Program-made: the position numbers and the translations under genes
Source of the DNA: an uncultured Anaerolineae bacterium
GTDB lineage: Bacteria > Chloroflexota > Anaerolineae > Promineifilales > Promineifilaceae
Direction of reading: 5' to 3'
DNA length: 64,000 nucleotides
Assembly: GCA_937943625.1 (NCBI GenBank)
Contig: CALEAD010000012.1
Coordinates: 1 to 64,000, forward strand
Notes under the pieces: model-generated
What the model was told of the DNA's origin: nothing
The model's database searches: none
Seen by the model: only the letters and a program-made list of their open reading frames with translations
Shown here: in pieces, positions 1 through 64,000 of the stretch
Layout of the letters: every line of letters begins with the position of its first letter
How positions within the stretch are numbered: the stretch's first letter is position 1

Positions 1-151
1 TGTTTCTGGTGATGTTTGTATGTGACTCATGGCGACCTCGTTGTGAAATGTCGCTATGAGCCTGCCACTATTGAGCAGGTTGTAAAGGTTCGACTTTTAT
101 TTTTGGCGATTTTTCATGAAATCGCTTCTGATTGTGCAAAGGAGGTTCACG

Positions 152-838
152 ATGTCTGTTATACTTACATTTCATGGCCATGCCACGTTTTCGCTCAATC
201 TGAACGGAACATACGTAGTGGTAGACCCCTTCTTGGCCCCAAATAACCCGATGGCGCAAAAAACGGCCGCTGACATTCCTGCCCACTACATTTTGCAAAC
301 ACACGGCCATGTTGACCACATTGCCGACACCGCGCCACTGGCCACGCGCACGGGCGCACTGGTCATTGCTAACTTTGAAATTGCCAACTGGCTGGGCGGC
401 AAGGGTGTGTCCCACATCCATGCGCAGCACCTGGGCGGCGGGTATCATCATCCCATTGGCTACGTGAAGATGACGCCGGCGCTGCACGGGTCTGGCTTGC
501 CGGATGGCAGCTATGGCGGCATGCCAGGCGGCTTTTTGCTGCACGTGCAAGAAAAGGTAATCTACTTTTCAGGGGATACGGCCGTGTTCTCCGACATGAA
601 GCTCATTGGTGATGTCGGCATTGACCTGGCTGTGCTGCCTATTGGCGACAACTTCACCATGGGGCCAGACGATGCCCTGCTGGCGGTGAAGTTCCTGCGT
701 CCTAAGGTTGTTGTTCCCTGCCACTACAACACCTGGCCACCCATCCGCCAGGATGCGCAAGCCTGGGCAGCACGCGTGCGCGCGGAAACGGAAACGATGC
801 CGGTTGTGTTGGCTGCCGAGGAGAGCTATACCTTTTGA
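152..838 (+). CDS. UPF0173-type metal-dependent hydrolase (metallo-beta-lactamase fold)
   Basis: HGHATFSL...DPFL...THGHVDHIAD motifs; ATG at 152 with GGAGG at 141 preferred over the track start at 116. Confidence 0.88.
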   Translation: MSVILTFHGHATFSLNLNGTYVVVDPFLAPNNPMAQKTAADIPAHYILQTHGHVDHIADTAPLATRTGALVIANFEIANWLGGKGVSHIHAQHLGGGYHHPIGYVKMTPALHGSGLPDGSYGGMPGGFLLHVQEKVIYFSGDTAVFSDMKLIGDVGIDLAVLPIGDNFTMGPDDALLAVKFLRPKVVVPCHYNTWPPIRQDAQAWAARVRAETETMPVVLAAEESYTF

Positions 839-1084
839 TGGTTGTGGGACAAAGCACCAAGTACCCCTCCTCGGAAAATGACCGCTGACGGCTGACCGCC
901 GAACGCAGCCGACAGACCGCCGACGGCTAACCTGCGTTCCATTTTCAACCATCGTGGTGTGCCCCGCTTATAGATAACTCCTTCGTAAACCGAACTTCAG
1001 GTTCGATACGCGGGTTGGAAAAGCGCGCTACAGGATAGGTTTCCTATTTTTCACTTTTATCGTATTTTGACATAAGGAGATAAA

Positions 1085-2260
1085 ATGCACAAGTTTTCAC
1101 ACTGGTTATTGGCAATAGTACTGCTGCTGGGCTTTCTAGTAGCCTGCGGCGGCGGTGACACGGAGGAAAGCGTCAGCAACACCCCGGACGAAGGAGTGGC
1201 CGTATCGGCAACAGCCACCGAACTCACCGCGCAAACCCAGCCAACGGCCGTACCGCCAACCCCTGTCCCCACCATCCCCCCCACGCTGGAGCCGACCCCG
1301 GCCGCGCCAGAGGTAGAAGAAATTGACTTGTCGGCCTTTAGCCGCGACCTGGCTTTTGACACCTACAGCTACAGCTTCATCATCTCAGTAAGATCCATTG
1401 ATGCAAATGGGCAAGAAGTCACCCAAACCATCACTGCAGAGAGTAAACACACCACCAATCCGCCTGCCAGCGTTTTCGTCATGAACATGGAAGGGTTCAA
1501 CGCCGAAGACATGGGAGGTATAGGACAAATTTCCATCACCGAGGTGGATGGCGCCGTTTACACCCAGATTAGCGGATTCGGTTGTTTCAGCGCTGCCAGC
1601 GGCACAGACACTCTCATGAGCGAAATCGGATCGCTCTCACCACAAACAGTGCTGCAAGAGCTGGATATTTCTAAAGTAAAGCGTGTGCGCTCCAACGTCA
1701 CCATCAACGGCATCGAGACTCGCCATTACACCTTCGACGAAACGCTCATTAACGCCACGGCCGCTCCTGGGGAAAAAGTGAACAAGGCCGAGGGGCATCT
1801 CTACATCGCCGAAGATGGCGGCTACCTGGTTAAAATGACGCTAGACATGGAGGGCGACAGTCTGAACATGCTAGGCGCTGAACTGGAGGCGGGAATGGTT
1901 CTATCAACGCACACTGAGTACACCCTTGTCAGCGTCAATGACCCAATCACCATTACTGTGCCCGAAGAGTGCACCGACACAACTGCCTCGGACTATCCCT
2001 TGCTAGATGATGCCACCGGCGTGAGCACCTTTATGGGCTTTACCACCTACCGTTCGCAGTACACGCTTGCCGATGCGCGGAAGTTTTATGAGGATGAGCT
2101 GCCCGCCCTGGGTTATACCTATGATGAAACAACTTCATTCTCTATGTCTGGCTCTGCCATGTTGGTTTTCAAGAAAGAAGGGGGCGGCAGCCTGACAGTC
2201 ATGTTAAATGAGGAGAGCACAGGCGGAATTTCGGTAACGCTCATGAGTAACGAAGAGTAG
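1085..2260 (+). CDS. secreted lipoprotein of unknown function
   Basis: Signal peptide with lipobox LVACGGG, then Thr/Pro-rich linker and a soluble domain; AAGGAG upstream. Confidence 0.75.
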   Translation: MHKFSHWLLAIVLLLGFLVACGGGDTEESVSNTPDEGVAVSATATELTAQTQPTAVPPTPVPTIPPTLEPTPAAPEVEEIDLSAFSRDLAFDTYSYSFIISVRSIDANGQEVTQTITAESKHTTNPPASVFVMNMEGFNAEDMGGIGQISITEVDGAVYTQISGFGCFSAASGTDTLMSEIGSLSPQTVLQELDISKVKRVRSNVTINGIETRHYTFDETLINATAAPGEKVNKAEGHLYIAEDGGYLVKMTLDMEGDSLNMLGAELEAGMVLSTHTEYTLVSVNDPITITVPEECTDTTASDYPLLDDATGVSTFMGFTTYRSQYTLADARKFYEDELPALGYTYDETTSFSMSGSAMLVFKKEGGGSLTVMLNEESTGGISVTLMSNEE

Positions 2261-2283
2261 TAGCCTCAGTTCCCAATTGTTTG

Positions 2284-2323
2284 TAAGCAAAAAGCCCCTG
2301 CACGTACAGGGGCTTTTTGCTTA
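2284..2323. terminator. Rho-independent terminator (possibly bidirectional)
   Basis: GCAAAAAGCCCCTG-CACGTA-CAGGGGCTTTTTGC stem-loop with A/T tails. Confidence 0.9.
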
Positions 2324-2396
2324 AGCGAAAAGCGATACAAATTACCAGGCCCGCCGAAGAGCTTGCGCTGCATCGCGGGGGCGAAAAGAGGTATGG

Positions 2397-2527
2397 CTCA
2401 TGACGCTGTGAAAAGACGGTTTGCAATTTTTGATCGCCGTCAGCCGGCCAAAGACCGCCATTTCTCGAAAAGCGCGGTTACCCGTGGGCGGTCTGTGGGC
2501 AAAGTTATACGGATGCTTTGATTCATG
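2397..2527 (+). repeat. GACCGCC/GGCGGTC-type element, paralogous to 29930-30042
   Basis: GCAATTTTTGATCGCCGTCAGCCGGCCAAAGACCGCCATTTCTCGAAAAGCGCGGTTACCCGTGGGCGGTCTGTGGGCAAAGTTATACGGATGCTTTGATTCATG. Confidence 0.8.
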
Positions 2528-2537
2528 CCCGAACAGA

Positions 2538-3320
2538 TTATTCGCGCTTTGTTTCCTTACCATTGCCCATCATCCCGGCAAGCAAATCAATAGGGATGGG
2601 GAAAATGGTCGTCGTGTTCTGTTCCACGCCAATTTCTAGCAGCGTTTGTAGATAGCGCAGTGTCATGGCCCCCGGCTCAGAGGAGATGATGCGCGCTGCT
2701 TCCGCCAGTTGCGTCGAGGCTTGCAGCTCTCCTTCCGCATGAATGAGCTTGGCGCGGCGCTCCCGCTCCGCTTCTGCCTGGCGTGCCATGGCGCGCACCA
2801 TTTGCGGATTTAGCTCTACATCCTTGATCTCGACAATAGAGACCTTGACGCCCCAGGGTTCGGTTGCCTCGTCAATGATGTGCTGTAAGGTTTCATTGAT
2901 AGTTTCCCGCTCTTGCAGCAGTTGATCCAGGTTGGATTGGCCGATGACGTTGCGCAGGCTGGTTTGAGCAATTTGCCAGGTGCCGCGGCGGAAATCCTCG
3001 ATCTGGATCACGGAGTCTACCGGATTGACCACGCGGAAGTAGACGACAGCGTTTACCTTGACCGTGACGTTGTCGCGCGTAATGGCTTCCTGGGCGGGCA
3101 CGTCCAGGGTGATGGTGCGCTGGTCTACTTTGATCATGCGGTCAATGATGGGAATGATGAAGAATAGTCCCGGCCCCTTTGCGCCAACGACGCGACCCAG
3201 GCGGAAAATGACGCCGCGCTCGTACTCTTGCACAATGCGCACGGAGGCGGCAATGAGGCCAATTAAGGCAATGCCAACAAAACAGAGAATGGGCAGCAGC
3301 CCCGCAAATAAACCATCCAT
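2538..3320 (-). CDS. slipin/stomatin-like SPFH-domain membrane protein
   Basis: N-terminal TM then [31 protein letters not shown]...[33 protein letters not shown]. Confidence 0.92.
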
Positions 3321-3822
3321 AATTTGTCTCCTTTTTTTATTTGTGCCTGGAAGATATCTGCCAGGTATTTCTGGAAAGGTTTGATGGTTTGTTGGTTGGC
3401 TTGTTGGTTGGAAACGAACCAGCCATCAAACCAGCAGTACCCTGGTAGTTACCCTGGAAGGCCATAAAATGACATTTTACAGAGATTGGCGATTCCAAAT
3501 TAAGTCTGGTCAGGCGCTAATCTGCCGTGGCAGAGTGTCAGTTTATGGCTGATGATGTTTTTGTGTGACAAACGGCCGTTTCCTGGGTTGCCTCACTGAC
3601 CGCTTGTGTTTGCCTTCTCTGATTATATGCGATTTTTGCCAGGATGGGGGTGAATTGGCTGCTGCTAAGCTGGCGCTCACGGGCAAAGTTGTATATATCT
3701 TACAAAACAGATGTGCCCTATTTCTGGCAACTTATCTATATGAGGCGCGCGGGATTTTTTCTATACTGTTAACAGGCTTGCGCTGAAATGCGCGGTTCAG
3801 TGGGAAATAGTGGGAATCCAAG

Positions 3823-3854
3823 AAGGGTGGCTTACGCAGGTGGCCACCCTTTTT
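3823..3854 (+). terminator. intrinsic terminator-like hairpin with no assigned upstream gene
   Basis: AAGGGTGGC ... GCCACCCTT followed by T run. Confidence 0.6.
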
Positions 3855-3979
3855 GGGTTATATGGTATCTATCAGGCTGTTGTTGCTTTGTTGGTTGGTT
3901 AGTTGGCCGCAAACCAACGTTCAAACCAACCAACCAGCAAACTTTTTCAGAGGGCCTTTGTCGTTACGTTGTATGTGGC

Positions 3980-4879
3980 TTATGGCCGTATGCGGCGACT
4001 GATTATCTGGTCCAGTTCGTCCCAGGCACGGTCCAGGTCTTGGGCGGCGCCGTTGGCGTTGATGTTGAGGCTGGCGAGGGCTTGCTGCAAGCGGGTAATG
4101 ACCTGTGCCAGGGCGTCCGCTTCTTCGCTGTCTGTGAACATGGCTTCGTTTAGCTGGCTGAGTGTCTGTTCGGCCAGGCGGATGTCTGCGGTAGCTAGCC
4201 CCAGGTTGTTTTCAAGCAGGCGCAGGCGTGCGCGCGCCATCAGCTCCCAGGTCTGAAAGAGCAGCAGGGTTTCCTGCGCGCTGCGCAGGGTGAGCGTCAT
4301 GGCATCGGTGGCGGCAACGGCCGTTGCCGCCTGCTGTGCGCTGCTTCCGGCCAATTCTTCTAATGCCCCTAAGCGTGTGGCCACAGTAGAGAGAGTAGCG
4401 CGCACCCCATCCAGTTCCCCCCCCAGTTCGTCTAGCTGCGTTGTGTTGGTGATCAGGTCGCTTTGCATGGCGATCAGCCCCGCGCGCAGGGCGTCGCTTT
4501 CCGCTGCCTGCTCATCGTGCCGCTGGTTGAGTTGAGCAACGGCCGTTGTCAGTGCCTGTTGTTGTTGCGTTAGCTGCGCGTTGAGCGTTGCCAGATCATC
4601 GCGCCGCGCCGCTTGCAGTGCGGCCAGCTCACGCTGTTGCGCCTCATTCTCGCGCGTCAGCCTATCTATTTCGGCGCGCAGGTCGGCCAGGGCGCGCTCG
4701 TGTGTGTTGCTGCGCACAATCAGGCGATCAAAGGAGCGCTGCACCTGCGCGAAGCCCCAGTAGCCGGCCGTGGCCACGGCAAAGGCAACAGTCAGGAGCA
4801 GTAGCGTGAAAAACGTTACGCGGATAATCCAGCGCAGGCGACTGGCGGTGTTGCGTCTTGTGGGTTCATTCGTACTCAT
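3980..4879 (-). CDS. coiled-coil membrane-anchored protein, unknown function
   Basis: MSTNEPTRRNTASRLRW..., one TM, long Gln/Ala/Leu coiled coil; start at 4879 because the longer ORF N-terminus (TADRRPPTAD) is repeat-derived. Confidence 0.65.
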   Translation of the reverse strand: MSTNEPTRRNTASRLRWIIRVTFFTLLLLTVAFAVATAGYWGFAQVQRSFDRLIVRSNTHERALADLRAEIDRLTRENEAQQRELAALQAARRDDLATLNAQLTQQQQALTTAVAQLNQRHDEQAAESDALRAGLIAMQSDLITNTTQLDELGGELDGVRATLSTVATRLGALEELAGSSAQQAATAVAATDAMTLTLRSAQETLLLFQTWELMARARLRLLENNLGLATADIRLAEQTLSQLNEAMFTDSEEADALAQVITRLQQALASLNINANGAAQDLDRAWDELDQIISRRIRP

Positions 4880-4887
4880 CTGTTCAA

Positions 4888-5022
4888 CTCCCTTGAAAAT
4901 GACCGCCGACGGCTGACCACTGTCTGCGGTCGGCGGTCTACGGTCAGCGGTCCAGCTTGTAAAATAGAACCTGTGTGACGTTTTCATTTGTGGTGGTGTA
5001 CTCCACTCATGAAGTCTCTCCT
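4888..5022 (-). repeat. composite dispersed 5' element (modules C and A), oriented with the minus-strand gene
   Basis: Minus strand: GAGACTTCATGAGTGGAGTACACCACCACAAATGAAAA ... GGTCGGCGG ... CGTCGGCGGTCATTTTCAAGGGAG. Confidence 0.8.
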
Positions 5023-5100
5023 TGATTAGCCAGAGCTAGGGTTAGAATTAGAATGAGAGCCTGTCCCTGCTTGTTCCTCTCGCTTTCGCTCGACAGGTCG

Positions 5101-5985
5101 TTACCGGATAGGCGTGGCCGTGGGGCGCGGCGTGCGCGTCGGGCTGAGGGTGGGCGAGGGGGTGGGTGTTCCGGTGGTTAGCGGTGTTGGCGACGACGTG
5201 CCGGTCGGGGGCGTTAACGTGGCGTTGCCGGGGGCAACGGCCGTTGCTGTGGGCATGTCTGTTGCGGTTGCAGCGGGCGAAGTGGGAGCACCCTCTAACT
5301 GTATCAGCAGAGAGCGCAGCCCTGCCAGGAAAGTTTGCAGCCTTTCCGCCGCGGCAGATGCTTGCTCTACCTGGTCAGAAAGTGTGGCGATTTGCGTTGC
5401 CATCTCACCAACGACCGTTTCCAGCTTGTGTACTTCTGCCTGGGCTGTGGCTTGCTGCGCCACGGCTGCTGCAAACGCGGGTTGCAAGGTGGCCAACTGC
5501 TGCGCGGTTGTATTCACCTGTGCCGAGATCCCGTTTTGCTGTGCCTCGGCCGTGATCACCTGTGCCACCAGCGTAGTCTGTGTTTGCTGTAAGGCCTCTA
5601 TTTCGCGGCGCAAACGGCCGTTGTCCGTGACAAACCGCACTGTCCCCTCGTTTAGCAGCGCCAGCAAGGTCAGAGCTAACAGCGCTCCACCCATGCTGCC
5701 CAGCAGGGAACCAAGCAGTGTGAAGATGCAGCCGCGCCGTTGTGAAGGGGTCATGCCTGTGGCTGGGCGCGCGGCCGTGAGGGGTGGTTGTGGGGGTGGT
5801 TGTGTGGCTGCGGTGCGGTCTGTGCCAGGTGATCGCGTAGTGCGTGTGGTAACAGCTTCTGCCTCCACCGCTGGCAGTGCCACTGGTTCAGAGCTGTCCG
5901 CAGGCTGACCGGTGGATATTTCTGTCTGTACCACGTCAGGCATGGAATCGTGTTTACGGCCGTTTTCTATTCTTTCCTCGTTCAT
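5101..5985 (-). CDS. hypothetical membrane-anchored coiled-coil protein with Thr/Pro-rich C-terminus
   Basis: TM LLGSLLGSMGGALLALTLLALL, coiled coil, TPTPSPTLSPTRTPRPTATPIR tail. Confidence 0.6.
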   Translation of the reverse strand: MNEERIENGRKHDSMPDVVQTEISTGQPADSSEPVALPAVEAEAVTTRTTRSPGTDRTAATQPPPQPPLTAARPATGMTPSQRRGCIFTLLGSLLGSMGGALLALTLLALLNEGTVRFVTDNGRLRREIEALQQTQTTLVAQVITAEAQQNGISAQVNTTAQQLATLQPAFAAAVAQQATAQAEVHKLETVVGEMATQIATLSDQVEQASAAAERLQTFLAGLRSLLIQLEGAPTSPAATATDMPTATAVAPGNATLTPPTGTSSPTPLTTGTPTPSPTLSPTRTPRPTATPIR

Positions 5986-6229
5986 AGACTGCCTCACGGT
6001 ACCATTATAACCCTTTTCGCTTCTGCACCATGACCATGTTGCGCAAGATTACGAACAAAGGCATAGTTCAAGAGGTTGCAGATGGCGGTCTATAGTCGGC
6101 GGTCAAATTTGTCAGCGCGCTAAATCTGCAAAGGTGATGCAGATAGTGGTAAAATGATGGCTGAAAACCAACCAGCAAACCAACCCAAAAAGCATTCATA
6201 GCCACAATTCTAAGAAAGGGAAACGAGGG

Positions 6230-6931
6230 ATGAACGAAGAAGCCGCCTATCTGGTTATGGAACAAGGGCCTTACGCGCAGCAGCAGTACCAGTTGGATAA
6301 ACAGACAACAGTTATTGGCCGGGGACCTAACAATGACATTGTGATTGCTGATGCTGAGGTTTCGCGCCAACATGCGCGTATTTTGTGGCATGGTGGATAT
6401 GATTACGAAATACAGGATTTGGGCAGCACAAACGGCACATTTATAGATGGCCGTCGCATCAGCGGTGCTGTTCCCCTGAAAAATGGTGCGCTGATCAAAC
6501 TTGGTGATTCGGTCACCCTCTCTTTTCATACATCGGAACCAGTTGTCGCTGATGAAGATGACACACCAACCGGGGAGATTGTCGTGCCCCCGGTAGTGCC
6601 CTCTTGGGTGACCGCACCGAAGCCGGCAGTCAGCCAGCCTTCTGCCTACATGCCCCCGCCCGCATCCCTCCCTGCCTACGTGCCGCCCGGCACAGGCGCA
6701 TATGTGCCTCCAGGGGCTTTGCCAGAGGTTCAGGCCGCAGCCCCACCGCGCCGTCAGGTTCATCCGCTGCTGCTTGGCTGCGGTGCGCTGCTGCTGACGG
6801 CGTTTTTGTGTACGGCCGTCTTGTTCTTCCTGGATGCGTATGACAACGGCCGTTTGCTCTACTGTGGCGCGTTACGGCCGTTTTGGCAGCTATTGCTTGG
6901 TCCTTTTGGCTTTGCCCCGCTTTGTGGTTGA
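6230..6931 (+). CDS. FHA-domain protein with C-terminal TM segment
   Basis: TTVIGRGPNNDIVIADAEVSRQHARILWHGGYDYEIQDLGSTNGTFIDGRRI. Confidence 0.92.
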   Translation: MNEEAAYLVMEQGPYAQQQYQLDKQTTVIGRGPNNDIVIADAEVSRQHARILWHGGYDYEIQDLGSTNGTFIDGRRISGAVPLKNGALIKLGDSVTLSFHTSEPVVADEDDTPTGEIVVPPVVPSWVTAPKPAVSQPSAYMPPPASLPAYVPPGTGAYVPPGALPEVQAAAPPRRQVHPLLLGCGALLLTAFLCTAVLFFLDAYDNGRLLYCGALRPFWQLLLGPFGFAPLCG

Positions 6932-6983
6932 CAGAGTCGGCACACCATGTTTGCATGAAAGGGCACACTGATTTGATAACCCT

Positions 6984-8204
6984 ATGCCAAACCCCAAACT
7001 ACGCCCGCTCAATTTCGAACCGGTTATTCATCAAAACCAGCCCATGTGGCTGGTGACAGACCCGCTGCGCCTGGCAGAGCAGCAAATTTTGCTACCCTCT
7101 GTTTTTGGCCCGCTGCTGGCATTATGCGACGGCACCCACAGCGTCAGCGACATTCACGCCGGGTTTTGCCAACAAATTGGCGAGCCTGTGCCCCTGGCGC
7201 TGATTGAAGGCGTGTTGACGCAGCTTGATCAACTCTATTTTCTGGACAATGCGCGCGCCCAAGAGGCTGCCGCAGCGCAACTGGCCCGGTACCACGCCTT
7301 GCCGCACCGCCCGCCGGCGCTGGCAGGTCGCAGCTATCCGGCCAATGCGCAGGCGCTTAGCCGTTTGCTGCAAGGCTACAGCGATGGAGACAGCCTGCAA
7401 GGGTGGCAGCCCTGGCGTGGACGGGGCATTATCTCCCCACACATTGATTATCAGCGTGGTGGCGCCGTGTATGCCAAAGTGTGGCGACGCGCGGCAACGG
7501 CCGTACAGGAAGCCGATCTCGTTCTCATCCTGGGCACAGACCACAATGGCGGCGCTGCCAGCATTACCCTGACGCGCCAGCCTTATGCCACCCCATATGG
7601 CGTGCTGCCCACTGACCTGTCGCTGGTGTCGCAGTTGGCCGAAGCCATTGGCGCCGAGGCCGCCTTTACCGCGGAGTTACATCATCGCTTTGAACATTCG
7701 GTGGAACTTTCGGCCGTCTGGCTGCACCACATTTGTCAGCAAACCGGCACACCCCCTCCGCCGATGGTTCCCATCTTGTGCGGCTCGTTTCACCACTTTG
7801 TGGCCAACGGCACACACCCGACAGAAGATGAACGGCTAACGGCCGTTGTGCAAACCTTGCAGCAGGCGACCCAGGGGCGCAAAGTGCTGGCGGTCGCTTC
7901 CGTAGACCTGGCACACGTGGGCCCGGCCTTTGGCGACCGCTTTTACATGGACCAGGCACGCCGCGCGGCACTGCGGCAGAGTGACCAGGCGCTGATGCAG
8001 GCCATTTTGCAAGGGGACGCCGCCAGCTTTTATCAGCAGATAGCAGCGGTCGAAGATCGCAACCGCATTTGCGGCTTTTCTGCCATTTACCTGCTGCTGC
8101 GCATCCTGCAAAACGGCACCGGACAGCAGGTAGCTTATGCGCACTGTCCCGCCGATCAGGAAGACAATTCGCTCGTTTCGATTTGTGGCTTGCTGCTTGA
8201 TTAG
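6984..8204 (+). CDS. amrB: MEMO1-family protein (AmmeMemoRadiSam system protein B)
   Basis: AGRSYPANAQALSRLL...GIISPHIDYQRGGAVYAKVW...LILGTDHNG...HSVELSAVWLHH. Confidence 0.9.
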   Translation: MPNPKLRPLNFEPVIHQNQPMWLVTDPLRLAEQQILLPSVFGPLLALCDGTHSVSDIHAGFCQQIGEPVPLALIEGVLTQLDQLYFLDNARAQEAAAAQLARYHALPHRPPALAGRSYPANAQALSRLLQGYSDGDSLQGWQPWRGRGIISPHIDYQRGGAVYAKVWRRAATAVQEADLVLILGTDHNGGAASITLTRQPYATPYGVLPTDLSLVSQLAEAIGAEAAFTAELHHRFEHSVELSAVWLHHICQQTGTPPPPMVPILCGSFHHFVANGTHPTEDERLTAVVQTLQQATQGRKVLAVASVDLAHVGPAFGDRFYMDQARRAALRQSDQALMQAILQGDAASFYQQIAAVEDRNRICGFSAIYLLLRILQNGTGQQVAYAHCPADQEDNSLVSICGLLLD

Positions 8205-8238
8205 GAAAACGGCCGTTCCTTAGCCAACGGCCGTTTCC
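8204..8238. terminator. hairpin built from two inverted AACGGCCGTT copies between convergent genes
   Basis: GGAAAACGGCCGTT-ccttagcc-AACGGCCGTTTCC. Confidence 0.6.
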
Positions 8239-8240
8239 CA

Positions 8241-11939
<3,699 letters not shown>

Positions 11940-11996
11940 TTTGTTTCTGCTGCGCAGCTGTGCTTGTGCCGTTTGTTGCTGCTAACGGCAAAGAGT

Positions 11997-12043
11997 GCAA
12001 AGAACACAAAGAGGGGGAACTTTGTGCTCTTTGTGTTCTTTGC
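11997..12043. repeat. perfect 17-bp inverted repeat in the pgk-metH spacer
   Basis: GCAAAGAACACAAAGAG - 13 nt - CTCTTTGTGTTCTTTGC. Confidence 0.9.
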
Positions 12044-12097
12044 GGTTCTATCCCAGGGAGGCTTGAGGGTTACTCTCAGCCTTCCTCTAGCGGCGAA

Positions 12098-13306
12098 TTA
12101 TTTATCGTCCAGGGCGGCGATGCCGGGGAGTTCTTTGCCTTCCAGCAGCTCTAGGCTGGCGCCGCCGCCGGTGCTGACGTGCGTCATTTTCTCTGTGAGG
12201 CCGGCGTTCTTGATGGCGGCCGCCGAGTCGCCGCCGCCAATGACGACCTGCGCGCCGTTGTCAACGGCCGTTGCCAGCATCTGTGCCAGTTCATTGGTGC
12301 CTTTGGCAAAGGCGGGGAACTCAAACACGCCCATAGGCCCGTTCCACACCACCAGTTTGGCCCCGACCAGCTTCTCCTGGAAGAGCGCCAGCGTTTTAGG
12401 CCCAATGTCCAGCGCCATCTGGTCGACGGGCACGGTGTTAACGTCTACCACCGTGGCCGGCGCGTCTGCCTTGAACTCCGGCGCAACCACCAGGTCTACG
12501 GGCAACACCAGGCGGTCGGCCGCTTTTTCCAGCAGGCGGGTGGCTTCGGGCAGGGCGTCTGCCTCGACCAGGGAAGTGCCCAGCTCGTACCCTTGCGCCT
12601 TGAGGAAGGTATTGGCCATGCCGCCGCCGATGAGGATGAAGTCGGCCGTTTTCAGCAGGTTTTCGATCAGTAGAATCTTGTCAGAAATTTTGGCCCCGCC
12701 CATGATGGCGATGTAGGGATGGGGCGGGTTGTTTACAGCCGTTCCCAGCGCCTCTAGCTCCTTGCCCATGAGAAAACCGGCCACTGCCGGGCCGTTCAGC
12801 GCGCGTGCTACCCCTTCCGTGCTGGCGTGGGCGCGGTGCGCCGAGCCAAAGGCGTCGTTCACATACACATCGGCCAGCGCCGCCAGCCTGGCCGAAAGTT
12901 CTGGGTCATTTTTGGTTTCGCCCGGTTCAAAGCGCGTGTTTTCCAGCAAAATCACGTCACCGGGCTGCATGACGGCAACGGCTGCGGTTACACTTTCACC
13001 CACCAGTTCGTCCAGCTTTTTCACCGGCCGGCCCAGTAACTCGGCCAGCCGTCTGGCTACCGGGTCCATGGCGTACTGTTTGTCGGCGGCCGTTTTGGGG
13101 CGGCCCAGGTGCGAGCAAAGAATAAGTGCCGCGCCATGATCCAGCAAATAGTTCAGCGTCGGCAGCGAGGCGCGAATGCGGTTGTCATCCGTCACGGTGA
13201 TGTTGGGGTCATTGGGGTCTTTGCTGCTGAGGGGCACGTTAAAGTCTACACGCACCAGCACTTTTTTGCCCTTCACGTCAATGTCTGTCACTGTCTTTTT
13301 GTTCAT
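12098..13306 (-). CDS. pgk: phosphoglycerate kinase
   Basis: [61 protein letters not shown]. Confidence 0.98.
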
Positions 13307-13504
13307 GTGTATAATACTCCTTGTCACGATGGGTTTGAGAGGTTGGCGGTCGGCAATTGCCACTCTGAAGCGCCAATCTCTTATCCCTAATTTTCTAAAT
13401 GTCTATTGGCGCGCCCAATGTGGGCGATCTGATCCGCAGGAATTATACCTGGAAAGTGCGTGGCCGCTTAATGGAATGTTTTCCCGGCTTGTGGTGGCGG
13501 GATC

Positions 13505-13622
13505 GCCGGGGGATGAACTCCCCCGGCTACGAAGCGGCGCCCGGTGAACGGGCTGATGCGCGCGCCGGGGCACAAGCCCCGTTGACGGGGCGCTGCTCAA
13601 TAGCCCGGCGATTCATCGCCGG
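13505..13622. repeat. cluster of consecutive GC-rich hairpins
   Basis: GCCGGGGGATGAACTCCCCCGGC; GCGCCCGGTGAACGGGCTGATGCGC; CCGGGGCACAAGCCCCG; GCCCGGCGATTCATCGCCGGG in succession. Confidence 0.8.
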
Positions 13623-13682
13623 GTAGAAATCGCCGTCGGCGGTCGGCGGTCAGCCGTCAAAACACCTCTGTGAACCTTGCCC

Positions 13683-14843
13683 TTAACGGCCGTTGGCGCG
13701 CAGCAGAAAGTAGCGCGTGGCAGAGGTAACGCCGTACTCTGGCGTAAAGCGCAAAATGGGGGATTCATCTTCTGTCGCCACCGGCAGCGGTATCCAGCCC
13801 ACCACTTCGCCGCCGGGGAACAAAGCAGCATCCAGTTCTGGCTTGGGCGGGATGCCTGAGGCGCGCTGCCATTCCTCGGTGAACCAGTTGCGCACCTCAA
13901 AGTCGAGGTAGCGGCTGATGTAGTGTGGCCCTTCCTCAGTGCCAATGTAGCGCACGCGCACCTGCGCCAGCACAAACTCAAACCCTTCCTCTGGGGGTCT
14001 GTTAAAGCGATTGGCCGCTACCAGGCGCTGCCACGCTTCTGTACCGCGCACCACTTGCAGGACCTGCACTTCCCAATTGGCGGAGGTGGTGATTTGCCCC
14101 ACGCTGGCTGGTTGGCGTTGGTCGGCGCCAATTTCTGTGCGCGTGATGCCGGCCAATCCAGGGATGAAAATTTGTAGTGGCACTTCATCGGTCAATGCCA
14201 GATAGTGTATGGGTTGCGTGTAATCCTCCATGTCTTGAATCAGCAGCAGCAGATTTTGTTCGCCTTGTTGAATGGTGTACGCATTCCAGCCTTCGCTGGA
14301 AGTTTGTCCGGGGAGCGACGTTTTGAGAATGGGGGCCGGAGGCAACTGGTTGTTGTGGAAGCTGTAATGCACCACGTTGGCCGCGCCTGTGACGTGCAGC
14401 GCCAGGTATCTTTCTTCGTCGCTGGCCTGCCGGTGCACCACGCGCAGTTTGAGCAGAAGATACTCGTATCCTTCTGGGGGTGGCGTGTTGAACCGATTGG
14501 CGTCTTGCAGCATGGCCCATGCCTGCGCGCCGCGAATGGGTGGCTCTAGCAGGGTAACTTCCCAGGCGGGTAGGATAACGGTACTGTCGGGAGGGTGTGG
14601 CTGGCTGCGGCTAAGGCCGATGATGGGGGTGGGTGTGGGGTCAACGGCCGTTGCTGTGCCAGGCTCTGCTTGTGCTGCCTCTGGACGAATTGTGCCGATG
14701 ATTTGCGGAACGGCCGTTGTCGCCCAGGCCAGCAGCGCGCCGCAGGTAAACAGCCCCAGCAGCAGCAGCAGCCCCATTGCCACCACATAGGCACGCTTTC
14801 CTGAACCCGGCCAACGGCCGTTGGCATCTTCATATCCTTTCAT
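13683..14843 (-). CDS. membrane-anchored protein with two tandem DUF4352-like domains
   Basis: TM segment then repeated AW..L..ANRFN.PP.EG.E..L...RV units. Confidence 0.6.
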   Translation of the reverse strand: MKGYEDANGRWPGSGKRAYVVAMGLLLLLGLFTCGALLAWATTAVPQIIGTIRPEAAQAEPGTATAVDPTPTPIIGLSRSQPHPPDSTVILPAWEVTLLEPPIRGAQAWAMLQDANRFNTPPPEGYEYLLLKLRVVHRQASDEERYLALHVTGAANVVHYSFHNNQLPPAPILKTSLPGQTSSEGWNAYTIQQGEQNLLLLIQDMEDYTQPIHYLALTDEVPLQIFIPGLAGITRTEIGADQRQPASVGQITTSANWEVQVLQVVRGTEAWQRLVAANRFNRPPEEGFEFVLAQVRVRYIGTEEGPHYISRYLDFEVRNWFTEEWQRASGIPPKPELDAALFPGGEVVGWIPLPVATEDESPILRFTPEYGVTSATRYFLLRANGR

Positions 14844-14892
14844 AACCGTATCTATTCACGCAAGACAGAATCATGGAGAAATCACTTTCCAC

Positions 14893-15585
14893 TCACCGCG
14901 CCGGCACACAGATCACATCCGCCACCCACACCGTAAAATTGGCATCCAGATTATTGATGGCCTGCAGCTCTTGCGCCGTTGTGCCAAAGCGCCGCGCAAT
15001 GCTGTAGGCCGTGTCTCCTTCCCCCACCGCATATGGCCGATACCCCGGGCAGTACGCCTCATTGCCTACAGGCAGATTGATGACTTGCCCAGGCTGAAAC
15101 GAAGCTGCAGAGATGTTGTGCAAGGCCATCAGGGCAATAGACGTGTAAAAGCGTTGTGTCATCAGATACAGGTTATCGCCCGGCTGTACTGTATAAGCGA
15201 CAAAACGCACCTTCTCCGGTGAGCGGGTAGGGGTGGGTGGAGGGCCAACGGCCGTTGCCGTAGGGGGCGGTTGCTCATCCATGACCACCGGTGTCTCTTC
15301 CGGAACAGCCTCCACCGGCATCTCTGGTTGAGGTTCCTGCATGACTATTGCTGCTTCCCCACCCATTATACCCTGATCGGCCGGGGAGAGCGGGCCCAGC
15401 AGTCGCACCGTATTATTGGGATCAAACGTCAACAGCACCTCTGCATCATTGACCCACTGCGTGACCATCCCTAGGGGCGCTTTGGGGCGGACGAGTAGAT
15501 AAGCCACTGCCGCATAGCCGCCAAACGCCAACACAAGGGCCATAAAGACCACAAACAGCACAATGGAAGATTGTATTTTCGGCAT
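14893..15585 (-). CDS. membrane-anchored protein with two LysM domains
   Basis: YTVQPGDNLYLMTQRFYTS...QPGQVINLP and YAVGEGDTAYSIARRFGTTAQELQAINNL. Confidence 0.85.
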   Translation of the reverse strand: MPKIQSSIVLFVVFMALVLAFGGYAAVAYLLVRPKAPLGMVTQWVNDAEVLLTFDPNNTVRLLGPLSPADQGIMGGEAAIVMQEPQPEMPVEAVPEETPVVMDEQPPPTATAVGPPPTPTRSPEKVRFVAYTVQPGDNLYLMTQRFYTSIALMALHNISAASFQPGQVINLPVGNEAYCPGYRPYAVGEGDTAYSIARRFGTTAQELQAINNLDANFTVWVADVICVPAR

Positions 15586-15897
15586 AGCACACCACCTTGA
15601 TGGGCATTGATGCCCAATCAGGCCACAAGCTCACATGTCGTCATCTGGCGCGTTGCAAGCTACAAGCGGTAGGTCTCTATAGATAAGGCCGCCAATGACG
15701 TCAGCCTGCCACTGCATCCACAAGCGAAACACCAGTTTGTGCCCCGGCACAGCCTACGTGACCCGCGCGTCTTGCTCATGAACTTTCTCTTAAACGCAGT
15801 CGGGTTACATAGCGGCATCCTACCAGTTTATGTTACACTTGCTAACAGGATATTGGCAAGTAAGCCAACTTCCACGACTTCATCCTTCATCTCTATA

Positions 15898-16141
15898 CAA
15901 GAGAGTTTATGAACATCAGTCCGCCATCCCGAATGAAACCGTAACGCAGGTTGCCAAACCTGCGCGCACCGGGTTAAGTTTGTCGTAACCGCTTCAGTGG
16001 GTAACCGGCTAAAGCCGTTACTACGAACCCGAAAAAGTTAAATGTAGCGCGGGGTCCCAAACCTGCACGTACCAACCAGGTTTGGCAACCTGGGCTACAC
16101 TTACAAACGGCGGTCGGCGGTCATTTTCAAGGGAGTTGCTT
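15898..16141 (+). repeat. composite dispersed 5' element (C-B-A) with a nested hairpin repeat, upstream of dgt
   Basis: GTAACGCAGGTTGCCAAACCTGC; nested CGTAACCGCTTCAGTGGGTAACCGGCTAAAGCCGTTACTACG; AGGTTTGGCAACCTGGGCTACAC; CGGCGGTCGGCGGTCATTTTCAAGGGAG. Confidence 0.85.
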
Positions 16142-17296
16142 ATGATTTACGGCCGTGAAGCACGCGAAACTCTCGAGGCAAAAACCCTGGCGCCCTACGC
16201 GCTGAAGAGTGCCCAATCACGTGGGCGTGTCTACGCCGAGCCAGAATCCGCCACGCGCACCGCTTTTGAGCGTGACCGCGACCGCATTATTCACACCACT
16301 GCTTTTCGCCGCCTGGAGTACAAAACCCAGGTGTTTGTTTTTTATGAGGGAGACCATTACCGCACGCGACTGACACACACGCTGGAGGTAGCCCAACTCG
16401 GCCGTTCGCTGGCGCGCGGGTTGGGCGCAAACGAATACCTGACCGAGGCCATCTGCCTGGCGCACGACCTGGGACATGCTCCCTTTGGTCATGCAGGTGA
16501 ACATTGCCTGAACCAGATGATGGCAGCGTATGGTGGCTTTAACCATAACACGCAAAGCTACCGCGTGGTTACAGAACTGGAAGAGCAGTCGCCCCATTTT
16601 CGCGGTTTGAATCTGACCTACGAAACGCGCGAAGGCATCATCAAGCATGAAACCGCATACGATAAGAGTGATGTCCGGGAGTACGAGCCGGAAAAGCGCG
16701 CCTCGCTGGAAGCACAAATTGCCAATCTGGCGGATGAAATTGCCTATAATGCCCACGACCTGGAAGATGGCCTGCGTGCCGAATTGTTTACGCCCCAAGA
16801 TTTGCAAGAGCTGGCCCTCTGGCAAGAACTAATGGCCTGGGCAGGCTGGCAGCCGGGTCAGGTGCTGGATCAGCTAACGCGCCGCCAGATTATTCGCGAG
16901 CTGATTGGCCAGTCGGTGAATAGCGTGTTGCAGCAAACGGCCGTGCAGCTTAGCCGGCACGCTTTGCAAACCCCCGAAGCGGTGCAGCGCCACAGCGCCA
17001 ACATCGTGGGGTACGACGCCGAATTTGGCGCCAAGATCAGCGCCCTGAAGCAGTTCCTCTATCAGCGCATGTACCGCCATTATCGCCTGGTGCGCATGCA
17101 GGCCAAAGCGGAGCGGTTTATCAGCGAAATTTTCCAGGCATACATGAAAGAGCCAGCGATGTTGCCTGTGGCCGCCCGGCGCCGCCTGGATGCTGCCCCC
17201 TTGCCGCGCGTCATTGCCGACTATATTGCCGGCATGACGGACCGCTACGCCCTGGATGAGTGGCAAAAGCTATTCAACCCCTACCGGCGTGCTTGA
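16142..17296 (+). CDS. dgt: deoxyguanosinetriphosphate triphosphohydrolase-like protein (HD domain)
   Basis: FERDRDRIIHTTAFRRLEYKTQVFV, RTRLTHTLEVAQ, ICLAHDLGHAPFGHAGE. Confidence 0.95.
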   Translation: MIYGREARETLEAKTLAPYALKSAQSRGRVYAEPESATRTAFERDRDRIIHTTAFRRLEYKTQVFVFYEGDHYRTRLTHTLEVAQLGRSLARGLGANEYLTEAICLAHDLGHAPFGHAGEHCLNQMMAAYGGFNHNTQSYRVVTELEEQSPHFRGLNLTYETREGIIKHETAYDKSDVREYEPEKRASLEAQIANLADEIAYNAHDLEDGLRAELFTPQDLQELALWQELMAWAGWQPGQVLDQLTRRQIIRELIGQSVNSVLQQTAVQLSRHALQTPEAVQRHSANIVGYDAEFGAKISALKQFLYQRMYRHYRLVRMQAKAERFISEIFQAYMKEPAMLPVAARRRLDAAPLPRVIADYIAGMTDRYALDEWQKLFNPYRRA

Positions 17297-17308
17297 GTAA
17301 ACAGTAAA

Positions 17309-17344
17309 CAAAAAGACCCTGGTTTTCACGCCAGGGCCTTTTTA
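17309..17344 (+). terminator. Rho-independent terminator of dgt
   Basis: AAAAAGACCCTGG-ttttcacg-CCAGGGCCTTTTT. Confidence 0.85.
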
Positions 17345-17366
17345 TCCAGGTGTTGGCGGCACTCGG

Positions 17367-18401
17367 TTAGTAATTCAGCATGTCACCAGCCGCTGCACCG
17401 GCAGCGACTGCAGCCCCTTCCTTTTGCCAGGCAGAAAGCTCAATCGTTATTGTTTCAAAGTAGCTCTTGGGTGGCAACGTGCCCGTGCCATACTGCATGT
17501 CGGTAATTTCGGCGTTGATAATCAGCGAGGCGGTCTCCAATACAACTGTTTCCCCTTCGCGCGCCAACACCTGCTCCCCTTTGGTTTGCAGCTTGGCGCG
17601 CAGGGCATCATCGAAGAAGGCGTGGTCGCTCATGATCACTTTGGTGATGGTGCGAATATCGTTTTTGTCGAACAACCACACCTCAAAAGCGGTCACGTTT
17701 TTGGGCATGTCTGAACCAATGGATTCAGAAATCCCCACACCGCACTCGCCCAAGAAATCCCCATAAGCGTTCTCAATGCTAAAAGAATCATCGTAGGCAT
17801 CCTGGCCGCGCATGTAGGTGGTACGGAAGCGAGCAATGGGAACGGCCGTTGTCCCTTCCGCTGGTGTGGTGCTGACCACAGGCGTCGAGACTGGCATCTC
17901 CCCATAGGTGCGCCCAACTGGGGCCTGTCCTGTGGCGGCATTGCGACGGCGTAGAGCAAAGACAATTGCGCCCAGCAGAATCAGGAAAATCAGGCCGAAT
18001 AGCAGCACCTGGCCAAAACCACCCCCCTCTTCGGTAGGGGCTGCTGCTCCGGGCGCGGGTTGGGCAACGGCCGTACATCCCTGTCCATTGCGCACAAACG
18101 CCAATGCTTCTAGCCGGCTGCGTGTATCTGGGTTTGCTGACTGTGCCGCAAACTGGCAAATAGCCTGATCCACATTTGGCCAACCGGCCAGCGCTTCTTG
18201 CACCTTTTGCGGATTGCGTTCACTGGCATACACGTCAGCCACCAGGGTCAGATAGCGCAATTGATCTTCTTCGGCGATGTCCTTGATTCTGATACCGGTC
18301 CATTCTACCGGGTCAACATACCATCCCCATATCAGGCCTAGTGCGAATCCAATAACGACCCCGATCACGGCAATCACTGATTTACGTTGCAGCACTTCCA
18401 T
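17367..18401 (-). CDS. hypothetical membrane protein
   Basis: MEVLQRKSVIAVIGVVIGFALGLIWGWYVDPVEWTG; second TM at LLFGLIFLILLGAIVFALRRR. Confidence 0.65.
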   Translation of the reverse strand: MEVLQRKSVIAVIGVVIGFALGLIWGWYVDPVEWTGIRIKDIAEEDQLRYLTLVADVYASERNPQKVQEALAGWPNVDQAICQFAAQSANPDTRSRLEALAFVRNGQGCTAVAQPAPGAAAPTEEGGGFGQVLLFGLIFLILLGAIVFALRRRNAATGQAPVGRTYGEMPVSTPVVSTTPAEGTTAVPIARFRTTYMRGQDAYDDSFSIENAYGDFLGECGVGISESIGSDMPKNVTAFEVWLFDKNDIRTITKVIMSDHAFFDDALRAKLQTKGEQVLAREGETVVLETASLIINAEITDMQYGTGTLPPKSYFETITIELSAWQKEGAAVAAGAAAGDMLNY

Positions 18402-18790
18402 GTTGTTACCTACCTTTTGTTTCCCGCATTGCCACTGGCTACGGCCGTTTTCTGACGGCACTCCCCCTGCTAAAAATGTCAGATTGTGCCCATGACCAGC
18501 ACCAATTGTGCTAACAGCCCCACACTAGATTTTATCTTACCATAACTCAAGATCACATACAAGCATTATGTTGAATGGCGCTCCACCCATTGCGCCTTTT
18601 CCCTCTGGCTGTGATATACTTGGCTACGCAGGTACTGATGATAACCTGTACAATACACCACCCTACCTTACGAGGTTTTATGTGGTTTTCAAGCGGCGTG
18701 AAACGTGAAACGCAACTGGTAGGCGTCACGTTTCACGCTTCACGTTTCATGCCACATCCCCATAAAATCTCAGACAACCAATTTTCCCAG

Positions 18791-18930
18791 GGAGACTTCA
18801 TGAATGGGATGCACCACCACAAATGAAAATGTAGCGCAGGTTATCAAACCTGCACCTGCCAACCAGTTTGGCAACCTGGGTTACAGTTGTAGGCGGCCGT
18901 CGGCGGTTGGCGGTCATTTTCACAGGAGAG
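18791..18930 (+). repeat. composite dispersed 5' element (C-B-A) upstream of argF
   Basis: GAGACTTCATGAATGGGATGCACCACCACAAATGAAAATGTAGCGCAGG...CAGTTTGGCAACCTGGGTTACAG...CGGCGGTTGGCGGTCATTTTCACAGGAG. Confidence 0.85.
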
Positions 18931-18936
18931 TTAATC

Positions 18937-19851
18937 ATGAAACATTTTCTCAGTATAGCGGCCCTGACGCCAAACGAACTACTCCATTTGCTAGACCTGG
19001 GCATGCGCCTGAAAGCCGAGTGGCGCAATGGCGGCAACAAGCCCCTGCTCAAGGGCAAAAGCCTGGCCCTTCTCTTCCAAAAACCATCTCTGCGCACGCG
19101 CGTCTCCTTTGAGATGGGCATGGTACACCTTGGCGGATATGCCTTTTACCTCTCCCCGAACGAGGTAAAAATGGGCGGACGCGAAAGCGTGGCCGACGTG
19201 GCGCGCGTGCTTTCTGGCTATGTAGATGGCATTATGGCGCGCGTGTTTGCCCACGAACACATTTTGCAACTGGCCGAGTATGGTTCTGTGCCGGTTATCA
19301 ACGGCCTTTCCGATCACAGCCACCCGGCGCAGGCGCTGTCTGACCTGTTCACAATTTTAGAGGTAAAAGGCAAGCTAGAAGGATTAAAGCTGGCGTACGT
19401 GGGTGATGGCAACAATGTGGCGCGTTCCCTGCTGTTTGGCGCCATGAAGGTGGGCATGCACATGGCCATTGCTTCTCCACCAGGCTACCAGTTGACGGAT
19501 GACGACTTCCGGCTGGCGGGCGAATTCAGCACGCATGGCGCGGTCGTCGAGCGGTTGGAAGACCCACACCAGGCGGTGCAAGAAGCGGACATCATCTACA
19601 CAGACGTATGGACAAGCATGGGACAAGAAGCAGAAACGGCCGAACGGCTGCGCATCTTTCCCCCGTATCAAGTCAACCAACAGTTGGTCAACCTGGCCAA
19701 ACCAGACTGCATTGTCATGCACTGCTTGCCGGCGCATCGCGGTGAGGAAATTACCGATGAGGTAGCTGATGGTCCCAACTCTGTGCTCTTCCCCCAGGCG
19801 CATAATCGCTTGCATGCGCAGAAAGCCATTCTGGTTGAACTACTCGGCTAG
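18937..19851 (+). CDS. argF: ornithine carbamoyltransferase
   Basis: [59 protein letters not shown]. Confidence 0.97.
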
Positions 19852-19896
19852 ACGCGGCAGTATAAACGTTCAGCCCGACAACGGCTGATGGCGTGT

Positions 19897-20005
19897 TCAC
19901 GCTTTCTGGAAATGGGGCTTTGTGACTGCCGACGACCGACCGCCGACCGCAGACAAAGCGCAATCGGCGGGCAGCGGTCGGTGGGCGGCGGTCAAATTGG
20001 TCTGA
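19897..20005. repeat. GACCGCCG/CGGCGGTC inverted-half element
   Basis: TCACGCTTTCTGGAAATGGGGCTTTGTGACTGCCGACGACCGACCGCC...GGTCGGTGGGCGGCGGTCAAATT; paralogous to 25947-26053. Confidence 0.75.
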
Positions 20006-20047
20006 CAAGAAGCCTGTCAGGTGGGAACAGTTACGTGGAGGTTTCTG

Positions 20048-22318
20048 GTGGCAAACAATCGCACGCTCTTTGAACAGGCACTCAGCCGGGGTCACTCCTA
20101 CTTCTGGGATCAGCGCTGGGAGGAGGCCGCGCGCGAGTTTAGCCTGGCTTCTCAGGAAATGCCAAAAGAGCCAGCCCCTTATGCCGGGCTAGGAGACGCC
20201 TTCCTGGAGTTGGGTAAGCTGCAAGAAGCGTTGGAGAGTTACAAGCTGGCAGCGCGTTACTCAGGGGGCAACATCATTTACCTGCGCAAAGTGGCAGACA
20301 TGCAAGAGCGGCTAGGGCTGCTAGATGAGGCAGGTAAAACGTATATGGCCATCGGCGAGATGGAGCTGGGGCGACAAAACCTGAACGAGGCGATGGATAA
20401 CTGGCATCGCGCCGTGCGCCTGGAACCTAACTTGCTGCGTGCGCACCAACGGCTAGCCTCGGTGTACAAGCGCCAGGGGGCCACGCGCAACGCTATCCGC
20501 GAATATCTGGCGATTGCGCACATTTTGCAGCTGGAGGGAGAACGAGAAAAGGCGCTGCAAGCAGCGCAACTGGCGCTGCAATTAGACCCGCGCAACGCGG
20601 AGGTGCTGACGGCAATTGAGTTGATTAAACAGGGCGAGGAGTTATTCAAGGGGGAAGGGGTGCCCCAGTCTGGCGCTGTATTGGGCATGGGCGAAGCGGT
20701 ACGCCGCGCCACGCTGGCCCTGGGGGAGCGGGAATGGCCAGAAAAACAGGAAGTGGAAACGGCCGTGCCTGTGCAAAAAGCGCGCGACACCGCCATGAAA
20801 CAACTGGCCGAGCGCCTCTTTGCCGAGGACAGCGGCGTGGGCGATGCTCTGCTGGCCAAAGCGCTTGACTACCAGCGACGTAACCTGATCAATGAAGCCA
20901 TCAGCGCCTATGAAAAAGCCATTGCTTCTGGTATCAACTCTCCCGCCGCCCACTTTAACCTAGGGCTGCTCTATCAAGACAAACTGCGCTTCGAGGACGC
21001 TATTCGCGAGTTTGAAATTGCCGTTCAAGACCCAGAGTATCGTCTGGCCAGCCACTTTTCCCTGGGCGAGTCACATCGTGCGCGCGGTCGGATTGAGCAA
21101 GCCATCCAGCACTTCATCTCCGTGCTGCAAATTGTGGATATGGCAACCGTGCAGCACGGGCAGGCCGACCGCCTGATCCAGCTTTACGAAAATCTATACG
21201 ACAGCCTGATCACCCAGGGAGAGCGCGATCAGGCTACTGCGTTTGCCAACTCTCTGGTGGAATTCTTAAGCCAGAAAGGATGGGAAGACAAAGTTAAAGA
21301 AGCGCGCGCCCGCCTGGATGCCATCTCTAACACCGGCATCATGATTCTCGGTGACGTCATGACCGCTGGTTCGGCCCAGGTCTTGGAATCGCTCTATTTG
21401 AGCCAGGAGCATACGCGCCGGGGGATGTACAACACGGCTATCGAGGAGACATACCGCGCCATTCAGTTGGCGCCAGAGTACATGCCGGCACATATCCAGC
21501 TTGGCGACATTTTGGCCCAACAGGGACGCATAGATGCCGCAGCGGTAAAGTTCGCTACCATTGCCAACACCTACATGGCGCGGGGCGACATCAATGGCGC
21601 CATTGCCTCTTATGAAAAAGTTGTAGACCTGAATCCGCTTGACCTTTCCATTCGCGGACGCCTGATTAACTTGCTGCGGCAGCAAGGCAACATAGAAGCA
21701 GCGCTGGGGCATTACCTGGCGATGGGCGATGCGTATTATCAACTGGCACAGGTGGAACGTGCCCGATCTACGTACCAGGAAGCGTTGCAGTTAACGACGC
21801 AAAGTGGGTTAGGCCAGAGCTGGCGCGTGCGCTTTTTGCGCCTGATTGCCGATATTGACATGCAGCACTTTAACTGGAAGCAGGCACTGGTTGCTTTTAA
21901 GGAGCTGCGCGAGCTGGAACCCGCCGATGAGCGCACGGCCATTACCCTGGTGGATTTGTACTATAAAGTGGGCCAGCCCAACAATGCCGTGCGTGCATTG
22001 GATAGCTACCTGGTACAGTTGGTGCGCAGCGGGCGTGGGGCAAAAGTGGTTGGCATTTTGGAAGATATAGTTCAGCAGCGGCCGGGTGACGAGCAGTTGG
22101 TGGATCGGTTGGTGCGCCTGTATGTGCAGCAGGGGCGCAAGGCTGATGCTGTGAATTTGCTCGACAAGTTGGGGGAGACGCTGCTGGAGGCGGGCGAACT
22201 TCAGGAAGCGGTAGCCGCGATTGAGAAGATTGTGGCGCTGAATCCGCCGAATGTCTCTAGCTATCGCCAGCTTTTGGCGCAGCTAAAGGGGCAGGTTGGC
22301 AAAGGACGTCAAGGTTGA
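20048..22318 (+). CDS. tetratricopeptide-repeat protein
   Basis: Multiple TPR units; GTG at 20048 preceded by GGAGGT. Confidence 0.85.
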   Translation: MANNRTLFEQALSRGHSYFWDQRWEEAAREFSLASQEMPKEPAPYAGLGDAFLELGKLQEALESYKLAARYSGGNIIYLRKVADMQERLGLLDEAGKTYMAIGEMELGRQNLNEAMDNWHRAVRLEPNLLRAHQRLASVYKRQGATRNAIREYLAIAHILQLEGEREKALQAAQLALQLDPRNAEVLTAIELIKQGEELFKGEGVPQSGAVLGMGEAVRRATLALGEREWPEKQEVETAVPVQKARDTAMKQLAERLFAEDSGVGDALLAKALDYQRRNLINEAISAYEKAIASGINSPAAHFNLGLLYQDKLRFEDAIREFEIAVQDPEYRLASHFSLGESHRARGRIEQAIQHFISVLQIVDMATVQHGQADRLIQLYENLYDSLITQGERDQATAFANSLVEFLSQKGWEDKVKEARARLDAISNTGIMILGDVMTAGSAQVLESLYLSQEHTRRGMYNTAIEETYRAIQLAPEYMPAHIQLGDILAQQGRIDAAAVKFATIANTYMARGDINGAIASYEKVVDLNPLDLSIRGRLINLLRQQGNIEAALGHYLAMGDAYYQLAQVERARSTYQEALQLTTQSGLGQSWRVRFLRLIADIDMQHFNWKQALVAFKELRELEPADERTAITLVDLYYKVGQPNNAVRALDSYLVQLVRSGRGAKVVGILEDIVQQRPGDEQLVDRLVRLYVQQGRKADAVNLLDKLGETLLEAGELQEAVAAIEKIVALNPPNVSSYRQLLAQLKGQVGKGRQG

Positions 22319-23153
22319 TGGGACGCGGCCGGCTTTGGGTGGAAAAGCTGTGGTAGAGACCTTTTTGGAATCGGTTGCCCGGCTAGACATGGGGCTTACA
22401 GATGTATTGGATATTGGCCTGGTAACGGCCGTTATCTATATCCTGCTGCTGCTAATTCGCGGCACGCGCGCGGTGCAGGTGCTGCGTGGCCTGATTTTTC
22501 TGGCGCTGGTCGTTTTCTTTCTGGCCAATACCTTTAACCTGCCTGCCTTTAGCTGGCTGGTGAGTAACAGTATCCCGGCGCTGCTGGTGGCTGTACCCGT
22601 CATCTTTCAGCCAGAGCTGCGCCGTGCGCTGGAGCAGCTTGGCCACACCACAGCGCGCATTAATCTCTTTCGTCGCCAGCAGCAAAATCCGGTGATTACG
22701 GCCGTCAAGGAAGCCAGCCTGCGCCTCTCCCAGCGTCGCCATGGGGCGCTGATCATTTTTGAGCAAGAAACGGGGCTGCAGGAGTATGTGGACACGGGTG
22801 TAATTTTGGATGCGGCCGTTTCCGTAGAGCTGCTGCTCACCATTTTTAACAAACATACAGAGCTGCATGATGGTGGGGTGATTATTCGCGGCGAGCGCAT
22901 TGCCGCGGCGGCCTGTGTCATGCCCCTTTCTACCAGCAGCCTGTCCGACAGCCAGATGGGTCTGCGTCATCGCGCCGGCCTGGGCATTAGTGAGGTGAGT
23001 GACGCCGTGGTGCTCATTATTTCCGAGGAAACGGGACAGGCTTCAATTGCACACAACGGCCGTATCATTCGTCGCCAGGACATCAATCGAATTGACGCGA
23101 TTCTGCATGCCTTCATGCAAAATCGCAGTGGTCGCCGCGGAGATACTCCATAA
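22296..23153 (+). CDS. cdaA: diadenylate cyclase (c-di-AMP synthase, DisA_N domain)
   Basis: Three N-terminal TMs; LIIFEQETGLQEYVDTGVILDA, TELHDGGVIIRGERIAAAACVMPLS, LGLRHRAGLGISE-type motif (MGLRHRAGLGISEVSDAVVLIISEETG); exact start uncertain. Confidence 0.92.
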   Translation: MAKDVKVDGTRPALGGKAVVETFLESVARLDMGLTDVLDIGLVTAVIYILLLLIRGTRAVQVLRGLIFLALVVFFLANTFNLPAFSWLVSNSIPALLVAVPVIFQPELRRALEQLGHTTARINLFRRQQQNPVITAVKEASLRLSQRRHGALIIFEQETGLQEYVDTGVILDAAVSVELLLTIFNKHTELHDGGVIIRGERIAAAACVMPLSTSSLSDSQMGLRHRAGLGISEVSDAVVLIISEETGQASIAHNGRIIRRQDINRIDAILHAFMQNRSGRRGDTP

Positions 23154-24523
23154 TGCGTTTCCTCAGCCGCATCCTGGGCAACCTGTTCACCTTCCTGCTT
23201 GCGTTAACCCTGGCCGTCATCATCTGGTACAACGCGGTGCAGGCAGAAGATCCCTTGCGCACCCAATTCCTGCAAATTCCCATTGAGGTGATTGGTCGGC
23301 CAGACAACACCATTTTGCTCAGCCCAAATGCCCCCCAGTCTGTGCAAATTGTTTTCCAGGGGCCGCTTTCCCTGGTTGCCAATCTGCGCGACCAAAATTT
23401 CTCTGCTACGCTTGACCTCAGCCAGGTACCCTTTGGCGAAGAGACGCTGGTTCCTGTGCGCGTACAGGCCGACAACCCCAGGGTAAACCTGCTTTCCCAG
23501 TCACCAGAGCAGCTGTTGGTGCTGTTGGAGCAGACCGTCTCGCGCGCCATTCCCGTAGAACTTGATCTGCGCGGCAGCGTGGCGATTGGCTACACCCAGG
23601 GAGAACCACTGATTGATCCCCCTACAATTATCGTTTCGGGCATTGCCACCCAGGTAGAGGCGTTGGAAACAGCGCGCGTCACCGTCTTTTTGAGTAACGA
23701 CCGCGAAACAGTGCGCCGTATGCCGCAGCCCATCTTCTATAACCGCCAGGGGCGTGTGGCCAGCGTCAGCGGGCTGGAGCTAAGTACGGAACTGGTGGAG
23801 GTGACTATTCCCATTCGCGAATCAGAGGGGTACGCGGAAAAGATTATCAACGTCAACCTGGTTGGCGAGCCAGCTCCAGGTTATCGCGTCGTAGGTGTAG
23901 AGGTAGAACCCCCTACCATTCTGTTGCAGGGTCGCCCTACGTTGCTTAGCAATCTGCCCTGGGTAAGCACAGAACCGATTGACGTGACGGGGCTGACGGA
24001 ATCGTTTCGGCCGCAGGTGGCGCTGAGTCTGCCACAGGGAGTTACGCTGGCGGAAATAGATGAGATTTTTGTGCAGATTACGATTGAACCGTTCCGCACG
24101 ACGAGTATCTTCAACCGCGTGCCGCAGCTTCAGGGGTTGGGCAGGGGGTTGTTGGCAGAGCTGAACGTGGAGACAGTGCGCGTGGTGCTTTTTGGCCCGC
24201 TGCCTGTGCTGAATGCGCTGATAGAGGAAGAGGTGTCGGTGACGCTGGATTTGTTTGGCCTGGGGCCAGGCACCTATAACCTGGAGCCGGACGTGAATTT
24301 CCCGGAACAGCGCGGCATTGAGCTGCGTTCGGTTCAGCCCGCGATGGTTACTGTACGCATTACGCGCGATGTAACTGCCACTACTGCGGCGCCCGATACG
24401 GCCGTTATCCCCATTACCTTCACCACGGCCGGCACGCCTGCCCCGGCTGTGCAGATGCTGATAGGTGTGCATGAGCAAACGGCCGTTTTTCTCGCCCCAC
24501 GCCGCCTCGCAGAGTACCATTAG
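23153..24523 (+). CDS. cdaR: YbbR-domain protein, putative CdaA regulator
   Basis: ATGA junction with cdaA; one TM then repeated YbbR-like beta domains. Confidence 0.85.
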   Translation: MRFLSRILGNLFTFLLALTLAVIIWYNAVQAEDPLRTQFLQIPIEVIGRPDNTILLSPNAPQSVQIVFQGPLSLVANLRDQNFSATLDLSQVPFGEETLVPVRVQADNPRVNLLSQSPEQLLVLLEQTVSRAIPVELDLRGSVAIGYTQGEPLIDPPTIIVSGIATQVEALETARVTVFLSNDRETVRRMPQPIFYNRQGRVASVSGLELSTELVEVTIPIRESEGYAEKIINVNLVGEPAPGYRVVGVEVEPPTILLQGRPTLLSNLPWVSTEPIDVTGLTESFRPQVALSLPQGVTLAEIDEIFVQITIEPFRTTSIFNRVPQLQGLGRGLLAELNVETVRVVLFGPLPVLNALIEEEVSVTLDLFGLGPGTYNLEPDVNFPEQRGIELRSVQPAMVTVRITRDVTATTAAPDTAVIPITFTTAGTPAPAVQMLIGVHEQTAVFLAPRRLAEYH

Positions 24524-24527
24524 CATC

Positions 24528-25904
24528 ATGAGAGAAAAACCGCTTGTGGCCCTGGTTGGCCGCCCTAATGTTGGTAAATCCACCCTTTTCAACCGCCTGG
24601 TTGGGCGTCGGTTAGCCGTTGTTTCCGAAGTTGCCGGAACCACGCGCGACCGGCTTTACGCCGAAGCCGAATGGATTGGGTACACCTTTACCGTTGTAGA
24701 CACCGGCGGCATTGAAGTAGAAGAGGGGCGCAACACCGCGCCGCTTTCCGAAGATTCCGAGCGCTTTTTGCCCCTCATTCGCCAACAGGCGCGCATCGCC
24801 ATCCAGGATGCCGACGTCATTGTTCAGGTAGTAGATGGGCAGGTTGGTATTACTGCCGCCGACCGCGAAGTCGCCGACATTTTGCGGCAATCGCGCAAAC
24901 CCACCATCATTGCCGCCAACAAGCTAGAATCTACCCGCCTGTGGGACACCGTCTACGAGTTTTATGAGTTGGCGCTGGGCGAAGTCTTCCCCGTTTCGGC
25001 GCTACACGGTTCCGGCGTTGGCGATTTGCTGGACGCCATTGTGGCGGCACTGCCGCACCTGGCAGAGGCCGATGCGGAAGAGGAAGAAGAAAGCATCCGC
25101 GTGGCGTTGTTGGGCCGCCCCAACGTGGGCAAATCCACTTTGCTCAACCGCCTGCTGGGCGAAGAGCGCGCCATTGTCAGCCCTATTGCCGGCACCACCC
25201 GCGACGCCATAGACAGCAAGCTGAAATGGCATGGGCAGATGTTCACCCTGGTAGATACGGCCGGTATTCGGCGGCGCGGCAAAATAGACCCCGGCGTGGA
25301 GAAATACAGCGTGTTGCGCAGCATCAAGGCGCTTGATCGTGCCGACGTTGCCTTGCTGCTCATAGATGGCGTAGAAGGGGTAACGGCGCAAGATACGCAC
25401 ATCGCCGGCATGTTGGCTGAGGAGGATGCGGGCATCATTGTACTGGTGAATAAATGGGATGCGGTTGAGAAAGATACGCACACGCTGCACGAATACGAAG
25501 CAAAAATTCGCCAGGAGCTAAACTTTATGCCTTACGTGCCCGTCCTCTTCATTTCCGCAGAGACGGGGCAGCGAGTGCACAAAATTTTGCCAGAGGTGGT
25601 GGCAGTTAATGAGTTTCGTCACCTGCGCATTTCAACTGGTCAGCTTAATAAGCTGCTGCGCGACGCGATTACGCGCCACCCTCCGCCCAACCGCGGCGGC
25701 GTGCGCGTGAAGTTTTTCTACGCCACACAGGTGGCCGTTACCCCACCCACGTTTGTCTTTTTTGTGAATAAACCAGATTGGGTGCACTTTGGCTACCAGC
25801 GTTTTTTGGAGAATCGGCTGCGAGAGGAGTTTGAATTTCGTGGCACGCCTATCCGGCTGCTCTTCCGCGCGCGCAGTGAAGATCGCTTTGGCAGTGTGGA
25901 TTAA
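24528..25904 (+). CDS. der: ribosome biogenesis GTPase Der (EngA)
   Basis: Two G domains: LVALVGRPNVGKSTLFNRL and VALLGRPNVGKSTLLNRLLGEERAIVSPIAGTTRD. Confidence 0.98.
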   Translation: MREKPLVALVGRPNVGKSTLFNRLVGRRLAVVSEVAGTTRDRLYAEAEWIGYTFTVVDTGGIEVEEGRNTAPLSEDSERFLPLIRQQARIAIQDADVIVQVVDGQVGITAADREVADILRQSRKPTIIAANKLESTRLWDTVYEFYELALGEVFPVSALHGSGVGDLLDAIVAALPHLAEADAEEEEESIRVALLGRPNVGKSTLLNRLLGEERAIVSPIAGTTRDAIDSKLKWHGQMFTLVDTAGIRRRGKIDPGVEKYSVLRSIKALDRADVALLLIDGVEGVTAQDTHIAGMLAEEDAGIIVLVNKWDAVEKDTHTLHEYEAKIRQELNFMPYVPVLFISAETGQRVHKILPEVVAVNEFRHLRISTGQLNKLLRDAITRHPPPNRGGVRVKFFYATQVAVTPPTFVFFVNKPDWVHFGYQRFLENRLREEFEFRGTPIRLLFRARSEDRFGSVD

Positions 25905-25946
25905 AGGCTGTGTACCGTGAGTTATTTATGGCAGATCAGGTGTGGC

Positions 25947-26053
25947 TCACGCTTTCTGGAAACGGCGGCTTTTTGACCACCGACGACTGACCGCAGACCG
26001 CCAGACTGAAGGCAAATTGCAACCGAATGTTCGCGGGCGGCGGTCAAATTGAT
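25947..26053. repeat. GACCGCCG/CGGCGGTC inverted-half element, paralogous to 19897-20005
   Basis: TCACGCTTTCTGGAAACGGCGGCTTTTTGACCACCGACGACTGACCGC...GCGGGCGGCGGTCAAATT. Confidence 0.75.
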
Positions 26054-26174
26054 AAAGATCACTGGTTGTTTTTGCTGGCTGCCAGTGCAGCGCGTTTACC
26101 AATTTGTGTTACGTCGCCAGAGGTCAGCACAAATTTTGCCAGATTCCAGAAGATCATCTGAACCATGCCGGAAG

Positions 26175-26867
26175 CTATGATATCTGTTCCAGGCGGGATG
26201 CGAGCAGTTTGAGTTTGGCCCAGCGCTGGTTCAGGGCGTAGATCATGGCCAGGGCGGTGAGCAGGCGGGGTTCGCAGTGTGGGTCTTGCGCCAGAATTTC
26301 GAGCACTTGCATGGCTTTTTCGTCGGTGCGGCGCGTGCGCAGGTATTCGTTGGCCAGTTCGGCGAGGAAGTAGTCACGCTGCTGACGCAATTGGACGGTT
26401 TCGTTGGTGACAGGAGCGGGCGCAGCAACGGCCGTTGCCGATGACGTGGCCGCAATGGCTGCCCGTATCTGTACCAGGTTGCGATTCCAGGTATGGTGGA
26501 TGGTTTCCGTTAGCTGGTCTGCGGTAAAGGGTTTGGTGAGATAGCCCCGCGCGCCCGCGGCAATGGCCTCCACCAGCGTTTGCGTGTCTCGCTCGGCCGA
26601 CAGGACAATGCACACCAGCAACGGGTTTTCTTCCATCATGATGCGGATGGCCTGTATGCCGTTCATTTGCGGCATGTTTACGTCTATGAGGGCAATGTCG
26701 GGCTTGTGTTGCCGCGCCAGTTCGACTGCTTCACGGCCGTTTTTGGCAATGGCCACAATCTCAGCTTCTGGCAGCAGCGAAAGCATCAGGCGCGTGCTGC
26801 GCCGTGTTTCGGTCACATCGTCGGCAATGAGAAAGCGCAGGTGTGAAGGGGTATTCGGGTAAGCCAT
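26175..26867 (-). CDS. response regulator receiver-domain protein
   Basis: FLIADDVTETRRSTRLML...PDIALIDVNMPQMNGIQAIRIM...GARGYLTKPF. Confidence 0.92.
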   Translation of the reverse strand: MAYPNTPSHLRFLIADDVTETRRSTRLMLSLLPEAEIVAIAKNGREAVELARQHKPDIALIDVNMPQMNGIQAIRIMMEENPLLVCIVLSAERDTQTLVEAIAAGARGYLTKPFTADQLTETIHHTWNRNLVQIRAAIAATSSATAVAAPAPVTNETVQLRQQRDYFLAELANEYLRTRRTDEKAMQVLEILAQDPHCEPRLLTALAMIYALNQRWAKLKLLASRLEQIS

Positions 26868-27048
26868 AAGAAGGTTTTCCTATACGCACTTCTTAACAGC
26901 CTGCCGAAAAAGAGTATCATAGAACTGGTTGTCACATTTTCGGGCAGCTTGCTGGCGAGCGGCGAATTGGGTTAGTATCATTCCTCATTATATACAATTC
27001 TTTGCTAAAAGGAGAACCCGCAACTTTTACCCCTACGCGCGTGTATGT

Positions 27049-27080
27049 GGAGCGCGAGCAGCCTTGCTCGCGCTCCGTTT
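27049..27080. terminator. strong hairpin (12-bp perfect stem), terminator-like
   Basis: GGAGCGCGAGCA-gcct-TGCTCGCGCTCC then GTTT. Confidence 0.6.
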
Positions 27081-27088
27081 GTGGCAGG

Positions 27089-27376
27089 TTATGCCAGCGG
27101 CTGCCAGACGCGCCCGGCATCGGTGGCCACAATGCGGCCGAACACGGTGCCGGAAAAGTGATTGACGGCTACCAGCGTGTCTGGCTGCATTAGCTCCGCA
27201 TACAGCGCGTCGCGGGTGGCGCGCGCCTGTGCTGGGTCAATGCCAAAGGCGACGCTCCAGTCGGGTTCGCTGATTTGCATTGTGCCGTGCAGCACGTCGG
27301 CCAATAGAAACAGGCGCTGCCCGGCTGTCTCTAGCAGATGAATTCGGGCTGGCAGATCTAAATAAGGCGGGATCAT
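27089..27376 (-). pseudogene. C-terminal fragment of an MBL-fold metallohydrolase
   Basis: ARIHLLETAGQRLFLLADVLHGTMQISEPDWSVAFGIDPAQARATRDALY...HFSGTVFGRI resembles MBL-fold C-termini; catalytic HxHxDH half absent. Confidence 0.6.
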
Positions 27377-27753
27377 ACAGGTACCCCATCCTGTTCGATA
27401 GCAGCTACAAGCGAGGGGCGTGCTGTGTTGACGTCCACCAGATTAACCGGAATCTCCGTGGGCAAATCCATAACAACCCCAATAGCGCGAAAAGTATCTT
27501 CCGGGGCCAACCCCCACACGGCAATATCTATATCAGACCAGCGAGTAAAACCAGTTTCACGTGCCAGTGAACCAAAAACAACAACTCGAGTAACGCCAAA
27601 TTCTTTACGCAACAAATCGGCCGTCTGCCGGGCAATCTGCCACGCTTTTTGACGGCGTTGGCTAACTTCAGCCGCTGCCTGCGCCTGTCGTTTTAAGGCT
27701 GTTGCCCGATAACGGGCAATTTTTTCGGGGGAAAGATCGGCTTGTATTGTCAT
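27373..27753 (-). CDS. MNT-type minimal nucleotidyltransferase
   Basis: VTRVVVFGSLARETGFTRWSDIDIAVWGL (GSxxRxxxxxxSDID). Confidence 0.85.
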   Translation of the reverse strand: MTIQADLSPEKIARYRATALKRQAQAAAEVSQRRQKAWQIARQTADLLRKEFGVTRVVVFGSLARETGFTRWSDIDIAVWGLAPEDTFRAIGVVMDLPTEIPVNLVDVNTARPSLVAAIEQDGVPV

Positions 27754-27826
27754 CTTATGCTCCGTCGCAAGCATTTAGCTTCTGAAAAGTGCATTTCGCT
27801 AAATTGCACGGCCGTCTCCTTTCCTG

Positions 27827-27988
27827 CTAATGCAATCCTGCCAGAGTACGCGCCAATTTACGGGCAGCTCTCTCACAGTAGGCCTTTACATCCTTCCAAT
27901 CAACCTCATAGTACATACGTAGCATGGGCTGCTGTTCCGCATCCTCAAAAAACATCACCACTCTCAGATCTGTTCCTGCATTCATCAT
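27827..27988 (-). CDS. small ORF (53 aa), unknown; below ORF-track cutoff
   Basis: MMNAGTDLRVVMFFEDAEQQPMLRMYYEVDWKDVKAYCERAARKLARTLAGLH, protein-like composition. Confidence 0.4.
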   Translation of the reverse strand: MMNAGTDLRVVMFFEDAEQQPMLRMYYEVDWKDVKAYCERAARKLARTLAGLH

Positions 27989-28030
27989 CGTCCGATTTTA
28001 TCACCAGTAGGGGGATTGGCAGGGATGTGT

Positions 28031-28375
28031 TCAGCAATTGTTCCGTACTGGGGAAAGTTTGTGTGCCGTCAGGTTTAAGCCTTGTATGGCCGCTGCCTCG
28101 TTCATCAGGCGAATGCTGGCATGGATACGATCCACAATGACAGGGGTTTCTACTTTCGTGTCTGTGGAGATGACATAAATTGGTTTGGTGCGCTGTTCTG
28201 GCGGCAATTCGTGCAAGGCATACCAGCAGAGTTGCAGCGCGGTCGTGCTATCCTTTCCGCCAGAGTGCCCAATGACCCAAGGGTAAGGATATTGCAGATA
28301 GGTCTGGCCAATAGCCTCATGAAGTTCCGGTAATCGCCCTAATACAGATTTTTCGGCAGAAATTGTCACACTCAC
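28031..28375 (-). pseudogene. dndC: truncated DndC (DNA phosphorothioation sulfurtransferase), N-terminal about 110 aa
   Basis: PYPWVIGHSGGKDSTTALQLCWYALHELPPEQRTKPIYVISTDTKVETPVIVDRI matches the DndC PP-loop N-terminus; ORF ends at LSPVRNNC. Confidence 0.75.
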
Positions 28376-28469
28376 GTCCTGGTTTTCCGTGTGATGGGTG
28401 CGCTTAGAAACAAATGTTGATTATCGTATTGTAAGAATACAACAATATCACGCCGTTTTCCAGCAGAAA

Positions 28470-29870
28470 TCACCCCACCACTACCGGTGTGATGTATCCT
28501 TCCTCATACCATGCCTGCCACACGGCCGTTTCTACCCCTACCTCTTCCCTGGTAAAACCCGCCGCAAACTGCTGCGCCAGCGCCGCCAGCGCCGGCATCG
28601 GTCGGTGCTGCGCCAGAAAATCATGGTAAATACCCCCTTCCCACGCATAGCACCAGGGTGCCAGGCGGAAGCGCGTTTGCGCCGTCAGCGGCGTGTGCCG
28701 GTAAGCCAGCGCCCCCTGCCGCTGCGCCCCCAGGATCACCTGCGCATACCCCGCCACCTGCTGCGCCGCGCTGTAATGCGTGTGCAAATAGGCCAGCGTT
28801 TCGGCTGACGTGCGCCGCTTTGCGCGGATGATGGCCGCCGCCAGGGCAGCGGCCGTTTCCGCATCGCCAAAATGCACCTTATCTAGCAACTCATCCGGCA
28901 GCAGTTCGCGATGCGTTGAAACGCGCGCCACAATCGCCGGCGTGCCGCAGCCCAGCGACTCATATGGCGTGTTGCCAAACGACTCCACAAAATGTCCCAG
29001 CGCCAGCGTCACCTGCCCCAGGCTGTAATATTGCGGCATCAGCCCTTGCGGAACCCACTCGTGGAAGAGAAAGTGCGCCTCTAGCCCCCGCTGCGCAATT
29101 TCCCGCCGCATTTCTGCATAAAAGGCCGCCACTTCTGGCGAAACGCCCACCTCCAGCCAGCGCGGAACCAGCACGCGCAAATTGGTAATCCCGTACCGCT
29201 TCACCAACAGTTCTGCTACGGCAATCGTTTGCGGCAGCCCCTTGCTTGGTTCGGGGCGGTGCGGGTGCAGCACAATCGCATCTGTGGCCGGGTTAACCGG
29301 AATGAGCGTCAAAATTTCGCGCGGCGGCGTGGGGCAGAACTGCGCCCAATCCATGCCATTGGGAATGACCACCAGGCGCGCTGCCAGGTCGGGCAAAAAG
29401 CGCCCCATCGTGTGCAGGTAAAACTGGCGCGAGTAGTCGGAAATGGCAATCAGCGTATCCCCCTGGAAGAGAAAGCCGCCCAGCATCGTCTCTGGGTACA
29501 CATTGTCGCGCAGAGAGACAACGGTGGGCACATGCTGGTAGGCGTAGGGGAAGAGGAATTCGCCATCGTGCATGTAAAAGCAATCGGCCGTTGCCAGCTG
29601 GTCGGCCACCGCTTGCAGGGCGTTGGCCAGATGGTAGGCGGGGGCAGCATAGGGCTGGGGAAAGGGTTGATGGAAGCGCAAAATGGGGCGCACCAGCACG
29701 CGCTGGTGCCAGCGGAAGTCTGCGGCCTGCGGGTTGGGGCGCGTGCAAAGGACGGTGATGTCGTGCCCTTGCTGCCCCAGGTAGACGGCCACTTTTTGCA
29801 ACTGCTTGGGCGCACCGCCCATGACGCGGTCAGCAAAGAGTGGGTTGATGGAGAACATGACAATGTGCAT
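28470..29870 (-). CDS. GT4-type glycosyltransferase
   Basis: FADRVMGGAPKQLQKVAVYLGQQGHDITVLCTRPN..., ESFGNTPYESLGCGTPAIVARVSTHRELL. Confidence 0.85.
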   Translation of the reverse strand: MHIVMFSINPLFADRVMGGAPKQLQKVAVYLGQQGHDITVLCTRPNPQAADFRWHQRVLVRPILRFHQPFPQPYAAPAYHLANALQAVADQLATADCFYMHDGEFLFPYAYQHVPTVVSLRDNVYPETMLGGFLFQGDTLIAISDYSRQFYLHTMGRFLPDLAARLVVIPNGMDWAQFCPTPPREILTLIPVNPATDAIVLHPHRPEPSKGLPQTIAVAELLVKRYGITNLRVLVPRWLEVGVSPEVAAFYAEMRREIAQRGLEAHFLFHEWVPQGLMPQYYSLGQVTLALGHFVESFGNTPYESLGCGTPAIVARVSTHRELLPDELLDKVHFGDAETAAALAAAIIRAKRRTSAETLAYLHTHYSAAQQVAGYAQVILGAQRQGALAYRHTPLTAQTRFRLAPWCYAWEGGIYHDFLAQHRPMPALAALAQQFAAGFTREEVGVETAVWQAWYEEGYITPVVVG

Positions 29871-29929
29871 AGCAACCTCTTTAGGGTGTGGATTGCGGCT
29901 TACGGGTATGGTTTATGACGCGCTGAGAG

Positions 29930-30042
29930 GATGGCTGACAATTTTTGGTCGCCGCCAGCCGATCACAGACCACCATCTTTCGAGAAGCGTGGCCGCCCGT
30001 CGGCAGTCTGCGGTCAAATTTGTAAGGATGCTTTGAATCATG
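29930..30042 (+). repeat. GACCGCC/GGCGGTC-type element, paralogous to 2397-2527
   Basis: GACAATTTTTGGTCGCCGCCAGCCGATCACAGACCACCATCTTTCGAGAAGCGTGGCCGCCCGTCGGCAGTCTGCGGTCAAATTTGTAAGGATGCTTTGAATCATG. Confidence 0.8.
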
Positions 30043-30047
30043 TTGGC

Positions 30048-31805
30048 TTATGTTTCACGCTTCACAGAGACACGGCCGTCGCGCACAGCGCCTCCCTTCT
30101 CAGTGACGCCTCCCATCTCCTGTACGTAGGCTACCAGGCTGGGGCGCACAAAGTGGGGCGTGGGCGTTTGCGGCCACTGCGCCAGGTCAAACAAGGGTAG
30201 GCCCGCAGCGCGTGCCTGCTGTTCCCAGGGGCGCGCCAGTTGGCGCAAAAAGCTGTGACTGACCAGGGTAAAGGTGCGGTCGGGCGCAATTGGCAGGCCG
30301 TCAAAGGTTGCTTCGGTGATTTGCGCCTGCGCCCGCGTTGTGCCGGGGTCTATGGCGTAGCGCAGCGCGGCGCTAAAGTGCAAAAAACCGCGTTCCAGGC
30401 GTGGCTCGTCTGGGCGCGCGGCGCGGCGCGCATTATCTTGCAGCAGTGCCAGCAGCTCTGCGCCGCTCAGGGGATACAGACAAAGGGTGTCGGCATAGGG
30501 CATCAGCGCGAACCAGTGCGCCAGGGTGATGGGGCCAGGGGGCAGCCCGGCGCGTAGAATGGCGGCGTCGGTCATGGCCAGGTCGGCGGCGTAGCCATGC
30601 GCGCGCGCCTGCGCCAACAGCCCGGCGGTGACAAAGTTTGCCAGCGCCGACTCGCCTGCGTCCAGGTCGTTTTGCACGGCCGTTTCGCGCAAATCTGGGT
30701 GGTCAATGGCCAGGCCCAACGGCCGTTGGCGCAGCGGTGCCAGGCGGCGCAGCAGCGGCTGGATGGTTTGCGCGTCAAAGGGGGCATCTACGGGCAAATC
30801 AGTCACCTGGGTCAATTGGGCGTGGGTGACAGCCGGACGACCGCGCAGCGTCAGCGTCACCTCACCCAAAAAGCGCCCCATTGCTCCTGCCTGCACAATC
30901 GGTATGCCGTTCACCACCCGTTGCGCTTCCAGCCCCGCCTCATTGAGCGCATGGTGCGTGTGCCCGCCAATGATCAGCTCCACATTGCGCAGCGGCAGGG
31001 CGCGCGCCAGCGCCTCATCGCCCAGTTGCCCGCCCGCCAGGGTGTTTGCGTCAAAGCGGTAGCCCAGGTGGCTGAGTAAAATCAGCACATCGCACCACGG
31101 CCGTATCAGCGGCAGCAAATTAGACAACACCACCAATGGGTCAGCAAAGCGCACCAGTTCCCGCTCGGGGCCGCTGCGCTGTGCGGCCGTCGTCAGGCCA
31201 ATGACGCCCACGCGCACCCCCTTCACCACCAGCAGCGCTGCCGGATACACCAGCCCGCGCAGCAGCGGTACGGGCCCCAGGTTGGCGCAAAGCAGGGGGA
31301 AGCGCGCATCCTGGCGAATAGATTCGGCAAGAACGGCCGTGCCCAAATCCAGGTCGTGGTTGCCCAGCGCGCCCGCGTCCAGCGCTGCAGCGCTGAGCGC
31401 CCGGTAAGCAGCGTGACCACCATCCCCACCAGGCAGCAGCCACTCGTCAAACAAAGCGCCTACCATCTCATCACCGGCTGAGAGGAAGAGAACGGCCGCG
31501 TGCGGGTCATTGGCGCACTGCTGGCGCAACTGCCGCAGCCGCCAGGCCATGCGCGCCAGCACGGGCGTGTCCCCAGCGGGCGTCAGCCGCGCAAGCTGCC
31601 CGTGCAGATCATTAATGTGCAAAATGTGCAGGCGAAATGGGACCAACGGGGGGAGGGGTGCAGTCAACTGCGCTGCCAGCGCCTGCGCCATCACCACGTG
31701 GCGCAGCGGCACGGTAGCGTCTCCCACAAATAAGTAACGCTGCCTATCAGCCAGCTGGCAGGAAGCGTCTAGGATCAGGAAGAGCGAATCGGCCGTGTCA
31801 TTCAC
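30048..31805 (-). CDS. bifunctional metallophosphatase/5'-nucleotidase family
   Basis: RLHILHINDLHGQL, LFLSAGDEMVG, LGNHDLDLG, IIGGHTHH and a C-terminal nucleotidase domain. Confidence 0.9.
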   Translation of the reverse strand: MNDTADSLFLILDASCQLADRQRYLFVGDATVPLRHVVMAQALAAQLTAPLPPLVPFRLHILHINDLHGQLARLTPAGDTPVLARMAWRLRQLRQQCANDPHAAVLFLSAGDEMVGALFDEWLLPGGDGGHAAYRALSAAALDAGALGNHDLDLGTAVLAESIRQDARFPLLCANLGPVPLLRGLVYPAALLVVKGVRVGVIGLTTAAQRSGPERELVRFADPLVVLSNLLPLIRPWCDVLILLSHLGYRFDANTLAGGQLGDEALARALPLRNVELIIGGHTHHALNEAGLEAQRVVNGIPIVQAGAMGRFLGEVTLTLRGRPAVTHAQLTQVTDLPVDAPFDAQTIQPLLRRLAPLRQRPLGLAIDHPDLRETAVQNDLDAGESALANFVTAGLLAQARAHGYAADLAMTDAAILRAGLPPGPITLAHWFALMPYADTLCLYPLSGAELLALLQDNARRAARPDEPRLERGFLHFSAALRYAIDPGTTRAQAQITEATFDGLPIAPDRTFTLVSHSFLRQLARPWEQQARAAGLPLFDLAQWPQTPTPHFVRPSLVAYVQEMGGVTEKGGAVRDGRVSVKRET

Positions 31806-31832
31806 TGGATGGGGCGGTTAGCGATTAACTGT

Positions 31833-31935
31833 ATGGTTCAAAGCATCTTTACAAATTTGACTGCAGACCACCGACCGCAGACCGCCACGTCTCTCCAGTA
31901 TCGCGCTCAGTGATCTGCGGTCAGCGGTCGAAAAA
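31833..31935 (-). repeat. inverted copy of the GACCGCC element
   Basis: ATGGTTCAAAGCATCTTTACAAATTTGACTGCAGACCACCGACCGCAGACCGCC...GCGGTCAGCGGTCG. Confidence 0.75.
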
Positions 31936-31984
31936 AAGCAAAGCCTCTTTCCGCATCTTATGAACTACACCCGACGGCCACTCC

Positions 31985-32713
31985 CTATTTGCCGGTCTCC
32001 TCCTCAAACACATCATCCATATCGCGTGGCTCGCCGGGGAAATAGCCAAACTTTACGCCATAGCTGCGCATAATGCGGCGCTGGCTAGCCGGTTCCTCCT
32101 TGCGCAGGTGAAAGCTCAACTCCTCCAGTATATCCTCAATCAGCTTATCGGCCTGGGCGCGCATAGCCTCGATGGCGGCCTGGGCGCGGTTATGCGCCTC
32201 ATCGGCCGGAGCCACTTCAGAGGCTTCGCGGCGCGCATCGGCCAGCACCTTTTGCAACTCGGCGGCAGAGGGGCAAACGGCCGCTTCATAGCCTGCTTTA
32301 ACTGCTTCAGCATCACCGGCAATCACCTTCTCTGCCAGATCGAACCACTCCTCGATGCTTTCCGGTTCCGGTTCCGTGCCGTCTGGCTCCAGGTAATAAA
32401 AGCGTAGCACACCCACCGGTTCATCATTGCGGTACACGCGGCGGCGTATAACCTCCCACATATCGTCCAGGTACAGCTTCAGCGTTTCCAGCGCCTCATT
32501 GCGCTCCACCTCTTCGTGGTCAAGCTCGCCAAAAGTGGCGGCCACATCTAAAAAAGCTTCATCAAAGATAGGCAAAAAATCTTGCAGCGCGTGGAAGGTG
32601 TCCACGCTGATGTATTCGATATTGTTGGCATAGTCGAGGGCGGCAGATTGCGCGACCGTGCGCAAAAAGGTCAGACGTTCACTGTCTGTTTCGGGTTTGA
32701 TTAGGTAAGGCAT
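31985..32713 (-). CDS. hypothetical acidic protein
   Basis: 242 aa continuous ORF, acidic, no family recognised; RBS-like sequence upstream. Confidence 0.65.
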   Translation of the reverse strand: MPYLIKPETDSERLTFLRTVAQSAALDYANNIEYISVDTFHALQDFLPIFDEAFLDVAATFGELDHEEVERNEALETLKLYLDDMWEVIRRRVYRNDEPVGVLRFYYLEPDGTEPEPESIEEWFDLAEKVIAGDAEAVKAGYEAAVCPSAAELQKVLADARREASEVAPADEAHNRAQAAIEAMRAQADKLIEDILEELSFHLRKEEPASQRRIMRSYGVKFGYFPGEPRDMDDVFEEETGK

Positions 32714-32833
32714 AGGGGGTCTCCTGATTCACAATGGTCAAAAGGAATGATGATGCCATTGTAACAGATGAAAGAAAACCTGGGCAAACACCTGTCACAC
32801 CATGGCTTACAATTAAGTTAATTGATGGTTTGT

Positions 32834-32946
32834 CGAGAGACTTTATGAGTGGGGTGCACCAGCATAAATGAAAGGCGCTGGCAATGAATGGGAACGAATA
32901 AACGAATGAGTTGGCCATCGGCGGTCGGCGGTCGTTTTCACAGCGC
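32834..32946 (+). repeat. degenerate composite dispersed element (C and A modules)
   Basis: GAGAGACTTTATGAGTGGGGTGCACCAGCATAAATGAAA ... CGGCGGTCGGCGGTCGTTTTCACAG. Confidence 0.7.
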
Positions 32947-33019
32947 CCCTTGCTTACCCTGCCTATTTCTAGCACAATACCTTCGCAATCCAAAATTCTG
33001 AATTCGCAATCGCAAATCT

Positions 33020-33676
33020 ATGCAAGCAACCTACGTTCAACGCCTTCGCTTTACCTTTCGCAAAATTGGTCCCACGCGCTACATCGGCCATTTGGACCTG
33101 GCGCGCGCGCTGGAACGCGCACTCAACCGGGCGCAAATGCCTGTTACTTATTCGCAGGGCTTTAACCGCCGCCCGCGTCTTTCGCTGGCGGCGGCGTTGC
33201 CCCTGGGCTACACCAGCGACTGTGAATTGGCCGACATCTGGCTGGACGAGCGCGTAGAGCCAGAGGTGGCGCAGCGGCAAATGATGCAGCGCATGGCTCC
33301 CGGCATCGAGATTGTGCGGGTGATTGAAGTGCCGACTAATGCGCCATCCCTGCAATCCATGACCAAAGAGAGCACGTATCTGGTGACTTTGCTAGATGCG
33401 GTAGATGTGGCTGAACTGCGGCAAAAGGTGGCGGCGCTGCTGGCTGCGCCTGCTGTGCCGCACGTGCAAGAGCGGGGTGGCAAGCGCAAGGCGTATGATC
33501 TGCGCCCGCTCATTTTTGATCTGGAACTTTTGCAGGAGGCGGCCGAGGTTACGCTGCAGATGCGCCTTTCGCTGGAGCCGTCACGCGCGGGGCGGCCTGA
33601 CGAGGTGCTGCTGGCGCTGGGGCTTGATCCGCTGGCGGCGCGCATTCACCGCGTTCACCTGGGTCTGGCAGAATGA
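33020..33676 (+). CDS. TIGR03936/DUF2344 radical-SAM-associated protein (stand-alone)
   Basis: QRLRFTFRKIGPTRYIGHLDLARALERALNRAQMPVTYSQGFNRRPRLSLAAALPLGYTSDCELADIWL. Confidence 0.88.
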   Translation: MQATYVQRLRFTFRKIGPTRYIGHLDLARALERALNRAQMPVTYSQGFNRRPRLSLAAALPLGYTSDCELADIWLDERVEPEVAQRQMMQRMAPGIEIVRVIEVPTNAPSLQSMTKESTYLVTLLDAVDVAELRQKVAALLAAPAVPHVQERGGKRKAYDLRPLIFDLELLQEAAEVTLQMRLSLEPSRAGRPDEVLLALGLDPLAARIHRVHLGLAE

Positions 33677-34527
33677 GCAACGGCCGTTTCCCGCGCCCCA
33701 TCTTGCCTGTCATCCTGATTACGCTGTTGATAACCCTGCTGCCTGGCGGTGCAGGCTGCGCAACGGCCGTTTTCCCCACACCCACGCCATCCCCCACCCC
33801 GTTACCCACCGCCACCTCACTGCCCACGTCCTTGCCCGTACCCCCACCCGATAGCGGCTGGTTGCTGCTACGTCCTGGTCTGGAGCAGCGCACAATTTTC
33901 TTTAACGACGGCCGTATTCAGGAACAAATCACGGCGCTACGTCTGGACATGAGTCAATATACGCTGCAGATCGCCTATCGCCCCGGCGCGCCCCTCACCC
34001 TGGCCGAGTGGCAGGCCGAAACGGGGGCGCTGCTGCTGGTGAACGGTGGCTTTTTCACGCCTGAACAGGTGGCAACGGGGCGCATCGTCATCGCCGGGCA
34101 GGGCAGCGGCGTCAGTTACGTCGGGTTTGGCGGCATGTTGGCCGTTTCCGAGGCAGGGGTAGAGGTGTGGGCATTGGCCGAACGGCCGTATGTGGCCGAT
34201 GAGCCGCTGCAATTTGCCCTGCAATCTTTCCCCATGCTGGTGCGGCAGGGGGAAGCGGCATATGAGGAAGAAGACGGCCGCGCGGCGCGGCGTACAGCCG
34301 TGGGCATAGATGGCAACGGGCGGCTGCTCTTTATTCTTGCCAATTGGGGGGGCTTTAGCCTGCGTCAGTTCAGCCAGTTTCTGGCGGCGCCGGAATGGGC
34401 GTGGGAGCTGCAAACGGCGCTCAACCTGGATGGCGGCGCCTCTAGCGGGCTGCTGCTGCGCGAACCGCCGCTAAGCCTGCCCGCGTTTACGCCCCTGCCC
34501 GTTGTGATTGTGGTGCAGCCGCGCTAA
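33673..34527 (+). CDS. phosphodiester glycosidase (NAGPA-like) lipoprotein
   Basis: Lipobox GGAGC; LLVNGGFFT..., RTAVGIDGNGRLLFILAN, ALNLDGGASSGLLL. Confidence 0.8.
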   Translation: MSNGRFPRPILPVILITLLITLLPGGAGCATAVFPTPTPSPTPLPTATSLPTSLPVPPPDSGWLLLRPGLEQRTIFFNDGRIQEQITALRLDMSQYTLQIAYRPGAPLTLAEWQAETGALLLVNGGFFTPEQVATGRIVIAGQGSGVSYVGFGGMLAVSEAGVEVWALAERPYVADEPLQFALQSFPMLVRQGEAAYEEEDGRAARRTAVGIDGNGRLLFILANWGGFSLRQFSQFLAAPEWAWELQTALNLDGGASSGLLLREPPLSLPAFTPLPVVIVVQPR

Positions 34528-35205
34528 CAGCGCCGGCAGCTCATCCAGACGCGCCAGCTCATGATAGCCATTGGCATGCGCGTGGGGTTCCACGTCTGCT
34601 TCGTGTTCCCAGGTGAGGTGGTGCGGCACGTAAACGGCCGTTGCGCCAATTTCTACCACCGGCAGCACGTCAGAGCGCAGCGAATTGCCCACCATCATAA
34701 AGCGCTGGGGAGCAACGCCCCGCCTGCGCAGCAGGTCGCCATACACCTGCGCATTTTTGTGGCTAACCACGACAAAATCAGCCAGCAGGTCGGCCAGCCC
34801 AGAGCGCGCCAGCTTGCGCTCCTGATCGAGAATGTCCCCTTTGGTGATCACAATCAGCGGGTAATGGGGAGCCAGCGCCGCCAGCGTTTTGCGCGCGCCG
34901 GGCAGCAGTTCCACCTCGGCGGCAATCATCTCTTTGGCACCATCCAGCAGCGCGCGAATGATGTGGCCCGGAGGCTGCCCGTTGTTGAGGGAAACGGCCG
35001 TTTCAATCATTGAAAGTGTGAACGTCTTTAGACCATACCCATATCCGGCCATGTTGCGCATCTCTGTTTCGTATAGAGCGCGCTCTACGGTAGCCGCGTC
35101 GTGCGTGTGCGCCAGCAGCGTTTGCAGGCGCGCCGCAGCATGGCGATAGTGGCGCTCATTGTGCCAGAGCGTGTCGTCCGCATCAAAGGCAATCAGCTCG
35201 AACAT
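34471..35205 (-). CDS. HAD-family hydrolase
   Basis: IAFDADDTLWHNE..., LIVITKGDILDQERKLARSGL, MVGNSLRSDVLP. Confidence 0.9.
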   Translation of the reverse strand: MFELIAFDADDTLWHNERHYRHAAARLQTLLAHTHDAATVERALYETEMRNMAGYGYGLKTFTLSMIETAVSLNNGQPPGHIIRALLDGAKEMIAAEVELLPGARKTLAALAPHYPLIVITKGDILDQERKLARSGLADLLADFVVVSHKNAQVYGDLLRRRGVAPQRFMMVGNSLRSDVLPVVEIGATAVYVPHHLTWEHEADVEPHAHANGYHELARLDELPALLARLHHNHNGQGRKRGQA

Positions 35206-35277
35206 GGGAGGAGGATAAGGCGTGAAGCGTGAGCGGTGAAACGTATGCCATTTCTGCTCGCTTCACGCTTCACGTAT

Positions 35278-35405
35278 GGGTTCAAGTAATCTTTATTATT
35301 TGACCGCCGACCAACAACCGCTGACCAGCGACCGCGATTGTGTTAGTGTTGGTTGGTTTGCCGTCGGCCGTCTACGGTCAGAAATTTGTGAAGCGCCGTT
35401 TCTAG
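35278..35405. repeat. GACCGCCG inverted-half element
   Basis: TTTGACCGCCGACCAACAACCGCTGACCAGCGACCGCG ... GCCGTCGGCCGTCTACGGTCAGAAATTTGTGAAG. Confidence 0.65.
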
Positions 35406-35757
35406 AGAAGATGAACCATGCTACGTTTTACAAACCGTTTAGCTGGGGAAGTTCACGACAAAGAGAGACAAAATCATGCTGAGAGCGATAATGATACCGA
35501 CCACGATGAACGCTTTTTCCGTGGCGCTGCGCCCCTGCTTGGGCCTAAACTTGGGGGGGGTTGGCCCTTTTACCGGTGCTTCTCTTCTTTTTCTTTGCTT
35601 TGCCATAAGCCAAAATCTCCTCTACATCAAGTGTTTGTGCAACCGGCGATTATACCACAATCGCAGGGGCGCAAAAATAGTCACACAGGCTTTACTGCCT
35701 GCGCCTGATCGGCCCTGTCCCTACCATCATTGGTATGGCGGGTGGAGGAAATGATGC

Positions 35758-35787
35758 TTGACAAGGGCGCACCATTCATATTAAACT
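35758..35787 (+). promoter_or_regulatory. sigma70-like promoter upstream of the lacI element
   Basis: TTGACA at 35758; TTAAAC/TAAACT at a 17-18 nt spacer. Confidence 0.55.
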
Positions 35788-35819
35788 AATGTTACCGGTC
35801 ACGTGACCGGTAACATTAG
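35786..35819. promoter_or_regulatory. 34-bp perfect palindrome, candidate LacI-family operator
   Basis: CTAATGTTACCGGTCAC|GTGACCGGTAACATTAG. Confidence 0.85.
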
Positions 35820-35950
35820 AGACTTCAGGCGTGAGACCCCGCACGAATGAAAAGATAAGGCAGGTTGCCAAACCTGCGCCTGCCAACCGAGTTTGGCAAC
35901 CTGGGCTACACTTACAGGCGACCGTCGGCGGTCATTTTCAAGGGAGAAAA
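35820..35950 (+). repeat. composite dispersed 5' element (C-B-A) upstream of lacI-family gene
   Basis: GAGACTTCAGGCG...CACGAATGAAAAGATAAGGCAGGTTGCCAAACCTGCGCCTGCCAACCGAGTTTGGCAACCTGGGCTACACTTACAGGCGACCGTCGGCGGTCATTTTCAAGGGAG. Confidence 0.85.
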
Positions 35951-35953
35951 GAT

Positions 35954-36973
35954 ATGGCTCGTTCCCGCGTAACTATGCGCGATGTGGCTGCTCAGGCTGG
36001 CGTTTCTCACCAGACCGTCTCGCGGGTGATCAATGGCAGTGAGCGTGTCAGTGACGAGACGCGCGCGCGTGTGGAAACGGCCGTTGCCCTCTTAGGCTAT
36101 CAACCCAATGCTATTGCCCGCTCCATGGCGCGTGGAAGAGCGGGCGTGCTGGCCTGCATTGCCCCCAACCTGACTGATTACACCTTTGCCAGCCTGATAG
36201 ATGGCGCGGAAACGGCCGTGCGTGAACAGGGCTATTTTCTCCTTTCTGCTTCGGCGCGCAACGAGGAGACCTTTGCCGCGTTGATGGAAGAGCTGGTGAC
36301 AAGCGGTCGGGTCGAGGGGCTGATTGTGATTAATCCCTATGCCGACAGCCGTTACCAACACCTGCCCCCCGACTTCCCCGTTGTTTTTGCTGGCGCGCGC
36401 CCGCGCGACAACGCCACGCATTCGGTGGCGCTAGACGATGTGACGGCCGCCAAAATGGCCACACGCCACCTGCTGCAATTAGGCCATCAGCGCATAGGCG
36501 TGGTCACCGGCCCGCTGGCGGAAGATTGCTCACAAGACCGCTGCCAGGGGTATGAAGAGGCGCTGCGCGAAGCGGGTCTGGCGTCTGCGCCAGAGTTAAC
36601 CATTGCCGGGGATTGGTCTGCGCGTTCGGGCTATGATGCGTTGATGCAGTTTGCGCAGATGGGGGAATTGCCAACGGCCGTGTTTGCGCAAAATGATCAG
36701 ATGGGTGCAGGCATCTTGCGCGCCGCGCGCGACCTGGGGTTGCGTGTTCCACAGCAGCTTTCCGTTATTGGCGTAGATGACATTCCCCTGGCGGCCTACT
36801 TTGAGCCGCCATTGACGACCATGCAGCAAGATTTCCGTGCCATTGGCCGCGAGGCTGCCCGCTTGCTAGGGCGCGCGATTGCGGAACCAGGCCAACCGCC
36901 CCAACAGCTACGCCTGCCCGCACGCCTGATTTTGCGCCAATCTACCACCTGGTTGGTTGGTCAGGTTAGTTAG
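35954..36973 (+). CDS. LacI-family transcriptional regulator
   Basis: VTMRDVAAQAGVSHQTVSRVINGSERVSDETRARVETAVALLGYQPNAIAR. Confidence 0.96.
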   Translation: MARSRVTMRDVAAQAGVSHQTVSRVINGSERVSDETRARVETAVALLGYQPNAIARSMARGRAGVLACIAPNLTDYTFASLIDGAETAVREQGYFLLSASARNEETFAALMEELVTSGRVEGLIVINPYADSRYQHLPPDFPVVFAGARPRDNATHSVALDDVTAAKMATRHLLQLGHQRIGVVTGPLAEDCSQDRCQGYEEALREAGLASAPELTIAGDWSARSGYDALMQFAQMGELPTAVFAQNDQMGAGILRAARDLGLRVPQQLSVIGVDDIPLAAYFEPPLTTMQQDFRAIGREAARLLGRAIAEPGQPPQQLRLPARLILRQSTTWLVGQVS

Positions 36974-37010
36974 TTGGTTGGTTTGATGGTTGGCTGGTTG
37001 GTTTGGTGTT
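36950..37010. repeat. TTGGTTGG-type simple-word repeat
   Basis: CTGGTTGGTTGGTCAGGTTAGTTAGTTGGTTGGTTTGATGGTTGGCTGGTTGGTTTGGTG. Confidence 0.8.
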
Positions 37011-37118
37011 AAATCCCAAATCCCCAAGGAGGTGATGCAAGACGCAAAACATCCCAAATCAATTCCCACGATTGGTTTATCTATCCATTTCTGACAATAC
37101 AAAAGATGGAGAAGAAAC

Positions 37119-38480
37119 ATGCGCATAAAACAACTTTGGTCTTTAATTGCTCTGCTGCTGTTAGTAAGTCTGGTGTTGGCAGCCTGTGGCGGCGGCACAA
37201 CCACCAGTCAACCAGCCGCAAATGAACCTGCCGCGAATACGGCCGTTGAACCTGCCGCACCCGCTGCTGAAGTCACCATTCGCTGGCGCACCCGCCCCGA
37301 CAACCAGGAAGAAGCCAACGTTTATCAAAATATCAGCAATCAGCTAGACGCACAGCTAGAAGGTATCAAGCTAGTGTACGAGCCGGGTGGCAGCGAGACT
37401 GCCTCTTACCAGGATGTGCTAAAGACGGAGCTGGCCTCTGGCACGGCTCCCGACGTGTTCTGGATTCCCGGCACAGACGTGGCCGACTTTGCCACGCGCG
37501 GCCTGATTTATGATTTGCGCCCGCTGGCGAATGCCACCCCCGGCTACAGCGATGATGCCTTTTACCCTGGCCCGATGCTCCACCTGACCTTCAACCCGGC
37601 CACTGGCAAAAGCGGCGAAGTGCTATGGGGGCTGCCACGTGATGTTTCTACCTTTGCTCTCTACCTGAACCTGGACCTGATTGAAGAAGCGGGTGCAGAA
37701 GACCCGCGTGAACTGGAAGCGGCCGGTGAATGGGACTGGGATGCCTTTATGGAAGTGGCAAAGGCCGTGAGCGCCCTGGGCGGCGAGTTTAAGGGGTATG
37801 GCGGTAGTGCCTGGTGGGGGCCGTATGGCGTCTGGATCAATGCTGCTGGTGGCAGTTTCTTCAACGCCGACCGGACTGCGTGTGCCCTGAACACCCCCGA
37901 AGCGCTGGAAGGGTTGGCCTTTGCACAGATGCTGTACACGCAATCAGGCGTGGCTGTACCCTATGGCGAAGACCCGGAACCTCCTTTCCGCGCCGGTAAA
38001 GTGGGCATGTTCCAAAACGGCCGTTGGGCCACCCCTGGTATTCGCACCGTCAACTTCAATTGGGACGTGGTTGGCCTGCCCACCGGCCCCAATGGCGAGC
38101 CGGGTAACTGGCTCTTCTGGGGCGCTTACGTCGTCAACGCCAACACCCCCAACCCCGAACAGGCCTGGAAGCTGGTGCAGGCGCTGACAACGGCGGAAAC
38201 ACAAGGTAAAGTAGCCGCCCTGGGCGCCAACATCCCCAGCCGCGTCAGCCAGGAGGCGCTGGATGCTTTCCTCACCTTTACGCCACCGGCCAACAACCAG
38301 GCGTTCCTGAATGGTCTGGCGCAAGACCCCACCGCTGAAGGGCCGCTGTGGGCCGGTTCCTGGCCACAGTTTGTCACGGTGATGGATGCCGCTATCTCTT
38401 CACTGCTGACCGGGCAGACGACGCTAGACAATTTTGCCGCCACGGTCTGCGACGAGGCGAACAAGGCGTTTAACCGATAG
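37119..38480 (+). CDS. sugar ABC transporter substrate-binding lipoprotein
   Basis: Lipobox LVLAACGGG; TELASGTAPDVFWIPGTDVADFATRGLIYDL; sugar-binding protein fold signature. Confidence 0.93.
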   Translation: MRIKQLWSLIALLLLVSLVLAACGGGTTTSQPAANEPAANTAVEPAAPAAEVTIRWRTRPDNQEEANVYQNISNQLDAQLEGIKLVYEPGGSETASYQDVLKTELASGTAPDVFWIPGTDVADFATRGLIYDLRPLANATPGYSDDAFYPGPMLHLTFNPATGKSGEVLWGLPRDVSTFALYLNLDLIEEAGAEDPRELEAAGEWDWDAFMEVAKAVSALGGEFKGYGGSAWWGPYGVWINAAGGSFFNADRTACALNTPEALEGLAFAQMLYTQSGVAVPYGEDPEPPFRAGKVGMFQNGRWATPGIRTVNFNWDVVGLPTGPNGEPGNWLFWGAYVVNANTPNPEQAWKLVQALTTAETQGKVAALGANIPSRVSQEALDAFLTFTPPANNQAFLNGLAQDPTAEGPLWAGSWPQFVTVMDAAISSLLTGQTTLDNFAATVCDEANKAFNR

Positions 38481-38611
38481 CAAGCGCTCAAGCAAGAGCG
38501 AGAGCAAGAGAAAGCAGCTGCGTACTCTTTTGCTCTCGCTCACTTTGGCTATACTTGAGCCGCCATCTAAAGTCGGCTTCGCCGTGGCGCCTTTTCTGAT
38601 GAAAAAAACAA

Positions 38612-38767
38612 AGAGGAGAGTTCTTGCGTGGGCCTACCACCACGAATGAAAATATCACGCAGGTTACCAAACCTGCATGTGCCAGGTTTAGCAAGCTGGG
38701 CTATATTTGCCGCCGCTGGCGGTCGGCAGTCAGCGGTCAGCGGCTGGCGGTCTACTTTTAAGGGAGG
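38612..38767 (+). repeat. composite dispersed 5' element (C-B-A) upstream of ABC permease
   Basis: CCTACCACCACGAATGAAAATATCACGCAGGTTACCAAACCTGC...GCAAGCTGGGCTATATTTGCCGCC...GGCGGTCTACTTTTAAGGGAG. Confidence 0.85.
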
Positions 38768-38773
38768 GCTGCC

Positions 38774-40453
38774 ATGCAATTGACGACGAATCGCGCGCGG
38801 TTTGGGCTGCCAGGAACACTGGCGCTGCATCTGCGTCTGGTGGCTGGGTGGCATATTTTGCTCAGTGTGGTGGGCGCAACGGCCGTTGCCTATCTTTGGC
38901 TGGCAAATGGCGGCATGGTGCTGTGGCTGAAGGGAATCAGTACGGCCGTGTTGCTCATGCTCACCATTGCCAGCGTCCTGGCTGTGCCTGCCCTTTTGCG
39001 CCGCCAGCATCGTGGGCGCACGCTCTCCTTGCTGGTGAACTACCTGGGTTTTGTCTTTGCGCTCATTGCCCTGCTCCATTACGCCGGCGTATTCATCGGC
39101 ATAGACGCCCTGGCCAATACCTTTGGTCGCGGCGTGCTCTTTTTCAGCGTCATCCTTGCCGGCTACCTGGTTCACGGTGTGGCCGACCGCTTCCGCGACT
39201 ACCCACAAACTTTCCGGCGATTGCAACGCACGGGCAACTGGGTCATGCTGGCCGGGCTGGTTGCCTTCTTATTGGCAGTTGGCCTTATTCCTGGGCTGCT
39301 GGCCTTTCTGGCGCGCTTAGGCGAGCCGCGCAACGCGCTGCTTTTTGGCGCCGTGCTGCTCTTTGGCTTTGTGCTCTGGCTGATGTGGCGGCACGAGATG
39401 GCCAGCCTGCTGGGCGAAAAAAGCCGCGATTCAGAAATGCTAAACGGCTACCTCTTTCTTTCGCCCAATTTGCTCGGCTTCTTGCTCTTTTTTGCCGGGC
39501 CGCTGCTGCTCTCGCTCTACGTCAGCTTCACCGACTCAGACGCTTTTGGGCGGCAAAACTGGATTGGCCTGCAAAACTACGGCGAAATTTTTAATTTGAG
39601 CGTGGCGCCACTGCAAAGCCCCACACAGTTGGCCGGTGAGGTGCTGGACGTGCGTGTCTATGACGAGCTGACGCGCTTTACGCTGTTTGGCCGCAGCTAC
39701 GTGCTGGGTGCGCAGGATAAGCTGTTTTGGATTGCCCTGCGCAACACGGTGATGTTTGTGCTCACGGCCGTTCCCCTCAGCGTTGTTCCCGCGCTGCTGC
39801 TGGCGGCCGTGCTCAACAGTCAAGTGCCCGGTATGAAGGTGTTCCGCACCATTTACTTTCTACCCAGCATTGCCGCCGTCGTTGGCGTGGCGCTCATCTG
39901 GCGCTGGCTCTACAACTCCACCGTTGGTTGGATCAACTACTTCATTGCCAGCATCGTCACCCTCATCAACCAGCTTGCTGGTGCAGAGGTGCTGACCGAC
40001 CCACAAATTGGCTGGCTCTCCGACACCAAGGTCGCACTGTTTGCCGTCGTTATCATTGCTGCCTGGCAATGGATGGGCTTTAACACCGTGCTTTACCTGG
40101 CCGGGCTGCAAAACATCCCCAAGTCACTTTATGAAGCGGCAACGGTAGATGGCGCCAACAGCCTGACACAATTTTTCCGCATCACCATTCCCTTGCTCGC
40201 CCCCACCACCTTTTTCGTCGTTTCCACCACCACCATTCAGGCGATGCAAATTTTTGACCAGGTCTATGTGCTAACCAATCCGCCAGGCGGCCCTGGCACC
40301 TCGACGACGACCATTGTGCTCTATTTGTACACGCAGGGCTTCCGCAATTTCCGCCAGGGATACGCCTCGTCCATTGCCTGGGTGCTATTCTTGCTCATCT
40401 TTGGCCTGACCATCTTCCAGTTTCAGCGGCAACGCAGCGCCGCCGCCGAGTAA
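38774..40453 (+). CDS. sugar ABC transporter permease (MalF-like) with N-terminal polytopic extension
   Basis: About 220 aa of extra TM region before GYLFLSPNLLGFLLFFAGPLLLSLYVSFTDSD; EAA loop LYEAATVDGANSLTQFFRITIPLLAP. Confidence 0.92.
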   Translation: MQLTTNRARFGLPGTLALHLRLVAGWHILLSVVGATAVAYLWLANGGMVLWLKGISTAVLLMLTIASVLAVPALLRRQHRGRTLSLLVNYLGFVFALIALLHYAGVFIGIDALANTFGRGVLFFSVILAGYLVHGVADRFRDYPQTFRRLQRTGNWVMLAGLVAFLLAVGLIPGLLAFLARLGEPRNALLFGAVLLFGFVLWLMWRHEMASLLGEKSRDSEMLNGYLFLSPNLLGFLLFFAGPLLLSLYVSFTDSDAFGRQNWIGLQNYGEIFNLSVAPLQSPTQLAGEVLDVRVYDELTRFTLFGRSYVLGAQDKLFWIALRNTVMFVLTAVPLSVVPALLLAAVLNSQVPGMKVFRTIYFLPSIAAVVGVALIWRWLYNSTVGWINYFIASIVTLINQLAGAEVLTDPQIGWLSDTKVALFAVVIIAAWQWMGFNTVLYLAGLQNIPKSLYEAATVDGANSLTQFFRITIPLLAPTTFFVVSTTTIQAMQIFDQVYVLTNPPGGPGTSTTTIVLYLYTQGFRNFRQGYASSIAWVLFLLIFGLTIFQFQRQRSAAAE

Positions 40454-40465
40454 GGGGGGAGGATC

Positions 40466-41668
40466 ATGTTTGCCTCGCAACGCTTGCGCAAATGGTTGCG
40501 TTACAGCGCCATCTACCTGACGCTGACCTTTTTTGCCCTGGTTATGCTTTTCCCGTTTTTGGTGATGCTATTCACCTCGTTCAAACAGGTCTCAGATACC
40601 TTTATTTTTCCACCGCGCCTGCTGCCGCGCGTGCCTGTCAGCGCCGAAGTGGCCGGGTTTGAACAGCCCTTGCCGCTGTACCGCGTGGAGTTTGAGGGGG
40701 ATACAAGTGAGTTTGTCTTGCTGGAGCGTTCTGTGCGTGTGGGCTATTTTGCACCGCCCGCAAATCTGGAGACCACTTATCTGCGTGAACTGGATCAGGC
40801 GCCTGCAACCGGGGAAACGGCCGTTGTCAATGGCGTTGAGCAGCCCCTCTATCGCGTCGAACTGGATGGCGCGTTTGTGCCCATGGTGCTGCTCAACCGC
40901 ACCGCCATGGCGCGCTTTGCCAACCCCGAAGACCTCAGCCAGACCGTCCTGGCGCCCCTGCGCACCACCCCACCCGTCGAGCGCATCGCCTTCACGCTCG
41001 ACAATTACCGCAGCGTCACCGAACTGCACGCCATGGACCGCAGCCTGACCAATACTGCCTTGGTGACCATTGGTGTGGTGCTGGGGCAGTTGACCACCTC
41101 CATTCTAGGCGGCTACGCCTTTGCCCGCCTGCAATTTCCCGGGCGCGACCGCCTCTTTGTCATCTACCTGGGCACGATCATGGTTCCCTTTGTCGTTCTC
41201 ATTACGCCACTTTACCAACTGATGGTAATGATTGGCTGGGTAGACCGCCTGGCTTCGCTGATTATCCCCTGGATTTTCACCGCCTACGGCACCTTTCTCA
41301 TGCGCCAATTCTTCCTTTCCGTGCCCAAAGAAATTGAAGAGGCAGCGATTATTGATGGCGCGTCGCGTCTGCAAATTTTGTGGTGCATTTTTATCCCTGC
41401 CAGCACTCCTGCGCTGGCCTCACTTACCACCTTTACCTTTCTCTATGCCTGGAACAGCTTCTTCTGGCCACTGGTTATCATCAACACCGGTAACGAAAAC
41501 AACCGCGTCCTCACCCTGGCGCTGAGCGTTTTGGGTGGGCGTGCCGCCGACAGTCCCAACCTGGTGCTGGCCGGTGCGGCCATTGCCGTGCTGCCGCCGG
41601 TGCTGATTTACGTCTTAGGCCAACGCTTCTTTGTTGAAAGCGCCACCAGTAGCGGTGTAAAGGGATGA
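40466..41668 (+). CDS. carbohydrate ABC transporter permease (MalG-like) with extracytoplasmic insertion
   Basis: TM1 LTFFALVMLFPFLVMLFTSFK; EAA loop EIEEAAIIDGASRLQILWCIFIP; about 120-aa insert after TM1. Confidence 0.92.
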   Translation: MFASQRLRKWLRYSAIYLTLTFFALVMLFPFLVMLFTSFKQVSDTFIFPPRLLPRVPVSAEVAGFEQPLPLYRVEFEGDTSEFVLLERSVRVGYFAPPANLETTYLRELDQAPATGETAVVNGVEQPLYRVELDGAFVPMVLLNRTAMARFANPEDLSQTVLAPLRTTPPVERIAFTLDNYRSVTELHAMDRSLTNTALVTIGVVLGQLTTSILGGYAFARLQFPGRDRLFVIYLGTIMVPFVVLITPLYQLMVMIGWVDRLASLIIPWIFTAYGTFLMRQFFLSVPKEIEEAAIIDGASRLQILWCIFIPASTPALASLTTFTFLYAWNSFFWPLVIINTGNENNRVLTLALSVLGGRAADSPNLVLAGAAIAVLPPVLIYVLGQRFFVESATSSGVKG

Positions 41669-41683
41669 TTATGTGAATTGTGA

Positions 41684-42460
41684 ATGATGGAATTGTACGA
41701 TGCCTACATCTTTGATCTGGATGGCACGGTTTACCTGGGGGATGCGCTGCTGCCGACCGCCGGAGAAACCATTACCCGCCTGCGGCAAATGGGGCGGCGC
41801 ACTATCTTTCTCTCTAACAACCCCAGCCGCACGCGTGCCGAGTATGCCGCCAAACTGACGCGCCTGGGGCTGCCCACGCTGGCGAGCGATGTCGTCAACT
41901 CCTCTTACGTGATGGTAGACTTTTTGCGCCGCCATCTGCCCCAGGCGCGCCTGTTTGTGGTTGGCGAAGCCTCGCTGGAGAATGAGCTGCGCCGCGCCGG
42001 TTTTACCCTGACTGACCGCGCTGCGGAAGTGGATGCTGTCATTGCCAGCTTTGACCGCACTTTTACCTATCGCAAGCTGCAAATCGCCTTCGATGCCATT
42101 CGCGCCAGCGCGCGCTTTTTTGCCACCAATGCTGACCGCTACTGCCCGGTTCCTGGCGGGGGCGAGCCAGATGCAGCGGCGATGATTGCCGCAATTGAGG
42201 CGTGTACGGCTACCAAAGTGGAGGCCGTCGTTGGCAAGCCTTCTGCCTACATGGCGGAGGCGGTGCTGGGGTTGTTGGGGTTGCCGCCAGATCGGTGTAT
42301 CATGATCGGCGACCGCCTGGAGACGGATGTGCTGATGGGGCTGAACGCGGGCATGGCGACAGCGCTGACGTTGACCGGGGCGACAACGGCCGATACGGTT
42401 GCCGCCTCGCCGATTCAGCCAACTTATGTTATTCGCGCTTTGGGGGAATTGCTCCCTTGA
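41684..42460 (+). CDS. HAD-IIA family hydrolase (NagD-like)
   Basis: AYIFDLDGTVYLGDALLPTAGETITRLRQMGRRTIFLSNNPSRTR; VVGKPSAYMAEAVL; MIGDRLETDVLMGLNAGM. Confidence 0.92.
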   Translation: MMELYDAYIFDLDGTVYLGDALLPTAGETITRLRQMGRRTIFLSNNPSRTRAEYAAKLTRLGLPTLASDVVNSSYVMVDFLRRHLPQARLFVVGEASLENELRRAGFTLTDRAAEVDAVIASFDRTFTYRKLQIAFDAIRASARFFATNADRYCPVPGGGEPDAAAMIAAIEACTATKVEAVVGKPSAYMAEAVLGLLGLPPDRCIMIGDRLETDVLMGLNAGMATALTLTGATTADTVAASPIQPTYVIRALGELLP

Positions 42461-42568
42461 AAATGACCGCCGACGGCAGACCGCCGACCGCCAACTGTGG
42501 TCTACCTTGTAAATGGAACTTACGTTATGTTTCATCGCTAGTTACGCACAGACAACAAACACCACACC

Positions 42569-44077
42569 ATGACCAACATTTACCTTCTTGGCATTGACCA
42601 GGGAACCAGCGGCAGCCGCGCTCTGGTGCTGAACGGCGCAGGAGACGTTTGCGGCTATGCCTATCGTCCCGTGCCGGCCATTCATCCGCAGCCAGAGTGG
42701 ACGGAGCAGGACCCGTACGAAGTGGCCGACGGCGTGGCTGCGGTTATCACCGAGGCAGTGACGCAGGCGAGCGTTGACCCGGCGACTGTTGTGGCCTGTG
42801 GCATCACCTGCCAGCGCAATACCGATTTTGTCTGGCACGCGCAAACAGGACGGCCGTTAGCCAATGCCATCACCTGGCAAGATTTGCGCACCCGTTCGCT
42901 GCTGGCTGAGCTGGAACAATGGCCGCTGCTGCGCGAAGCGCGCGCACGCCTGGGCTACGCCCCCGGCACCTATATGACGGCGCTGCACCTGAGCTGGCGG
43001 ATGGCGCACGAAACGGCCGTTGCCCAGGCCGCTCAATCTCACCAACTGCGCATCGGCCTTTCCGCCGCCTGGCTGATTCAGGCGCTTGGCCGTCCCCATG
43101 GGCATCAGATGGACCGCTCCTTGGTGCAGGCCACCGGCCTGTACGACTTTCGCCGCGGTGATTACTGGCAGCCCTGGCTGGAGCGGCTGGGTGTGCCGCG
43201 CAGCGCCCTGCCCCAGCCTGTGCCGACGCTGCACCCCTTTGGCACGCTGCGCGTATCTGCCAACGGCCGTACTGCCGACGTGCCCGTGCGCGCCATGATT
43301 GGCGACCAGCAGGCGGCGCTGTTTGGGCATGGCTGCACCGCGCCCGGCGATGCCGAAACCACACATGGCACCGCTTCTTATCTAAAGGTCTTTTTGGGCT
43401 GCGAGGCGCCGCTTCAGGATAACGTGAACGTCTATTACGCCTGGGACGTGGGCGAAGGGCAAACCTACTGCCTGGAAGCGCCCACCACCGTCATCGGCGC
43501 AGCGCTGCGCTGGATGCGCGATCAGGCGTGCTTTTTGCGGGATTATCAGGAGATCGAAACGCTGGCAACGGCCGTTGGCGATAGCGGTGGCGTGGTGTTT
43601 GTGCCTGCCTTTACCGGGCTAGATGCCCCTTATAACGACCCCGGCGCGCGCGCCACGCTCATTGGCATGACCCTGGGCACAACGCGCGCCCACATTGTGC
43701 GCGCCTTTCTGGAGGGACTGGCCTATCAGCTGCGCGCTATTCAAGAAACGATTGCCCACGATGCTGGCATTGAGATGCGCCAATTGCTGGTGGGTGGGGG
43801 CGTTTCTGCCAGTGACATTGCCTGTCAGTTGCAGGCAGATGTGCTGGGGATTCCCGTGATCCGGCCGTCATTTACAGAAACGACCGCCCGCGCTGCCGCG
43901 CTGCTGGCCGGGCTGGCGGCAGGCGTCTGGCCGACGGTAGCCGCTTTGCCCCCTTTGCCGGGCAGCGCGCACCGGTTTACGCCTGCTCCTTTTGATGCGG
44001 CGCGCGAGCAGGGATACGGCCGTTTTCAGCAAGCCATCGCCCTGACGCGCCAGTGGAGCAAGGGAGTGGAGGAATAA
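42569..44077 (+). CDS. FGGY-family carbohydrate kinase (glycerol kinase-like)
   Basis: LLGIDQGTSGSRALVLN, PEWTEQDPYEV, VGGGVSASDIACQLQADVLGIPV. Confidence 0.9.
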   Translation: MTNIYLLGIDQGTSGSRALVLNGAGDVCGYAYRPVPAIHPQPEWTEQDPYEVADGVAAVITEAVTQASVDPATVVACGITCQRNTDFVWHAQTGRPLANAITWQDLRTRSLLAELEQWPLLREARARLGYAPGTYMTALHLSWRMAHETAVAQAAQSHQLRIGLSAAWLIQALGRPHGHQMDRSLVQATGLYDFRRGDYWQPWLERLGVPRSALPQPVPTLHPFGTLRVSANGRTADVPVRAMIGDQQAALFGHGCTAPGDAETTHGTASYLKVFLGCEAPLQDNVNVYYAWDVGEGQTYCLEAPTTVIGAALRWMRDQACFLRDYQEIETLATAVGDSGGVVFVPAFTGLDAPYNDPGARATLIGMTLGTTRAHIVRAFLEGLAYQLRAIQETIAHDAGIEMRQLLVGGGVSASDIACQLQADVLGIPVIRPSFTETTARAAALLAGLAAGVWPTVAALPPLPGSAHRFTPAPFDAAREQGYGRFQQAIALTRQWSKGVEE

Positions 44078-44113
44078 AGACTGGAGACTGGCCCAGCCTC
44101 CAGCTCTCATGCT

Positions 44114-44761
44114 CTAATTCGTATACCCCCGGCTGGTATCAGCCGTTTCTGTTTCGCCGGCCAGCATACTCAGGAAGGCGTCATGGGTCATGGGGCGAGA
44201 AAACATCGGATAATCCCGCTCAATGGCAACGCGGTGCTCTTCTTCGCTGGTAGCAGCCACGCAATCCGTCAGGGTGATCACGTTATAGCCGCGCTCGTAA
44301 GCGGTGCGCATGGAGGACTCGACGCAGCAGTTTGTGAGGAAACCACCCAGTACTACATTTTGCAGGCCGCGGCTGCGCAGAATAAAGTCCAGATTGGTGC
44401 TGGCAAAGGCGCACAGGCCGCGCTTTCCTTCGACGATAATGTCTTCTGGCTTTGGCTGTATAACGTCTACAATTTCTGCGCCCCAGGTGCCCTTGCGGAA
44501 TGATTTGGTGTCTACGACCCCTTTGAGGATGCCATAAGGCTCTGGCCCTAACTCGTGGTAATCATCGGTAAAGGTGATGGGCGCATGAATGATGGTAGCC
44601 CCCATTTCCCGCGCTTTGGCAACGGTTTCGGCGGCATTTTGCAGCATGTTGGTTTTCTCCATCACGTCTTTCACGGCACCGTGCAGGCTGCCGCCTTCAG
44701 AGGTGAAGTCATTTTGGAATTCAATCATGACAACGGCCGTTTTCGAGGGATCGAGCTTCAT
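44114..44761 (-). CDS. isochorismatase-like cysteine hydrolase
   Basis: KTAVVMIEFQNDFTSEGGSLHGAV; VVLGGFLTNCCVESSMRTAYERGYNVITLTDCVAA. Confidence 0.9.
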   Translation of the reverse strand: MKLDPSKTAVVMIEFQNDFTSEGGSLHGAVKDVMEKTNMLQNAAETVAKAREMGATIIHAPITFTDDYHELGPEPYGILKGVVDTKSFRKGTWGAEIVDVIQPKPEDIIVEGKRGLCAFASTNLDFILRSRGLQNVVLGGFLTNCCVESSMRTAYERGYNVITLTDCVAATSEEEHRVAIERDYPMFSRPMTHDAFLSMLAGETETADTSRGYTN

Positions 44762-44866
44762 GTGGGACATCTCCTTTTTCTGACTGAACTTTTGGGACAA
44801 AATGGAATGCTTTCAGTATAAATGAGGATAGCGCAACACGATCTAGCTATTTACCACTTTTTTAGA

Positions 44867-46864
44867 ATGATGCAATTTGGCGTTTGTTACTACCCCGAAC
44901 ATTGGCCACAGGCACGCTGGGCCGAAGATGCGCGCCTGATGCGCGCGGCTGGCCTGGAAATGGTGCGCATTGGTGAATTTGCCTGGGCGGAGATGGAACC
45001 CGCGCCCGGTAAATATGCGTGGGAATGGCTCGACCAGGCCATCGAGACACTGGCCGCTGCCGGGCTGAAGCTGATTTTGGGCACGCCCACCGCCACGCCC
45101 CCCGCCTGGCTGACGCAGGCCTACCCCGACTGCCTGCGCATGGACAGCAACGGCCGTTACCGCCAACATGGCAGCCGTCGCCACACCTGCCCCAACAGCC
45201 CCACCTACCGCTACGAAAGCCGCCGCATTGTTGCGGCAATGGCGCAGCGCTACGCCAGTCATCCGGCCCTGATTGGCTGGCAAATTGACAACGAGTTTGG
45301 CGGAGGCAAAACGGCGCGTTGTTATTGCCCCCACTGCGCCGCCGCTTTTCGCGTCTGGCTGCAAGCGCGTTACGGCAGCCTGGCCGACCTGAATGAAGCC
45401 TGGGGCACAGTCTTTTGGTCACAGCGCTACAGCGATTGGGCGCAAATTCAACCCCCCGGCAGTCAGATTGATAAACCCAACCCCAGCCACGAACTCGACT
45501 ACTACCGCTTTTGCTCCGATTCTTACGTGGCCTACCAGCAAACGCAGATAGAGGCAATACGGCCGTATGCCCCGCACCAATTCATCACCCACAACTTCAT
45601 GGGGCTGTTCCGCGACTTGAACCAGCATGACCTGGCTGCACCGCTTGATTTTGCCGCCTGGGACAACTACCCCACCGGCAACCCAGAACGCTGGCGCCTC
45701 ATGCTCTATCCGCCCGGCATGGATACGCGCCGCACAGACCCCACTTATGCCTACGACGTCGGCGACCCCATCATCACCGGCATGGCGCATGCGCTGACGC
45801 GCGGCCTGAAGCAGGCCCCCTTTTGGGTGATGGAGCAGCAGTGTGGCCACATCAACTGGGGCGCAGACAACCCCGGCATTCGCCCCGGCACGCCGCGCCT
45901 GTGGGTGTGGCACGCCGTTGCCGAGGGGGCCAGCGCCGTTGTTTACTTTCGCTGGCGGGCGACGCTGTACGCGCACGAGCAATACCACTCTGGCCTGCTG
46001 CGGCACGAAGGCCGTTTTGATGCGGGTTGGCACGATCAGCAAACGCTGCTGGCGGAAAAGGGGCTGCTAGATGCCGTAGCCGCCCAGCCCTACAGCGCAA
46101 AGGTGGCGCTGTTGTTTGACTTTGACGACACCTGGGCGATTCAGCTTCAGCCCCACCGCGCCGATTTTGGCTATTTGCGCCACCTTTATGTCTACTATCA
46201 CGCTTTGCAGCAGCTAGGGGTAGCTGTTGACGTGGTTTCGGCGCGCGCCGATTTACGGCCGTACAGGCTGCTGATCGCCCCCACCCTGCATCTGGCAGGC
46301 CCAGAAACGGCCGCGCGCCTGCAAGCCTATATGGCGCAGGGGGGCACGCTGCTACTCGGCGTGCGTTCTGGCTTTAAGACGCCCAGCAACTTGGTGACGG
46401 CTGCGCCGCTGCCCGGCAATTTACGACCGTTGGTTGGGGCACAGATCACAAGCTGGCAGTCGCTGCCCGATGGCGTGAGCTGGCAGGTAGAAACGGCCGT
46501 TCCCGATCTTGGCGGCGCGGTTGGGTATTGGGTCGAAACGTTGGCGCCGGAAACGGCCGGCGCCCTGGCGCATTATGTCAATGAAGAGGCACAAGGTCTG
46601 GTTGCCCTTAGCGAAAACCGCGTGGCGCATGGGCGCGTCCTCTACCTGGGCTGGTACCCCACTCACGCGCAGGCGGGCGCGCTGCTGCGCTACCTGCTGC
46701 CGCAGCTGGGCATTGCCCACCTGGAAGAGCTGCCCGCGGGGCTGCTCGCTATTCCGCGCGGCCCCTACACCGTGCTGCTCAACTTCACCGACCAACCGCT
46801 GACGGCACAAATTGGCGCCCAGCCGCTGACAGTAGCGGCAAGAGATGTGCGAGTGGTTGGATAG
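44867..46864 (+). CDS. beta-galactosidase, GH42
   Basis: FGVCYYPEHWPQARWAEDARLMRAAGLEMVRIGEFAWAEMEP; IGWQIDNEFG; PFWVMEQQ. Confidence 0.95.
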   Translation: MMQFGVCYYPEHWPQARWAEDARLMRAAGLEMVRIGEFAWAEMEPAPGKYAWEWLDQAIETLAAAGLKLILGTPTATPPAWLTQAYPDCLRMDSNGRYRQHGSRRHTCPNSPTYRYESRRIVAAMAQRYASHPALIGWQIDNEFGGGKTARCYCPHCAAAFRVWLQARYGSLADLNEAWGTVFWSQRYSDWAQIQPPGSQIDKPNPSHELDYYRFCSDSYVAYQQTQIEAIRPYAPHQFITHNFMGLFRDLNQHDLAAPLDFAAWDNYPTGNPERWRLMLYPPGMDTRRTDPTYAYDVGDPIITGMAHALTRGLKQAPFWVMEQQCGHINWGADNPGIRPGTPRLWVWHAVAEGASAVVYFRWRATLYAHEQYHSGLLRHEGRFDAGWHDQQTLLAEKGLLDAVAAQPYSAKVALLFDFDDTWAIQLQPHRADFGYLRHLYVYYHALQQLGVAVDVVSARADLRPYRLLIAPTLHLAGPETAARLQAYMAQGGTLLLGVRSGFKTPSNLVTAAPLPGNLRPLVGAQITSWQSLPDGVSWQVETAVPDLGGAVGYWVETLAPETAGALAHYVNEEAQGLVALSENRVAHGRVLYLGWYPTHAQAGALLRYLLPQLGIAHLEELPAGLLAIPRGPYTVLLNFTDQPLTAQIGAQPLTVAARDVRVVG

Positions 46865-46918
46865 TTGGTTAGTTGGACATACCAACCAACCCAACAAACC
46901 CAACAAACCCAACAAAAC

Positions 46919-48061
46919 ATGAACCTACAACAACAACTCATACATACCTTTGTGGCACAGTATGGCGCAGCACCCGCCTTGCTGGCGCGTGCGCCGGGGC
47001 GCGTCAACCTGATTGGCGAACACACCGATTACAACGACGGCTTCGTTTTGCCGATGGCGATTGAGCGCGCCGCCTGGCTGGCGCTGCGCCCGCGCGATGA
47101 CGACGACGTGCGGCTGTATGCGCTCGATTTTGCAGAAACGGCCGTCTTCTCTCTCGCTCACCTGGCAAAAGAAGCAGGCTGGGCGGAATACATCAAGGGC
47201 GTCATCTGGGCGTTGCAGCAAGATGGCCGCACCCTGCGCGGTTTCGAGGGCGTGCTGGCAAGCGATGTGCCCATCGGCGCGGGGCTCTCCTCCTCAGCCG
47301 CAGTAGAAGTGGTCACGGCGCGCGCCCTGGCCGCGCTGAACGACCTGCCCTGGCAACCGGCGCAAATGGCGCGCCTCTGCCAGCGCGCCGAAAACGGCTG
47401 GGTGGGCGTCAACTGCGGCATCATGGACCAGATGATTTCCGCTGCCGGGCAGGCCGGCCACGCGCTGTTGATTGATTGCCGCGCGTTGACGTGGGAAGCC
47501 GCGCCACTGCCACCGCAAACGGCCGTTGTCATTCTCGATACGGCCACGCGCCGCGGGCTGGTAGATTCCGCCTATAACGAACGTCGCCGTCAATGCGAAA
47601 CGGCCGCTGCCCTGTTAGGCGTGCCCGCCCTGCGTGACGTTTCACCAGCGGAATTTGCCGCTCAGGAGGCGCGACTGGAACCGCTGACGTGCCGCCGCGC
47701 GCGCCATGTTATCAGCGAAAACGCGCGCACCCTGGCGGCAGCAACCGCTATGCGCGCCGGAGACGCAAGGCAAGTGGGGCAGTTGATGAATGCCAGCCAC
47801 GCCAGCCTGCGCGACGACTTTGGTGTGAGCAGTGCGGCGCTTAACACGATGGTTGATCTGGCGCAGCGGCAGCCGGGCTGCTACGGCGCGCGCATGACGG
47901 GTGCGGGCTTTGGCGGCTGTGCCGTGGCATTGGTGCAGGCGCAAGCAGCAACCCACTTTGCCCAAACAGTAGCCGCTGCCTATGTTCAGGCCACTGGTTT
48001 ACAGCCGCAGGTGATCATCAGCCAGCCTGCGCCAGGGGCAGAGATTATGCCACCGGCGTGA
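46919..48061 (+). CDS. galK: galactokinase
   Basis: RAPGRVNLIGEHTDYNDGFVLPMAI; GAGLSSSAAVEV; MTGAGFGGCAVAL. Confidence 0.96.
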   Translation: MNLQQQLIHTFVAQYGAAPALLARAPGRVNLIGEHTDYNDGFVLPMAIERAAWLALRPRDDDDVRLYALDFAETAVFSLAHLAKEAGWAEYIKGVIWALQQDGRTLRGFEGVLASDVPIGAGLSSSAAVEVVTARALAALNDLPWQPAQMARLCQRAENGWVGVNCGIMDQMISAAGQAGHALLIDCRALTWEAAPLPPQTAVVILDTATRRGLVDSAYNERRRQCETAAALLGVPALRDVSPAEFAAQEARLEPLTCRRARHVISENARTLAAATAMRAGDARQVGQLMNASHASLRDDFGVSSAALNTMVDLAQRQPGCYGARMTGAGFGGCAVALVQAQAATHFAQTVAAAYVQATGLQPQVIISQPAPGAEIMPPA

Positions 48062-48215
48062 ACCGTTATGTGCGCTGTAAGGGAGGGCGGCAAAGATTGG
48101 AGACTGGAAAGCGGCGATTGGCGATTAGTGATTTGGGATTGGCGGCTACTTAATCGCTATTCCCCAATTTCCAATCCCTCTTCAGCACGTTTCAGGCGAA
48201 AAAAGGATAGACGGA

Positions 48216-49196
48216 ATGAAAATTTTGGTCACCGGCGGCGCCGGGTATATTGGCAGCATTGCTGTCGAGAAGTTGATTGAGGCTGGGGATGAGGTGGTGG
48301 TCTTTGACAATTTGTACCAGGGCCACCGGGAAGCAGTTCATCCAGACGCGATATTCGTGCAGGGGGATCTGGCGGATAAAACGGCCGTTGACGCCGTCAT
48401 GCGCACCCACCAGCCAGATGGCATCATGCACTTTGCCTCTTACACCCTGGTGGGCGAGTCGGTGCAAAAGCCGTTTATGTATCTGCGCGACAACGTTGTA
48501 AACGGAGCGAATTTACTTGAAAGCGCCGTCGCGCATGGCGTGCACCGCTTTATTCTCTCCTCGACCGCCAATCTGTTTGATGACCCGGAGCGGATGCCAA
48601 TTGACGAAAATGAGCGCATTGTGCCGGGCAGCCCTTATGGCGAATCGAAGTTCATAATGGAGCGCCTGCTGTACTGGATGGAGCGGCTGTATGGGATGCG
48701 CTACGCCTGCCTGCGCTACTTCAACGCCTGCGGCGCAACGGCAGAGCGCGGCGAAGACCACGACCCAGAAACGCACCTCATTCCCCTAGTGCTGCAAGTG
48801 GCGCTAGGGCAGCGGGAGAAAATTGTGATTTTTGGCGACGATTACAACACACCGGATGGCACGTGTGTGCGCGACTACATTCACGTGGCCGACCTGGCTG
48901 AAGCGCACATTCTGGCCATGCGCGCCCTGGACCAGGGCAGCCGCAAATACAACCTGGGCAACGGCCGCGGCTTTAGCGTCAAGCAGGTGATTGAAACGGC
49001 GCGCGAAGTAACGGGGCATCCCATTCCGGCGGTGATTGGGCCGCGCCGCCCCGGCGACCCGGATGTGCTGATTGCCAGCAGCGAGACAATTAACCATGAT
49101 CTGGGCTGGCAGCCTAAATATCCTGACCTGCGTGCCATCATCGAGACAGCGTGGGCCTGGCACGTGAAGCACCCGCATGGATATGGAAAGGATTAG
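48216..49196 (+). CDS. galE: UDP-glucose 4-epimerase
   Basis: [60 protein letters not shown]. Confidence 0.95.
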
Positions 49197-49232
49197 AGGC
49201 TGGAGTAAGTGCTACTCTCCACTCTCCAGCTC

Positions 49233-49613
49233 CTACCACTTACCCGCTACCTGCATTGCTTCTGTGTTGCCCGGCCAGGGGGGCATGGTGATGCCAACGG
49301 CCGTTAGCGGCTCTGGCCCTGTGGCGCGAAACTGAAAGCGCGTGCCCAGGGGGATGGTGAGGCAAATGCCAGCAGTGAGCGGGGTCACTTCCTCTTGTGC
49401 CCCCTGCCTGCGCCACATCTCCCCCTGGCCAGAGAGGATGTACCAGATTTCGCTCACGGTGCGGTGGGTAACGGCCGTTGAGGTTTGCCCTGGCCGTAAG
49501 GTAAAGTGCGCCATGCTGCCGCCGGGCAGCGCCAGCAGCACGCGCACGTCAGAGCCATCAGGCGCGGTGACATCTGGTTCTACAGGCAGCATTTTTGTTT
49601 GAAAAGCAATCAT
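49233..49613 (-). CDS. cupin-domain protein
   Basis: GGSMAHFTLRPGQTSTAVTHRTVSEIWYILSGQGEMWRR...GICLTIPLGTRFQFRATG. Confidence 0.85.
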   Translation of the reverse strand: MIAFQTKMLPVEPDVTAPDGSDVRVLLALPGGSMAHFTLRPGQTSTAVTHRTVSEIWYILSGQGEMWRRQGAQEEVTPLTAGICLTIPLGTRFQFRATGPEPLTAVGITMPPWPGNTEAMQVAGKW

Positions 49614-49750
49614 CTCACTATCTCCATTGATGGAAACCTGGTGGTATGAAACCTGGAAAAGCGTGTGCGCGCTTTACGCCCCACGTTTTACGCCCTTTAC
49701 ACAATTCAACGCCAATTTGGCAGCACCTGCCATAAGATTCATGCTAGACT

Positions 49751-52700
49751 ATGCGCATGGGCACAAGCGGCGCAGAATTCTGGTCTGCCCTGGCGCAGGC
49801 CACAGACCCTATAGCATACAAGCCTGCCAGACGGCCGTCCATCGTGGTTAGTCGTCTGGAGCAGCACGGCACGCCCTATTACATTCTAAAGCAGCCAGAG
49901 CATAGAAACTATCAGCGCCTTTCTGAGGAAGATTACGCCCTTTGGTGGCAGATGGATGGCAGCCGCTGCGTGAAAGACCTGCTTTTCTACAACCTGCGCC
50001 GCTACCGCAGCCTGCCCATCGGCAGATTGATGCGCCTGTTACAAGAGTTGCGCCAGGGGCACTTCTTGCAGGATACCCCCACGAATCTGTATGCGCAAAT
50101 TGAGAGCCAGCTTGCGGCGCGCAATCCGGCCGGCCGGGGTCGTCGGCTTATTAATGCCTTTCTGCATAGCGAAGTTGCCATCAGCGGGCTGGATGACCTG
50201 TTTGCTGCCCTGCACCGGCGCGTGCGTGGTTTGTTTACCTTTCGGGGGCAGCTTCTGATGCTGATTTTCATTCTGCTGGGCAGCTATCTGTTTGCGCGCC
50301 TGGTGTGGGTGCATGCGTTTGCCCTCTCGCAGCATGGCCTCTTCAGCGCCATCAGCTTGGTTTTTGCCAATCTGCTGGTGATCGGCTTCCATGAGGCAGG
50401 GCACGGCGTGGCCACCAAACAGTTTCGGCGCGAGCTGCACCGGGGCGGTTTTTTGCTCTATTGGGGATTGCCCGCCTTTTTTGTAGATACGCGCGATATG
50501 TGGCTTGCGCCGCGCTGGCAGCGCGTGGCTGTCTCCTGGGCCGGGCCGCATACGGGGTTGCTGCTGGGCAGCGCCGCCGGTTTCGTGCTTACGTTTATCG
50601 GCTTCTATTACCCGTCGGCTGGGGAGGCTTTTTGGGTGAGCTTTGTGTATCAGGTTGGCTTTCTTGCTTTTCTGAGCGTGATCGTTAACCTGAACCCGCT
50701 GCTGGAGCTGGATGGGTATTTTATGCTGATGGATGGGCTGGAGCTGCCTAATCTGCGCGCGCGCGCGTTTGATTTCTGGCGCAAAGAAGTGCCGGCAAAG
50801 CTGCACGCGCTGTGGCGGGAGAAGCAATGGCCGTTTGCCAAACGGCCGTTTTCGCTCTGGCATACCCTTTCCTGGCAGCAGCGCTTTTTTGCCCTGTACG
50901 GCCTGCTGGCACTGCTGTACACGGCGTATGCGCTCTGGCTGGCGCTCTACTTCTGGCAAACGCGCCTGACCCCCTTTGTGGTCGAGCTGTGGCAAAATTA
51001 TGGGCTGACCGGGCAGGTAGTGGTGTTGCTGGCAACGGCCGTTTTGCCCATTCCGGCCCTCTATTATCTGCTTAACTATGGCTGGAGCCGCGTGCAGAGT
51101 GGCCTGGAATGGCTGGCGCGCCGCGATCTGCTGGCCCGACCTGAAGTGCTGGCGTTGCTGGTTGGCTCTTCTCTGCTGCTGGGGGGGCCGGCGCTGCTTT
51201 TTGCCCTGCAAAACCTGCCGGGTGCCGACCTGGCACGCGCGCTGATCTATTGGGGGCTGCACCTGGCTACGCTGCTGGCACTGGTGGCAGTGGCGCGCCA
51301 GCTTGCCGGCTCGCGCTTTCAGTGGGCAATCTGGTCTCTGGCGGCGGCGCCAGTTGGTTTGGTGTTGGTCTGGCTGGCGCCCTCGCCCTGGGTGCGTGAT
51401 GGGGGGTTGTTGCTGGCGGCAACGGCCGTTTTTGCCTGTGGCATGGTGGCTGGCTTTACCGTCTGGCCGCGCCAGCTCACCTGGGTTGACCGTCTATTCA
51501 TGGCTGGCTTCTTCCTGCTGGGGCTGCTCTATACGCTGCTCACCTATTCCCTCAGCAACGGCCGTTGGCCTGGCGCCAGCCTGATCTTGCTCGGCATCTT
51601 CCCCGGCCTCATCTACCTTACCCCCTTGCTGCTCAACTTTGCCCGCTCCCGTTTTGCCCTACCCTGGCTGCTGCTCGTGCTGGCCATCCTCAGCACCCCC
51701 TGGCTGCGATACTATCCCGCGCTGCACCTGCCGGTTATCCTGCTCTGGCTGTACGCCGCGTTGCTCTACCTACTGGTGGGCAGCCTGGCGCGGTTCATGC
51801 GGCATGAAGTCAGCCCTGATGAGATTGGCCTCTTCAAAGAGCGCGCGCGCCTGGTCAATGCTTTTAACCACTTTATGCAGGCCATGTTCCGCAGCTATGA
51901 GGCAGTTTTTGGCGGGCGGCGGTTGGGAGACATCCAGCTACAAATGATAGCCCTCGGCCCGATAGACCCAGACGCTACCATTTTAGAGCTGTCGGTCAAA
52001 ATTCAGCGCGCCCTGCTGCTGGCCGTAGACCGGCTGGACGACCTGGCCGGTGAGCGCTTTACGCGCCAGGCAGGGCAGGCCGCTTATGACAGCCTGCCCT
52101 GGTTGGAGGCAGAGACGCTGGCGCGGCACGTTTTGGCCGAACTGGAATGGGGTGCGCAGTTAGCGGCCGGCTTTATTTTGGCGCGCAATCGCCGCGCGCT
52201 GTTGATTCGTCAGGCAGAACTGTTTGCCGGGCTTGACCATCAGGGCATTGAGAGTGTGCTCCAGGTAGCCGAAAGCTGGCGCTGCCGCAAAGGTGCGCTC
52301 ATCGCGCGCCCCCAGGGAAAGGCGGAGCGCTTCTTCCTTGTTGAGTCGGGTGAAGTGGCGGTGTATCGAGATGGGGTGCAAACGGCCGTTATCGGCCCAG
52401 GCGGTTACTTTGGCATCATGGCGCTTTTGCCAGAGGGAACCTACGGCGCCATGTACCGCGCCCTTTCGCCATTGCAAGCCCTGGTCATTCGCCGGGAACG
52501 CTTCGATCCGCTGCTGCGCGCCGACACCCTATTAGCCCATCAAGTGCGCGAGGGGGCGCGTCACCGTCACCTGCTACAACGCATGCCCCTGTTTAGCGGC
52601 CTCAGCCCACAGCAGCTGAGTACGGTGGATGCCCGCTTACAGCCGCGCACAGTACGCGCTGGCGAGGTGATTGTGCAAGAAGGGCAGCCGCGCTCACACC

Positions 52701-52990
52701 TGTTCATCATTGCCCAGGGGATGGTCGAAGTGACCACGAGTGGCGCTGAAGGGGTTGTCGGTGAGTTAGGTCCAGGAGAACATTTTGGCGAGTATGCGCT
52801 CTTTGCCGACAAGCCTTACCAGGCAACGTACCGCGCCGTGCAGGATGCGGAGCTGTTGTTGCTGGACAAAGCGAAATTTGATGCGCTGGTGGCTGGCTGT
52901 GAGCAGATGTCTCATTATGTCGAGCAAATTGGCAGCGGACGCCTGTTTGTCGTGCGTCGCCGCCTGGGACCGAGTGCCATCCTGTCTTGA
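49751..52990 (+). CDS. multidomain membrane protein: PqqD-like N-terminus, M50 (site-2 protease-like) metalloprotease, two C-terminal cyclic-nucleotide-binding domains
   Basis: FHEAGHGVATKQF, VNLNPLLELDGYFMLMDG; cNMP blocks GKAERFFLVESGEVAVYRDGVQTAVIGPGGYFGIMALL and IVQEGQPRSHLFIIAQGMVEVTTSG...GELGPGEHFGEYALF. Confidence 0.88.
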   Translation: MRMGTSGAEFWSALAQATDPIAYKPARRPSIVVSRLEQHGTPYYILKQPEHRNYQRLSEEDYALWWQMDGSRCVKDLLFYNLRRYRSLPIGRLMRLLQELRQGHFLQDTPTNLYAQIESQLAARNPAGRGRRLINAFLHSEVAISGLDDLFAALHRRVRGLFTFRGQLLMLIFILLGSYLFARLVWVHAFALSQHGLFSAISLVFANLLVIGFHEAGHGVATKQFRRELHRGGFLLYWGLPAFFVDTRDMWLAPRWQRVAVSWAGPHTGLLLGSAAGFVLTFIGFYYPSAGEAFWVSFVYQVGFLAFLSVIVNLNPLLELDGYFMLMDGLELPNLRARAFDFWRKEVPAKLHALWREKQWPFAKRPFSLWHTLSWQQRFFALYGLLALLYTAYALWLALYFWQTRLTPFVVELWQNYGLTGQVVVLLATAVLPIPALYYLLNYGWSRVQSGLEWLARRDLLARPEVLALLVGSSLLLGGPALLFALQNLPGADLARALIYWGLHLATLLALVAVARQLAGSRFQWAIWSLAAAPVGLVLVWLAPSPWVRDGGLLLAATAVFACGMVAGFTVWPRQLTWVDRLFMAGFFLLGLLYTLLTYSLSNGRWPGASLILLGIFPGLIYLTPLLLNFARSRFALPWLLLVLAILSTPWLRYYPALHLPVILLWLYAALLYLLVGSLARFMRHEVSPDEIGLFKERARLVNAFNHFMQAMFRSYEAVFGGRRLGDIQLQMIALGPIDPDATILELSVKIQRALLLAVDRLDDLAGERFTRQAGQAAYDSLPWLEAETLARHVLAELEWGAQLAAGFILARNRRALLIRQAELFAGLDHQGIESVLQVAESWRCRKGALIARPQGKAERFFLVESGEVAVYRDGVQTAVIGPGGYFGIMALLPEGTYGAMYRALSPLQALVIRRERFDPLLRADTLLAHQVREGARHRHLLQRMPLFSGLSPQQLSTVDARLQPRTVRAGEVIVQEGQPRSHLFIIAQGMVEVTTSGAEGVVGELGPGEHFGEYALFADKPYQATYRAVQDAELLLLDKAKFDALVAGCEQMSHYVEQIGSGRLFVVRRRLGPSAILS

Positions 52991-53126
52991 AAATGGAGTG
53001 CGGACAGCTTGTTCGCGTACAGCCGGCAGAAATGCCTGCTCCCCATTTTATTCCTCGTGGTGCAGCTTTGCTGCATGATTAACTCTCTTGATTTTGTGGT
53101 AAAATGCTGCGCATTGCCGTACAGGG

Positions 53127-53210
53127 TGTAGCGTATCCCACGTTGCAAACCTGGGCTACACGCACAGACAGCCGTCGGCGGTCGGCCGTCGGCGTCATTT
53201 TCATAGGAGC
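53127..53210 (+). repeat. composite dispersed 5' element (partial B and A) upstream of a small ORF
   Basis: GTAGCGTATCCCACGTTGCAAACCTGGGCTACACGCACAGACAGCCGTCGGCGGTCGGCCGTCGGCGTCATTTTCATAGGAG. Confidence 0.75.
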
Positions 53211-53215
53211 AAGCC

Positions 53216-53452
53216 ATGTACGACGTGGTGAAAAAGCAAAAAGAGCAGCAAGCAGCGTTAAAAAAGATTCGTGAGGGGAAAATTGCCACCAAAGTGCGCA
53301 TCCTGGTGGCGCGGGATGCCTGCCCGGTGTGCAAGTCGTTGGAGGGGGCGTATGAGTTTGATCAGGTTCCGCCACTGCCACCTGAAGGGTGTTCACACCC
53401 GGATGGTTGCCGCTGTTTTTATGCACCGGTGCTGGATCGCTTTGGGCCGTAG
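53216..53452 (+). CDS. small Cys-rich protein, putative metal-binding
   Basis: RDACPVCKSLEGAYEFDQVPPLPPEGCSHPDGCRCFYAPV. Confidence 0.65.
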   Translation: MYDVVKKQKEQQAALKKIREGKIATKVRILVARDACPVCKSLEGAYEFDQVPPLPPEGCSHPDGCRCFYAPVLDRFGP

Positions 53453-53543
53453 GGTCCTGTTAACGGCCGTTTATCTCACTTAACACAACCTTAGCCTGAC
53501 CTTAAAGCGACGTTGACCGGCGCTTAACGTTGCCCGCTTACGC

Positions 53544-54251
53544 TTGGTCACAATGTTGGCACAGGTTGCGGTGATTGTCCCTACGCGGAACGAAGCGGCG
53601 AATATCGGCGAGTTTTTGCGTTCGATCCCGCTGCAATTGCCCCTGGTTGTGGTGGATGCCAGCAGCGATGAAACGGTGGCGATCATTCAACAGCAACGGC
53701 CGTTGCACACCACCATTATTCGCCACCCCGGCAACGTCACCACGGCGCGCCAGGTAGGCGCCGAAGCGGCACAGGCCGAATGGTTGCTGTTCACCGACGC
53801 CGATATTTCTTTTGCCCCCGACTACTTTACCAACCTGCCTGCTTACCTGCACCTGGACGCCGTGTACGGCCCCAAGCAATCGCTAGATGCCTATGCAGCG
53901 TACTATCGTCGCTTTAGTCGTGGGCAGCAGTGGCTGCACCAGATGGGCATTCCTGCCGTTTCGGGGTCTAATTTGCTGGTGCGTCGTTCCGTGCTCCAGG
54001 CAGTGGGGGGCTTTGATTTGAGCCTGACCGTCAACGAAGATTCTGAATTGGGTTGGCGCATCAAGCGCCAAGGCTACCAGATTGGCTTTGCCCCAGACCT
54101 GGTGGTATATGCGCGGGATCAGCGGCGACTGGCGTACGGCCGTTTACGCAAGACGACGCATACCCTGCTGCGCTGTGCGCTGCTATACACGGGCCTGATG
54201 CCGGTCAGCTGGCGCAGCCACGATTGGGGATATTGGGCCAGGCGAAATTAG
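53544..54251 (+). CDS. glycosyltransferase family 2
   Basis: AVIVPTRNEAANIGEFLRSI; EWLLFTDADISFAPDYFTNL; GGFDLSLTVNEDSELGWRIKRQGYQIGF. Confidence 0.9.
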   Translation: MVTMLAQVAVIVPTRNEAANIGEFLRSIPLQLPLVVVDASSDETVAIIQQQRPLHTTIIRHPGNVTTARQVGAEAAQAEWLLFTDADISFAPDYFTNLPAYLHLDAVYGPKQSLDAYAAYYRRFSRGQQWLHQMGIPAVSGSNLLVRRSVLQAVGGFDLSLTVNEDSELGWRIKRQGYQIGFAPDLVVYARDQRRLAYGRLRKTTHTLLRCALLYTGLMPVSWRSHDWGYWARRN

Positions 54252-54407
54252 GGCAAAACGAGCAACCTGTTGATTGGTTTGCGGATTGGTTGACTGGAAA
54301 CCAACCATCAAACTAACCAACCACCAACCTTTTTCAGGTTCCGCAAAAGAGGCGTTGTTTCCTGCTCGCTTCCCGTTTTTCCTGCTGATTGGTACACTTA
54401 GGGCGCT

Positions 54408-57400
54408 ATGGAGAGATTGCGCCGGGCGCGCCCTTTTTTGCTGCTGACGCTGCTAGGCCTGCCGCTGATTGTGCCGCTGCTGCGGGCAACGGCCGTTCCC
54501 TGCACGCACGACGGCCATTTGCACTATCACCGCATTGCTGCCATGCGCCACGCCTGGGAAAACGGCCTCTACCTGACGCGCTGGCTGCCCGACCTGGCTT
54601 TTGGCTACGGCTATCCCTTTTTCATTTACCGCGAGCTGCCTCCCCTGTACTTGCCCTTCTTTCCCCATCTGTGGGGCATGCCTCTGCCAGCCGCCTCGAA
54701 CCTCTTCTACGCGCTGACGATTCTGGCCTGCGGCTGGTTCATGTTTCTCTGGGTGCGTGATGTGCTGGGGGAGCGGGCGGCGCTCGTTTCGGCGTTGGCA
54801 TACATGGCCGCGCCTTATGTGCTGGTAGATGCGCTGGTGCGCGGCAATTCGCCAGAATCGCTGGCGCTGCCGCTGCTGCCGCTGCTGTTGTGGAGCGGGC
54901 GACGCTGGCTGGTGCAGGGCACGGCCGTTTCTTTTCTCATTAGCGCATTTACCCTGGCGCTGCTTTCCCTCAGCCACAACATCTCTGTTTTTATTTTTGC
55001 CCCCACGCTGCTGGTTTATCTGGCGGCGCTGGCCTGGCTGCACCGCCTGGGCTGGCGACCGGCGCTGTTGCGCCTGACGCTGCTGTTTGGCCTGGGGTTG
55101 GGCATGACCATTTTCTATACCGGCGGCGCGCTGTTGGAAATGGATCAGGTAACGTTGCAACAGTCTACCGTCACGCGCAACAATGATTTTCGCTTTAACT
55201 TTGCCACTCTGGGGGAGATTTTGGCCCCTGTACGCACCGAAGACCCGCTGCTGCTCAATCCGCCGCTGCTTTTCCGCCTGGGCTGGGTGCCAATGGCGCT
55301 GGCGTTGTGGGGCGTGCTGCGGCTGGTTGGCGAAATGAGAAATGGGCAATTGGCGGGTAAGCCTGTGCGCCCCGAATGTCATTTTCATGGCTGGTTGATG
55401 CTGGTGGGAACGGCCGTTTACCTCTTCTTCGCCATCTCCCCCTCGCGCCCGCTGTGGGAAAACATCCCTCTGATAGATTTTGTGCAATTCCCCTGGCGCT
55501 TTGTTGGGCGCGCGGCGCTGCCGCTGGCGTTTCTGGCAGGCGTGCCGTTTACCGCGTGGGGGGCAGCGGGCAGGGGAGTAGAGGAGCAGGAGAGCCGCAA
55601 GGCACGCCTCATCGTTCATCCTTCATCCTTCATCCTTCCCCTAACGTTGGTTTTGCTTGTCACAGAAACCTTGCCCAACCTCTACCCCAACTACTGCGCG
55701 GAAGAGGGCTTCCCCACCATCAACACCGTGCATCAATATGAACGGGAAACGGGGTTGGTGGGCGTTGACCCGGAAGGCAGCTATTTTCCGCGCACGGTGC
55801 GGCAGCGACCGCAAACCTCTCCCCTGGTAGCCGATTATGAAGCGGGGCGCACGCCACAGCGTTTTGACGCGACCGCTTTGCCTGCCAACGCTGTACTCCA
55901 CGCAGTGCAATATACCCCCCTGGGTGCAACTATTCGCCTGACCACGCCAGAACTATTTACGGCGCGCTACTTTACCTTTGCCTTTCCCGGCTGGGTGGCG
56001 CAGGTGAACGGAACGGTCGTAGCCATCATCCCCAGCGACCCTGAAGGGCTGATCACCTTTCCTGTGCCCGCAGGCACACACACGCTGACCATTGCCTGGC
56101 GCGCCACGCCACTGCGCGCGACGCTCACGGTGCTGAGTTTGCTGGCGCTGTTGGCCACCCTGGGTGTTACGCTGGTTTTGCACCGCCGCGCGGCAATCAT
56201 CTTGCCGTCAGTTGCGCATGCGGCCACAGATTACGCGGTCATAAACTACCGGCCCCTGCTGGTTGTGGCGCTGCTGCTGCTTGGCGGCAAGCTGTTGGCC
56301 GACCGGATTGAGACGCCGCTGCGCCGCGTTGCGCCGCCTGCCGTGCAGAACAGGCTGCTGCTGCAAGGAGGCGAACTGCGGCTGGAAGGATTTAACCTGA
56401 CGCGCCAGCAGGTGGCGGCGGGTGGGTTATTTGATGTGGATATGGCGTGGACGGCCGCTGCCCACCCGCAGGCTGATTACCAAACGAATCTTTGGCTGGT
56501 AGGCCCAGAGGGGCTGACCTGGAGCGACAAAGACACGCAGCGCCCGCGCCTGTATGAAGACGCGCCACAAACGCGCGCCTGGCAGCCCGGCCAATGGGCT
56601 TGGGACAGCCGCGAGGTGCAGGTACTCAGCGGCACACCACCCGGACGCTATGACCTGGTGTTGACGCTGTTTGACAAGGCAACGCTGCAACCGCTGACGC
56701 TGTATAACGAACGGGGTGAGGCGCTGGGGCCAACGGCCGTACTGACGCAAATTGAGGTCACCATGCCCACTGTCCCCCCCACGTTCAGGCCGCAGTTCCC
56801 GCTGGATGTGCCCCTGGGCGAGCATTTGCGCCTGCTCGGCTACAATCAGGACCGCAACACGGCCGTTCCCGGCGATCCGCTGCTGCTGACCCTATTCTGG
56901 CAAAAAGTGGGCGCTGGCGCGCCGGTCGCGCCCCTAACGTTAATTCTGCAAGACGAAGCCGGGCAGGCAGCGCAAACCTGGTCACTGGCGTTAGCTCGCC
57001 CCGACTTTGACCTGGAAACCTGGCAGGATAGGCAGCGACTGCGCGGCCAGCATGGGCTGCGACTGCGCGCCGGGCTGGAAAGTGGCCGTTATCAGCTTTT
57101 GCTCAATGGCGTGCCCCTGGGCGCACTGCAAATCAACGCCCCGCAGCGCCTGATGACCATGCCCCCAGTGACAACGGCCCTTGCCATTCCCTTTGCCCCG
57201 CCCCAGCAGCCGCCCATTGCCCGGCTGGTTGGTTACACCCTCACCCCCGCCGCCGACCAGATAGCCCTGACACTGGTGTGGCAGGCGGTGAGCGAAACGG
57301 CTACCAGTTACCACGTATTTGTGCATCTGGTAGATGGAGACGGCCGTTTGCTGGCCCAAAGCGACGGCGAGCCAGCAACCTGGAGCCGCCCCACCACCGG

Positions 57401-57560
57401 CTGGATACCCGGCGAATACATCAGCGACCCCCACCAAATCACGCTCCCCCTCGAAGCCGCACCCAGCTTGCTGGCCCTGCGTGTAGGGCTTTATGAACCC
57501 GGCAACAGCCAGCGCCTGCAAACCCCTGTTGGCGACCACATTGCCATTCCTCTCCCTTAG
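54408..57560 (+). CDS. large polytopic membrane protein of the '6-pyruvoyl-tetrahydropterin synthase-related' / GT-C-like type
   Basis: HDGHLHYHRIAAMRHAWENGLYLTRWLPDLAFGYGYPFFIYRELPPLYLPFFPHLWG; many TMs; beta-rich C-terminus. Confidence 0.7.
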   Translation: MERLRRARPFLLLTLLGLPLIVPLLRATAVPCTHDGHLHYHRIAAMRHAWENGLYLTRWLPDLAFGYGYPFFIYRELPPLYLPFFPHLWGMPLPAASNLFYALTILACGWFMFLWVRDVLGERAALVSALAYMAAPYVLVDALVRGNSPESLALPLLPLLLWSGRRWLVQGTAVSFLISAFTLALLSLSHNISVFIFAPTLLVYLAALAWLHRLGWRPALLRLTLLFGLGLGMTIFYTGGALLEMDQVTLQQSTVTRNNDFRFNFATLGEILAPVRTEDPLLLNPPLLFRLGWVPMALALWGVLRLVGEMRNGQLAGKPVRPECHFHGWLMLVGTAVYLFFAISPSRPLWENIPLIDFVQFPWRFVGRAALPLAFLAGVPFTAWGAAGRGVEEQESRKARLIVHPSSFILPLTLVLLVTETLPNLYPNYCAEEGFPTINTVHQYERETGLVGVDPEGSYFPRTVRQRPQTSPLVADYEAGRTPQRFDATALPANAVLHAVQYTPLGATIRLTTPELFTARYFTFAFPGWVAQVNGTVVAIIPSDPEGLITFPVPAGTHTLTIAWRATPLRATLTVLSLLALLATLGVTLVLHRRAAIILPSVAHAATDYAVINYRPLLVVALLLLGGKLLADRIETPLRRVAPPAVQNRLLLQGGELRLEGFNLTRQQVAAGGLFDVDMAWTAAAHPQADYQTNLWLVGPEGLTWSDKDTQRPRLYEDAPQTRAWQPGQWAWDSREVQVLSGTPPGRYDLVLTLFDKATLQPLTLYNERGEALGPTAVLTQIEVTMPTVPPTFRPQFPLDVPLGEHLRLLGYNQDRNTAVPGDPLLLTLFWQKVGAGAPVAPLTLILQDEAGQAAQTWSLALARPDFDLETWQDRQRLRGQHGLRLRAGLESGRYQLLLNGVPLGALQINAPQRLMTMPPVTTALAIPFAPPQQPPIARLVGYTLTPAADQIALTLVWQAVSETATSYHVFVHLVDGDGRLLAQSDGEPATWSRPTTGWIPGEYISDPHQITLPLEAAPSLLALRVGLYEPGNSQRLQTPVGDHIAIPLP

Positions 57561-57846
57561 CTCATCACCCACCACGCAAGAATTTTTAACCGCTAACGGC
57601 CGTCCACATCTCTGGGGAGCACATGCGGGTCTGCCGCTGGACGTCAGCAATCAAAGTTACTGCACCACGCCCAATACATCTAAGGCTGTGCAAAGCCACC
57701 TTCATACACATCTCTGATATAGCGCATACGGATTTCTAACGCAGCCAGGGAACAATAAGCCATGTCTATGGAACAACGAACACCACAATGCTGTAAGCTG
57801 TAACTTATATCCTGTATCCCAAACAAAATATGGAGGTTAAAAAGCA

Positions 57847-58287
57847 ATGGCAACTTTAGTACGCTGGAATCCGGTACGCAACCGCATGAATCTGTTCAGC
57901 GAATTTGATCGCCTGATGAACGAAATGAGCGCCTGGGATGCCCCTACCGTCCCCAGCACCTGGAAGCTGGCGCTCGACGTGATGGAAAATGAGGAGAACT
58001 ACACGGTAGTGGCTTCTCTGCCCGGCATCAATCCCGACCACATTGACATTACGCTGGAAGACGATGTATTGACGATTAAGGCGGAAACGGCCGAAGAGAA
58101 AGAAGAGGAAAATGTCCGCTATCACCTGCGCGAACGTCGCATGGGCAGCTTCAGCCGCAGCCTGCGCTTCCCTGTGCCCGTCAATGGCGACGCCGTGGAA
58201 GCCAAATATGAGCATGGCGTTCTCACCCTCAGCATCCCCAAGGCGGAAGAGGTGAAACCCAAACGCATCAGCGTCAAAGCCTCCTGA
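57847..58287 (+). CDS. Hsp20/alpha-crystallin small heat-shock protein
   Basis: MNLFSEFDRLMNEM; ASLPGINPDHIDITLEDDVLTIKAE; AKYEHGVLTLSIPKAEEVKPKRI. Confidence 0.95.
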   Translation: MATLVRWNPVRNRMNLFSEFDRLMNEMSAWDAPTVPSTWKLALDVMENEENYTVVASLPGINPDHIDITLEDDVLTIKAETAEEKEEENVRYHLRERRMGSFSRSLRFPVPVNGDAVEAKYEHGVLTLSIPKAEEVKPKRISVKAS

Positions 58288-58366
58288 TATATCATGTGAT
58301 ACGGCAAACGTGAAATGGGAGGGCGCGTTTACGCCCTCACGTTTCACGTCTTTACGGTTCACGTCC

Positions 58367-58822
58367 TCACGTCAGAAACTTCAGTGCGCGTTCCACGCTC
58401 TCCTGTGGGCTAACCTTCACCTGTGCATCTGCCACTTTGCCTTCGGCGTCAATAATGAAGTGGCTGCGCACAATGCCCATGTACGACTTGCCGTACATCT
58501 TCTTTTCCCCCCACACGCCATACGCCTCTGCCACGGCGTGATCGGGGTCGGAAAGCAGGGTGTAGGGCAGTTTTTCCTTTGCTTTCCACTTTGCCAGTTG
58601 CGCCGGCGTGTCTGGGCTGATGCCAATGACAGTGGCATTCGCGGCCTCAATCTGGGGAAAGCTATCGCGGAAACCGCACGCCTGCGTGGTGCAGCCAGAT
58701 GTGCCGGCTTTGGGGTAGAAGAACAGCACCACTTGTTGCCCGCGTAAATCGCTCAGCGTGACCTGGGTGCCTGCGTCTGAGACCAGGATAAAGTCGGGGG
58801 CAAAGTCGCCTGTTTGTAACAT
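58367..58822 (-). CDS. bcp: peroxiredoxin, BCP/PrxQ type
   Basis: GDFAPDFILVSDAGTQVTLSDLRGQQVVLFFYPKAGTSGCTTQACGFRDSF. Confidence 0.93.
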   Translation of the reverse strand: MLQTGDFAPDFILVSDAGTQVTLSDLRGQQVVLFFYPKAGTSGCTTQACGFRDSFPQIEAANATVIGISPDTPAQLAKWKAKEKLPYTLLSDPDHAVAEAYGVWGEKKMYGKSYMGIVRSHFIIDAEGKVADAQVKVSPQESVERALKFLT

Positions 58823-58826
58823 GATT

Positions 58827-58927
58827 TGCTCCTTTGTAAATGAAATGACTGCCGATGGCCGCGGATGGCTGATTGGCGCGGCATTTTCATTTGTGGTGGT
58901 GTGCCACCGTTCATGAAGTCTCCTTAG
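58827..58927 (-). repeat. composite dispersed 5' element (C and A) upstream of bcp
   Basis: Minus strand: AAGGAGACTTCATGAACGGTGGCACACCACCACAAATGAAAATGCC...CGGCAGTCATTTCATTTACAAAGGAG. Confidence 0.75.
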
Positions 58928-58988
58928 AGACTAGGGATTTTGGATTGTAGATTGTGGAGCGAGCGAGTGACGCACCGCAACCAATTGC

Positions 58989-59651
58989 TTATCCCTGATG
59001 GCTGATGCCTGTGATGCGAATGCCGGCGTTTTTAATTTTGTGGCGGATGTTGATGCCGATGAGTACGGCCGTTAGCCCTTCAACCACACTCGCATTTGCC
59101 AGAGGGCCGGCATTGACGCCGCGCATACCGGCGTCAGCGCATAGCTGCGCTACCAGCTCCTTGTCGGTCCCCTTTTCGCCACAAATCAGCACGTCGCAAT
59201 CAATCCCATGTGTCAGATCCGTCAGGTGGTGCGCGGAGATGTTTTGGAAGGCGGCCACCACGCGCGCGCTATCGCCAATTTGCGCCTGCGCTTCTTCTGC
59301 GGCAGAAAGGCCACTGGGCAGCCGCCAGACGCGCGCCGCTTTTTCGCCCAGCGGCACAACCACCGTCACCAGCAGCTTGCCTGCCAGCGCCTCTTTCACC
59401 GTTTCCAGCGTCTTTTCTTGGGCGCTATAAGGCACCGAAAGCACCACGACTTCTGCCTGCTGCGTGGCGCTGAGGTTATCTGTGCCGCTGACGCTGGTGC
59501 CCGCTGGCAGTTTGGCCAACATTTCGGCAGCGGCACTGGCTCCTTTTTCGGCCAGGCGGGAGCCAATGATAATTTCATGTCCGGCAACTGCCCAGCGAAA
59601 GCCCAGGCCAAATCCTTCGTTTCCTGTTCCCCCTAAAATTGCGATTTTCAT
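58989..59651 (-). CDS. npdG: NADPH-dependent F420 reductase-like
   Basis: MKIAILGGTGNEGFGLGFRWAVAGHEIIIGSRLAEKG; VVLSVPYSAQ. Confidence 0.88.
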   Translation of the reverse strand: MKIAILGGTGNEGFGLGFRWAVAGHEIIIGSRLAEKGASAAAEMLAKLPAGTSVSGTDNLSATQQAEVVVLSVPYSAQEKTLETVKEALAGKLLVTVVVPLGEKAARVWRLPSGLSAAEEAQAQIGDSARVVAAFQNISAHHLTDLTHGIDCDVLICGEKGTDKELVAQLCADAGMRGVNAGPLANASVVEGLTAVLIGINIRHKIKNAGIRITGISHQG

Positions 59652-59715
59652 GGACGTGATTCCTTATTGTTGTGCGATGTTATCAGGTTTGCCAACGAAC
59701 TGACCAGACACCCTG

Positions 59716-61077
59716 CTACTCGCTTAATTGCGCAAATCGCTGCCACACCTTTGCCGCTAGCTCGCGGCTGCGCGCGGTAATTTCCGCTTCGTCCAGGGTC
59801 AGCAATTGGCGATCTTTCATCAGGATGCGGCCAGCAACGATGGTGGTTGTGACCATGCTGGCCTCAAAGCCAAAGAGAATGTGCCAGGGGAGATTGCCAC
59901 TGCTGAGCGGGGTGATGGGGTGGTAGTCCACCAGAATGATGTCGGCGGCGGCGCCTGCTTCGAGTTTGCCGATGGGCAGGTCGGGCCAGAAAATGCGCGC
60001 GAGGGCGGCGTTGTTGTGGATGGCCATTTGCACAATATCCATTCCATTGGCGCGGCGCGGGTCGCGGTGGGCCAGCTTGTGTAGCAAGTAGGCGGTTTTC
60101 CATTCTGCCCACATGTTGTTGCTAAACCCGTCATTGCCCAGGCAGACGGGAATGCCCAGGCGCAACATGCCCTCAATGTTGGCCGCGCCTACGGCGTTGT
60201 TCATGTTGCTGCGCGGCTGGTGCGTGACCCAGGTTCCCGTTTCTTTGAGCAGCATCATTTCTGCTGGGTCAGTGTGGACGGCGTGGGCAACGATGCTCTT
60301 GGGGCCAAGGATGCCTGCCGCTGCCAGCCGGTCTACCACGCGACGACCGTATTTGTACAGCGCATCATACTCATCCGCTTCATGCTCGGCCACGTGAATG
60401 TGAAAGCCGGTAGCCAGGTCGCTGGCGGCCTCTACACAGGCCGCCAGCGTTTCTTCACTTAGGGAAAGCGAGGCGTGCAGGCCAAATGTGCCTGCCAGCA
60501 AGCCGCTGCCGCGCTCCCTGAGGGAATGCAGAAAGCGCACATTTTCACTAATGCCTGCCTGTGTTCCCGTGGCGCCGTTGCGGTCGGTGACTTCATAGCA
60601 GGTGGCCACACGCACGCCCGCTTCCTCGGCCGCGTCCGCAATCTGGTCTAGCGAGCTATCTATGGCGTTGGGGCTGGCGTGATGGTCTATGAGGGTGGTT
60701 GTGCCGTGCTTGATGGCATCTACCAGGCAGACCAGGGCGCTGTACTTCACGTCTACGTCCAGCAGGGCGCGGTCTAGCCGCCACCACAACCGCTCTAGAA
60801 TATCAGGGAAGTCTTTGGGGGCAGGGCCAGGAATGGCCATGCCGCGCGCAAAGGCGCCGTAAAAGTGGGTGTGGGCGCAAATGTTACCCGGCATCACAAG
60901 CTGCCCGCTGGCGTCTAGCTGCGGGGCGTCTGGGTGTGCCTGCATGAGGCTGGCGGAGGGGCCAATAGCGGCAATACGGCCGTCTTGCAGCAGCAGCCCC
61001 CCCTGTTCCACAATCTCTGCGCCATCTACCCAGGTGACAAGACGGCCGTTGACAATTAACAACTGATTCTGATTCAT
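59716..61077 (-). CDS. ssnA: SsnA-like amidohydrolase
   Basis: LVMPGNICAHTHFYGAFARGM; LVDAIKHGTTTLIDHHASPNAIDSSL; CYEVTDRNG. Confidence 0.82.
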   Translation of the reverse strand: MNQNQLLIVNGRLVTWVDGAEIVEQGGLLLQDGRIAAIGPSASLMQAHPDAPQLDASGQLVMPGNICAHTHFYGAFARGMAIPGPAPKDFPDILERLWWRLDRALLDVDVKYSALVCLVDAIKHGTTTLIDHHASPNAIDSSLDQIADAAEEAGVRVATCYEVTDRNGATGTQAGISENVRFLHSLRERGSGLLAGTFGLHASLSLSEETLAACVEAASDLATGFHIHVAEHEADEYDALYKYGRRVVDRLAAAGILGPKSIVAHAVHTDPAEMMLLKETGTWVTHQPRSNMNNAVGAANIEGMLRLGIPVCLGNDGFSNNMWAEWKTAYLLHKLAHRDPRRANGMDIVQMAIHNNAALARIFWPDLPIGKLEAGAAADIILVDYHPITPLSSGNLPWHILFGFEASMVTTTIVAGRILMKDRQLLTLDEAEITARSRELAAKVWQRFAQLSE

Positions 61078-61145
61078 TTATATCCACCCTCAACCAGGAG
61101 AATTTCTGCACGCTTCACGTCTGTATATGAGACACATAAAATTGC

Positions 61146-61173
61146 TTGACACACATCCTTCATTGGGTAAACT
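61146..61173 (+). promoter_or_regulatory. sigma70-like promoter upstream of trxA
   Basis: TTGACA - 16 nt - TAAACT. Confidence 0.6.
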
Positions 61174-61249
61174 GTGAAGCATTGTATCACAAGCATATCA
61201 CACGTTGCCGCGTCTGAAAGAATTGAACCGCATTTTTAAGGAGAAAACA

Positions 61250-61582
61250 ATGGCTGAAGGGAAAACCTTTGACGTAACTGACGACACCTTTGAAACCGAG
61301 GTGTTAAACTCGCCAACCCCTGTGCTGGTAGACTTTTGGGCTGACTGGTGTGGCCCCTGCCGCATGGTTGCCCCCTCCGTTAAGGCGATTGCTGAGGAGT
61401 ATGCAGGTAAAGTGCGTGTAGCCAAGATGGACGTAGACGACAATCCGGCAACCCCTGGTCGCTACGCTATCGTGGGCATTCCCACCATCATGCTCTTCAA
61501 GAATGGGCAGGTGGTGGAGCGCATTACCGGCGCCTGGCCAAAAGACCGCATTGTTGCCAAGATTTTGCCGCACCTGAACTAA
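61250..61582 (+). CDS. trxA: thioredoxin
   Basis: VLVDFWADWCGPCRMVAPSVKAIAEEYAGKVRVAKMDVDDNP; AAGGAG before ATG at 61250. Confidence 0.97.
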   Translation: MAEGKTFDVTDDTFETEVLNSPTPVLVDFWADWCGPCRMVAPSVKAIAEEYAGKVRVAKMDVDDNPATPGRYAIVGIPTIMLFKNGQVVERITGAWPKDRIVAKILPHLN

Positions 61583-61618
61583 TTTCGTCGAACTAATTTC
61601 GTCAGATTAAACCGTATG

Positions 61619-61650
61619 GGAACGCCCGCTGTCTTGCGGGCGTTGTTGTT
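61619..61650 (+). terminator. Rho-independent terminator of trxA
   Basis: AACGCCCGC-tgtctt-GCGGGCGTT then TGTTGTTT. Confidence 0.8.
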
Positions 61651-61678
61651 TACGGCCTTATCGGGCGGCCAGCAGCCC

Positions 61679-61927
61679 TCAGGTAATCCAGTCGCGGTTA
61701 TGCACATCCCATTTGCGGTGCGCATAGCTGCGCTGGCAGTCGCGGCAAATGAGGACGGCATCTAGCTCGCCACTTTCGCGCCAGCGCCAGCGCACAATCG
61801 TCAGGTGGCGGCGGCAGGTAGGTTGGTAGCAGACGGGGCAAATTTCTCCTGCCGCCAGCGCCTCTGGGTCAGAGCGTGGGGTGACAAAGTTGTTTTGGTT
61901 GCAGATGTGGCAATATTTCACGCTCAT
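61679..61927 (-). CDS. small zinc-ribbon-like protein
   Basis: MSVKYCHICNQNNF...EICPVCYQPTCRRHL...LICRDCQRSY, four CxxC-type motifs; ATGA overlap with the upstream gene. Confidence 0.7.
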   Translation of the reverse strand: MSVKYCHICNQNNFVTPRSDPEALAAGEICPVCYQPTCRRHLTIVRWRWRESGELDAVLICRDCQRSYAHRKWDVHNRDWIT

Positions 61928-62685
61928 GGTTTTGCTTTGTGCACATAAAAGCCGATGCCACTCTTTTCCCCCAGCCTGCCTGCCATGACCAATCGCCGCA
62001 GCAGGGGGGAGGGACGATAGCGATCTTCCCCCCACTCAGCAAAGAGCGCCTGCATGACGCCCAACACCGCATCCAGGCCCAGGTAGTCGGCCCAGGCCAG
62101 GGGGCCGCGCGGGTAGTTGGCCCCCTGGCGCATCGCCTGATCAATGTCCGCGGCGCTGGCGACCCCCTCGAGCACGGCGCTGGCGGCTTCGTTGATCAGA
62201 CAGCAAACGGTGCGTGCGCGCACCAGCCCTGGACCATCGGCGACAACGGCCGTTTCCCACCCCATTTCCTGCCAGAACGCCTGCGCCTCTGCTAGGGCGG
62301 CATCGGCTGTTTGCAGCGCCCGCGCCAGCTCGACGACGCCCGTGGCGCCCAGCGGCGGCAAAACGGCAAAGCCGACAACCCGTTGCGGTGCGTCCAACCA
62401 GGAAGCGGCCTGCGTGGCGCTACTGTTCAGTGCCGAACTCAATATCAGCGCCCGCGCGCTCAACCCCTGGCTCAGTGCGCGCAGCAGCTGGCGCTTATCT
62501 GACAGCGATTCGTGATACAGTTCAATTGCCACGTCGGCGTCACTGAGCTGTTGCCAGAGACGGCCGTTTTCCTGCGCGCTCTGCATGTCCTCAGCCAGAT
62601 ACAGGTGGGTTTCATGACCGGCTGCCAGGCACACCTGGCCTACTTCGGTAAGAAACGGGATTTCCCCCACAACGATAACTTTCAT
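61924..62685 (-). CDS. 3-hydroxyacyl-CoA dehydrogenase-like protein
   Basis: VADGPGLVRARTVCCLINEAASAVLEGVASAADIDQAMRQGANYPRGPLAWADYLGLDAVL...GEKSGIGFYVH. Confidence 0.8.
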   Translation of the reverse strand: MKVIVVGEIPFLTEVGQVCLAAGHETHLYLAEDMQSAQENGRLWQQLSDADVAIELYHESLSDKRQLLRALSQGLSARALILSSALNSSATQAASWLDAPQRVVGFAVLPPLGATGVVELARALQTADAALAEAQAFWQEMGWETAVVADGPGLVRARTVCCLINEAASAVLEGVASAADIDQAMRQGANYPRGPLAWADYLGLDAVLGVMQALFAEWGEDRYRPSPLLRRLVMAGRLGEKSGIGFYVHKAKP

Positions 62686-62688
62686 AGC

Positions 62689-63678
62689 TCAACCCAGCTT
62701 TTCGGCAAAAGCAGGCAGCGCCGGCGCGCCCCCCGTGTGCCAAAACAGCACAGTTTGCCTCCTGGTAAAAGCGCCCCAGCGAATCAGGTCAATCAAACCA
62801 CCCATAGCCCGCCCGGTGTAAACTGGGTCGAGCAAAATCCCTTCCAGTTGCGCTACCATACGCACAGCTTCGCGCTCACTCTCACCCACCACTGCATATC
62901 CCTCGCCCACGTAATCATCATTCACGTTTACCCGGTCGGCCAGAGAAAGCGTGCCCAGTCCCAGGTGCGTGGCCGTAGCCGTCGCCAGCGCCGCCACCTG
63001 CGTATGCAGCGCCTGCGTCTCGGCGGCGACGCTAATGCCCAAAATCTCACCGCGAAAGTCATACACAGTTGCCCCCAGCACCATGCCCGCCTGTGTGCCG
63101 CCACTGCCGCTGGCGACAATAATGAAGTCTATATTCAGGTTTGCCGTTGCTATCTGTGTTTTTAATTCTTCCATAGCCAGCACATAGCCGGTCGCGCCCA
63201 CCACATTAGAGCCGCCCAGGGGAATCTGATAGGGCGTATGTCCCATCGTGCGCAGTTCAGCGCACACCGCGCCCATAAGCGCGACCGTGTCTTGATCGCT
63301 GCTCCAATAGAGGTGTGCTCCCAGGAGTTCATCGAGCAGCAAATTGCCCGTGACTGCAGCGGGAGGATTGCCCTTTAGCACCAGGCTGCACCCCAGGCCA
63401 TAGGCGGCGGCAGCAGCGGCCGTTTGGCGGCAGTGGTTGCTCTGCGCGGCGCCAGTCGTCACCAGGTAGTCACAGCCCTGTGCCAGCGCTTCTGCTACTA
63501 AAAATTCGAGTTTGCGCGCCTTGTTGCCACCCCCGGCCAAACCCGTCTGGTCATCCCGTTTGATGAGCAGCGTGGGGCCGCCCAGGTGCTTGCTTAAGCG
63601 CGCCAACGGCTGGATGGGGGTGGGGAGTTGCGCCAGTGGCACACGTTTAGGGTAGTTGGGCTTTGGTTGGTTGCTCAT
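62689..63678 (-). CDS. dcyD: D-cysteine desulfhydrase / ACC deaminase-like PLP enzyme
   Basis: LPTPIQPLARLSKHLGGPTLLIKRDDQTGLAGGGNKARKLEFLVAEAL; VASGSGGTQAGMVLG. Confidence 0.87.
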   Translation of the reverse strand: MSNQPKPNYPKRVPLAQLPTPIQPLARLSKHLGGPTLLIKRDDQTGLAGGGNKARKLEFLVAEALAQGCDYLVTTGAAQSNHCRQTAAAAAAYGLGCSLVLKGNPPAAVTGNLLLDELLGAHLYWSSDQDTVALMGAVCAELRTMGHTPYQIPLGGSNVVGATGYVLAMEELKTQIATANLNIDFIIVASGSGGTQAGMVLGATVYDFRGEILGISVAAETQALHTQVAALATATATHLGLGTLSLADRVNVNDDYVGEGYAVVGESEREAVRMVAQLEGILLDPVYTGRAMGGLIDLIRWGAFTRRQTVLFWHTGGAPALPAFAEKLG

Positions 63679-63725
63679 AGGTTGCTGATTATAGCCGTTT
63701 CGCAAACGGCCGTCAGCTTTGGCAA

Positions 63726-63763
63726 CAAAAAAGCCCCACCGGATGGGGTGGGGCTTTTTTATA
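63726..63763 (-). terminator. Rho-independent terminator (bidirectional-looking)
   Basis: AAAAAAGCCCCACC-ggat-GGGGTGGGGCTTTTTT. Confidence 0.88.
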
Positions 63764-63781
63764 GGTTTCTTGTGACTAAAA

Positions 63782-63934
63782 TTAGCCGCCGAGGCCGCTG
63801 GTGATACGGCTGAAGACGTTACCAATCTGCGGGCCGAGCAGCGTGAGGATGGCGATGATGACTATGGCCACAAGCACCAGAACCAGCGCGTACTCTACCA
63901 GACCTTGACCTTGTTCACGATTCAAGAATAACAT
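63782..63934 (-). CDS. Flp/Fap-type IVb pilin (missed by the ORF track)
   Basis: MLFLNREQGQGLVEYALVLVLVAIVIIAILTLLGPQIGNVFSRITSGLGG. Confidence 0.92.
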   Translation of the reverse strand: MLFLNREQGQGLVEYALVLVLVAIVIIAILTLLGPQIGNVFSRITSGLGG

Positions 63935-64000
63935 TTAGGACCTCCATAGAATTGAATGAAAAAGTTACGTACTAGTGAATATAGTAATTGGTTAGCCAGG

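Follow-up and report, generated by a model that had tools for sequence, protein, structure and literature searches.

What kind of element is a perfect 34-bp palindrome that overlaps a promoter and lies ahead of a gene for a LacI-type regulator? The palindrome occurs in a 64,000-nucleotide stretch of DNA, referred to here as the window, and in the original prediction it was taken for one LacI-family operator with a central CG dyad, placed on the regulator's own promoter. The type and the place of the element are borne out by its conservation in orthologous promoters, but the single site is not: judging from sequence comparison, the palindrome is two overlapping LacI-type operator units, each with its own centre (Table 1), rather than one 34-bp operator.

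The palindrome and its promoter

The two arms of the palindrome (CTAATGTTACCGGTCAC / GTGACCGGTAACATTAG, 35786-35819) are perfectly matched 17-mers with no spacer between them, a configuration expected by chance approximately 4e-6 times per window (4^-17 x 64,000, by simple arithmetic). With the 24-bp core as the search pattern and up to three mismatches allowed, this site is the single match in the 4.09-Mb genome, and the perfect palindrome of the original prediction is confirmed as unique. The promoter is sigma-70-like (TTGACA-18-TAAACT, 35758-35787), is directed at the LacI-family gene, and has its 3' end within the left edge of the palindrome. Its TTGACA element is the one first proposed; the proposed TTAAAC gives way to TAAACT, which is one base over and matches better. 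The distance from the palindrome to the ATG of the regulator gene was measured as 134 bp, essentially the ~135 bp first estimated. The pattern that had been suggested for searching the genome (TTACCGGTnnnnACCGGTAA) has a 4-bp gap in place of the true n6, and because of this wrong spacing it is unable to find even the window's own site; a slightly lengthened version had no matches.

Table 1. Features of the promoter and of the downstream gene cluster (positions are those of the window)
Feature	Position	Strand	Basis or remark
-35 element TTGACA	35758..35763	+	sequence; TTGACA equally placed in most orthologs
-10 element TAAACT, 18-bp spacer	35782..35787	+	stops 1 bp short of operator unit 1
34-bp perfect palindrome	35786..35819	none	element of the original prediction
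Candidate operator unit 1, ATGTTACC/GGTCACGT halves, centre 35796/35797	35789..35804	none	extent of the unit deduced from orthologs with one unit or with 14-bp spacing
Candidate operator unit 2, ACGTGACC/GGTAACAT halves, centre 35808/35809	35801..35816	none	12 bp between its centre and that of unit 1
LacI-family repressor, 339 aa, recognition helix SHQTVSR, without C-terminal tetramerisation extension	35954..36973	+	Pfam, alignment
ABC sugar-binding protein (SBP_bac_1)	37119..38480	+	conserved beside regulator
ABC permease, UgpA/MalF type	38774..40453	+	family match, conserved neighbour
ABC permease, UgpE/MalG type	40466..41668	+	family match, conserved neighbour
HAD-family phosphatase	41684..42460	+	family match, conserved neighbour
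FGGY kinase, GlpK-like, QRNT replacing QRET	42569..44077	+	family match, motif comparison
GH42 beta-galactosidase-like	44822..46864	+	conserved cluster member

Other sequence elements are found nearby. The leader contains a perfect 13-bp inverted repeat with a loop of 17 nt (CAGGTTGCCAAAC, 35861-35903), and since this 13-mer has 15 matches in the window (at most two mismatches) against 3 expected, it is probably a dispersed repeat inserted between the operator and the gene. The sequence GGAAACGGCCGT / AACGGCCGTTT, possibly a dispersed motif, recurs in the window (34990-35001, 36073-36084 and 36208-36219) and also in the upstream regions of relatives. Divergent from the promoter, on the minus strand, is a small ORF of 57 aa (35431-35606), whose product has a charged start and a hydrophobic end (MAKQRKRREAPVKG...).

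The regulator and the downstream genes

The regulator protein matches the N-terminal LacI helix-turn-helix domain (Pfam PF00356) and Peripla_BP_3 (PF13377), both well above the cut-off. Its best NCBIfam model is that of the E. coli-type LacI (PRK09526), with a score of 239.7 bits that is below the 340-bit cut-off, and its scores with the NCBIfam equivalog models of IdnR (93.2 against 500 bits) and of the gluconate regulator GntR (84.8 against 433 bits) place it outside both groups. In alignments with lac repressor chains of known structure, the match ends at residue 331 of the regulator's 339, which indicates that the regulator has no tetramerisation tail. In its own genome the only match at E <= 1e-60 is the regulator itself. 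A scan of genome contigs returned mostly distant relatives.

The original prediction had sugar ABC and kinase genes downstream of the regulator, and the family matches agree with this. The gene order LacI-SBP-permease-permease-HAD-kinase-GH42 is conserved around most orthologs of the regulator; in two loci (L061 and L062), the HAD-kinase-GH42 part is on the opposite strand. An isochorismatase-family gene is located on the minus strand between the kinase and GH42 genes (44114-44800), and has no match in the clusters of relatives.

Two overlapping units in orthologous promoters

The ortholog set was limited to promoters whose upstream sequence is complete, 19 in all: that of the window and 18 others (regulator proteins 57-72% identical). 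The nearest relative (G001) was left out of the count because one and the same double site falls at the ends of two of its contigs. The original prediction had named absence of the palindrome from orthologous loci as the observation that would speak against it. What we find is that a 16-bp unit, with the consensus ATGTKACC/GGTMACAT, is present in 19 of the 19 promoters: as pairs at 12 bp in 16, as a pair at 14 bp in one (L003), and as a single copy in two (L013 and L014). The overlapping two-unit arrangement is thus kept in 17/19. In the window, the two units are arranged head-to-head with a 4-bp overlap, and their CpG centres are 12 bp apart. The conserved stretch covers only 28 bp, and the outer CTA/TAG (the three outermost base pairs of either arm) varies among orthologs. 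The half-sites of the window match ATGTTACC/GGTAACAT, so that the GntR-type likeness noted at the outset holds. Each unit is an even, palindrome-like element of 16 bp with a central CG, and this agrees with the description of LacI-family operators as even palindromes of 16-22 bp with CG at the centre (PMC4052901).

Several promoters depart from the common arrangement. L013 and L014 have one perfect and complete 16-bp unit each; in L003, and also in L133, both units are intact at a spacing of 14 bp; and in L004 the 28-bp overall symmetry is broken, with each unit intact. The single-unit orthologs, the 14-bp ortholog and L004 together argue that the element is the 16-bp unit and not the 34-mer. 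The 34-bp symmetry can be explained by two slightly asymmetric units that are placed in opposite orientation, 12 bp apart. In three other orthologs (L005, L006 and L008), the second unit is weakened. The operator lies directly behind the promoter in nearly all orthologs, and in most of them it starts 1-2 bp past the -10 hexamer, at the same distance as in the window, so that the start point is covered.

Further units were sought in the whole genome with the single-unit pattern and up to three mismatches, which gave 25 matches, versus 44 for the reversed control. Since there are no extra units above this control, we take the regulon to be local, and we do not claim a wider one.

Spacing of paired units across the class

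To describe the spacing more broadly, we used a sample of 397 genomes of the source bacterium's class, in which counts were made by hand from the listed matches. Search 1 (two ACCGGT-centred half-units at any spacing of 12-37 bp) gave a sharp peak, with 16 or 17 of approximately 28 places among the listed matches at 12 bp (the count depends on one site that is probably split across two contigs), one at 14 bp, and none at 13 bp. Search 2 (a general LacI-type unit, GTGANCGNTMAC...GTKANCGNTMAC, at spacings of 12-32 bp) listed 40 places, with 32 at 12 bp, three at 15 bp, four at 21 bp, one at 30 bp, and none at 13 or 14 bp; the reversed pattern gave one match. The pairs at 12 to 15 bp are found no more than 200 bp upstream of a LacI-family gene in 14/14 retrieved cases for search 1 (including L144, where the second pair of the locus is the one upstream of the LacI gene) and in 19/21 for search 2, whereas none of the retrieved pairs at other spacings adjoins a LacI gene upstream (0/11 and 0/2, respectively). 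Some of the regulators with 12-bp pairs are only ~30% identical to the window regulator.

Altogether, 53 loci with a LacI gene have 50 measurable pairs, of which 45 are at 12 bp, two at 14 bp, three at 15 bp and none at 13 bp; the set is biased to some extent towards 12 bp, since one of the contributing searches was restricted to that spacing (searches 1 and 2 were not). Single-linkage clustering of the regulators of these loci gives 18 groups at 60% identity and five at 50%. In 51 of the 53, the recognition helix reads QTVS with R as the next residue, as in the lac repressor. Three consecutive units at intervals of 12 bp occur upstream of LacI-family genes in L085 (1501-1536; G352:C321:12858-12893) and L172 (1489-1524). 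The related regulators of L150, L151 and L154 have units that are 15 bp apart (GTGAACGTTCACATTGTGAACGTTCAC), and their close relative L153 has 12 bp, which makes these four a natural spacing series. No 12-bp pairs were found in a sample of 121 Chloroflexota genomes, 15 of them members of the class, tallied irrespective of their number of LacI genes.

Interpretation of the double site

A single operator of 34 bp (or 28 bp), with one dyad at 35802/35803 and read by one dimer or tetramer, would suit the perfect symmetry in the window and that over 34 bp in L003. We consider it very improbable given the two orthologs with one complete unit only, the intact units at a spacing of 14 bp in L003 and L133, the loss of overall symmetry with both units kept in L004, and a regulator that has no room for a lac-type tetramerisation tail. 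It is hardly credible, too, that the palindrome serves as a nucleic-acid structure, i.e., a minus-strand terminator, a cruciform, or an mRNA-stabilising 5' hairpin. The palindrome does fold as RNA, and has a terminator-like score on the minus strand with TTTAATATGA behind it, but the long stem is missing in single-unit orthologs, it is the sequence and not pairing alone that is conserved and that tracks LacI genes across the class, and an Rfam search gave no match to an RNA family. The minus-strand terminator match was rejected because no minus-strand gene runs into the palindrome. The overlapping sites might also be read by two different LacI-type regulators; going by titles in the reference list of PMC4052901, E. 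coli GntR and its paralog GntH both act on GntR-regulated genes. Here, both units share one consensus and the genome has no second match to the regulator at E <= 1e-60, and we regard this explanation as extremely unlikely.

There remain two ways in which the same repressor could use both units. We take as the likelier, at roughly even odds, the proposal that two dimers would bind side by side, and cooperatively, on the double site. The 12-bp overlap imposes a compromise sequence, ACGT, at positions where the ends of isolated units have AT. That the strict spacing is retained despite this compromise, and that three-unit arrays exist, argues that both units are occupied together, with neighbouring dimers in contact. 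On binding, LacI-family dimers are known to unwind the DNA at their central CpG; for this reason, 12 bp may be approximately one turn in the complex, with both dimers on one face. Counting against a double operator, a lone unit suffices in two orthologs. Furthermore, in standard LacI-family structures the contacts extend ~7 bp to each side of the centre (PMC4052901), so that dimers on centres only 12 bp apart would be expected to clash, and use of one site at a time is possible. The units would then be alternative registers for a single dimer, with the second site raising the effective affinity and the binding rate, and with the start region always covered. We hold this to be a real possibility, although on balance a doubtful one. 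It is in keeping with the inner half-sites, which adjoin in one major-groove stretch, with published structures, which leave no space for two dimers (PMC4052901), and with the weakened second unit of some orthologs. However, alternative registers do not need an exact spacing, whereas the sampled pairs show a strong preference for 12 bp and include none at 13 bp; the ACGT compromise is a cost that is not expected without some benefit from the 12-bp spacing; and three-unit arrays at 12 bp exist. If the cooperative proposal is extended to the class, many of its LacI-family repressors might line up side by side on unwound DNA, in rows of two and sometimes three dimers that repeat every 12 bp, a generalisation that we offer tentatively. 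We know of no solved LacI-family structure that shows such a cooperative array mode on unwound DNA, and the open-access literature searched yielded no structural account of how overlapping LacI-family sites are bound.

Proposed mechanism and possible effectors

We consider it very probable that the LacI-family repressor encoded next to the element uses it as a double operator, and would autorepress its own gene and the downstream genes until a ligand releases it. On comparative-genomic grounds, the case for autorepression by this LacI protein is strong; for the window regulator itself, we infer binding, repression and induction by a sugar. The predicted double operator begins 1 bp past the -10 element and would extend from about -6 to about +22. 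As long as no sugar-type ligand is present, the repressor would occupy both units and block RNA polymerase, thereby shutting off the regulator gene and the ABC-transporter/HAD/kinase genes, and binding of the ligand would free the repressor from the operator. The position at the -10 element and start point, the adjoining regulator gene and the local regulon argue for simple autorepression of this kind, relieved by a ligand derived from the transported sugar.

The downstream genes bear on the possible ligand. The kinase has the motif QRNT or QRNS in 7/7 relatives examined, whereas solved glycerol kinases have QRET. By this motif, its substrate is probably something other than plain glycerol, and another polyol or sugar is possible as the effector. 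Galactosides, the ligands first suggested, would be compatible with the conserved GH42 gene. As a guess, a galactosyl-polyol such as galactosyl-glycerol would suit both the GH42 and the kinase genes.

Comparison with known systems

Overlapping LacI-family operators have already been described, and what is new here is the strict 12-bp version. Ravcheev et al. (2014; PMC4052901) reported conserved, overlapping LacI-family sites, at ~13 bp, upstream of 110 operons, with E. coli gntKU as the tested case; they found such sites hard to reconcile with the structures, and suggested partial unwinding. As in the window, two sites of one regulator overlap in one promoter and are conserved in orthologs. 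The spacing differs, however, since in the sampled class it is 12 bp, in a few cases 14 or 15, with no case of 13, and we therefore consider its sites to be a variant of that arrangement. The sampled class is also different in its three-unit 12-bp arrays, its half-site GTKANC and its QTVSR helix. With approximately 50 promoters, a near-invariant 12 bp, and natural 14-bp, 15-bp, single and three-unit forms, it provides material for the puzzle of dimer co-binding, and the strict spacing makes the question of occupancy testable. In addition, the double-unit pattern is a clear annotation signature of autoregulated LacI genes in the source bacterium's group.

The GntR operators of E. coli gntKU are likewise two overlapping units in one promoter (sequence read as AATGTTACCGATAACAGTTACCCGTAACATT), with nearly the same half-sites (ATGTTACC / GGTAACAT). 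Their centres in the gntK promoter are 13 bp apart, as opposed to 12 bp in the window, and for this reason the E. coli double site is less symmetrical; GntR is, moreover, a gluconate regulator from proteobacteria and belongs to a different subfamily from the window regulator. With the E. coli lac repressor, the window regulator shares the QTVSR recognition helix. The half-site of the lac operator is of the GTGA type, as in the window, and units of paralogs, such as GTGAGCGCTCAC, are lac-operator-like. The E. coli lac system, however, has single pseudo-palindromes and a looping tetramer, whereas the window regulator has no tetramer tail and is paired with two units that overlap.
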